From NCBI GenBank assembly GCA_903864515.1, contig CAIPFZ010000027.1:1-44644 (forward strand): a stretch of DNA of 44,644 nucleotides, in the 5' to 3' direction. This stretch comes from an uncultured bacterium. Lineage in GTDB: Bacteria > Patescibacteriota > Minisyncoccia > Phycocordibacterales > CAIZLB01. Below, in pieces: positions 1 to 44,644 of this stretch. Position 1 is the stretch's first letter. The number at the start of each line of letters is the position of its first letter. Below the pieces are notes generated by a model, which saw only the letters and a list, made by a program, of their open reading frames with translations, ran no database searches and was not told where the DNA came from. A program made the position numbers and the translations under genes.

Positions 1-204
1 AATTCTTTGGAATTCTTACCCCAAAACTATTGCCCCATTTTTTAATCTTAGTATTCATATTATCAAGTATATACATAGTATAGCCATTGTCAATCTGGAA
101 ATTATACTAAAACAAATTTACAATGTTTTAAAACTATAACAAACAGTCTTAAAGTTTCTATAAAGATTATATAAAGAATTCCTAAATATTTTATATACAA
201 AGAC

Positions 205-1038
205 CTAAACCCTCTCCATCACCCCTCGTATTGCCTTATTGTGATCAATTTTCCTACCACCCATCTTAACAAACTCAAACATATCAGAGAGAAATAACGC
301 CATACTCTTGTTCGTAATTTCAATTGCAACCTCCTCATGCCAGTTTATGAGTAGCGCAGTGTTTTTAAATAGCCAAACCTCACAATTGTGATTGAAGAAA
401 TTATTTGGAAAAACCGTATAGTCTGCCATTCTACCGCTCAAACTCTCCACCGTTTCTTTATTTTTTCTTGGGTCTTTCTTTATTTCTTGCAAATATGAGT
501 CATAAGCAGATTCATTAAGCATTCCATCCAATATTAAATGATTCTTAACAATAGATCTATTGAAATCAACCAGCTGGTCCTTGCTAACCTTATCTTGCAG
601 TTCAAGCCATGACTTGTGGTGTTGAATTGCTTTAATACGTTCATTCTTATTTACCGATGCAATTCTTTGATACGCCGGAACAATTTCCTTGGCACCAACG
701 TGAATAATAAACTCATTTTCTTTGGACGTTTTAATTCTTGCACCACGGAGTTCTCCAGAACTTTTTGATTCAATATTAATTTCATCAAACACATCTTTAA
801 ACTTTGATGATAATTCTTTTTTACCAATCGCAATATAGACAGATCTTTTTCCAACCTTAACACACTCAACAAGACCCTTGTCCATCAACTTCTCCAGTAC
901 ATATAAAATACCCGTACGAGATAATCCCGTGAGTCTTTTGATATCCTGAGGGCTCTTTGCTAGGTCCAAGGCCTTAAGCACCTCAATTTCAGTCTCGGTC
1001 AATCCAAGTATTTTGAATGTTTTACTATACCAATTCAT
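205..1038 (-). CDS. TrmB-like winged-helix transcriptional regulator (module 1)
   Basis: N-terminal LGLTETEIEVLKALDLAKSPQDIKRLTGLSRTGILYVLEKLMDKGLVE wHTH; C-terminal domain shared with the other six regulators; divergent from SBP. Confidence 0.85.
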   Translation of the reverse strand: MNWYSKTFKILGLTETEIEVLKALDLAKSPQDIKRLTGLSRTGILYVLEKLMDKGLVECVKVGKRSVYIAIGKKELSSKFKDVFDEINIESKSSGELRGARIKTSKENEFIIHVGAKEIVPAYQRIASVNKNERIKAIQHHKSWLELQDKVSKDQLVDFNRSIVKNHLILDGMLNESAYDSYLQEIKKDPRKNKETVESLSGRMADYTVFPNNFFNHNCEVWLFKNTALLINWHEEVAIEITNKSMALFLSDMFEFVKMGGRKIDHNKAIRGVMERV

Positions 1039-1225
1039 ATGTTAAATATATCAAATAACTAATTTTTAGTCAATTGTATATAATAAAATACAGCCTTGTA
1101 AAGCCGTAATTATGTAAAATAATCTTAATGACACATTTTTATAGACCATGTCAAATCAATCCCCTATAATTAACCCATTATCAATTAACCAAACCGCGAT
1201 ACAAAAGCGGAATAAATTAAAAATT

Positions 1226-2332
1226 ATGAATAAAAAAAATATTGGAATACTGGCGATCATAGTCATCGTAATTATCGCGGCAATAGGTTTTAACAACAGA
1301 AATACCGCGCATAATCCAGAAACTCTAAAGATTGGGGTTATCGCTCCCCTATCTGGCGACTTTGGTGCTGTTGGTGAAAACTTCGTCAATGGAATCAAAA
1401 CCGCAAAAGTTGCATACGAGAAGAAAACTGGAAATACAGTTGAACTCGTAATTGAAAATGATGGAGGTGAGGCAACCAAAGGACTTAGCGCTTTCAAGAA
1501 GCTGAGTGAGGTTGATAAGGTTGATGGAATGATAAATACATTCACAAGTACAATGGATGCAATTTATACTCCCAGTCAAACTCTTCCCTACCCAATCATG
1601 ATGGGATTCTTTCAGGCAAACAATTCACTAGATGACAACGTATTTCAAATCACCCTCAGAAATGATGGGGTTTGGAACAAGTACGCTGACTATCTCAAGA
1701 AGACTGATTTTGATAAAAGTAATCTCGTAATTGTTCGTTCAATAGATTCTGCACAAGATTCAATGGCAAAAGATTTTGAAAAGAATTATGGCGATAAGTT
1801 CACAGAAGTAACAGCATCATCTGACAAAGAAGCGCTTAAAACTGATGCTGCAAAGATTGCGGGATTGAAGCCGACAGCAATTGTCTTCTTCATGACACCT
1901 GAGAATGGTGCAATACTTACAAAGGAACTATTACAGCTCATTCCAAAAAATACTCAATTGATTTATGACATTCAAATCAATACAGGTATTCAGTATTACA
2001 AAGATCAACTTGGAGATTTGAATAAGATAAACGGCGCAATAACAATTGTTCCTGAAGCTGAAGCAAATCAAAAGTTTATTAGCGAATACAAGGCGGTGAT
2101 TGGAAAGGATCCTGGATTCACATCAGACTTTGGATATGATGCCTTCATGGTATACATGGAGAATTACAACAAAGATAAAGGCGCTTGGATTTCAAGTCTT
2201 AAGGAGACTGACAAGGCAGGAGCAAGTGGTCAACTTAAGTTTGATAGTAAAGGTGTGGTAATTCCAAACCTAACAATTAAGAAAGTTGAAGGAGGAGAAA
2301 TGAAGGTGGTGGAGAGATTGCCTTTTAACTAA
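1226..2332 (+). CDS. LivK-type ABC substrate-binding protein, N-terminal TM anchor (module 1)
   Basis: ORF 1148-2332; likely start is the internal ATG at 1226 (MNKKNIGILAIIVIVIIAAIGF) followed by LKIGVIAPLSGDFGAVGENFVNG. Confidence 0.88.
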   Translation: MNKKNIGILAIIVIVIIAAIGFNNRNTAHNPETLKIGVIAPLSGDFGAVGENFVNGIKTAKVAYEKKTGNTVELVIENDGGEATKGLSAFKKLSEVDKVDGMINTFTSTMDAIYTPSQTLPYPIMMGFFQANNSLDDNVFQITLRNDGVWNKYADYLKKTDFDKSNLVIVRSIDSAQDSMAKDFEKNYGDKFTEVTASSDKEALKTDAAKIAGLKPTAIVFFMTPENGAILTKELLQLIPKNTQLIYDIQINTGIQYYKDQLGDLNKINGAITIVPEAEANQKFISEYKAVIGKDPGFTSDFGYDAFMVYMENYNKDKGAWISSLKETDKAGASGQLKFDSKGVVIPNLTIKKVEGGEMKVVERLPFN

Positions 2333-2396
2333 TCCCCTTTATTGAGTCATTGAAAAGTATGGTATAATCTCAAAGTTAAAAGTAAAATATAAAAAT

Positions 2397-2798
2397 ATGA
2401 TTAATTTTGATAAAGATTTTCTCGGTAGAGACAATACTGAAATTAAACCAAGAGTTTTAAACTCTGAGGAGAATAGGCCCAACAAGGATGCCTTAGATGC
2501 TCAACGAATAAAGTATATAATTCAAGCCATAGATGAATGTGAAGATGAGATTAAGAAGATGCAGCAAAATGATGTAAACGATGCGAATCGCTATATCGCA
2601 GTAATCAGAAACCAACTTAATCTTGATCATCTAAAATCTTTTAGTGGTAAAGATGAAAGTGAGTCAAAAGAAGTCACATATGAAGTATATACTACATATG
2701 ATGATAAAATTATAGGAAAACGTTTATTAGCACACTCTCTGTCTCACGGATTTTCTGTGGAAGCGAAGAATTCATTAAGAAGAGAGTCTGGTATATAA
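2397..2798 (+). CDS. hypothetical protein
   Basis: 133-aa ORF between SBP and a strong terminator. Confidence 0.6.
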   Translation: MINFDKDFLGRDNTEIKPRVLNSEENRPNKDALDAQRIKYIIQAIDECEDEIKKMQQNDVNDANRYIAVIRNQLNLDHLKSFSGKDESESKEVTYEVYTTYDDKIIGKRLLAHSLSHGFSVEAKNSLRRESGI

Positions 2799-2826
2799 AA
2801 CACTTGATTAGTTTATGTCACCAACA

Positions 2827-2866
2827 CAATGACAAAACCCCGAGACATCTCGGGGTTTTGTCATTG
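2827..2866. terminator. bidirectional Rho-independent terminator
   Basis: perfect 19-bp inverted repeat CAATGACAAAACCCCGAGA-ca-TCTCGGGGTTTTGTCATTG between convergent genes. Confidence 0.9.
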
Positions 2867-2882
2867 ATCTAGTAGAAGTTTA

Positions 2883-3962
2883 TTACTTCACAACCTCAAA
2901 CTCAGCACCAACAATCTTAAATAGAGTATTGTCTCTCAACTTTATTTCCTGATTATTATCAATACTTATTTTACCAACATATGTTCCTCTGTCGCGTACT
3001 TGCCTTAATTTATCAGATACACACTTCACAGTATTTTTAGAACATTCTTTCTGGTTCTCATACATCATCTTTACCATTTCATATCCAACCAAAGCAAAAT
3101 CATTTGGGTATCTGTTATATTTAGCAAAATATCTATTAGTAAAAGTTTTATCTGGATAAATAGATGTTGAAGAAAATACAACTAGCTTTTTCTGATTATC
3201 ACTCAAACTGTTTGCAACATCCTTGTTTACTGAATATGATGTTGTGTAAACCTTTGGAGAGATTCCTTGCTCAATCATTTGATTCATGAATCCTTTAAAG
3301 TAATTACTTTTTATTTCAATAAATATACAATCTGGATTATGTGACTTAACTTTAGTAACAACATCTTTAAAGTCATTTTTATCTGTTAAGAAAGTATCAT
3401 TCATTACAATCTTATCCACCCCTAAAGCCTGTGTAAAACCTTTAACTTTATCCAAACCACCGTCTGTATTTTCAGTTAAAGTAACAACCTTAGAGCATTG
3501 TTTACTTGCATTTGTACCATCTGCAAAACCGTTTTGTATCATTTCAGCACCTATTGCAAAGAAATTCTTTCCATAACTACCTATTGGTTTAACATCAGAT
3601 GTAGCGGTTGTAGAGAAAACAATTACATCGTCTTTGTTTTTAAAATTTGATGCGACAGAAATACTTGCACCTCTAAACGCTGTCATGATTATATTATTAC
3701 CATCATTGTATAATTGAAGAGCTGCATTTAAACTATCAGTAGGATTTGCTTTTCCATCTTGATAATTCAATTTAACTCCATAATCTTCTGCGGCCATATC
3801 CATTCCCCTTTTATAATCTTCCCCAACCGCTGAGACAGGACCTGTAAGTGGCAATACAACACCAACTTTTATTCCATTATCATTTATAGTTGATTTACTG
3901 ATCATAAAGACTATTATAACAATGACCACAACAACTGAAATTATTTTAATTATTTTTTTCAT
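2883..3962 (-). CDS. LivK-type substrate-binding protein, TM-anchored (module 2)
   Basis: TM helix then IKVGVVLPLTGPVSAVGEDYKRGMDMAAEDYG. Confidence 0.9.
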   Translation of the reverse strand: MKKIIKIISVVVVIVIIVFMISKSTINDNGIKVGVVLPLTGPVSAVGEDYKRGMDMAAEDYGVKLNYQDGKANPTDSLNAALQLYNDGNNIIMTAFRGASISVASNFKNKDDVIVFSTTATSDVKPIGSYGKNFFAIGAEMIQNGFADGTNASKQCSKVVTLTENTDGGLDKVKGFTQALGVDKIVMNDTFLTDKNDFKDVVTKVKSHNPDCIFIEIKSNYFKGFMNQMIEQGISPKVYTTSYSVNKDVANSLSDNQKKLVVFSSTSIYPDKTFTNRYFAKYNRYPNDFALVGYEMVKMMYENQKECSKNTVKCVSDKLRQVRDRGTYVGKISIDNNQEIKLRDNTLFKIVGAEFEVVK

Positions 3963-4152
3963 ATTTTATTCAGCAGGACGATTCTAATGAATCACCCACT
4001 GCGTTTATTTAATATTTAACTATGTAAATTATAAGACACTTTTATATTGCTGTCAGTAATTTTAATGATATATTTCTATTTTGCATTTAGAGCTTAAGAT
4101 TAGGCTTTAAACACTCGTTTACTGTTGTCCCGTTTTGTGACAGAATATTAGC

Positions 4153-4893
4153 ATGACCAATTTAGCAAAAAACCTTGAATTATTTGGATTTGATTCAAGA
4201 GAAATTAAAATATATATCTTCCTATTATCAAACAAGGATTTACCTGTTTATAAGATAGCTACGGAAATAGGATTACCAAGAACTACTGTATACAAAATTC
4301 TCGAATCACTGAGAAAGCAAGGATTTGTATCAAGCTGGATTAAAAATGGCGTTAAATACTTCTCTGCTGAAAGTCCTGAAAGACTAAATGATTTAATACA
4401 AAAGAAACAAGAGGCGCTAAAAGAGGCAATGCCTGAAATGCTGAGTATGTTTGATTCCAAATCCATTTATCCCAAAGCAAAGCTTTATTTTGGGAAAGAA
4501 GGTGTTAAACACGCATTTGAAATGTTATTAGACAATCTAAAGACAAACAAAACTCCAATCATCTATGCATATACAGACAATATGCTAACAAAACAATTTC
4601 CAGTTTTTTTTAAGGAGTGGCGAGAAAGAAAAAACAAAGCAACAAATGCTTTTACCCAACTTATCGTTCCATTTGGAACTTCAATGGATAAAGATTATTT
4701 AACCGATCAGCACAGAGAGACTCGAGTGATGCCAAAAGATTTTTCCTTCACTGGTGCAGTAGATATATGTGATGGACTAGTTCTATTCTTTTCCTTTCAT
4801 GAGAAGGAAGTCTATTCAATAGTTATCGAATCTCCCATCGTTTCAGACATGCTAACAAAATTGTTTAAATATATTTGGAAGACGTTGGAATAA
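4153..4893 (+). CDS. TrmB-like regulator (module 2)
   Basis: LELFGFDSREIKIYIFLLSNKDLPVYKIATEIGLPRTTVYKILESLRKQGFV wHTH; divergent from SBP. Confidence 0.88.
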   Translation: MTNLAKNLELFGFDSREIKIYIFLLSNKDLPVYKIATEIGLPRTTVYKILESLRKQGFVSSWIKNGVKYFSAESPERLNDLIQKKQEALKEAMPEMLSMFDSKSIYPKAKLYFGKEGVKHAFEMLLDNLKTNKTPIIYAYTDNMLTKQFPVFFKEWRERKNKATNAFTQLIVPFGTSMDKDYLTDQHRETRVMPKDFSFTGAVDICDGLVLFFSFHEKEVYSIVIESPIVSDMLTKLFKYIWKTLE

Positions 4894-4934
4894 ATAATTC
4901 GTAAACAAATAAATCATTTGATATAATAAATTTA

Positions 4935-5129
4935 ATGAATAAAACAAAAGAAGGTTTCATTATAGGAATCGCCATCTCAGTAATTATAATCATGGGTACA
5001 TTTTCATTGTGTAGTCAAAGTGGTAGTGGATGTGGCGAAAATCCTATTCAAATTTTTGCAATATTCGGGTCAATGATTGTTATCTTTATAAGCGGAGCAA
5101 TCGGATCATTGATTAAAACTAAACAGTGA
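4935..5129 (+). CDS. small two-TM membrane protein
   Basis: 64-aa ORF with two hydrophobic stretches, followed by a terminator. Confidence 0.5.
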   Translation: MNKTKEGFIIGIAISVIIIMGTFSLCSQSGSGCGENPIQIFAIFGSMIVIFISGAIGSLIKTKQ

Positions 5130-5156
5130 TTTATTTGATAAATTCAACAGTAAAAG

Positions 5157-5188
5157 AAATCGGTAGCCTTATATGGTTACCGATTTGT
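5157..5188. terminator. Rho-independent terminator
   Basis: AAATCGGTAgcc...ggtTACCGATTT then T-rich. Confidence 0.75.
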
Positions 5189-5234
5189 TTTATTTTTATA
5201 ATGTAGAAGTAAATAATAATTCTATTACTCCCTA

Positions 5235-6344
5235 TCATCTCTCAAACTTCACAAACTTTCCATCCTTAAAGATATGTAGCTCACTTACAAGTGTCCTTGA
5301 ACCAGTCTTATCAAAGGTTATCTTTCCAGACATTCCTTCAATTGATAGTCCATCTTTCTCAAGTGTAGCCTTCCAATCTTTTTTATCTTTGCCAGCAAGA
5401 ACCTTTCCGATAACTTGCACCGCATCATACCCATAAACTCCAAGGAAGTTTGGTTCTGAATTGTAGGCCGCCTTGTATCTTTGTAGATAATCTTTACTTG
5501 TGTTATCAGCAATCATTGTTGATAGACATCCTTCAAAAGCACTGTTAGTCAAACCTTTTTTAAGATAGTCACCAATTGAAAGCTCAATGTTTCCATCGCA
5601 AATTATTTGAGGCTTCACACCTTTTGATTGCTTGTTGACCTCATTGATAAACTTAACACCTTGATCAACTCCCAAGAAAACTGTGTATGAATCGACTCCT
5701 TGATCGAGCATCTTTGAAACTTCTGTTCTAACGTCTGAGTTTGATGACACAGGTACCTCAATATATTCTTGATTACTTAGTCCTTGAATCATCATATTCT
5801 TGTTTGTCATGAAGAGCTGTGAGTCTGATGCATAAACAATCGCAACCTTTTTATACTTTCCAGAAACTTCTTTTCCTAATGTCTTAAACAACTCCGTTGC
5901 CCAAGGAATCACTTCAAAGACATTGTCTTTCTCAACCGTAGATTCATTACCAACCGTCAACATCAATTCATCTGTTTGATTAATCTTTGGTTTAAGAACC
6001 TCAAGTGTTGGGCTATCAAGACCCACAACAATATCCACATTATCAACTGATTGTAATTTGTTGTATGCAGAAAGTCCTTTTGCTGAATCGAATTGACCAT
6101 CTTCAAATATAATTTCTATATTATTATTTTGTAAATCCTTCAAACTCATCTCCATTGAATTTTTTACACTTTCACCAAACGATGCGTATTGTCCTGAAAG
6201 TGGTATAACAACTCCAACCTTTATTTTATTGTTTGTTACCGGCTTGTTGCCGTTACTGTATGATACAGCTCCCACAACAATCAGTATCAGAACCACAACC
6301 GCAATAATTATTTTTTTGTTTTTCATGTGATTTTGCGAAATCAT
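5235..6344 (-). CDS. LivK-type substrate-binding protein, TM-anchored (module 3)
   Basis: IKVGVVIPLSGQYASFGESVKNSMEMSLKDL after TM helix; start possibly internal (MKNKKIIIAVVV). Confidence 0.9.
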   Translation of the reverse strand: MISQNHMKNKKIIIAVVVLILIVVGAVSYSNGNKPVTNNKIKVGVVIPLSGQYASFGESVKNSMEMSLKDLQNNNIEIIFEDGQFDSAKGLSAYNKLQSVDNVDIVVGLDSPTLEVLKPKINQTDELMLTVGNESTVEKDNVFEVIPWATELFKTLGKEVSGKYKKVAIVYASDSQLFMTNKNMMIQGLSNQEYIEVPVSSNSDVRTEVSKMLDQGVDSYTVFLGVDQGVKFINEVNKQSKGVKPQIICDGNIELSIGDYLKKGLTNSAFEGCLSTMIADNTSKDYLQRYKAAYNSEPNFLGVYGYDAVQVIGKVLAGKDKKDWKATLEKDGLSIEGMSGKITFDKTGSRTLVSELHIFKDGKFVKFER

Positions 6345-6527
6345 GTCGCGCCTCCGTCCATATGGCGAGACTCTGATTGATTAATTTTTAATAACTAAAT
6401 TATGTAACAATTATAGGGTGTTGTAAAATATGGTATTTTCCAAAACTACCCCCATTTTAATCTATGTTTACAGCCATATACTCCCTATCGCTTGACGGAA
6501 TTTCCGACAAAGTGGTATAGTTAAGGC

Positions 6528-7373
6528 ATGAAATTAACCAAAGACTTGGTAAAAATACTTGGTTTAACTGATTATGAAGTTACAATCCTAAAGGCTCTGA
6601 AGGAGAAAGAACTTATAATTCAAGATCTCGCTGTATATACCGACATACCTAGAACCTCCCTATACTATGCCCTACCCCATCTTGTGGATCGTGGCTTTAT
6701 TGAATCTTTCAGAAGAAACAAAAAGACATACTGGAGAAATACATACAAAGAGACAATTGATGATTTATTTGAGAAGCATAAATTAGATGAGGATGAAAAA
6801 GAGACAGGCGACACCTCTAATACTGAAGATAATTTTATTAAGAAAATTTCTCCAAAAACAAAAGTATATTTTTACAATGGAAAAAACCAAGCGGTTAATG
6901 TTTTTAGAGATATAGAAAAGTTACCACCACATAGTAGGTTTTATGGAATTCAACCTGAGGCATCCATTGTTGGCGCGATAACAGAAAATAGATTAGAAGA
7001 TATAATTGAATTTAATAAAAAAGTTAAATCATCAAAACTAATTGTTGAAGGAATAATTCATGAGAGAGGAACAGAGAGTATGGTTCAGTCACTCTCCCCG
7101 TCTGATAAAAAGAGACTTCTTGATAGTTTTTCAGGAAGATCAGCAGATACTTCAAAACTACCAGAGGGATTTCTTAATGATACTAAAGCTGAAATATATT
7201 TTTATGATGATAAAAAGATAGCAATAGTTAACTGGTATGAAGATTTTGCCATCATTATTGAGAACAAAGATGTCTTTGATTTGTTAATTGAGATGTTCAA
7301 ATCAACAAAGTATATGTTGAAAAAGTATGACCAGAATGAAAAGATTGCAAGGAAGTTGGTGGAGTTGGGATAG
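6528..7373 (+). CDS. TrmB-like regulator (module 3)
   Basis: LGLTDYEVTILKALKEKELIIQDLAVYTDIPRTSLYYALPHLVDRGFIE wHTH. Confidence 0.88.
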   Translation: MKLTKDLVKILGLTDYEVTILKALKEKELIIQDLAVYTDIPRTSLYYALPHLVDRGFIESFRRNKKTYWRNTYKETIDDLFEKHKLDEDEKETGDTSNTEDNFIKKISPKTKVYFYNGKNQAVNVFRDIEKLPPHSRFYGIQPEASIVGAITENRLEDIIEFNKKVKSSKLIVEGIIHERGTESMVQSLSPSDKKRLLDSFSGRSADTSKLPEGFLNDTKAEIYFYDDKKIAIVNWYEDFAIIIENKDVFDLLIEMFKSTKYMLKKYDQNEKIARKLVELG

Positions 7374-7393
7374 ATGATAAATTTTAGATAATT

Positions 7394-7693
7394 TTATTTT
7401 ATAGAGTTTAACCATCTTATTGCATCTTTTGAGTTTTTGAACGTAGGAGATTTATCTGATTTCTTTTCTAAGTTGGTAGCTTTTATTATAGACTCCAAAT
7501 GTTTCGTCATCTTATACTCAGAAGGTGTATGTGATTTTTTATTTGCCACGTATTTTTTAGATACAGCTCTCTTGTTCATACCAATATAGTATATACCAAA
7601 ATCCATACGATGTGGAACATCAAGAATGTGTGTTGATGGATAAGATGTTTTAGTTTTGCAAAAAAAACAAAAGAAAAAGCCCCACGTTTTCAC
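7394..7693 (-). CDS. hypothetical protein (N-terminus uncertain, overlaps tRNA-like remnant)
   Basis: 99-aa ORF; N-terminal residues read through a low-complexity and hairpin region. Confidence 0.35.
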   Translation of the reverse strand: MKTWGFFFCFFCKTKTSYPSTHILDVPHRMDFGIYYIGMNKRAVSKKYVANKKSHTPSEYKMTKHLESIIKATNLEKKSDKSPTFKNSKDAIRWLNSIK

Positions 7694-7699
7694 GCAGAG

Positions 7700-7776
7700 G
7701 CTATTTTATGATTTAGGGAATTGAACCCACGGCCATTCAACCGAGTGGAGAATACCACTATGAGACAACTGGGGCT
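7700..7776 (-). pseudogene. degenerate tRNA-like sequence
   Basis: minus strand has AGCCCCA start, D-loop-like AGTGGTA and T-loop-like GGGTTCAATTCCC, but no adjacent 3' acceptor strand; matching TGGGGCT lies displaced (plus-strand complement AGCCCCA at 7678-7684). Confidence 0.35.
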
Positions 7777-8233
7777 ACGCGCCGTTATGACGCGCAACAC
7801 TCCTGATTCCGAACTTCCGCCATGGGACGGTGCGGATTTCTCCGCTTGAGAGGACTTGCCTCTCAAAGTATCGGATGAGGGTGACATTATCCCCTCGCGA
7901 CCCCTGCCCCTCTAGGAAGAGCGTGACCGGCCCAGGGCCGACCAGATAGCTGAGGTCATAGGAGGTCATCGGCCTCCCGCGCCACGGTGCGGCGGTGAGG
8001 AGAACCTCTTTGTCCGCCGCAATGGAGTGGATCTTGATCTCGGCCGGAACCGAGACCTCCTTCCACACCAGGTCGCGCTTAACGACCGAGGCTTCCTTGC
8101 CTCCCTGCTTTTGACCACAGGAAGTGAAGGTGCAGGCGATGAATCCTGCAAGGGCGAATAGACAGATTAAGCTGCCCACTTTCACGATTTTGGCCGTGAT
8201 GCCGTTGGTGCTGGTGTTGTTAGCCATAAGCAA
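7775..8233 (-). CDS. putative lipoprotein, GC-rich accessory gene
   Basis: LICLFALAGFIACTFTSCGQKQ signal with lipobox-like FTSC; base composition GC-richer than neighbours. Confidence 0.55.
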   Translation of the reverse strand: MLMANNTSTNGITAKIVKVGSLICLFALAGFIACTFTSCGQKQGGKEASVVKRDLVWKEVSVPAEIKIHSIAADKEVLLTAAPWRGRPMTSYDLSYLVGPGPVTLFLEGQGSRGDNVTLIRYFERQVLSSGEIRTVPWRKFGIRSVARHNGA

Positions 8234-8347
8234 GGATCTAAAGATACATAAGCTTTAAATCTTTAATTATGACTAACAAGCACAACGTTTTTAAAGATCT
8301 ATATCTGCAGTATAATATCAGACAATACGCATATGTCAAGCATATAT

Positions 8348-8376
8348 TTGACATATTTATAGTTATGTTCTAAAAT
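8348..8376 (+). promoter_or_regulatory. sigma70-type promoter for 8458 ORF
   Basis: TTGACA - 17 nt - TAAAAT. Confidence 0.65.
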
Positions 8377-8457
8377 CTCAGTAGAGTTCCCTAGCCACAA
8401 CGGCAATTGATGAATCTCTATCTTTGACAACAAACCAAGCACCAAACCAATACAGAA

Positions 8458-8922
8458 ATGAAAGTTAAACTCACAGCAATTGTAACCATCCCCCGTTGCC
8501 ACCCTTACGAACTGACTGTCACACTCCACGAGAGCCATACCACAAATGACCGGCTTGTGAGTGGGAATGCACTCTACCGCCACGCCAGATCGGATTTGTA
8601 TCCAGACGGCACTCATTTTGAGATGGAGCTTAGCAATGATACAGTCTCCACCTTAGCAATTCCAAAGCCTTCAATCATTCACGCTGTCTTAGGGGAAAAC
8701 GGCAAATACTTTGTCTGCTACCCCAACAAGATTGAGACCCAAGGTGCCGCTGAGGATATTTTCAAAATCTGGGCAACAGGCTCTGTCGCCAGTCTGGATG
8801 AAGAGAAGGATCTACTACGACAACACTTCAACCCTGAGATCAGCACGGAGGGATTCCTGAAAATCATGAAGATTCGTTACGGGGTTACCTTGGCTAATTT
8901 CAAGATTACGGTTGAGGAGTAA
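8458..8922 (+). CDS. hypothetical protein, accessory gene
   Basis: 154-aa ORF with its own promoter and terminator. Confidence 0.6.
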   Translation: MKVKLTAIVTIPRCHPYELTVTLHESHTTNDRLVSGNALYRHARSDLYPDGTHFEMELSNDTVSTLAIPKPSIIHAVLGENGKYFVCYPNKIETQGAAEDIFKIWATGSVASLDEEKDLLRQHFNPEISTEGFLKIMKIRYGVTLANFKITVEE

Positions 8923-8945
8923 AATACGGAGAGGAGATTCATCAA

Positions 8946-8978
8946 AACCGCCCAGCGCAATCTGGGCGGCTTTTGATT
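8946..8978. terminator. Rho-independent terminator
   Basis: CCGCCCAG cgcaat CTGGGCGG cTTTTGATTT. Confidence 0.85.
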
Positions 8979-8986
8979 TGATTATT

Positions 8987-10144
8987 TTATTTTGCTTCCA
9001 CAAACTCTCCACCCCTAACCCCCTTCAAAACAAACGCATCATCCTTGGTGATCACAAAACCCATCTTATCAAAGACAATCTCCGGCATTGAAGATCCTTT
9101 GGTAAATTTTATTTTTGTAATCTCATTCATTATTCCTTCCCTACTCAATTCCCTACCACTAACCACCGTCTTCCTCATCGCCTCAACTGTAACAAGCATT
9201 GCATCGTATGATGTGACGGCACTTGGCGAAAGTGGTTTGGAGCCAAATCGTGCTATATAAGCTTTTTCAAATTCTGCATATTTAGAATCTTGTCCTGGTG
9301 TACTGTAATATAGTGAACCTTCAAGAGTTCCTGTACAATTTGCCAATGCTTTAGGTGTTCCAGCAGATTCTGTTGAAAGAAGTGGAACGTTTAATCCCTG
9401 ATTCTTTGCTTGTTGAATGAGCAAGCATTCTAAATCTGCATAAGATCCAAAGACAGCATCTGGTTTTGTCTGCTTTGCTTTTGCAATCAAAGTCTTGTAA
9501 TCAGTATTTGCTAAATCATTTCCATACTCCTCACTAACAATTTCAACACCATAATCTTTTGCATGATTCTTCATCAGGTCCGATGTATATTTCCAAAATC
9601 CAAATCCAGCAGGTTGCACAATCGCAACCCTTTTATACCCCTTCTTTTTTGCAAATTTGAGTATAGTTTTGATTCCAACTTCATCAGAGTAAAATGTTCC
9701 AAAGAAATATGGAGAAGAAACTTTTTCTTCAACTTGAGGAGATGAGTTGGGACTGATTATTGGAATTTTTAAGTCCAATGATAACGGAACCGCAATTGAT
9801 GCAGAGTCATCCCATTGTGGACCAACTATTGCTAAGACCTTATCAACATTCACAAGTTTTTGTATTGCTGATGAAGTGACCTTCAATTTATCAATTGATA
9901 CATCTTCACTTATCATCTCAATTTTTCTCCCCTCTACCCCACCATTTTTATTGATATATTCAACTGCAAGCAAGGCTCCATTTCGCTCTTCTTGGCCGAC
10001 GTCTGATCCAAAGCCACTTAAAGCCGATATTTGCCCCACCTTGATGACCTTACCCTCCATTTCACCTTTATTACCAGAGAGGTACAAATACCCTCCCAAA
10101 ACCCCTATTAATACAATTGCGGCTATAATATTTATTTTTTTCAT
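8987..10144 (-). CDS. LivK-type substrate-binding protein, TM-anchored, long form (module 4)
   Basis: IKVGQISALSGFGSDVGQEERNGALLAVEYINKNGGVEGRKIEMISED, canonical periplasmic-binding-protein pattern. Confidence 0.92.
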   Translation of the reverse strand: MKKINIIAAIVLIGVLGGYLYLSGNKGEMEGKVIKVGQISALSGFGSDVGQEERNGALLAVEYINKNGGVEGRKIEMISEDVSIDKLKVTSSAIQKLVNVDKVLAIVGPQWDDSASIAVPLSLDLKIPIISPNSSPQVEEKVSSPYFFGTFYSDEVGIKTILKFAKKKGYKRVAIVQPAGFGFWKYTSDLMKNHAKDYGVEIVSEEYGNDLANTDYKTLIAKAKQTKPDAVFGSYADLECLLIQQAKNQGLNVPLLSTESAGTPKALANCTGTLEGSLYYSTPGQDSKYAEFEKAYIARFGSKPLSPSAVTSYDAMLVTVEAMRKTVVSGRELSREGIMNEITKIKFTKGSSMPEIVFDKMGFVITKDDAFVLKGVRGGEFVEAK

Positions 10145-10188
10145 GAATACTATTGTTTAATTATTAATGTTGTTGTATTATATTGGGT

Positions 10189-10962
10189 ATGGAAAATAAA
10201 ACAAACTCTCCACTTCTGGAGAAGAACATAGGTACAATCTTAAAGAGACAAGGATTTACTAATAATGAAGTTTTGATTTATGAATATCTATTAAAGAACG
10301 GTCGATCAAAATCCGGACCAATTATTAAACATACAAAAGTAGCCAGCTCTGCATTTTATGAAGCGGTCTCTTCCCTAACAAACAAGGGGTTCATTTCTTA
10401 TGAGGTAATAAACAATATAAAATTCTATAATCCAGAAACACCCGAGAGACAAATCAATCAATTACAAAATGACATTGGAGATTTAAAAGCAATCTCTGAG
10501 ATGTTAGGAGAAATTACTTCTGCACAGCGCGATAGAAATATGATAAATGTCTATGAAGGTAATTACGGATTCAAAAGAGCGTTTGAAGAATTTACAAAGA
10601 AAGTTAATAATAAAGATCAAGTTAAAATAATTTCATATAATACAGAATATGAAAAACAATATGATTTCAGAAAGTTCTTCGTTAATCTTGATAAAGGCAT
10701 ACAAGAGCGAGGTGGTGTTGCAAAGGTGTTAATGCAAAAGGAACTTCAGGGGTTATTCAAGAAAGAAAGAGCTGGAATAAATATTTACGATATAAAAACC
10801 CTCCCCTCCAAATACTTTGGACCCTGGGCAATAGACACAACCCCGCATGAGGTTCTCATCTCCATCATTTCAGATAATCCAGTTGCAATTAGTATTAAGC
10901 ACCCAATCATTGTTGAGTCATTTAATAAGAACTTTGACTATTTGTGGGGTTCAGCGAAGTAG
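10189..10962 (+). CDS. TrmB-like regulator (module 4)
   Basis: ORF 10183-10962; LKRQGFTNNEVLIYEYLLKNGRSKSGPIIKHTKVASSAFYEAVSSLTNKGFIS; divergent from SBP with ~44-nt gap. Confidence 0.86.
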   Translation: MENKTNSPLLEKNIGTILKRQGFTNNEVLIYEYLLKNGRSKSGPIIKHTKVASSAFYEAVSSLTNKGFISYEVINNIKFYNPETPERQINQLQNDIGDLKAISEMLGEITSAQRDRNMINVYEGNYGFKRAFEEFTKKVNNKDQVKIISYNTEYEKQYDFRKFFVNLDKGIQERGGVAKVLMQKELQGLFKKERAGINIYDIKTLPSKYFGPWAIDTTPHEVLISIISDNPVAISIKHPIIVESFNKNFDYLWGSAK

Positions 10963-10976
10963 CAAAAGAGGCAACA

Positions 10977-11015
10977 TAAAATACCCAACATTTTGTATGA
11001 TGTTGGGTATTTTAA
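10977..11015. terminator. bidirectional terminator
   Basis: AAAATACCCAACAT...ATGTTGGGTATTTT. Confidence 0.85.
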
Positions 11016-11031
11016 TTTACTGAACAGCTAA

Positions 11032-11823
11032 TTAAACCTTCACCGCACTCACTGTAATCACTAGATCATATCTCTTTCCCCATTCAACATCTGTAAAACC
11101 AAGTTTTTCAAACATTTCTATTTGCTCATTAACTGTTATCTTAACCTTTTCATCTTCCCACATGTGATTTATCCACTCTTCTCTTACCTGTCTAAAGTGA
11201 TCCGCTCTAACCAAACCCTCTGTCTTTGAAACTTCATCAGCAACGTCATCAAATTTATCATAGCTTTTTAATTCCCCATCTAAATCTTTCTTATGTGCTT
11301 CCTCATCATCTTCAGCATATTTGTCGCCGTTAATAAACACACCACCCTTTTTTAATTTTTTGGAAATAAGTTCAATAACTTTATTTCTGAAATCTGGAGT
11401 GAAGTTATGTAATGTATATACAGATGCAAATACGTCAAAACTCTCGTCTAGGCATGATTCAAGAAAGGCTAAGATATCGGCCATAACAAATTCAACCCTA
11501 CTTTTTAATTCTTCTATTGTTGCAAATCTTCCTTTAACAACATCAAGCATTTTAGGTTCATTATCAACAGCAACAACCTTGACTCTAGGATCTGCTTTAA
11601 TTAATTCAAGAGTTGTTATTCCAGTTCCAGGGCCAGCCTCTAATACTTTAATCTCTGTTGCATCAATACAATGATTTTGAAGATATTTTTTTAAAGCCAA
11701 ACCGGTTTGTGATTCAAATTCATTATACCAATCTAGTGCAAGTAATAATTCATCGTATTCTGCCCCTCCTAGAATACTTGAAAATCTGGCGTCGTAGGAG
11801 CTTATGTTTTGTTGTGTTGTCAT
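11032..11823 (-). CDS. class I SAM-dependent methyltransferase
   Basis: VLEAGPGTGITTLELIKADPRVKVVAVDNEPKML motif I; FASVYTLHNF. Confidence 0.85.
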   Translation of the reverse strand: MTTQQNISSYDARFSSILGGAEYDELLLALDWYNEFESQTGLALKKYLQNHCIDATEIKVLEAGPGTGITTLELIKADPRVKVVAVDNEPKMLDVVKGRFATIEELKSRVEFVMADILAFLESCLDESFDVFASVYTLHNFTPDFRNKVIELISKKLKKGGVFINGDKYAEDDEEAHKKDLDGELKSYDKFDDVADEVSKTEGLVRADHFRQVREEWINHMWEDEKVKITVNEQIEMFEKLGFTDVEWGKRYDLVITVSAVKV

Positions 11824-11841
11824 AATATAATTGTATCATAC

Positions 11842-11874
11842 AATAAAAATCATCCGGAATGAATGATTTTTATT
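11842..11874. terminator. terminator-like hairpin
   Basis: AATAAAAATCAT ccggaatga ATGATTTTTATT, 12-bp perfect stem. Confidence 0.65.
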
Positions 11875-11889
11875 TATTTTTACTTATTT

Positions 11890-12999
11890 TTATTTAAGTT
11901 CTACAGGTATTCCAGACTTAATGATCATTGTCTTAAAATCTTTTGTGAAAGCCCCCTTTCCATCGGAATTCAAAATACCAGATTGTCCGTCATATGTCTT
12001 AATGTTATTAAGATATTTTTGCACAACGTTTGTGTCCAGAGACTTTGTTTCCTTTATACCTTTAGCAATCAACATAACAGCATCGTAAGCTGAATCAGAT
12101 CCAATTTCCACTTCTCTATTGTAAATACTTTTATATTTTGCTGAGAAATCTGCTTTAGGAGTAAGGGCGGTTAAAAACTCCCAACCGTTACATGTTCCCT
12201 CACAATTCTTTATAACTGTATTATCTAGTGTTATGGAATATGTTGGCATCTTAATCCCCAAATCTCTCATTTGTTTTCCATATACAGAGGTTAATCCGTA
12301 ACCATCTGAAGTAACAACAATTGCTTGCAGATCTTTTATTTGCTTAAGTTTCAATAAATCTGTTCTTACGTCTCTCTGATCTGTTGTTGGTTCGTAAACA
12401 AAACTCACAACACCACCCAATTTTTCAAATCTTTCCTTGAAAGCCATAGTCTGCGCCTTACACCAAACTTCATTAGCTCCAAGTATCGCTACGTTTTTAA
12501 CACCTTTAGCAAGCACGTAATCAGCAAGCTTTGCAGAAAGAATGTAATCATGAGGCCATGTGTTGAATATGAATTTACTTGTTTCGTTAAAGTTAGCATT
12601 TCCAAGACTTGGAGAAATGACGATTTCATTAGTAATTAAATCCTTTATAGGATCGCCGTTCTTTGACCAAGATGGACCAACGATAAATTTAACACCATCT
12701 GTTTGAGTTAGCTTTCTAAACGCACCAACTGTTTTAGCTGGGTCTCCTGCATCATCTTCATGTATGGCAACAACCTTCTTACCAAGTATTCCACCTTGAT
12801 CGTTTATTTCTTTGATTGCCAAATCCATTCCATTTCTAGCAGCTTCTCCCCATGAAGCACCGTCCCCTGATTCAATCAAGATGCTACCAATTTTTATTTC
12901 ATTAATTGCAGATAAATTGTTTTGATTCTTGTTACTGACCCAAACTCCCAAGACAATCAAAATGATTATCACTATTCCAATTATTATTTTTTTATTCAT
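11890..12999 (-). CDS. LivK-type substrate-binding protein, TM-anchored, long form (module 5)
   Basis: start reassigned to internal ATG at 12999 (MNKKIIIGIVIIILIVLGVWV); IKIGSILIESGDGASWGEAARNGMDLAIKEINDQGGILGKKVVAIHEDD. Confidence 0.9.
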   Translation of the reverse strand: MNKKIIIGIVIIILIVLGVWVSNKNQNNLSAINEIKIGSILIESGDGASWGEAARNGMDLAIKEINDQGGILGKKVVAIHEDDAGDPAKTVGAFRKLTQTDGVKFIVGPSWSKNGDPIKDLITNEIVISPSLGNANFNETSKFIFNTWPHDYILSAKLADYVLAKGVKNVAILGANEVWCKAQTMAFKERFEKLGGVVSFVYEPTTDQRDVRTDLLKLKQIKDLQAIVVTSDGYGLTSVYGKQMRDLGIKMPTYSITLDNTVIKNCEGTCNGWEFLTALTPKADFSAKYKSIYNREVEIGSDSAYDAVMLIAKGIKETKSLDTNVVQKYLNNIKTYDGQSGILNSDGKGAFTKDFKTMIIKSGIPVELK

Positions 13000-13046
13000 A
13001 TTATTTATATATTTGTTTAATTTTACCCCTCGAAAATATGTCAATT

Positions 13047-13094
13047 TGTTTCGTCCTTTTAGACTCATCAGGCAAGATACACATCTTGCGACAG
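13047..13094 (-). ncRNA. type III hammerhead ribozyme, copy 1
   Basis: minus strand: UGU C^GCAAGAU GUGU AUCUUGC CUGAUGA GUCU AAAA GGAC GAAACA; stem III only 3 bp (fourth position C/A mismatch). Confidence 0.82.
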
Positions 13095-13127
13095 TGGAAG
13101 TTTTAGGAGAAACTTCCAAACCGATTT
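13047..13127 (-). repeat. conserved hairpin+hammerhead repeat, copy 1
   Basis: near-identical to 13663-13743 and 14251-14331; includes GGAAGUUU CUCCUA AAACUUCC hairpin at 13096-13117. Confidence 0.9.
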
Positions 13128-13134
13128 GAAAAAT

Positions 13135-13623
13135 CTAGTGCCAACAATACTTAGAAGATGAATATCCCCCGATTTCACCAAATACTTCACAAGGCTTGGA
13201 CTTCTTTCCAATCATCAAAGTAAGAATTATCGGATTTTCTTCACCTCCAGTAAAAACTTGTTTGAGAATACTTTTCCAGATAGCAACATCTTCCTTTGTG
13301 CCGTAAAAAATCTTACCGATATCTCCGACACTCACGCATTCCTTTCCATGGCCAAACCCTCCACTTACGATAATGGTTGGAACCATCCAGCTCCAACACA
13401 GGCAAGCTACCTTGAACCCAGAATGTTTTTCCTCCATATTCATGTCAGAAATGACAAAATCAAATTTTGGACAATCATTTCCGACCTCATTGAAGAAATC
13501 AGCTGCGGAATTAAAAGTTGATATGTTGGCGTTTGGTAGAAATTCATTAATAGCAATAACTGCTGCTTTGAGATTTTCTGGAGTATCATCAACTATCGCA
13601 ATATTTTTGATATTGTTTTTCAT
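13135..13623 (-). CDS. response-regulator receiver-like protein
   Basis: IAIVDDTPENLKAAVIAI and FDFVISDMNMEEKHSG, REC-like N-terminus and DM motif. Confidence 0.6.
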   Translation of the reverse strand: MKNNIKNIAIVDDTPENLKAAVIAINEFLPNANISTFNSAADFFNEVGNDCPKFDFVISDMNMEEKHSGFKVACLCWSWMVPTIIVSGGFGHGKECVSVGDIGKIFYGTKEDVAIWKSILKQVFTGGEENPIILTLMIGKKSKPCEVFGEIGGYSSSKYCWH

Positions 13624-13662
13624 TTTTCTATACTTTCTACTTTTGTTTTAAAGATCTGGTTT

Positions 13663-13711
13663 CTGTTTCGTCCTTTTGGACTCATCAGGCAAGATACATA
13701 TCTTGCGACAG
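13663..13711 (-). ncRNA. type III hammerhead ribozyme, copy 2
   Basis: minus strand: CUGUC^GCAAGAU AUGU AUCUUGC CUGAUGA GUCC AAAA GGAC GAAACAG; all core residues present. Confidence 0.92.
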
Positions 13712-13743
13712 TGGAAGTTTTAGGAGAAACTTCCAAACCGATT
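13663..13743 (-). repeat. conserved hairpin+hammerhead repeat, copy 2
   Basis: hairpin GGAAGUUU CUCCUA AAACUUCC at 13713-13734. Confidence 0.92.
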
Positions 13744-13761
13744 ACAGTAGATACCAGTTAA

Positions 13762-14217
13762 TCATTGAAGCCTGCGAATAAACGCAAACTCAATACCGCT
13801 ACCGTATGGGACATTCATTGCGTAATCGAAACCATGGAAATGGTGAACCGCAAGAAAGACGTTACTTACAGACCTTTCTTGTCCAGGCTGTTGTGCCCTT
13901 CTAGACTCAGATGCAAAGACAAAACATTCTTCATTTCCCAACCCCTCCTGAATGACGTAATGAAATGGCAAGTAAGATGGACAAAGATCAAAGCCATCAG
14001 CAAGCGCTAAGTCAAAGAACTCCTTGCAAGGCACTACACCGGTGAGTTTGTATTTACAGCACCTCAACCCAACAAGCTCAACGGTTTCAATCTGAGGAAC
14101 TTGTCCAGGTAAAAAATGTCTTGCAATGTTTGGATATTTATTAACAGCCTTTTCTTGAAGTTGACGTCCGCTAATTCCACCAATTTGAAGACGTGGAACA
14201 ATTATTCTTTGGCACAT
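13762..14217 (-). CDS. hypothetical protein between ribozymes
   Basis: 151-aa ORF bounded by hammerhead repeats on both sides. Confidence 0.6.
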   Translation of the reverse strand: MCQRIIVPRLQIGGISGRQLQEKAVNKYPNIARHFLPGQVPQIETVELVGLRCCKYKLTGVVPCKEFFDLALADGFDLCPSYLPFHYVIQEGLGNEECFVFASESRRAQQPGQERSVSNVFLAVHHFHGFDYAMNVPYGSGIEFAFIRRLQ

Positions 14218-14250
14218 AATTTTTCTCTACTTGTTTTAATGACCATGTTT

Positions 14251-14299
14251 CTGTTTCGTCTTTTCAGACTCATCAGGCAAGATACACATCTTGCAACAG
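14251..14299 (-). ncRNA. type III hammerhead ribozyme, copy 3
   Basis: minus strand: CUGUU^GCAAGAU GUGU AUCUUGC CUGAUGA GUCU GAAA AGAC GAAACAG; stem II C-G to U-A compensatory change relative to copy 2. Confidence 0.9.
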
Positions 14300-14331
14300 T
14301 GGAAGTTTTAGGAGAAACTTCCAAACCGAGT
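14251..14331 (-). repeat. conserved hairpin+hammerhead repeat, copy 3
   Basis: hairpin at 14301-14322. Confidence 0.92.
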
Positions 14332-14336
14332 GTCAA

Positions 14337-14549
14337 TCAATAATCATCATCATAGTTAGGCATACGTCCGCCATTGAACCTTACATCCCTAACAATTGAT
14401 TCCATACCAGGGCCAATCTTTTTTGCCTCTTCCATTGCCTGACAGTAAAGATCCCCTGCAAGCCGATGATCATCAATTCGGCGGTCTTCTTTGAGACATT
14501 GCTTCATCAAATCATCAATCTTCTTCAGTTTTTCTCTTATATTACTCAT
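14337..14549 (-). CDS. small hypothetical protein
   Basis: 70-aa ORF, first cistron of the ribozyme-punctuated operon. Confidence 0.5.
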   Translation of the reverse strand: MSNIREKLKKIDDLMKQCLKEDRRIDDHRLAGDLYCQAMEEAKKIGPGMESIVRDVRFNGGRMPNYDDDY

Positions 14550-14673
14550 ATTTATTCCTTTCTACTTGGTGTGCTTTATCACCAGGTTCTGACATAAATA
14601 TATTCCTAAATTACATATTGTGTTGAGAAATAGAGCTTAAATGTAATAGAATACCCATATTTCCCAATATATA

Positions 14674-14701
14674 TTGACATTCAAGGATGTGCTGTTATAA
14701 T
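14674..14701 (+). promoter_or_regulatory. sigma70-type promoter for module 5 regulator
   Basis: TTGACA - 16 nt - TATAAT; overlaps the upstream ORF start, supporting the start at 14738. Confidence 0.7.
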
Positions 14702-14737
14702 TATAGTGTAATAAATAGTTACAATTTAAATAAATAT

Positions 14738-15457
14738 ATGAATTATCCAATATTAAAAAACCTTGGCTTAGACCAAAATGAAGAAAAGACTTATTTGTTT
14801 TTGCTAGAAAACGGAGCTTCCTCCCCTACTGACATTGAAAAGAAGATAGATATTCACAGACCAATAGTTTATAAATCACTTGAGTCCTTAAAGAATAAAA
14901 ATCTAGTAACTATTTCCCCTAAAGGAAAAAGAACTCTTTACATTGCTGAGTCACCAGAAAAGCTGGAATATATTTTTAGAGAATTAGAAAAAAACTTCTT
15001 TAATGATGTAGAAGATTTACATAACCTATATGAATTAGGACAAAAGAATAAACCAAAAATTACCTACAGTGAAGGAAAACAAGCTATTCAGGATTCATAT
15101 ATGGATATACCAAACACATTAGATAAAGATGCGGAGTATTATAGGTACATGTCTGTGCAAAATTCCAATCGTGAGAAGTTTCTTCCAAAAGGATACAGAG
15201 AATTACGAGACAAGAAGGGTCTTGAGAGTATGATTATCACAAACAAGTCTTCAAAGAAGGACAAGGTAAGGCTTGGTTCTAGAGTTAAGGTATTACCAGA
15301 TTCTTGTGGACTATTTGAATATAACATTGGGCAAGTGGTATATGGAGACAAGGTAGCGATAGTTGATTATGATTCTCAATCCGTAATCACAATCAATCAC
15401 CCTAAATTTGCAGAATTTCAAAAGAAGCTTTTTAAATTGTTATTTGAGAAGATCTAA
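14738..15457 (+). CDS. TrmB-like regulator (module 5)
   Basis: LKNLGLDQNEEKTYLFLLENGASSPTDIEKKIDIHRPIVYKSLESLKNKNLV wHTH. Confidence 0.86.
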   Translation: MNYPILKNLGLDQNEEKTYLFLLENGASSPTDIEKKIDIHRPIVYKSLESLKNKNLVTISPKGKRTLYIAESPEKLEYIFRELEKNFFNDVEDLHNLYELGQKNKPKITYSEGKQAIQDSYMDIPNTLDKDAEYYRYMSVQNSNREKFLPKGYRELRDKKGLESMIITNKSSKKDKVRLGSRVKVLPDSCGLFEYNIGQVVYGDKVAIVDYDSQSVITINHPKFAEFQKKLFKLLFEKI

Positions 15458-15979
15458 TTACTTCAACACCAATGCAATAGAGGATGCTATAATCCCTAAA
15501 ACTAAAATATTTCTGGCTAATAAAAATAGTTTTCTCTTTGGAGTGTAATAAAATTTATATATCCCAAAAATATAACTAGCTACATTTTTTACCGTCTTAT
15601 CTCTATCCTTAAGAGTTTCCAACAGCTTATTTGCATACTCTTCTGAAGAATCAAAATTTACAATGTTACCGTTAGATATTAGGTTATGCTCTTTATTTTT
15701 ATTGTTTCTTGGTGGATATATAGAATAGATACTCACTATCGCAGAAAGACCAGCAAAAAAAGCCAGTATACCAAATACAGTATTATCGCCAGAACTTTTA
15801 ATTTGAGTTGCTGAAAATGCAAATATAGCCATGCTTATACCAATTAATATATTAGCCTGACTATCAAAATGCCTGACGGATTGAACACTTTTATTCATTA
15901 TAGCCGCAGTCATTCTAATAATTGAACTATTATCCATTTCATTTGAATTATTATTTTCCATATTCGTATATTTTACCAC
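15458..15979 (-). CDS. two/three-TM protein resembling Pycsar-type effector PycTM
   Basis: HFDSQANILIGISMAIFAFSA ... FFAGLSAIVSIYSIYPPRNN ... C-terminal TM; match from memory only. Confidence 0.45.
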   Translation of the reverse strand: MVKYTNMENNNSNEMDNSSIIRMTAAIMNKSVQSVRHFDSQANILIGISMAIFAFSATQIKSSGDNTVFGILAFFAGLSAIVSIYSIYPPRNNKNKEHNLISNGNIVNFDSSEEYANKLLETLKDRDKTVKNVASYIFGIYKFYYTPKRKLFLLARNILVLGIIASSIALVLK

Positions 15980-16029
15980 AAATCACAAGACAAAAGTACA
16001 CACCTCTTTAGAAAATATGTAATCCAAGA

Positions 16030-16075
16030 ACACTTTATACAAAAAAAGACCCGCCGCCCTGTGAAGGACGGCGGT
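16030..16075 (-). terminator. Rho-independent terminator for module 6 SBP
   Basis: minus strand CCGCCGtCC..GGGCGGCGG followed by TCTTTTTTT. Confidence 0.75.
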
Positions 16076-16198
16076 AACATCTGATACCTAATATATTATT
16101 CCTTTTTTATTTTTTGTCAATCAAAAGATGTAGATAATTTACCAAACAAAAAACGAGCACTTTCATGCCCGCCTTTTATCTTTTAATACATGAATCTA

Positions 16199-17287
16199 TT
16201 ATTTCACAAACTCCGCTTGCTTATTCTTCATAACCTTAACAGATGCTTCTGTTATAAACAGACCATCCTTATCAATCTTAGTCTTTCCAAACAAAACAGA
16301 ATTGTATTCACCGTCTTTGTTTAGCATCTTAGCAAAATCCTCAGATGACAACTTATTTTTAGAATTCTCTTGAGACTTAATCATAAGAGTAACCAAGTCA
16401 TAAACATAAGCCGATCCAGGTTTTGGAGTATGACCATAAGTTTTTACAAACTTATCTGTAAACTCTTGAGGAACAACAGAGTCTCCAACAAACCACATCC
16501 CTTCATAAAGCTCAGGCTCGTTACTCCACTCAAATGACTCAGCAGATGTAATCTTAAACTTAGCACCTAAATCCTTCGCTTGTTTTGTAAACAACTCTAT
16601 TTCTGGTGAAAACAAAACTAGTGCAACTATTTCTGGATTTTCACCCTTAAGTTTTGTAATCAATGTTCTGAAATCTTTATCACCAACATTTGTTAAATTA
16701 TATGAAGTCAATTTAACATTAGAAGTTTCTAGTGCTTTTTTAATGCCACCAGAAACTGCCATTGTACCTGGATGATTTGCGTCTACGATAGCAACTGTTT
16801 TATGAGCTCTTTTATCTATTTCTTTAACTAACAAATCACCTTCTTTATACGCTGGAGTCCAGTGTATAAAGTTGTATTCCCCTATCGCAGAAGTTGGATC
16901 AGAAGCAAGACCAAATCTTGGTATTTTTGCATTCTCATTTACAGGGGCTGATGCGTTACTTGTACCAGATCCGAAAGTAATTATTGACCAAACCTTATCT
17001 ACATTAATAAACTTTGTAATAGCTGTTACAGTTTTTGTTGGATTGAAAGCATCATCTTCAAACACAAGACTGTAATTATATTTTGTATTTCCTGCGTCTT
17101 TCAAAGCTAGCTCAGCAGCTTGTTTTGCAGACTCACCTAGAAAAGCAGCTCCACCAGTTAACGGAAGAGACAGACCAATTTTAACAGGTTCATTTGTATC
17201 AGACTTTTTACTGAATACACCAGAAAGTGTGGACATCAACAGAATGGCTACTATAACGACAATTCCTATAATAATTTTCTTTTTCAT
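16199..17287 (-). CDS. LivK-type substrate-binding protein, TM-anchored (module 6)
   Basis: VKIGLSLPLTGGAAFLGESAKQAAELALKDAG. Confidence 0.9.
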   Translation of the reverse strand: MKKKIIIGIVVIVAILLMSTLSGVFSKKSDTNEPVKIGLSLPLTGGAAFLGESAKQAAELALKDAGNTKYNYSLVFEDDAFNPTKTVTAITKFINVDKVWSIITFGSGTSNASAPVNENAKIPRFGLASDPTSAIGEYNFIHWTPAYKEGDLLVKEIDKRAHKTVAIVDANHPGTMAVSGGIKKALETSNVKLTSYNLTNVGDKDFRTLITKLKGENPEIVALVLFSPEIELFTKQAKDLGAKFKITSAESFEWSNEPELYEGMWFVGDSVVPQEFTDKFVKTYGHTPKPGSAYVYDLVTLMIKSQENSKNKLSSEDFAKMLNKDGEYNSVLFGKTKIDKDGLFITEASVKVMKNKQAEFVK

Positions 17288-17368
17288 ATTTTAAGTAAGT
17301 AATTTAATTTATAAATAACCCCCTTGAGTTATGTTAAGATTATGACACGTATATTAGTTTTGTGTAAT

Positions 17369-17383
17369 CATGTTATCAACATG
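17369..17383. promoter_or_regulatory. candidate operator palindrome in the divergent spacer
   Basis: CATGTT atc AACATG. Confidence 0.35.
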
Positions 17384-17480
17384 TATCATAAATATTCATA
17401 TTTTAGGCTATATTTTAGCCTTCCGCTGGCTTTTGTTCGTAAAAATTGACAGAAATTAGGCCTCCTGCGATAATATAATC

Positions 17481-18308
17481 ATGTTAGAAATTGACCAATT
17501 ACAAGCTCGCCTAGAAAAGACCGGGCTGACGGATAAAGAATCTATCGTTTACTCTGCCCTACTAGAGCATGGCGGTGCATATCCTTCTAAGATTGCAGAA
17601 GAAACAAAGTTGAATAGAAGTACAGTTTATAAGATTCTTCTTGACCTCTCTGTAAAAGGATTGATAAGTGAAATACAAAAGAAGGGAAAATTATTTTATC
17701 AAGTAGAAAATCCCGAGAAACTCACTAGATATCTTAAAGATAAAGTAACTATTGCAAATGATCATTTGGAGAAGGCAAATAAATTGATTCCGGAAATTGA
17801 AGGTCTATACAGTCTTTTTGCCGATAAGCCGAAGATTTCATATTTTGAAGGGCAAGAGAATGTTATGCAAATTTATGCAGATCATTTGAATGTTAAAAAA
17901 CCATATGAGATGCTTGCTTGGGCAAACACAACATACTTAAAAGATTTATTAAAATCTGACTTCTTCCTACACTACAGGACAACAAAAGAGAAACTTGGAA
18001 TAACGACAAGAGGTATTGTTCCTGATACAGAATACGATGTGGATTTTGTTAAAAATACATATACAAAAATTGGTATTGCAGAAAAGTACTGGCCCAACAT
18101 GAAATACATCTCACATAAAGATTTCTCATTTGAAGGAGAGATTACAATTTACGGAGAGGATAAAGTTTCTATTGTTAATCTAAACAAGAATCACTTTACG
18201 GGGACTGTCATACAAGATAAAACTATTCACAATATGATGCGAATGATTTTTGAGTTGTCTTGGAAGGGTGCGGATTCTTATGACCTTCTGGCTAAAAAGT
18301 CCCCATAG
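17481..18308 (+). CDS. TrmB-like regulator (module 6)
   Basis: LEKTGLTDKESIVYSALLEHGGAYPSKIAEETKLNRSTVYKILLDLSVKGLIS. Confidence 0.88.
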   Translation: MLEIDQLQARLEKTGLTDKESIVYSALLEHGGAYPSKIAEETKLNRSTVYKILLDLSVKGLISEIQKKGKLFYQVENPEKLTRYLKDKVTIANDHLEKANKLIPEIEGLYSLFADKPKISYFEGQENVMQIYADHLNVKKPYEMLAWANTTYLKDLLKSDFFLHYRTTKEKLGITTRGIVPDTEYDVDFVKNTYTKIGIAEKYWPNMKYISHKDFSFEGEITIYGEDKVSIVNLNKNHFTGTVIQDKTIHNMMRMIFELSWKGADSYDLLAKKSP

Positions 18309-18314
18309 TGTATT

Positions 18315-19202
18315 TTATTTCCAAACTCTAATATTCTTATTTTGTAATGATAATTCTTTTAGCCCCCTAGTAATTGAGCTATCTTCGTCTTTTAAATTAA
18401 TAGTTAATTTAAAGTTTTCTAGTACGAAATCCATTTCAGGCTTACTCAGCATATAATCTACATTCACAATATCCATATTAAGAAGTTTTTTCCAAAACAA
18501 ATTCTCTAATTCAAAATTTCTCAAGTCATTCTTATACACAGAGCTACCTGACACACCTGATATTTTATTCATCCCCTCTTTTATTATCTCATTATCTTGA
18601 AATTCAGGGTGGTTTCTAAGTGTGTCGTCCAACATAAATATACTACCGTTTGCACTCATGAGAGGTTTAATAAAATTTGATATTTTAGATTTTAAATCAT
18701 CATCAAAATATTGAGATACAACACCTTCGCTAAAAATCAGAACGGGGTTATCTAAATTCAATTCACCTTCTATTCTCTTCCAAGTCTCTTCTTCTGCTAA
18801 ATCGCCCGAGATGAACTTTAGATTATCGATCTCACCTTTTGTTTCACTAATAATATCTCTTTTTAAATCTGAATTTTCCTTGAATTCAACCTCAATATAT
18901 TTTCCAATCCTGCAATCTAAATTCAAAAAGTGTGGAGTAAAACCAGCTCCTAATTCAACTATCTGCAATCTTTCACCGAACTCCTTTGCCATAAAGTTCA
19001 AAATTGATTGATTTGTATGAAATCTAGCAACTGGAAAAGCAGAGAAATTATCACTTGACATTTTAGACCAGATTTTAGGCCACATCTCGCCAATTCTATT
19101 TTTTAAAGCATTGATTATTTCTTCACTGTATTTAACATCTGCATGGTCATTTAAATCAAGTATTGTACTTGAAGTTTTCTGTATTTTTTCTTTATCTATC
19201 AT
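18315..19202 (-). CDS. class I SAM-dependent methyltransferase (LCM/O-methyltransferase-like)
   Basis: LQIVELGAGFTPHFLNLDCRIGKYIEVEF; PVLIFSEGVVSQYFDDD. Confidence 0.7.
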   Translation of the reverse strand: MIDKEKIQKTSSTILDLNDHADVKYSEEIINALKNRIGEMWPKIWSKMSSDNFSAFPVARFHTNQSILNFMAKEFGERLQIVELGAGFTPHFLNLDCRIGKYIEVEFKENSDLKRDIISETKGEIDNLKFISGDLAEEETWKRIEGELNLDNPVLIFSEGVVSQYFDDDLKSKISNFIKPLMSANGSIFMLDDTLRNHPEFQDNEIIKEGMNKISGVSGSSVYKNDLRNFELENLFWKKLLNMDIVNVDYMLSKPEMDFVLENFKLTINLKDEDSSITRGLKELSLQNKNIRVWK

Positions 19203-19207
19203 AATAT

Positions 19208-20095
19208 TTAATTATTTTTATTTGACCATCTCAAGAAATGATCTGGTGCGTAACCTATTATATAATCTGTACCACATCTTTTAAAGGCAGAATGTACTTC
19301 ATCGAAAGCTTCATTTTCATCAACTACCCCCACCCTTCCAGCCTCCTTAAGCATAGAGTATTCACCACTTACATGGTAGATAGAAATAGGTAATTTAGTT
19401 TGCTGTCTTGCTCTATAAATTATATCTAAATACATCATGGCTGGTTTTACCATAACAATATCCGCACCCTGCTTTTCATCCTCAGAAATATGATTCAATG
19501 CTTCCTCGGCATTCAATGGAGAAATATGAAATTCATAAGGCATCTTTCCATCTTTAGGAGACTGAATTGTCTTAAAATATGGACCATAGAGAGATGAAGA
19601 GAACTTTGCACTATACCCCATTATTTTTGTAGAAGTTAAACCAGATTCATTTAAAACTTTTTTAACCTCACGAACTTGGTTCTCTAATGGTAGACATGGA
19701 CAAACATAATCAGCGCCAGCATTTGCAAATGCAACAGCAAGCTTTCCGGCAAGCTCATAACTCTTTTCATAATCAACTTTCTCATCTTTTATAATCAAGC
19801 TATGCCCATCTGCAGAATATGGTGACAATCCAACATCAGCATGAATTACAATATCTGTACCAAATTTTTCTTTGGCAATTTTAATAAAGTTCTTAATCAA
19901 ACCATCAGTACAAGCAAATTCTACAGATTTATTATCAGTTGAACCAAATACTAGGAAATCTGTTATTCCTTGATCTAGATAAGTTTTTATGAATTCTAAT
20001 CCTGATTCAAGAGTGTGATAATAGACATCAACCATTGGTGAGTCTTGTCTATCAGTTATTCCTTCCTTTAGGAAAATGCAAGCTATGTATTTCAT
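19208..20095 (-). CDS. hemB: delta-aminolevulinic acid dehydratase (porphobilinogen synthase)-like
   Basis: DVGLSPYSADGHS, MGYSAKFSSSLYGPYFKTI (Schiff-base Lys context), GADIVMVKPAMMYLDIIYRARQ, YHVSGEYSML; start reassigned to ATG at 20095. Confidence 0.85.
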   Translation of the reverse strand: MKYIACIFLKEGITDRQDSPMVDVYYHTLESGLEFIKTYLDQGITDFLVFGSTDNKSVEFACTDGLIKNFIKIAKEKFGTDIVIHADVGLSPYSADGHSLIIKDEKVDYEKSYELAGKLAVAFANAGADYVCPCLPLENQVREVKKVLNESGLTSTKIMGYSAKFSSSLYGPYFKTIQSPKDGKMPYEFHISPLNAEEALNHISEDEKQGADIVMVKPAMMYLDIIYRARQQTKLPISIYHVSGEYSMLKEAGRVGVVDENEAFDEVHSAFKRCGTDYIIGYAPDHFLRWSNKNN

Positions 20096-20120
20096 GTTAG
20101 TGTTTATTTCTATATTATTT

Positions 20121-21233
20121 TTACAGATTCGCAAAAGTTCCGTCTGTATTAACCTTTCTCCAAACCAACTTCTTATTTATATTCTGACATGATCCGTCAA
20201 AAGATACGTCACCAGTAATACCCTTAAACTCTGCCATTTTTGGTAAGTACTCAGCAATCTTTTTTGGATTTCCTCCAACTTCATTTATTGCCTTGCTTAA
20301 AATATTGTATGAATCGTAGGTTAATGCACCGAGGAGTATAGGCGAAGCGTTATAATTTGATGTGTATGTATTTGAATAATTTACAGCATCTGAATTTGCA
20401 TTAAGATCCGCCTGTGGAGAATACATGTAGTCAACAAATTTTACATCCTTAGCGATAGTTCTATTTTTAAGATTAGGACTTGTAATTGTCCAGATATCGG
20501 AAACGATAGGCTTAGACCAACCCATTTCTTTTAACTGATTAAACATTGGCTCTGGTGTAATATTATTAATTACAACCAGTGCATCTATATCTTTTTGTTT
20601 TTCAGTTAACTTTAAGATATTGGATCTTAGGTCTCCTGATGCCTGATCGTATATTTCAACACCCACAACTTCTCCACCAAGTTCCACAAATGATGCTTTG
20701 ACTTGCTCAATCATCACTTTTCCATATTCATTATTTGGAGACAGCATCGCAATCTTTTTATATTTCAATGTATTATTTACATACTCCGAAATAGAACCGC
20801 CTAATATATCTGCGGTTAATCCGATTCTACATGTTAATGGACTATCATCAGTAAAAGCTGGTGTTGTTGCCGATTGTGCGAAGATCATGATTCCATCCTG
20901 TACAGCTTTTTCTCTCACTGCGGCAACCACAGGACTTCCATCGGCAATGATTATTTTTACCCCCTTCATCTTAAGTGCTTCGTATCCCGAAACAGATGTC
21001 TTTGGATCATATCTTGAGTCCTCATAAATTAGTTCGATTTTTTCATTTGGATTGTCTTTTACCACCATGGCAAGCGCATTCTTTTGAACTTCCCCCGCAA
21101 TTGCAAGTGGGCCAGAAAGAGGAGTTAGAACTCCAATCTTAATTTTTCCATTATCATCTTCCTTATTAACACCAAGAACTACTAAAATAATCACTACAAT
21201 AATAATGATTGCCCAAATAATTTTCTTTTTCAT
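20121..21233 (-). CDS. LivK-type substrate-binding protein, TM-anchored (module 7)
   Basis: MKKKIIWAIIIIVVIILVVLGV then IKIGVLTPLSGPLAIAGEVQKNALAMVV. Confidence 0.9.
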   Translation of the reverse strand: MKKKIIWAIIIIVVIILVVLGVNKEDDNGKIKIGVLTPLSGPLAIAGEVQKNALAMVVKDNPNEKIELIYEDSRYDPKTSVSGYEALKMKGVKIIIADGSPVVAAVREKAVQDGIMIFAQSATTPAFTDDSPLTCRIGLTADILGGSISEYVNNTLKYKKIAMLSPNNEYGKVMIEQVKASFVELGGEVVGVEIYDQASGDLRSNILKLTEKQKDIDALVVINNITPEPMFNQLKEMGWSKPIVSDIWTITSPNLKNRTIAKDVKFVDYMYSPQADLNANSDAVNYSNTYTSNYNASPILLGALTYDSYNILSKAINEVGGNPKKIAEYLPKMAEFKGITGDVSFDGSCQNINKKLVWRKVNTDGTFANL

Positions 21234-21316
21234 ATATAACAATTTTACTCTTTATCGCCTTAAAATACAACACAAATACAGATTAAAATGTATTTCTATT
21301 ACATATTATCTAGGCA

Positions 21317-21345
21317 TTGACAGCAATGTTTTCTTATATTATAAT
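21317..21345 (+). promoter_or_regulatory. consensus sigma70 promoter
   Basis: TTGACA - 17 nt - TATAAT upstream of the PEP-CTERM ORF. Confidence 0.8.
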
Positions 21346-21419
21346 ACTAAACAGATCTTTCCAATTAAGGACAGACACTTTTCATTAAACCAACAAACAA
21401 TTAGGAACAAGAACACATA

Positions 21420-22046
21420 GTGAAAACAAACACTGGACTAGTTATTATTACCACCATTCTGTCAGCCATCCAGATCGCAGCCGGCGCCACCACCGCATTC
21501 TTCTACAAGTCAGGACCCATCGGAAGCTATATTGCTCAAAATGGACTGGATTACATTGTAGACAATCAGGGCGGTTGGACATTCCAAACCCCTGGTGGCG
21601 TTGATTTCGGAGACCAGAAGATGTGGACCTCCCTCACCAATATTAACGGCCAATATTGGCATCTGTATCTAACTGCGCCCAATGGAAAATCTTTGTCCGC
21701 AGGACTGTATCAGACAGTGGGCTGGGGTCAAAACCCCAATGGATACACTTTCACGTGGCTAGGTAATGGCCGAGGTGGCTCATCGATTTGCTGGGTGAAT
21801 ATTTTGGAATTTGTGTACGATCCTAAAACAAATATCGTGACAAATTTGGCGATTGATTTCATTCAAAGCGAAGGAACATCTTTTGATCCTAGCATGCAAC
21901 CATCAGCCTACGGATCATTTCGTAGCAATTCCAACTATTCGATCAACATGTCCTCGGATGCAATCAATCTTGTCATCCCTGAGCCGTCAAGCTTTCTGCT
22001 TGCAGGCATCGGGACATGCATTATGTTCATCCGGCGTCGGCGATAA
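21420..22046 (+). CDS. PEP-CTERM sorting-domain protein (GTG start)
   Basis: signal peptide-like N-terminus; C-terminus VIPEPSSFLLAGIGTCIMFIRRRR. Confidence 0.8.
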   Translation: MKTNTGLVIITTILSAIQIAAGATTAFFYKSGPIGSYIAQNGLDYIVDNQGGWTFQTPGGVDFGDQKMWTSLTNINGQYWHLYLTAPNGKSLSAGLYQTVGWGQNPNGYTFTWLGNGRGGSSICWVNILEFVYDPKTNIVTNLAIDFIQSEGTSFDPSMQPSAYGSFRSNSNYSINMSSDAINLVIPEPSSFLLAGIGTCIMFIRRRR

Positions 22047-22085
22047 AAAGCTGACACTTCAAGTTACTCTTTCAATCTAAAAGAG

Positions 22086-22115
22086 AAGACCCCGTGGCGC
22101 AAGCCAGCGGGGTCA
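22086..22115 (+). terminator. Rho-independent terminator
   Basis: GACCCCGtGGC gcaa GCCagCGGGGTC then T-rich. Confidence 0.85.
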
Positions 22116-22153
22116 AACTTTTGCTTATTTTTTAATTTCGATCCCAAATAAAC

Positions 22154-23284
22154 CTACTTCACCTCCTTAACCACCACCATCTCCCCTCCCTTAATATTAT
22201 AAATATTTATTGGAGTATCTTTTGCGGAATGTTTTGAAGTGAATGAGGTATCTCCATTTACTGTCTTGAATGTGTTGCCTTCTATATACTTTGGTATTTC
22301 TTCAGCCGTTTTTGATTTTGCAATGGATTCTGCAAGAATATAAATTGCATCATAACTTTTATTAGCTCCTCTTCTTGGTTTTTCTCCATATTTTTTCTCA
22401 AATCTTTTTACAAACTCATCAGAAGGGACTTCCCAATCAATCATTATTACACCTTCAATCTTACTCTTATCTACCTTTTGATTATTGAACACATCTCTCA
22501 TTGTCGTATAAGCAATTAATTGTGGTTTGAAATTTAAATTCTCCGCCACCTCAAGATATTTTACAATATCAAAATCTAACATATCCAAGAAAACTGCCGT
22601 AGGTTTCTTATCAACCAATTTAAGGATATTTGTCCTAAAATCGCTTGATCCAATAGCGGTATAAGATTCAACATTAAAAGAACCTTTGTCTTTCATAATA
22701 TTTGCAAGCGTATGTTCGATAGATTCACCAAACCCTGACTTATATCTAATCATCGCAAGATTATTAATTTTATTATCCGCAATTACAGAATCCAATTGAG
22801 AAATAACCTGATTGAATTTTGGGTACAAAACAAAACTATAATCATTCATTTCAAATGACCCGTCTATTTGAAAATTTACAGGAGAAATAAATACCTTCTT
22901 ATCCTTTTGTGCAAGTGCAAAAATTGGTTGCGCGGTAAAATCAAAAATCCCACCAATCACAGCATCAGCATTTTGAATTCCAACAAGTTTCTGATATGCA
23001 GAGACAGACCCTTGTGGTGTTGTTTGATCGTCCTCTATGTAGAGCTCAACAGGCCTACCATCTATACCACCGTTTTTGTTTATCTCCTCAACTGCCAAAT
23101 CCATTGCCTTCTTAGACATATTCCCAAAATCAGCTGCTACCCCCGTTAGTGAAATCATCGCTCCAATTTTTATAGGCTTTGCGCTCTTTGACAGAGTGCC
23201 GCCCTGCTTATTACCTACATTAAATATTAATACCAAACCCAAAGCCACAGCTATTAGTATTACCAAATATATTATTTTCTTCAT
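22154..23284 (-). CDS. LivK-type substrate-binding protein, TM-anchored, long form (module 8)
   Basis: IKIGAMISLTGVAADFGNMSKKAMDLAVEEINKNGGIDGRPVELYIEDDQ. Confidence 0.92.
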   Translation of the reverse strand: MKKIIYLVILIAVALGLVLIFNVGNKQGGTLSKSAKPIKIGAMISLTGVAADFGNMSKKAMDLAVEEINKNGGIDGRPVELYIEDDQTTPQGSVSAYQKLVGIQNADAVIGGIFDFTAQPIFALAQKDKKVFISPVNFQIDGSFEMNDYSFVLYPKFNQVISQLDSVIADNKINNLAMIRYKSGFGESIEHTLANIMKDKGSFNVESYTAIGSSDFRTNILKLVDKKPTAVFLDMLDFDIVKYLEVAENLNFKPQLIAYTTMRDVFNNQKVDKSKIEGVIMIDWEVPSDEFVKRFEKKYGEKPRRGANKSYDAIYILAESIAKSKTAEEIPKYIEGNTFKTVNGDTSFTSKHSAKDTPINIYNIKGGEMVVVKEVK

Positions 23285-23354
23285 ATTGGACAATAGTATA
23301 TATTATGTGTTATTATTGTTAACAGTTCGGCGAATTACGAATAACAATGAAAAT

Positions 23355-24128
23355 ATGACCCAAAAGACTAGTACTGAAAATCTATTTAAGACACTTCAAA
23401 TAAAACCTAACGCTCAGCTTGTTTTAGACTATTTAATCAAACACGGCCTATCCCCTGTTAAAGACATAGCTCACTCTTTAAATATACCTAAATCAACTGT
23501 ATACGATTCCCTAGACGAGCTAGTCACACAAAGTTTAGTCATAGAATACTCTGAAGAAAGAGGTCGTATTTTTGGAATTGCGGACAAAGAACAAATTGCC
23601 AAAATTAGTGAACAGAAGATTAAGGAACTCCAAGATAATCAAAATAAATTAATCGAATATATCAAAAACACGGAGCGTGAAGATCCTACTTCAAAACCTA
23701 AGATAAAATTTTATTTTGGCAAGGAAGGAATTAAGCAAGCCTTTAGAGATACAATGTGGAATGAGAAATGCAAACAAACATATCTAATGTGGTCCACAAA
23801 GGACATGTTAGATATCCTTGGACCAGAGTTTAGCGAGTGGCATAGCTCAATGAGACTCAGACATAAAATTGTATTGAATGTAATCAGAAAGAAAGAAGAC
23901 AAGAAATTTGATAAAACCGAAGGTCTTAAAGAAGGATGGAACAGTTTTAGAGACATTAGACAAGCACCCAAAAATATTGATTGGAACATGAGTTATTGGA
24001 TATATGACAATAGAGTCTTATTTTCCGGTGGAGGAAGTGATAAATTTGCCTTTGTTGTGCATGACAAAGAATTTGCAAATCTAATGACAACTTTATGGAA
24101 GCAGGTCTGGGAAATTAGTGAGAAGTAG
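23355..24128 (+). CDS. TrmB-like regulator (module 8)
   Basis: ORF 23076-24128; real start likely MTQKTSTENLF at 23355; VLDYLIKHGLSPVKDIAHSLNIPKSTVYDSLDELVTQSLV. Confidence 0.87.
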   Translation: MTQKTSTENLFKTLQIKPNAQLVLDYLIKHGLSPVKDIAHSLNIPKSTVYDSLDELVTQSLVIEYSEERGRIFGIADKEQIAKISEQKIKELQDNQNKLIEYIKNTEREDPTSKPKIKFYFGKEGIKQAFRDTMWNEKCKQTYLMWSTKDMLDILGPEFSEWHSSMRLRHKIVLNVIRKKEDKKFDKTEGLKEGWNSFRDIRQAPKNIDWNMSYWIYDNRVLFSGGGSDKFAFVVHDKEFANLMTTLWKQVWEISEK

Positions 24129-24154
24129 AACCAGTGTGTTAAGTTGAGGTAAAT

Positions 24155-25021
24155 CTACAACTTATACTCCCCCATGAACCCCTGCGGTCTATACATCATC
24201 AAGAACAATAGAAGCAATCCATATACGACTTGTCTCATTTGAGCAGCCACATCTGTTGGAAAGCCAACAAAGCGTAACGCCTCAGGCAACAACATCAAGA
24301 ACACTGTTCCCCAGAACACTCCCTTATTACTTGCAAGCCCTCCTAATATAACAATTGATAGAATAAAGATTGATTCATTCAATGAGAAACTTGATGGATC
24401 AATGAAGGTAATGTAAGAAGCAAAGAGTGCACCAGCGACAGCCGCCATTCCTGCGGCTAACACAAAAACAATCATTTTGTATATTTTTGTATTATACCCA
24501 AAGACAGAAATTGCTTGCTCATCCTCTCTGATTGCCTTTATTACTCGTCCAAAGCTAGAGCCAACAATATATTGTGATAATAAATAGACAAGAAGAGCGA
24601 GAACGGCCGAGAGAATTAAAAAATGCAAATTTGATTTAAATATAAAATCAAATATTTGCGGCCTCCCTATTCCTGGAATTCCGAGTGGTCCTCTTGTTAG
24701 ACTTTGCCAATTCAACATTATACTGAATGCGATAATATTAAAACCAAAAGATGCTAGTGCATAATAGTCCCCCTTAAACTTCCCGAGTATTGCACCAAGA
24801 ACCAAGGAGACAATCATGGCAATTATCATACCCACAATCATCGCCAAGAAAAAGTTCCATCCATATGAAGTCATTAGTATCGCCGTTCCATACGCCCCCA
24901 CCCCAAAGAATGTTGCGTGTGTGATTGAAAGTAACCCTGTATATCCCACAACAAGATTTAAACTAATTCCTAGTATTGACCAAATCGAAATTAAAACCAA
25001 AAGGTGAATTATATATTCCAT
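24155..25021 (-). CDS. livM: branched-chain amino-acid ABC transporter permease, LivM type
   Basis: LNLVVGYTGLLSITHATFFGVGAYGTAIL; GRVIKAIREDEQAISVFGYNTKIYKM; AGALFASYITFIDPSSFSLNESI. Confidence 0.92.
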   Translation of the reverse strand: MEYIIHLLVLISIWSILGISLNLVVGYTGLLSITHATFFGVGAYGTAILMTSYGWNFFLAMIVGMIIAMIVSLVLGAILGKFKGDYYALASFGFNIIAFSIMLNWQSLTRGPLGIPGIGRPQIFDFIFKSNLHFLILSAVLALLVYLLSQYIVGSSFGRVIKAIREDEQAISVFGYNTKIYKMIVFVLAAGMAAVAGALFASYITFIDPSSFSLNESIFILSIVILGGLASNKGVFWGTVFLMLLPEALRFVGFPTDVAAQMRQVVYGLLLLFLMMYRPQGFMGEYKL

Positions 25022-25059
25022 ATTTAAATAATATCAAAAAAGAAGGCGGGTGGCGAATT

Positions 25060-25399
25060 TCCTAATAGAAAAAAACCGCCCATTTAGGGTCGGCAGGAGG
25101 ACGACGAGATCATCCTCAATAAAAATGAAAGCGGGTGCGGAAACCCTTGATAAGCTAATATGCTAAGTACGAGAAGTGTTCCCTCTCGGATTATCACATC
25201 TACATGACTACGAAGAAAAAGACGCGTAACCGAAAACCATTAACCGCGCCACAAACAATACAATCGTAGACAGTATACCTTTTGAATATTAGCTCACTCA
25301 ATGTACAAACAGAACTCTCGTGCCTTACCGGCATTGAACAGGAATTGCATCAATCTCACAACCTGAAGAGGCAACTACCCGCAAGGATGTTCCGCACCC
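25060..25399 (-). ncRNA. unassigned structured RNA candidate with 3' terminator
   Basis: ORF-free; 10-bp terminal helix GGGTGCGGAA (25133-25142) / TTCCGCACCC (25390-25399); CCTTG/CAAGG; internal hairpins CGAGA/TCTCG and TGCCttaccGGCA; minus-strand terminator GCCGaCCC taaat GGGCGGT TTTTTT. Confidence 0.5.
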
Positions 25400-25607
25400 A
25401 CAGATAATATAGCATACAAATTTAAAGTTAAACAGTCTTAAACAACATACAAGAAGCTAGTATTTCACATTATTAATAAAATAATTTAACACTCAAATGG
25501 TTTCAATAATTAGGGACAAGTCAGCAAGTGTGTCATAGTACACAATTTAGCTTGACACATGTCAAGGGTAGGAACATACTTACTAAGTCGCAAGGATGTC
25601 TCATCAA

Positions 25608-25698
25608 GAATAAATAATTAGAGCTCGGAATTTTCATTTAAAAATCGACTGCGGTAACTTCTCCCCTCCCGCATTGAAAAGTATCTAATTATTTATTC
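25608..25698. repeat. structured inverted repeat in long leader
   Basis: perfect 15-bp arms GAATAAATAATTAGA / TCTAATTATTTATTC enclosing a TGCGG/CCGCA hairpin. Confidence 0.6.
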
Positions 25699-25864
25699 AA
25701 ATTAAAGTTTAATCACAAAGGATCACAAGTCCAAAGTTTTTTCCTTTTCTAGATATTTTTACTTCTTAATAATATTAGATAAATAGCAGCAATATTATCA
25801 GACCATTAATTGTTTACATTTAATTGGAAAAATAAAGTTGTACGCTAAATAATAAAATAAAATT

Positions 25865-26539
25865 ATGAATAAAATAATAAATTCTCTTAAGACTACAAAA
25901 AGTTTTATAATCGCATTAGGTTTAACAACAGCAGTATTATTTACTGTAATAATGCCTTCAATCACAAGTGCTGATGTACTTTATCGTCAATTACAATTAG
26001 GATCACGTGGTGCTGATGTTACATCACTCCAATCTTTCCTAGCAGAGGATTCCACAATTTACCCACAAGGTAAAGTAACTGGATACTTTGGATCACTTAC
26101 AAAGTCAGCTGTTTCAAATTTCCAAGCACGTAATGGTATTGCAACAGTAGGACGTGTTGGACCATCAACTCTTCCTGTGATAAATGAGCAAATGTTGAAT
26201 GGAGTAGATGCCGGTGCAAATATTTCAGCTCCAATCATAACTAGTGCAGGAGTTAATAATATCAGTAGAAATTCAGCAACAATCAATTGGTATACAAATG
26301 AGAATGCAAAAGGTTTAGTTTATTACAGTACAACCCCACTTAGTTTAGGAGAACACTTAAACTCAGTTGACGTATCAGGAAACACAGCGATGGTTGATTC
26401 AAACTATCGTACAAATCAATCTGTTACACTACAAAACTTACAGCCAAATACAACCTATTACTACCTAGCGTATGTAACAGGTCTATCAGGTAGAGTTAGT
26501 ATCACATGGCCTGCAACATTCACAACTTCAAGCTACTAG
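25865..26539 (+). CDS. secreted peptidoglycan-binding (PGBD1) + fibronectin-III-like domain protein
   Basis: LQLGSRGADVTSLQSFLAEDSTIYPQGKVTGYFGSLTKSAVSNFQARNGI; SATINWYTNENAKGLVYYS. Confidence 0.85.
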   Translation: MNKIINSLKTTKSFIIALGLTTAVLFTVIMPSITSADVLYRQLQLGSRGADVTSLQSFLAEDSTIYPQGKVTGYFGSLTKSAVSNFQARNGIATVGRVGPSTLPVINEQMLNGVDAGANISAPIITSAGVNNISRNSATINWYTNENAKGLVYYSTTPLSLGEHLNSVDVSGNTAMVDSNYRTNQSVTLQNLQPNTTYYYLAYVTGLSGRVSITWPATFTTSSY

Positions 26540-26614
26540 TCAGTCAAATAAAATTAGACCCGCAAAGGTTGGAGTAGAATTGAAGAAAATACTTAGTCTA
26601 ATCTAAGTAACAAG

Positions 26615-26642
26615 GACCGTCATTAATTTGGCGGTTTTTTGT
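26615..26642 (+). terminator. Rho-independent terminator
   Basis: ACCGtCattaatttgGCGGTTTTTT. Confidence 0.55.
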
Positions 26643-26694
26643 TATCATATATTTTCTTTTACCTTTTTTTCAGAAAAAATGCTAATATACCCCA

Positions 26695-27960
26695 ATGGAA
26701 ACAAGTACTAAATGGGACACAATCATTGTTGGAGGAGGACCAGCTGGAATGATTTCAGCAGGAAAGGCAGCAGAGAATGGTGCCCGCGTTCTTCTAATTG
26801 AGAAAAATGAAACTCTTGGTAAAAAGTTATTAATCACTGGTGGAGGGAGATGTAATGTCACAAATTCTGAATTTGATGTAAGAAAATTTTTAGAGAGATT
26901 TAAAGATGATGGTAAATTTCTTTTCTCTGCTTTTTCACAACATAGTGTAAAAGACTCCTTAGATTTCTTTCACAAAAGAGGAATGGAAACTAAGGTGGAA
27001 AATGAATTACGTACCTTCCCTGTCTCTGATAGATCACAATCCGTCTTAGATGTTCTCTTGGACTACATGAGAGAAGGTGGAGTTGAAATACTTTCCAATT
27101 CTCCAGTTGTTGGAATTGCAATGGAAGAAAATAAAGTGATTGGTGTTATTCTAAAAAATAAGAAGGTTTTACATGCAGACAATGTGATAATAGCAACGGG
27201 TGGAGCATCTCTTCCAGAAACTGGTTCAACAGGAGACGGCTTTGCGTGGCTTAATAACATTGGCCACACAATAATTCCCCCTACCCCATCCCTTGTACCT
27301 GTTGCCATAAAAGATAAATGGATAGAAAGTCTTGCTGGCATTAGCTTAACTGATATAAAAATTTCAATATTTCAAAATGATAAGAAACAATTATCCAAAA
27401 AAGGAAAGATTCTCTTCACTCATGTTGGATTAAGTGGACCAACAATATTAAACATGAGTAAGGACATTGGTGATTTATTGAAGTATGGGCCAGTCATTGT
27501 CAGTCTTGATATTCTACCATCGGAAGACAATGGAACACTAAACACAAAACTGCAAGAATTATTTAAAGAGCATGATAAAAAGAAATTTAGAAATGCTATC
27601 GCAAATATTGTTCCGGCAAAACTCGCTCCAATAATTGTAGACCTATCATTAATTGATCCTGAAAAGGAATGCAATAGCATCACACGTGAAGAGCGAATTA
27701 AATTAATCAATCTTCTTAAGGGTATTCCCATGCAAGTAGATAAATTGCTTGGAGTAGACAAGGCAATAATCACAAGCGGAGGAGTATCACTTGATGAAGT
27801 TGATTTTAAGACAATGTCCTCTCGTCTATTTCCTAATCTATATCTAGTTGGTGATATTTTAAACATAGATCGCCCTTCTGGTGGATTCAGTCTTCAACTC
27901 TGCTGGACAACTGGAATTGTTGCTGGAGATTCTTCTACGAAATCCTTGAAAAAATCTTAA
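26695..27960 (+). CDS. NAD(P)/FAD-dependent oxidoreductase, HI0933/BaiN family
   Basis: TIIVGGGPAGMISAGKAAENGARVLLIEKNETLGKKLLITGGGRCNVTN. Confidence 0.92.
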   Translation: METSTKWDTIIVGGGPAGMISAGKAAENGARVLLIEKNETLGKKLLITGGGRCNVTNSEFDVRKFLERFKDDGKFLFSAFSQHSVKDSLDFFHKRGMETKVENELRTFPVSDRSQSVLDVLLDYMREGGVEILSNSPVVGIAMEENKVIGVILKNKKVLHADNVIIATGGASLPETGSTGDGFAWLNNIGHTIIPPTPSLVPVAIKDKWIESLAGISLTDIKISIFQNDKKQLSKKGKILFTHVGLSGPTILNMSKDIGDLLKYGPVIVSLDILPSEDNGTLNTKLQELFKEHDKKKFRNAIANIVPAKLAPIIVDLSLIDPEKECNSITREERIKLINLLKGIPMQVDKLLGVDKAIITSGGVSLDEVDFKTMSSRLFPNLYLVGDILNIDRPSGGFSLQLCWTTGIVAGDSSTKSLKKS

Positions 27961-28990
27961 ATATTGGAGATATAATATAATCAAACCACTTCATTTTGTA
28001 TGACTTTGCATCAAAGAGTACAGAGTCTCTTTTCCATCCATTTGTAATATTTGCAATTCTATTTATTGCCACCCTATCGTTAAAGAAAATACCAATTTCT
28101 GAATTCAATTCAAAAGACAAAAAATCAAGATTATTAGATCCAACAATTGCTTCCTTAAAATCAATCATCATAATCTTTGCATGATTCATTTGAGGTCCAA
28201 GAAAGAAATCAACCCCCAGCCTTGATAGTTTATTCATATAAAAATAGTTTACTCTATCAACAAAATGATGATCTGCTGTCTCTGGTACTAATATATGAAT
28301 ATTAACACCCCTTAGGTGTGCTTGGTGCAACAGACCCATAAACCAACGCCTTGGCATAAAATATGGCGTGACAAGAGTTATGTTTTCCTTTGCCATAGAT
28401 ATGTGTGTTGTGTAAATCTTTCTTAATCTATAATTATTCTTAACTGGAGAATGTTCAATGAGCCAATCTTTAACTCTTCTCTTCTCCTTTTTGTTTTTAT
28501 GTACCTTATTTTTCTTTATACTCTTTAAAACTATTTCAGGATCCTTCCCTCCGCATTCAATATAAGTCTTTGCAAATGATCTGATTATTGAATGAACCAA
28601 TTTCCCTCTAACCCTCACAACCAAGTCATTCCACAAGGATGAACTTTGATGAAAATTAACACCACCAATAAAGGCAATCTTACCATCAATAGCTAATATT
28701 TTACGATGAGTTCTGTGTAAGAAATAACTCAAGAACAACAGCTCAGCACCTGATTCCCTTATATCGGAAATAGCTTTTTTACTTAATCCAAAACTTCCAA
28801 AGGAATCCAATATAATTTTAACCTTAATACCTGACATTGCCTTTTCCTTTAATAAAGTTAAAAAATCAAATTCAACCATGTCATCTTGAAAAATATAAAC
28901 CTCCAAATAAATAGACTCCCTTGCAGAGGAAATAGCCTCAAACATTGCCTGCCAAGTTTTTTGTGAATTAGCAAAGAATTTATAAATCAT
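27935..28990 (-). CDS. phospholipase D / cardiolipin synthase-like
   Basis: HRTHRKILAIDGKIAFIGGVNF and NHAKIMMIDFKEAIVGSNNLD, two HxK motifs. Confidence 0.92.
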   Translation of the reverse strand: MIYKFFANSQKTWQAMFEAISSARESIYLEVYIFQDDMVEFDFLTLLKEKAMSGIKVKIILDSFGSFGLSKKAISDIRESGAELLFLSYFLHRTHRKILAIDGKIAFIGGVNFHQSSSLWNDLVVRVRGKLVHSIIRSFAKTYIECGGKDPEIVLKSIKKNKVHKNKKEKRRVKDWLIEHSPVKNNYRLRKIYTTHISMAKENITLVTPYFMPRRWFMGLLHQAHLRGVNIHILVPETADHHFVDRVNYFYMNKLSRLGVDFFLGPQMNHAKIMMIDFKEAIVGSNNLDFLSFELNSEIGIFFNDRVAINRIANITNGWKRDSVLFDAKSYKMKWFDYIISPIFKIFSRIS

Positions 28991-29059
28991 ATGGTTATTA
29001 CCTCTCTATTATACACCAAATTATGCATATATAGTACGAGATGTTACAATGGGATTACT

Positions 29060-29461
29060 ATGAAAAAAGGATATAAACAAAATATTGAGAAAGAGACTTT
29101 AGCGAATACAAATTTCAGAAAGGTACTCTACACCGGAGAGCATATGCAACTGGTTCTTATGTCTCTTAAGCCAAATGAGGATATAGGATCAGAAATTCAC
29201 ACTGAGAATGATCAATTTTTTAGATTTGAAAAAGGTAACGGAAAAGTAATAATCGGAGAGGCAGAATATGAAGTTGAAGACGGTGACGCTGTTGTTGTAC
29301 CATCAGGCACGCAACATAACATTATAAACACATCTTTTACTGAAGATTTGAAGATGTATACAATCTACTCCCCTGCACATCACAAAGACGGAATAATAAG
29401 AGAAACAAAAGAAGAGGCTGAGAAAGATTCTCCTGAATTTGATGGGATATTAACTGAATAA
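29060..29461 (+). CDS. cupin domain protein
   Basis: EIHTENDQFFRFEKGNGKVIIGEAEYEVEDGDAVVVPSGTQHNIIN. Confidence 0.9.
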   Translation: MKKGYKQNIEKETLANTNFRKVLYTGEHMQLVLMSLKPNEDIGSEIHTENDQFFRFEKGNGKVIIGEAEYEVEDGDAVVVPSGTQHNIINTSFTEDLKMYTIYSPAHHKDGIIRETKEEAEKDSPEFDGILTE

Positions 29462-29471
29462 AACCTCCAGT

Positions 29472-30659
29472 ATGACCAGTAGCAAGCCGGTGTATTTTGA
29501 AAATCTTGATGGTCTACGTTTCTTTGCGTTCCTTGCAGTGTTTATTTCTCACGCTTCACTTTTTTTAGGATATAACAATGAATCAAATCTCTGGCTCGGT
29601 ATAAAAAAATATATATTAATCAATGGAGATGTTGGCGTATCCTTTTTCTTTGTATTATCTGGATTTTTGATAACCTATCTATTATTTAGAGAAAAGGATA
29701 ATCATGGAAAGATATCTCTGAAGAATTTCTATTTACGAAGAATATTAAGAATTTGGCCAGTGTACTTTATAACGCTAATTGTTGGATTTTTTATATTGCC
29801 GATCGTAGCAAAGCTACTACTTGAGAATGGTTCATTCATATTTTCATTAACACCAACATTCTCCATACTACCTTATTATCTATTTTTCCTAGCAAACTTC
29901 AATCTTGCATTTTACGGTGGAGGAAGCGTTCCCGTGGATGTTTTATGGTCAATATCAGTTGAAGAACAATTCTATTTGATTTGGCCATGGGTAATTGCAT
30001 TTCTTCCAAGAAAACATCTTTTGAAATTTCTAGGTAGCATAGTTCTAGTATCATGTATTTACAGATATACCTATGCACTTTCACCTAATGTAATAGCCTA
30101 TTCAACTTTTTCTGTTATGTCAGATTTAGCGATAGGTTCAATGCTCGCCTTCTTTGTCTACACTAAAAATTATACAGCAGGTAAGATACGCGGTGCTATT
30201 CTATCCATTCCAAAAAAAGGAATTGCAATAATTTATGCAGTCATGTTTCTTTTAATATTTGGAAGGCATCTAATTACAGACCTACTGATTCAAAACAACT
30301 CAATTGGTCATTCAATTTTTTACAATTTATTTGTTGCAATTTTACCACTGATTCTTGCTCTTCTTTTTGCTTTTGTAATTTTTGAACAAAATGAATCTTC
30401 AAAATCCCTCTTTAAGATTGGTAGATCAAAGACAACCACGCTCTTGGGTAAGATATCATATGGACTATACTCATATCACATGTTTGCATTTGTTATTGTA
30501 TTGCTAACAATATCATCTCTGGGATTTAGTCTAGAATACACATCATTCTTTCAATGGTTAATTATATCTCTCTTGTCTCTGATTTCTGTATTAATCCTAG
30601 CTTTTATTTCCTATTACGGCATAGAAAAATGGTTCTTAAAGATGAAACCGAAGGATTAG
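29472..30659 (+). CDS. acyltransferase 3 family (OafA/YrhL-like)
   Basis: LDGLRFFAFLAVFISHASLF; GVSFFFVLSGFLITYLLFRE; WSISVEEQFYLIWP. Confidence 0.92.
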   Translation: MTSSKPVYFENLDGLRFFAFLAVFISHASLFLGYNNESNLWLGIKKYILINGDVGVSFFFVLSGFLITYLLFREKDNHGKISLKNFYLRRILRIWPVYFITLIVGFFILPIVAKLLLENGSFIFSLTPTFSILPYYLFFLANFNLAFYGGGSVPVDVLWSISVEEQFYLIWPWVIAFLPRKHLLKFLGSIVLVSCIYRYTYALSPNVIAYSTFSVMSDLAIGSMLAFFVYTKNYTAGKIRGAILSIPKKGIAIIYAVMFLLIFGRHLITDLLIQNNSIGHSIFYNLFVAILPLILALLFAFVIFEQNESSKSLFKIGRSKTTTLLGKISYGLYSYHMFAFVIVLLTISSLGFSLEYTSFFQWLIISLLSLISVLILAFISYYGIEKWFLKMKPKD

Positions 30660-30741
30660 TCGCGACTCTATCTTTTTTCATAACTCGTGGTATTATTACA
30701 AACGGTCTTAGACCAGAAACCCACAAAGAAAGGAGTTCTTT

Positions 30742-31143
30742 ATGCCAAATAGAATGCCGGAATTTGATCATCGTGGATACACGATGGAGCAAGTCATTGA
30801 AGCCCTGACCTGCCCCGTAAACAGACACGCAACGAGAGTTAAGCATAGTTGCACTGATTACGATCTATTTAAAAATCCACAATGGCTTCTAGACAACTAT
30901 ATCGAAAATGGCGGAGCTGAAGGTTTCGCCAAGAGAAGAGAGGAGTACAAGAGTCTATGCGAATACGTGGAGACATGTTGGTTCGGAGAAGTTTGTGAGC
31001 TTGCTCTTGCTCGTTCAAGATATAGTATGTGTCCAATCAGGTACATAAGTAACAAATACGGTCGATTCATTTGTGGCCGTTGCTGTGCTAAAAAAGCACT
31101 ATTGTTGGCAGAAAAAGCCAAATCACCAGAGGATCAAAAATAA
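30742..31143 (+). CDS. Cys-rich hypothetical protein, accessory gene
   Basis: 133-aa ORF preceded by AAAGGAG RBS and followed by a strong terminator. Confidence 0.6.
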   Translation: MPNRMPEFDHRGYTMEQVIEALTCPVNRHATRVKHSCTDYDLFKNPQWLLDNYIENGGAEGFAKRREEYKSLCEYVETCWFGEVCELALARSRYSMCPIRYISNKYGRFICGRCCAKKALLLAEKAKSPEDQK

Positions 31144-31151
31144 ACAATCTT

Positions 31152-31180
31152 GTGCCGCCCTATCGGGCGGCATGTTTTTT
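31152..31180 (+). terminator. Rho-independent terminator
   Basis: TGCCGCCC tatc GGGCGGCA TGTTTTTT. Confidence 0.9.
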
Positions 31181-31207
31181 AATTAATGTTATAATATTAT
31201 CAATACA

Positions 31208-31891
31208 ATGAGAGTCTCAATAATCATACCTGCATATAATGAAGAACCAAACATAAAAGATACTCTTCAGTCTGTCTTGAAACAAAACTATGCAGATTTT
31301 GAAGTTATTGTAGTAGATAATAATAGTACTGATAAAACAGCTGAAATTGCAAAGAGTATGGGGGTTACAGTTTTACATGAAAGTAGAAAAGGAACTCAAT
31401 GGGCCAGAGAGTGCGGGAGAAAAATTGCAACAGGAGAAATTATAGCAAACCTAGATGCGGACTGCCTACCTGAACCTCTATGGCTCAAGAGTGGAGTTAA
31501 ACACTTTACCAACAAGAAAGTTATCGCTGTTGGTGGGCCTTATGATTATTACGATGGAAGATGGTCATTCAGAATTTTTTCCTTAATTTTTCAGAAGACT
31601 ATTTATCGCCTATTTAATTTCTTAATGCAAAAATCTAACAAAGGTGCAGTTCTTATTGGAGGAAACGTTTTCTTAAGAGCAGAAACACTTGAAAAAATTG
31701 GCGGGTATAATACTGACATAGTATTCTATGGCGATGATACTGATACAGCAAAAAGAATGTCAAAGGAAGGTTTGGTGATATTTGATACAAAATTAATTGT
31801 AAAAACCTCAGCAAGAAGACTTAAGTCCCATGGGTCATTTAAAATATCTGTTATCTATATTTATCACTTTTTCAAGACTATCTTTTCTTAA
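31208..31891 (+). CDS. family 2 glycosyltransferase
   Basis: VSIIIPAYNEEPNIKDTLQSVLKQNYADFEVIVVDNNSTDKT. Confidence 0.93.
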   Translation: MRVSIIIPAYNEEPNIKDTLQSVLKQNYADFEVIVVDNNSTDKTAEIAKSMGVTVLHESRKGTQWARECGRKIATGEIIANLDADCLPEPLWLKSGVKHFTNKKVIAVGGPYDYYDGRWSFRIFSLIFQKTIYRLFNFLMQKSNKGAVLIGGNVFLRAETLEKIGGYNTDIVFYGDDTDTAKRMSKEGLVIFDTKLIVKTSARRLKSHGSFKISVIYIYHFFKTIFS

Positions 31892-31960
31892 TACCTAACC
31901 CTGATTATCGGTAGAATTTCTAAATTTTAATATAACAATAAAGCATGTTAATATTTAAAT

Positions 31961-32422
31961 ATGTCTAAAATACAAAAGATGCCATATGCAGAATTTAAGG
32001 ATATTTACAGTAAGGTTCCAAAACTATCAGTTGAAGTCATAGTATTTAAGGAAGGTAAAATACTACTAACAAGAAGAGCTATTACGCCTGGGATTGGAGA
32101 ATGGCACACACCAGGAGGAACTGTTCTAAAGGGAGAAAAATTGAATCAAACAGTCAAGAGGGTTGCAAAGGAAGAACTTGGACTATCTGTTGATATTGTA
32201 AAGTTTTTGGGAATAATTGAATATGATAAATTCATTAATAAATATGAACAAGGAATAAGCCTGGCTTTTCTTGTTTCCCCAAAAGATAAAGGTAAAATTA
32301 CCCTAGATAGACAGTCAGATAAATATGAATATTTTCAAGAACTACCTAAAAATACAATTCGTAAGCAAAGAGACTTCTGCGTTGAAGTTTTAAGCATGAA
32401 AGTGTCAGAGAAGAAAGTTTAA
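31961..32422 (+). CDS. NUDIX hydrolase
   Basis: GEWHTPGGTVLKGEKLNQTVKRVAKEELGL. Confidence 0.88.
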   Translation: MSKIQKMPYAEFKDIYSKVPKLSVEVIVFKEGKILLTRRAITPGIGEWHTPGGTVLKGEKLNQTVKRVAKEELGLSVDIVKFLGIIEYDKFINKYEQGISLAFLVSPKDKGKITLDRQSDKYEYFQELPKNTIRKQRDFCVEVLSMKVSEKKV

Positions 32423-32475
32423 AGATAATTGATTGAAATAATAATCAAACTTTTGTTTTAATTCTATAAAAATAC

Positions 32476-33051
32476 ATGATTTACTTACTCCTTAAGAAAA
32501 TAATAAAAATTACAATATCTTTATTTATCATCATCTTTGCACTGACTGTAATAATTATTGTAACTGACGGCTTAATTGATAATGTAAAGAAAAGCGATGT
32601 AATAGTAATATTAGGAAACAAAGTTGAATTAGATGGATCTCCTTCACCTAGGCTCAAAAGCAGACTTGATAAGGGTCTTGAACTCTATAAAAAGAATCTC
32701 GCACCACTTGTCATAGTAAGTGGTGGAACTGGAGTGGAAGGATACGATGAAGCCTTGACTATGAAAAACTATTTGATTAATCAAGGAATACCTTCAGAAA
32801 ATATAATACAAGACAGCGCCGGCATAGACAGTTTTAATACTGCAAGAAACGCAAAAAAGATAATTAGTGAAATGAAATTATCCTCCGCACTAGTTGTCAG
32901 TAATTATTATCACATATCAAGAACAAGGCTAGCGTTTAACAAACTTGGTGTAGAGAAAGTTTATTCAGCACATGCGGATTATTTTGAGACTAGAGACTTT
33001 TATTCTATCGCAAGAGAAGTTGCTGGATACTATTATCATCTTATCAGATAG
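32476..33051 (+). CDS. SanA/YdcF (DUF218) family protein
   Basis: DVIVILGNKVELDGSPSPRLKSRLDKGLELY; VSGGTGVEGYDEA. Confidence 0.88.
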   Translation: MIYLLLKKIIKITISLFIIIFALTVIIIVTDGLIDNVKKSDVIVILGNKVELDGSPSPRLKSRLDKGLELYKKNLAPLVIVSGGTGVEGYDEALTMKNYLINQGIPSENIIQDSAGIDSFNTARNAKKIISEMKLSSALVVSNYYHISRTRLAFNKLGVEKVYSAHADYFETRDFYSIAREVAGYYYHLIR

Positions 33052-33123
33052 TTTTCATTTGAATGATATGAATTATAATATTACCAGGCAGAACACTAAT
33101 TACATGCTCCCGATAAGACATTA

Positions 33124-33639
33124 CTACTCGCACTTAATTTCTTGAAAGAAAATCATCTTAGGTGCCCCTACTCTGTCTGGTGTTAAAACTCCATCCTTAT
33201 CAGACAACAACCAATGCATCTTAACTAAGGTATCATTTTGAAATTTATAGACCTCCAATTCCTTCCCCTTTGAGCCCTCAACAATATAGGAATAAGTAAG
33301 CTCTAAATCTTCACCTTTTATAAATCCGGCTAAGTCACCGGTATACCCATTTGTCATATCAGGTCCATTCTGAGTTCCATTTTTAGATCCCACAACTCCG
33401 CCATCCTTAATATTTAGAACAACCTTCTCTTCCACTCTGTATGGCTCTTTTGCTGTAGCTAACTGTAAACGATGAAAACAATATTTTCCATTTTCTTTTA
33501 CAAACTCCTTAGGTTCAACAACCTTTTTTGCCTCTGTTGTTACCTTCACCCCTGAAGATGAGTCATTTTTGATATATAAAATACTCACAATAACAAGTAT
33601 TGCGATTCCAATCATTATCATTACCCTCTTCATATTCAT
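33124..33639 (-). CDS. hypothetical TM-anchored extracytoplasmic protein
   Basis: N-terminal TM helix, 171 aa. Confidence 0.6.
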   Translation of the reverse strand: MNMKRVMIMIGIAILVIVSILYIKNDSSSGVKVTTEAKKVVEPKEFVKENGKYCFHRLQLATAKEPYRVEEKVVLNIKDGGVVGSKNGTQNGPDMTNGYTGDLAGFIKGEDLELTYSYIVEGSKGKELEVYKFQNDTLVKMHWLLSDKDGVLTPDRVGAPKMIFFQEIKCE

Positions 33640-33684
33640 ATCTATATCATATCACAAATTTAAGTATTCATTTTGACAGATACT

Positions 33685-33909
33685 CTATTCCTCCATATAT
33701 CTTCGGCTATTTTGTTCAATTAAATTCTTTGCATTATCAGCTTGATTAATCATCTCTCTTCCCTCTTCAATTGTATTTTTCCCATCTTTTTTATCCTTGA
33801 ATAAATCAGATCTCATTATTATAAAAGAAATGATCGCAACACCAATTAAAAGTGACACTAATCCAATGTAGCCATTATTAAATTTATTTTTTCTCAGGTT
33901 TTCCTTCAT
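33685..33909 (-). CDS. small membrane protein
   Basis: one TM, overlaps upstream MazG-like gene by a short stretch. Confidence 0.5.
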   Translation of the reverse strand: MKENLRKNKFNNGYIGLVSLLIGVAIISFIIMRSDLFKDKKDGKNTIEEGREMINQADNAKNLIEQNSRRYMEE

Positions 33910-34240
33910 GTTTTTTGTCTTTATATTTAGCTAATATTCTGCCCGATACAAGATTGAACGATTTTGTAACATCCACATCAAGTTGATTAGCAAGTCTACA
34001 TAAACCAAAAAATAAATCACCTATTCCATCTTCAAATGAATCCTTATCTGCCTTTATCACAGATTTCATTTCAGATGAATTCTTGTATCTAAGTAATTTG
34101 GACATTTCAATCAATTCTTCATGAAGGTGATCAAATTTATCAATATTTGGTTCATCGGACCATTTATTGTCTTTAGCAAAACTCCTGACTAAGTCCTGGG
34201 CTTCTGATATCTTTATTATCTTTTTAGATGTTTGTCTCAT
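33884..34240 (-). CDS. MazG-like nucleotide pyrophosphohydrolase domain protein
   Basis: DHLHEELIEMSKLLRY ... FEDGIGDLFFGLCRLANQLDVD. Confidence 0.7.
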   Translation of the reverse strand: MRQTSKKIIKISEAQDLVRSFAKDNKWSDEPNIDKFDHLHEELIEMSKLLRYKNSSEMKSVIKADKDSFEDGIGDLFFGLCRLANQLDVDVTKSFNLVSGRILAKYKDKKHEGKPEKK

Positions 34241-34342
34241 ATCATAAATTATAACATATCTGACCAAGTTAAAAACCAGACGTTAAATCGCCCATTGAAT
34301 TAGCCGCGGTATTCAAAAAGTAAAAGTAAAAGTGACTCAACA

Positions 34343-34900
34343 CTAAACTCCAAGTGACCCTAGAGCCTCTAGAACCTCTGGGAACTCAATATAACCATCA
34401 TCGCTAGTTAAATGACCACCCCTATGAATTATCACAAATTTTCCACCCAAATTCTTATGTAAATGTCTACCTGTTTCATTTAATACATATTTATCATTAT
34501 CAGAATGTATCATCACAACCCTATCTGAAATTATTTTCTTGATTTTTATAAAATCAACATCGCTTTGACAAAATCCATCCGGATATGAATAACCAACAGG
34601 TAATGCAAATGAAGCAACGAGAACAATACCACCCACCCTAGTATCCTCTGGTAGACCTTCAAGATATCTAAGTATGCTTATTCCACCAAGGCTGTGTCCA
34701 ACAAAAAAAGTATCTTCATCAACATCCTTAATATTTTCATTGAGATAATCAATCCAAACATTTTGAATTGGATGTTTTGAATCTGGCATGGTCAAGTCCA
34801 ACACTTTAACACCTCGTACCTCCAATTCCGATTTAAGCCAAGGAAACCAATTTGATGTTGGATTGCCGGCCCAACCGTGAACAATAATTACTCTTTTCAT
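34343..34900 (-). CDS. RBBP9/YdeN family alpha/beta hydrolase
   Basis: VIIVHGWAGNPTSNWFPWLKSEL; FVGHSLGGISILRYLE. Confidence 0.9.
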   Translation of the reverse strand: MKRVIIVHGWAGNPTSNWFPWLKSELEVRGVKVLDLTMPDSKHPIQNVWIDYLNENIKDVDEDTFFVGHSLGGISILRYLEGLPEDTRVGGIVLVASFALPVGYSYPDGFCQSDVDFIKIKKIISDRVVMIHSDNDKYVLNETGRHLHKNLGGKFVIIHRGGHLTSDDGYIEFPEVLEALGSLGV

Positions 34901-34902
34901 AT

Positions 34903-35169
34903 CTACTTAATATTATTTAGATTTTTATACAGAGTACCTGTAAACAAAAGAGCGATAATTCCAATTATCATCAAAAGAGATGGGTATCTTTGAAATACCT
35001 CTATTTTTTCTATCCATATATTAAATCCTCCTAAAATTGCAGCAAAACTGAAAACCGACAAGAAAGAGAATAGTAATGGATAACGTCTCAATACAGGCTG
35101 GGTATATTTACCAGCACCGTCGTTTACTCCTCTAACTATATCTTCAGCTTTTTTAATTGGATCTTTCAT
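34903..35169 (-). CDS. small membrane protein
   Basis: 88 aa, two TM stretches. Confidence 0.5.
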   Translation of the reverse strand: MKDPIKKAEDIVRGVNDGAGKYTQPVLRRYPLLFSFLSVFSFAAILGGFNIWIEKIEVFQRYPSLLMIIGIIALLFTGTLYKNLNNIK

Positions 35170-35502
35170 TAATTATTTGTTTAAATTTTCGCCACTATAT
35201 TATTTTACTAACTTATTGTGGCAAGAATGTACTAATTAGTACACCTATAAAATACGGCCACAGAATTATTGCCAATACCCCTTTCCAAAAAGATAACTTA
35301 AGAAAGCCGATCGTAAAAAGCCAACCTATCATCCAAACACCTCCCAAGAAACTGTTTTGTTCTACTTTTACTATACTCATGATTTTATATTATAGTTGTT
35401 AATTTATACATTGCACCCAGCAACGTTTTACCCATTATAACAGATTTGAATGGTCATTAAAACAGTTATTCAAAAGATAATTGAATGTGCTACAATATAA
35501 AT

Positions 35503-35913
35503 ATGTCAGACTATATATCAAGAGTTAAAGCCCTTAATCTACCCGAAGATGAATTCTTTGTTTGTGGAAGTGCAATTATGGACGTACTTGGAATACGCAA
35601 AGCAGCGGACATAGATATACTAGTTTCCCCTCGCCTGTATGAAAAACTTGAAAGAGAAGACGGCTGGAAAAAGCACCCCAAATACAATATCCTTCAAGAT
35701 AAAGATAAAATATGTGGAGCAAAAGTTACGCTAGACTTCATGAAAGAGAATTATGCCCTTGAAGACGTCTTGCCTCTCGCTACTTTCATAGAAGGTGTAC
35801 CATTCATGAGTTTAGAAATGTTAATAAATGCAAAAGAACAAATGGGCAGAGATAAGGATTTTGCAGATATTAAGTTGATAGAGGAATATTTGGATAAAAA
35901 TAGGATAAACTAA
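35503..35913 (+). CDS. nucleotidyltransferase-like protein
   Basis: FVCGSAIMDVLGIRKAADIDILVS. Confidence 0.6.
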   Translation: MSDYISRVKALNLPEDEFFVCGSAIMDVLGIRKAADIDILVSPRLYEKLEREDGWKKHPKYNILQDKDKICGAKVTLDFMKENYALEDVLPLATFIEGVPFMSLEMLINAKEQMGRDKDFADIKLIEEYLDKNRIN

Positions 35914-35978
35914 TACTTAATGTGTATTTTAATATTCAAAAGAACTACAATTACTAGTAGTTATTGAATGAATTAATT

Positions 35979-36425
35979 CTATATCACCGCCTCCCTTATA
36001 ATACCTATAGTCTTAAGATACAGAAGCGTTGAATCTGATAGATATTTAATATTTTTAATTTCATCAATAGATAGGAATTTCTGCTGTTTATGTTTTTCTG
36101 GCTCATTATTTTTAACCTCTCCTGTGTATTTTAGAACTTTGAACAAATGCAGAAGTACTTCAACATCTACCCCGTCTCTATTATAGGAATAATTATTAGC
36201 TTCAATTTCCTCTGCAGATTCAATAATAATTCCACACTCCTCCAATACTTCCTGCTTTAAGCCGTCCTCTATACTCTGTTGAGGCAAGACCTTCCCCACT
36301 GGAATAGTCCAGAATCCATATTTAACATGCTCTTGCATTAACACCTCCCCCTCTTCATTGGTTATAATAGCAGCAATTCCGTGATGATTAGATATATCCT
36401 CTTGATTGTATTTAACTTTATTCAT
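35979..36425 (-). CDS. NUDIX hydrolase
   Basis: GFWTIPVGKVLPQQSIEDGLKQEVLEECGI. Confidence 0.85.
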   Translation of the reverse strand: MNKVKYNQEDISNHHGIAAIITNEEGEVLMQEHVKYGFWTIPVGKVLPQQSIEDGLKQEVLEECGIIIESAEEIEANNYSYNRDGVDVEVLLHLFKVLKYTGEVKNNEPEKHKQQKFLSIDEIKNIKYLSDSTLLYLKTIGIIREAVI

Positions 36426-36584
36426 TATCTGTAAATAGTATCATTAATTTCTGAATACAATCAATGTCAAAAAAATGGCAATCTTAAGATGGTCGCCTTT
36501 AGATGGCATTAATTATAACATTTGTGATATCATATATATTGACATACTTAGAGTATTATAATTACTAAATAATATAAAAATAAA

Positions 36585-36794
36585 ATGACATTTAAAATTT
36601 CAAAAAATGAAGGTAACATGGACAGATTAATTCGCGTGCTTATTGCCATAGCACTCGCTCTATTTGCATACTTTTGGCTTGGTGGAATATGGCAGATTGT
36701 ATTCTATATAATTAGTGGTATCAGTCTTTTCACGGCAATAACAGGTTTTTGTACACTGTACAAAATACTTGGAATAAATACATGTAGAATTTAG
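36585..36794 (+). CDS. DUF2892 membrane protein
   Basis: NEGNMDRLIRVLIAIALALFAYF ... GFCTLYKILGINTC. Confidence 0.88.
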   Translation: MTFKISKNEGNMDRLIRVLIAIALALFAYFWLGGIWQIVFYIISGISLFTAITGFCTLYKILGINTCRI

Positions 36795-36885
36795 TATTTG
36801 TCATATCGTACTAACAGATAGCATGGGGTGAAATTCCTTTTGTTAAAGTATACATCAAAACAGGACGATGAAAGAAAAAGGAGTG

Positions 36886-36957
36886 TTGTGTTGTATTAGA
36901 GGTAGGAAGGCTGAAATCAATTAAATCAATCTTTCTTTATCAATCTATACAACACAA
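36886..36957 (+). promoter_or_regulatory. 5' UTR long-range stem
   Basis: TTGTGTTGTAT (36886-36896) / ATACAACACAA (36947-36957), 11 bp perfect, just upstream of ATG 36963. Confidence 0.5.
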
Positions 36958-36962
36958 TCATC

Positions 36963-37346
36963 ATGAAAAATACAACATTAAGAATAGGAATTTTAGCTCT
37001 CATTTTGGGAATAACAGCCATTTCCGTAGAATCAGCCTTTGCATACAAAGGAGATCCTGCTACAAAGGGTCCAAATTATTCAGTGGAGCGCCACACAGCA
37101 ATGTTAAAGGCTTTTGAAAATAAAGACTACACTGCTTGGAAGAATCTTATGCAAAGCAAAGGTAAGGTAACTCAAGTAATTACTGAAGCAAATTTTCCAA
37201 AGTTTGTAGAGGCCCACAATCTTGCATTGCAAGGTAAGACTGTGGAAGCACAAAAGATACGCCAAGAACTTGGACTGGGCTTAAAAAATGGGACAGGTAG
37301 ACATGGAGGCGGCATGGGAATGAATAAAAATCCAAAAAACAAGTAA
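36963..37346 (+). CDS. secreted hypothetical protein
   Basis: signal peptide MKNTTLRIGILALILGITAISVESAFA. Confidence 0.7.
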   Translation: MKNTTLRIGILALILGITAISVESAFAYKGDPATKGPNYSVERHTAMLKAFENKDYTAWKNLMQSKGKVTQVITEANFPKFVEAHNLALQGKTVEAQKIRQELGLGLKNGTGRHGGGMGMNKNPKNK

Positions 37347-37369
37347 TATTTTCAATTAATACTCCCTGA

Positions 37370-37402
37370 ATCAAACTCCGACATTTGCCGGAGTTTGATG
37401 TA
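37370..37402 (+). terminator. hairpin terminator-like
   Basis: ATCAAACTCCG acatttgc CGGAGTTTGAT. Confidence 0.6.
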
Positions 37403-37429
37403 TAATTCCAATATGACATCAATATAGAT

Positions 37430-37972
37430 ATGCAAGAATCTTTAAATTTAACCGATGAAGAGATAGTGGAAAAAATTCGCTTAAACGATAGGGATCTTTA
37501 TGCTGTCATAATTGATAGATATAAGAATAAGCTTTTGAGATATGCTGGTAATTTAGTTCATGATGAAGATAAAGCAAGTCACATTGTCCAAGACTCATTA
37601 GTAAAAGCCTACATAAATCTTAATGGTTTTAATACAAAATATAAATTTTCAAGTTGGATATACAGAATTGTACACAATGAAGCGATAAACATCATAAAGA
37701 AACATAAAAAGGAAATTCCGCTATTAGATGATTTTGATTTTGAAAGCGAGGAAGATATTGCAAAAGACTTTGATAAAAAAGAAATGATAATATATTTAGA
37801 GAAATGTTTGGATTCAATACCACTCATGTATTCTGAACCACTCACTTTATATTATTTAGAAGAAAAATCATATGAAGAAATAAGTGATATTCTGAGAATT
37901 CCAACAGGTACAGTAGCTACAAGAATTAATAGAGCCAAGAAATTAATGAAAAAAACATGTCAAAAGAATTAG
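37430..37972 (+). CDS. ECF-type RNA polymerase sigma factor
   Basis: sigma2 region HIVQDSLVKAYINLNGFNTKYKFSSWIYRIVHNEAINIIKK; sigma4 EKSYEEISDILRIPTGTVATRINRAKKLMKK. Confidence 0.92.
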   Translation: MQESLNLTDEEIVEKIRLNDRDLYAVIIDRYKNKLLRYAGNLVHDEDKASHIVQDSLVKAYINLNGFNTKYKFSSWIYRIVHNEAINIIKKHKKEIPLLDDFDFESEEDIAKDFDKKEMIIYLEKCLDSIPLMYSEPLTLYYLEEKSYEEISDILRIPTGTVATRINRAKKLMKKTCQKN

Positions 37973-38478
37973 ATAAAATCAATAAAATTGAAGACAATAT
38001 CATGAATCAAATTCATGATGGTAAAATAAAGATGCGCCCTAAATCATATTTTATATTTGGATCAATACTTACTTTTATAGGACTTGTATCGTCCGTAATA
38101 GCATCAGTCTTCTTATTTGGCTTAATACGATTCTCCATACGATCTCACGGGCCAATGGGTAGTTATAAATTTGAAAAGATGCTATCAAATTTCCCCTGGT
38201 GGGCATTACTACTTGCAATTGTAGGTCTAATAGCTGGTATATGGCTACTTCGTAAATATGACTTTTCATTTAAAGTCAATTTCAAAGCGATTATTGTATT
38301 ATTTATTCTAGCCATAATGATTGGTGGCTGGATAATTGATAGCACAGGACTAAATGATAAGTTAATTCAACGTGGTCCAATGCGAGGCGTTATGAGACAG
38401 TATATGCAGGAGCCTAATTTACAGATGGACAATAATGCAGGCCGAGGCTGGGGTAAAGTAAACAAAGATTCAAATTAG
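37957..38478 (+). CDS. membrane protein, possible anti-sigma partner
   Basis: overlaps sigma gene; cytoplasmic N-terminus and several TM helices. Confidence 0.65.
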   Translation: MSKELDKINKIEDNIMNQIHDGKIKMRPKSYFIFGSILTFIGLVSSVIASVFLFGLIRFSIRSHGPMGSYKFEKMLSNFPWWALLLAIVGLIAGIWLLRKYDFSFKVNFKAIIVLFILAIMIGGWIIDSTGLNDKLIQRGPMRGVMRQYMQEPNLQMDNNAGRGWGKVNKDSN

Positions 38479-38549
38479 ATATAAGGATATTTACTGTTTT
38501 TATACTTATCACATTACTACATTTGCCTAAAGATGGTAAAATAATATCT

Positions 38550-39152
38550 ATGAACAAAACAATTATAGCAACATTAGTCATTGGGATTCTAGCTGGTGGA
38601 ATTTCAATAAGTATCGCATCAAATTATAATAAGAAAGAATCAGATGTATCTCTGTTGGGTATGCAGACAAGTAGACAAAACAATAGTATCAACAAGGAAA
38701 ACTGTTTAGCTGATGAATGTTTATTAATTAATAATTTAGATTATCCAGTTGGAAAATTGAATGATAATATCAAAAAATCACTAGACAAAGCTATTCAAGA
38801 TGAATATAAAGCCAGATCAACATATGAGGCAGTAATTAAAAAGTTTGGATCTGTTAGACCATTCTCTATGATAATCAGAGCAGAAGAACAGCATATTAAT
38901 TCATTAAAAGCTATTTACGATAAATATGGAGTAGATATCCCAGAAGAGAAGAAACAACAAATTGTCTTACCAGAAACATTAAAAGAAGTGTGCTCAATCG
39001 GAGTTAAAGCAGAAATTGATAATGTAAAACTTTATAAGGAAGAATTATTACAAAATGTTTCTACTCATGAAGATATAGTATTTGTATTTACAAACCTTAT
39101 GAATGCTTCTCAAGATAAGCACCTACCTGCTTTTGAGAGATGTGCTAGATAG
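38550..39152 (+). CDS. DUF2202 ferritin-like protein
   Basis: LDKAIQDEYKARSTYEAVIKKFGSVRPFSMIIRAEEQHINSL. Confidence 0.85.
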   Translation: MNKTIIATLVIGILAGGISISIASNYNKKESDVSLLGMQTSRQNNSINKENCLADECLLINNLDYPVGKLNDNIKKSLDKAIQDEYKARSTYEAVIKKFGSVRPFSMIIRAEEQHINSLKAIYDKYGVDIPEEKKQQIVLPETLKEVCSIGVKAEIDNVKLYKEELLQNVSTHEDIVFVFTNLMNASQDKHLPAFERCAR

Positions 39153-39199
39153 CTTTTTACTGGGTATAATACACCAAGACTCCGATTAATTACGGGGAC

Positions 39200-39583
39200 T
39201 TACAGTCTTGGAATAATACCTCCATTATAAATTACAAATGAAATTGATAGGATGATTGTCAAAATATTAATCACCACAAAGAGTGTGTATATTTTATGAT
39301 CATACATTTTTGAGTGATCTGTTTTATCAGCCCTCCTAATTAATATGGATGATTTTATAGAAACAAAAATAGCAACAATACAATAAATTGAGAATAATCC
39401 CCAAAATATATTACCCTCATGTGTCATAGAAAAATTAAGGCCGCCTCCTTCAAAAACACCTTCTATCCAAAAATAGTAGAACGATGCTATTACAGCAGAC
39501 CACCACATGGGATTAAAGACCTGAGCTAAAAGAGAGGTTATGGTTATTGTTTTTAATATTAATTTATTGGAATTTTTTTGCAT
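39200..39583 (-). CDS. membrane protein, hypothetical
   Basis: 127 aa, several TM stretches. Confidence 0.55.
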   Translation of the reverse strand: MQKNSNKLILKTITITSLLAQVFNPMWWSAVIASFYYFWIEGVFEGGGLNFSMTHEGNIFWGLFSIYCIVAIFVSIKSSILIRRADKTDHSKMYDHKIYTLFVVINILTIILSISFVIYNGGIIPRL

Positions 39584-39597
39584 ATTTCTAAGATTAT

Positions 39598-39759
39598 TTA
39601 ATTAGTTATCATATACCTTTTTCTTACAATATAACTTAATATTAGAAATACAGCATCATATTTTTCACCATTACCAGCTAAACTTCTCCAACTCTGAACT
39701 TCTTGATTAAACTCGTATGGAGATGTTTGCATAAAAGCATTATATTCACGACTTTCCAT
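39598..39759 (-). CDS. small ORF (53 aa), not in ORF track
   Basis: hand translation MESREYNAFMQTSPYEFNQEVQSWRSLAGNGEKYDAVFLILSYIVRKRYMITN. Confidence 0.4.
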   Translation of the reverse strand: MESREYNAFMQTSPYEFNQEVQSWRSLAGNGEKYDAVFLILSYIVRKRYMITN

Positions 39760-39845
39760 GTGGAGATTGTATCATAATTTAGTGAAAATTAAGAGGACAA
39801 TTTTATTGAATTGATTACATTCAACAATCATGATAATATACAATT

Positions 39846-39956
39846 ATGAAAACAAATAACACATGTCTGAATTCTCAGAGCCTCCTCAAGGGGTGTGTTA
39901 TTGTTGGCTCTATTTCTTTTTGTTCTACTTTTAATTTTGCTGCATAGCGCAGCAAA
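39846..39956 (+). promoter_or_regulatory. leader peptide / attenuator-like region upstream of PheRS-like gene
   Basis: 33-codon ORF ending SFCSTFNFAA*; competing helices AATAACACA/TGTGTTATT and AGAGCC/GGCTCT; terminal hairpin TTTGCTGC atagc GCAGCAAA. Confidence 0.5.
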
Positions 39957-40021
39957 TATATTTAATTTTAACCTATATTATTAGACACAATTAATGTCCA
40001 AAACGGACAAGTTTTAAACAT

Positions 40022-41149
40022 ATGAAAATGTATATAAAGCCTCTCACGAAGGAGGCCCTAAATGAATATTTAGAGGTAAAGGACCTCACGGAATCACAAA
40101 ATCCACATGCTATAAAAATGGTCTATGAAAAAATCAGGGACTATATATACTCTGTACATAAACAAAGTGATGTTAGAGTACACAGGAAGGATCCCATAGT
40201 AACAGTTGCAGATAACTTTGATAATTTACTATTCCCTGTAGATAACATTGGTCGATCTTCAACATACACTCACTACATAGACGATACACACATATTACGT
40301 ACCCACACCACAGCTAATATGCCAGGCATATTACGAGATCTAGCAGAAAGTGACGACTGGGAAGATGTCGTGATTCTTTTGCCTGGATTAGTTTACAGAA
40401 GAGATGTATCCGATAAAAAACACGTCGGTGAAGTTCACATGCTTGAAATGTGGAGAATTGTCAAAAATATATCACGTAAAGTTATATCCAAGGATGATTT
40501 ATTAGATGTCGTTAGAGGAGTTGCAGAAACAGCGGCACCAGGATGGAAGCTTCGCATAGAAGACTCTCCCCACCCCTACACAAAGGAGGGTGTTGAAGTT
40601 AATGCAATGAAGGATGATCATGACATAGAGATATTAGAGTGTGGTCTCATAAAGGACGAAATACTTTCACAGGCCGGGATTGATCCTGTGAACTATTCAG
40701 GATGGGCGCTCGGTATAGGTCTTGATCGTCTTGTTATGACTCTCAAGGAGATACCTGATATCAGATACCTTAGATCTACCAATCTAAAAATTGCGGAACA
40801 AATGGTAAATCTTGAAACTTATCACGAAGTCTCAAACCAGCCAGCCATCAGACGTGATATGTCATATGTTGTACCAGAGGAGTATGTGGATGAAGATATA
40901 AGTGAAGATATCAGAAGATCACTCGGTGACAAGGTGGACACGCTAGAGAGTGTGGAGATATTAGATCAAACACCATATTCAAAACTTCCGGATAAAATAA
41001 GAGAAAGACTAGGTTGTGATGCGTCACAGAAGAATGTCTTGGTTAGAATAACACTCAGACATCTTGAAAGAAGTATTACAAATGAAGAGGCTAATCAAAT
41101 TTATGATGAGATTTATGGAAGAATAAATAAAGGAACTGGAGGTTATTAG
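40022..41149 (+). CDS. phenylalanyl-tRNA synthetase-like protein: PheS catalytic core fused to FDX-ACB domain
   Basis: HILRTHTTANMPGILRDL, PGLVYRRDVSDKKH, GWALGIGLDRLVMTLKEIPDIRYL; C-terminal PAIRRDMSYVV...SVEILDQ...RITLRHLERSITNEEANQIYDEI. Confidence 0.85.
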   Translation: MKMYIKPLTKEALNEYLEVKDLTESQNPHAIKMVYEKIRDYIYSVHKQSDVRVHRKDPIVTVADNFDNLLFPVDNIGRSSTYTHYIDDTHILRTHTTANMPGILRDLAESDDWEDVVILLPGLVYRRDVSDKKHVGEVHMLEMWRIVKNISRKVISKDDLLDVVRGVAETAAPGWKLRIEDSPHPYTKEGVEVNAMKDDHDIEILECGLIKDEILSQAGIDPVNYSGWALGIGLDRLVMTLKEIPDIRYLRSTNLKIAEQMVNLETYHEVSNQPAIRRDMSYVVPEEYVDEDISEDIRRSLGDKVDTLESVEILDQTPYSKLPDKIRERLGCDASQKNVLVRITLRHLERSITNEEANQIYDEIYGRINKGTGGY

Positions 41150-41165
41150 TCCGCAATATATTACG

Positions 41166-41642
41166 TTATCTTAATTGAGAAAACTCGCTCACTCGTTCCC
41201 AATCGTAATACGTAGATGAAGCATTAGGAAGCGCCTCTTCAAATAGCTTTCGCTCAATAGAGTATACTTTTTCTCCAGCCACAATACGGTACTGTTGTCC
41301 AAGACCTGCAGAGTAACACTGAATCTTTCCAGCGTTTGATGTATCACCCTCATACTTTCCAGGAAGTTTTGAGCAACTTCCATCTACTGTATCAATTAGC
41401 TTGCGGTCTGATAAATTGCTCTTATACGTTGCCAAAAGATACACGCTTGTTTGAGGTTGACCATCCAGATTAAGAGTTGAATCTTCTTCAAAGTCCCAGT
41501 TGAATGATGATATGGGTGTAAGAACACCATCTTGTTTTGTAGACACCGCAGGGGTTTCAACTCCCCTGTCTTTTGCAATAAAAATCAAAGAAATTATCAC
41601 TACTGCAATTATAATAAGTATGTAGATGAGAGTTTTTTTCAT
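41166..41642 (-). CDS. TM-anchored extracytoplasmic hypothetical protein
   Basis: MKKTLIYILIIIAVVIISLIF anchor. Confidence 0.6.
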   Translation of the reverse strand: MKKTLIYILIIIAVVIISLIFIAKDRGVETPAVSTKQDGVLTPISSFNWDFEEDSTLNLDGQPQTSVYLLATYKSNLSDRKLIDTVDGSCSKLPGKYEGDTSNAGKIQCYSAGLGQQYRIVAGEKVYSIERKLFEEALPNASSTYYDWERVSEFSQLR

Positions 41643-41722
41643 ACCTTAATTATACCATACAACAGAAGAGTTAGAGTTTGGTAGTCCACGGGCAATTTAA
41701 TATTAAATTGAAATATGCCAAA

Positions 41723-42151
41723 TTACTTCTCAGCCAATGATTTTAAGACATCTAGCGCCTTGGGCCACATTTCATTCATCATTTACTCATAACATTCAGG
41801 AATATTAACAAGCTCAATATCCAGTTGTGTACCACCTTCTTTTTCTGTAAGGATATAATTTTCAAAACCATCTCCATCTTCTTCGGAAAGTTTTTCAACC
41901 CCACCTTCTATAACGCCCAGATGTTAGATAGAGATATATTTGAAAGGTATATTCTTTTCTATACGACTAACCATACCTCCGTCACTACTACCAAGAAAAA
42001 GCATTTTTGATCCTTCACTCCAATCGCCCTGATAATGTGAATCTCCATCGAACGGTTTTGTCAATTCTCTATAGGTTACATCATCGAGCTGTGTACTCCA
42101 CACCTTTTCTTTTGATGCTTTTACATAAGTTGAAAATTTTAAAGTATTCAT
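41723..42151 (-). pseudogene. SRPBCC/AHSA1-like protein interrupted by two in-frame TAA codons
   Basis: hand translation in one frame: ...FKYISI*HLGVIEGGVEKLSEEDGDGFENYILTEKEGGTQLDIELVNIPECYE*MMNEMWPKALDVLKSLAEK*. Confidence 0.75.
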
Positions 42152-42286
42152 ATGATTGATTATTATTTACCTGCAAATATATTTTACATAAATTGCAGTG
42201 TGTTATTTTGATAATAGTAAGATCTAACTATGTATATTTTATCATTTTATGTTTACTATATAGTGCTAACTTACAAAGCAAGCAGT

Positions 42287-42610
42287 CTATCCAGGCCAGC
42301 GAGTATTAAATAGGATTAAAATATAAGACATCAAAAATGCACCCATCGCTAATATTGAGACGATGCATATCATGACAATATCTTTCCATACTTTAGAATA
42401 GTCTTCATTTAAAATATCTTTTGATACTACAATTAATAATAAAACCATGTGGATTACAAAGAAAGTAATTTGCACACAAAATGAATTTGATGGATGCACA
42501 AATAAATTTCCCAAATTTTCCCGTCCAGGCCAATCGGCAAGATATAAAGGGAACTGGATTAAGGAGTAACAAATGGCAATTATTGAATTATAAAGTACGT
42601 TCTTAGTCAT
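42287..42610 (-). CDS. membrane protein, hypothetical
   Basis: 107 aa with several TM stretches. Confidence 0.5.
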   Translation of the reverse strand: MTKNVLYNSIIAICYSLIQFPLYLADWPGRENLGNLFVHPSNSFCVQITFFVIHMVLLLIVVSKDILNEDYSKVWKDIVMICIVSILAMGAFLMSYILILFNTRWPG

Positions 42611-42665
42611 TTGTTTAATATTAACAATATATTCAAAAAAAACAATCCATTAACACAACTAGAAA

Positions 42666-43934
42666 TTACAAAAACAGCAAGTTCTTGTCTAAATCCTCAG
42701 ATTCCGTTCCACCATCTTGAGACCTATAATCAAGTGCGTTTTTGGTTGATCCAAGGTATATAACTATTTTGCCAAATTTCTCTTCCAGTGAGTCAATTTG
42801 CTTATGTATTGTGTCAAACTTTAATGCTTTTGCATTACTCTCAAATAAGTCATTTTGTGGTACAAAATTAGCTGTTAAATCCAGAAGGGTCACTCCTGTT
42901 GTTCTGTATAATACTCCTCTTTTATGTATTCCTTCAAATTCTTTATGAACTAGTGGGAGTAAAATCTCAGGAGAGTTTGAAGGTGAAGGTAATAAAATTA
43001 AAGCTGTTATAAATTCAAAATCTTTTGTTTTAAGAAAAATTGAAAGCTTTTTGGGAACAAGATTGAAATGTCTCGCCTTCCTGCACGCTTCCTCAATATG
43101 TTTTGAAATTTGAGACCAAAGAAAATTTTTGTCATTTGTTGATGGATGAAATGAGCGAGTCTTTTGTAGTGATGAGTAAACTGTCTTTGATTCAGAATTT
43201 ATCTCCATTACAGAAATACCATGAAGCTCCTTCCAAATTGTCTCATACGGCTTTGATAGAATTAATTTAATCCATGCGATGTCTTTATCGTAAAAATCTT
43301 TTGCTGTTATTATATCCTTCTTATTCAATTGCTCTGCAGTTCTTGGGCCTATGCCCCAGATTTTTTTGACGGGAACTTTTTCTAAAAAATCTGGGGCTGA
43401 CTCCCTATCAATCACCGTCAATCCATTTGGCTTAACCCAATTTGATGCAACCTTTGCAAGAACTTTTGTTGGAGCAAGACCAATTGAAACTGACAAATCC
43501 AATTCTTCATTAACCTCTTTTTTAATTCTTTCAGCAATTTGTCTATAAGTCATACCAAGCGGTTTATCAAGACCAGTTAATTCTCCAAAACATTCATCTA
43601 TACTATACTCCTCAACATCGTCAACGTATCTCCTGACTATATCAAACATCTTAGTGGAATATTTTACATACGCCTTGTAGTCACCTGATAAAATTATAAC
43701 GTTTGGAAATTCTCTTTTAACTTTAAAAATAGGCATTCCTCTAGTTATTCCAAGTGCCTTAGCTTCATATGAAAGTGCAGAAACAATCCCTCGCTCTTCT
43801 CCTGTAACAACAGGGAGTCCCCGTAGTTTTGGATTCTTTGCAATTTCAACACCAACAAAAAAGGCATCCCCATCTATGTGGAGTATGACTTTTTCTTTCT
43901 TGGCATTAGCTGTACCAGATTCAATTATGTTCAT
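42666..43934 (-). CDS. dinB: Y-family DNA polymerase IV
   Basis: ILHIDGDAFFVGVE; SALSYEAKALGITRGMP; EEYSIDECFGELTGL; VSIGLAPTKVLAKVAS. Confidence 0.93.
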   Translation of the reverse strand: MNIIESGTANAKKEKVILHIDGDAFFVGVEIAKNPKLRGLPVVTGEERGIVSALSYEAKALGITRGMPIFKVKREFPNVIILSGDYKAYVKYSTKMFDIVRRYVDDVEEYSIDECFGELTGLDKPLGMTYRQIAERIKKEVNEELDLSVSIGLAPTKVLAKVASNWVKPNGLTVIDRESAPDFLEKVPVKKIWGIGPRTAEQLNKKDIITAKDFYDKDIAWIKLILSKPYETIWKELHGISVMEINSESKTVYSSLQKTRSFHPSTNDKNFLWSQISKHIEEACRKARHFNLVPKKLSIFLKTKDFEFITALILLPSPSNSPEILLPLVHKEFEGIHKRGVLYRTTGVTLLDLTANFVPQNDLFESNAKALKFDTIHKQIDSLEEKFGKIVIYLGSTKNALDYRSQDGGTESEDLDKNLLFL

Positions 43935-44016
43935 ATTACATGAGCTCACATCGATATTGTATCACAACAAGAGCATGTCAATATCTTGAATTTTAAAGGC
44001 TCCGATAAACGCTAGT

Positions 44017-44644
44017 TTATTTTAGGAATTTAATAGTTGAAAGGAATTTATCAAAATTAGATACGTCATATAACAATACTTCATTTCTGGTGTCAAACGT
44101 GGGACTTGTAAAAGTTATACTTATGTATTTTCCGTCTTCTTTCTGTAAACCAACCATAACAACCTTCTGATATCCAATTACTAAATAAGTATCACCGACT
44201 TTATAATCAGAGAATACAGGACGAGCTTCTGTAGAATAAATAGCATTACTATTGCCTATTTTCTTCTTGATATAGGGATGTATTATGTATTGAGAATTAT
44301 TAGTATTTTTAACAAACTGATCAAGTAGACCTTCTCCTGTTTGACTAAAAATCTCAACATCTGGATCTATTTTACATTTAGCTGTTAAATTATAAGTTCC
44401 GTCTGGGCACACTTCAGGCATATGAGTATCTATTCTAAGCATAAAAGGTTTACCATATTGAAATACATCACCCCACTTTTCAGGATATTTAAAATAAATT
44501 TCACCTCTTTTGTCTAAATACTCCTTCCAAGTAGAATCTGTTCCAGTATTTAAATATTGATTGATATATAAATAGGACCCTAATCCAACCACAGAAATAG
44601 TAACAAATATTATAAAGGCATATATTCTAAATCTTTTCCTTTTA
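44017..44644 (-). CDS. TM-anchored hypothetical protein, truncated by window edge
   Basis: frame stays open through the window end (KRFRIYAFIIFVTISVVGLGSYLYINQY). Confidence 0.6.
   Translation of the reverse strand, partial: KRKRFRIYAFIIFVTISVVGLGSYLYINQYLNTGTDSTWKEYLDKRGEIYFKYPEKWGDVFQYGKPFMLRIDTHMPEVCPDGTYNLTAKCKIDPDVEIFSQTGEGLLDQFVKNTNNSQYIIHPYIKKKIGNSNAIYSTEARPVFSDYKVGDTYLVIGYQKVVMVGLQKEDGKYISITFTSPTFDTRNEVLLYDVSNFDKFLSTIKFLK

Follow-up and report, generated by a model that had tools for sequence, protein, structure and literature searches.

The window, that is, the whole stretch of 44,644 nt under analysis, holds on its minus strand an array of short ORFs separated by a repeat that has the structure of a type III hammerhead ribozyme. 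A hairpin abuts each copy of the repeat on its 5' side, and the array lies between a divergent TrmB-family gene at its head and a gene encoding a periplasmic substrate-binding protein (Table 1). The three copies in the window are the only clear ones in the whole genome (assembly of 934,535 bases in 77 contigs).

Table 1. Features of the hammerhead array in the window. Bit scores were obtained with Rfam RF00008 (Hammerhead_3) and with R1, a covariance model built from 59 elements.
Feature	Position	Strand	Basis and remarks
Periplasmic substrate-binding protein (Peripla_BP_6); gene outside the array, behind copy 1	11890..12999	minus	Pfam E 1e-44
Hammerhead ribozyme copy 1 (type III)	13045..13094	minus	RF00008 30.6 bits; R1 69.9 bits
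Hairpin of 8 bp directly 5' of copy 1	13096..13117	minus	sequence, fold; just past the stop of ORF 13135-13623
ORF, 162 aa	13135..13623	minus	weak receiver-domain match (Response_reg), Pfam E 4e-4, under the cut-off
boxA-like GATCTTTAAAA after copy 2	13646..13656	minus	sequence; family-wide enrichment; upstream of the ORF starting at 13623
Hammerhead ribozyme copy 2 (type III)	13662..13711	minus	RF00008 41.5 bits; R1 78.3 bits
Hairpin abutting copy 2	13713..13734	minus	sequence, folds
ORF, 151 aa, without family	13762..14217	minus	extra unit relative to congener G002
Degenerate boxA-like GGTCATTAAAA after copy 3	14234..14244	minus	sequence; among the non-matches of the strict motif
Hammerhead ribozyme copy 3 (type III), GAAA loop, U17	14251..14299	minus	RF00008 38.0 bits; R1 78.5 bits
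Hairpin abutting copy 3	14301..14322	minus	sequence, fold
ORF, 70 aa, first array unit	14337..14549	minus	homologue in the same place in G002, 54% identity
TrmB-family regulator, divergent, at array head	14687..15457	plus	Pfam TrmB E 1e-15; position typical of arrays

All three copies combine the CUGAUGA and GAAA core segments with closed stems I and II and an open stem III, as expected for type III, and the core pattern gave three exact matches against none expected by chance. Comparison with RF00008 returned E values from 3e-7 to 4e-4; every score stays below the gathering score of 48.5, and no Rfam family exceeded its own gathering score anywhere in the window, the shortfall against RF00008 being a matter of the curated threshold and not a structural feature. 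Cleavage is predicted between 13090 (C17) and 13089 in copy 1, between 13707 (C17) and 13706 in copy 2 and between 14295 and 14294 in copy 3, where residue 17 is U; the corresponding triplets (GUC, GUC and GUU) are permissible NUH sites. Stem II with its loop reads GUCU-AAAA-GGAC in copy 1 (13048-13071, minus), GUCC-AAAA-GGAC in copy 2 (13665-13688, minus) and GUCU-GAAA-AGAC in copy 3 (14253-14276, minus), and one base of loop I differs among the copies. In copy 1 stem III is weakened, CAAA replacing CAGA with loss of the outer pair. Judging from their sequence, it is very likely that these hammerheads are active or were so recently; some copies may be slow or dead, given the weakened stem III of copy 1 and the GUU triplet of copy 3.

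A previous sequence-only reading had described the closing pair of stem II as U.G, C-G and U-A in copies 1, 2 and 3, the loop as AAAA, AAAA and GAAA, and the catalytic core as invariant, all of which agrees with the sequence; the interval it gave, 13663-14299, contains copies 2 and 3, copy 1 lying outside it at about 13045-13094. It had further taken the pair-preserving change in stem II as a sign of selection on RNA structure. Within the three copies of the window this change is not significant, and its significance comes from the relatives. An alignment of 59 elements had 98.8% of its pair cells standard (32-47% in slid controls) and double changes at 13 of the 15 pairs; because these rows had been selected for pairing, covariation was rerun on core-pattern matches picked without any pairing requirement. 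The test was R-scape-style, a G-test with average-product correction and null alignments that preserve the substitutions per tree branch. Among 53 Patescibacterial elements, seven of 1128 column pairs were significant and all seven fell inside the hammerhead, three of them in stem II (all its variable pairs, the closing pair with E=0.009) and four in stem I. The same three stem II pairs were significant in 86 viral elements, where all eight significant pairs lay inside the hammerhead and the closing pair had E=0.03.

The proposal of selection on RNA structure is thus upheld by covariation in relatives, the stem II closing pair included. The three stems, for which the earlier reading had suggested a covariation check, did not fare alike: stems I and II were significant, while stem III varies too little for such a test and is in part set by the search pattern. 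Variation of stem II without preserved pairing, which that reading had named as evidence against its own proposal, was not seen, as pairing was kept in 53 of 53 Patescibacterial and 86 of 86 viral elements. At the level of sequence comparison, the repeats are by structure hammerhead ribozymes, presumably self-cutting, under selection for RNA shape. Of note, three elements of genome G029 (L046:1207-1273, L047:1212-1278 and L045:2648-2714) have near-alike flanks and differing, fully compensated stem I sequences, as if stem I had been exchanged as a block.

In the family, five of 15 genomes matched the core pattern, G010 by an unpaired chance match; in the order 41 of 297 did, some through chance matches of other lengths. 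Using R1, the element was detected in 91 of 397 genomes of the order and 44 of 382 of the phylum; named records that bear it include Zambryskibacteria, Nomurabacteria, Wolfebacteria, Lloydbacteria and other Paceibacterota, so that the host most probably belongs to this group too. A 'Phycisphaerales' record (L080, JAESRA010000017.1) shares its element with a Wolfebacteria contig (L058/L084), and its contig is probably misbinned. Moreover, at least 118 IMG/VR viral stretches (loci L165-L244) carry a compact type III hammerhead with an abutting hairpin, up to six per stretch.

The hairpin 5' of the ribozyme proved to be a family feature: in 109 distinct elements its median z was -2.24, against -0.15 at random sites, and its last pair lies mostly 0-2 nt from stem III. 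In the subset whose hairpin has a long A-rich loop, the 5' flank pairs with that loop to form an H-type pseudoknot; at least four such pairs were present in 24 of 35 of these elements, against 6.3 after re-dealing (maximum 13), and the helix occurs in 16 distinct sequences. As a general feature the pseudoknot was discarded, as outside the long-A-rich-loop elements none was found beyond chance. The held-out set as a whole gave 7 of 54 against 3.2 shuffled (maximum 12), which is not significant, the viral elements showed no enrichment, and the window copies have the hairpin without the pseudoknot (only 2 bp). Two further structural candidates were rejected: a likeness of the pseudoknot to preQ1-I, with no Rfam match in nine loci, and an outer helix between the hairpin 5' flank and the sequence following the core, seen in copy 2, which the family displays 21 times against 17 in shuffles.

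On the 3' side of the core, the motif G[T/A]TCTTT occurs within 20 nt in 48 of the 109 elements, against 2.9% of random sites, and held-out elements gave a similar picture (31 of 57, control 3.1%); only one of 77 viral elements has it. The motif resembles boxA, whose gamma-proteobacterial consensus is GYTCTTTAANA and which may sit near a start codon (PMC5725501). The strict form is missing from about half of the elements, copies 1 and 3 of the window included; among the window copies, copy 2 alone is followed by a clear motif (13650-13656). NusB is encoded in 13 of 14 array genomes, that of the window (G000) among them. The 16S leaders of the same genomes have weak boxA-like sites only and are a poor yardstick, so the boxA reading draws on the published consensus.

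With regard to the genes, the divergent ORF nearest to the first element on its upstream side was a TrmB-family regulator in 24 of 48 cases, compared to 2 of 46 downstream (Fisher p 4e-7), and a separate tblastn count gave 19 upstream and 1 downstream. The genome of the window has 19 TrmB genes, and each of four other genomes checked has 5-10; seven of the 19 are on this 44.6-kb contig, whose positions 1-24000 are unusually rich in TrmB-family genes and in paralogues of periplasmic binding proteins. Two or more elements were present in 30 of 104 strand-wise loci, several of which hold four to six; many loci have a single element, the contigs and fetched stretches being short. Medians are 46 nt between the ORF stop and stem III, 42 nt between the core and the start that follows, and 607 nt between elements; with the crude ORF method used, ORFs beside elements shared the strand in no more than about two thirds of the calls.

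Array ORFs are mostly short and without families. The ORF at 13135-13623 has homologues with a hammerhead behind them in two other genomes (ORFs of L042 and L045, 48-51% identity), and in G002 and G029 elements follow receiver-like ORFs homologous to it. Matches of the defence type (Csx3-AAA, restriction enzymes) are single occurrences, the Csx3-AAA match of one array ORF having a PADLOC E of 7e-60. An ORF family recurs beside elements in L146, L148, L156 and L363, and is probably the one matching Csx3-AAA. In the surroundings of other arrays, a LOOT RNA (RF03000, 81 bits) was located at L042:11501-11618, about 6.7 kb from the G002 array, and the arrays of L078, L072 and L063 have several tRNA genes no more than a few kb away, possibly integration sites.

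Taken together, position and statistics suggest a composite punctuation element in which the stop codon would be followed by a hairpin or pseudoknot, then by the type III hammerhead, usually by a boxA, and by the ribosome site ahead of the next gene. The whole array would be transcribed from one promoter, often beside the divergent TrmB regulator, which may control it; boxA in the leader would bind NusB-S10, so that RNA polymerase continues past terminators and untranslated gaps. Each hammerhead would then cut itself in the cell and every gene become a separate mRNA that has a structured 3' end and, at its 5'-hydroxyl end, hammerhead stem I as a cap that perhaps protects it. We consider this full account of processing and antitermination rather probable. 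Its extension to a Patescibacteria-wide, TrmB-headed cassette system, in which a mobile ORF carries its hairpin or pseudoknot, hammerhead and boxA and is read through and cut into its own mRNA, is put forward tentatively.

It is also possible, to about the same modest degree, that cassette mobility is the main role, each ORF and its element forming an integron-like unit that recombines between repeats, with self-cleavage secondary. The congener G002 shares with the window both the TrmB and the substrate-binding-protein flanks (the latter protein with 85% identity), yet has one element where the window has element, ORF (151 aa) and element, and this single element matches both window copies, the breakpoints inside such near-identical repeats not being locatable. 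Moreover, G002 has upstream a 64-aa ORF that shares 94% identity with one in an array of G029, a genome of another taxonomic family, and further ORF families turn up next to elements in more than one taxonomic family. By sequence, array units are gained, lost and shared, and the prevalence of short orphan ORFs also fits mobility. However, there is usually one tyrosine recombinase per genome, off the arrays (that of G000 is on another contig); in three of 14 genomes (G221:C18, G198:C30 and G029:C47) the best recombinase of the genome is 6-14 kb away from an array, and a recombinase beside the arrays was rejected as a general feature. No attC R boxes were seen in a comparison by eye, the repeat being a hammerhead, and the covariation is in keeping with an active ribozyme, something that mobility by itself would not call for.

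The units lie between two cis hammerheads, the arrangement required for an RNA of unit length bearing 5'-OH and cyclic phosphate, and these hammerheads could free ORF-bearing RNAs that ligate into circles as in retrozymes, maybe as a mobile RNA stage; we regard this as very improbable, given that the units are ordinary genes with leaders and that no circular or spliced products appeared when sought in other bacteria (Perreault et al. 2011, PMC3088659). The arrays might also descend from hammerhead arrays of phages or prophages and persist in the host as neutral remnants, considering that the viral stretches share the core, the upstream hairpins and the tandem copies. This is quite unlikely: ORFs 13762-14217 and 13135-13623 of the window gave no phage homologue, PHROGs matches are rare among array ORFs, boxA is essentially missing from the viral set, and stem pairing is preserved across distant genomes. 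The motif following the ribozyme could act as a promoter, or as a boxA that represses translation, instead of serving antitermination, but this seems doubtful. The promoter reading of the TTCTTTGAA motif is unlikely because no -10 box is enriched 15-19 nt behind it; repression has a precedent in the boxA of suhB, which lies near the Shine-Dalgarno sequence and represses translation (PMC5725501), and the array boxA is likewise near starts.

The role of bacterial hammerheads has been open since 2011, and a sizeable, uniform family that pairs the ribozyme with a boxA-like site and a dedicated regulator would give it a concrete form, the cutting of antiterminated polycistrons to single mRNAs. Such a role would also account for short orphan genes added to existing operons of Patescibacteria. 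Perreault et al. 2011 described hammerheads clustered around single prophage genes, observed that tandem hammerheads cleave in vitro and in E. coli, and proposed processing to single-gene mRNAs (PMC3088659). As in those clusters, several close hammerheads flank single genes here, placed in tandem between genes of varied identity in a likely polycistronic RNA; unlike them, the arrays belong to Patescibacterial genomes, keep one compact type III design throughout, and add the abutting hairpin or pseudoknot, the boxA-like leader and the TrmB gene to ORFs that are mostly not phage-like. With RF00008 they share the core, three stems, type III permutation and NUH cleavage site, although scores are mostly under the gathering threshold (one element passed in 13 loci).

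The type III hammerheads of IMG/VR phages are alike in core, 7-bp stem I with a UGUGUA-like loop, 4-bp stem II, upstream hairpin and tandem copies, and differ in their near lack of the boxA-like motif and in a pseudoknot that is not enriched. Integron cassette arrays likewise string together small orphan ORFs of one orientation, each followed by a structured repeat, and gain and lose units; their repeat is attC in place of a hammerhead, and here no integrase adjoins. Compared to the boxA of rrn and suhB, a NusB-S10 site, the array motif G[T/A]TCTTT[G/A]AA approaches the consensus, is near the start codon and occurs in genomes with NusB, whereas the arrays often have A at position 2 and G at position 8 and place the putative boxA after a self-cleaving ribozyme in many units. 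In the literature searched, which comprised papers outside subscription journals, we found no report joining hammerheads with Patescibacteria, the candidate phyla radiation, Parcubacteria, boxA or gene cassettes. The ribozyme class and the kind of arrangement are known; the host group, the boxA-like leader, the pseudoknot subset and the TrmB head are new.
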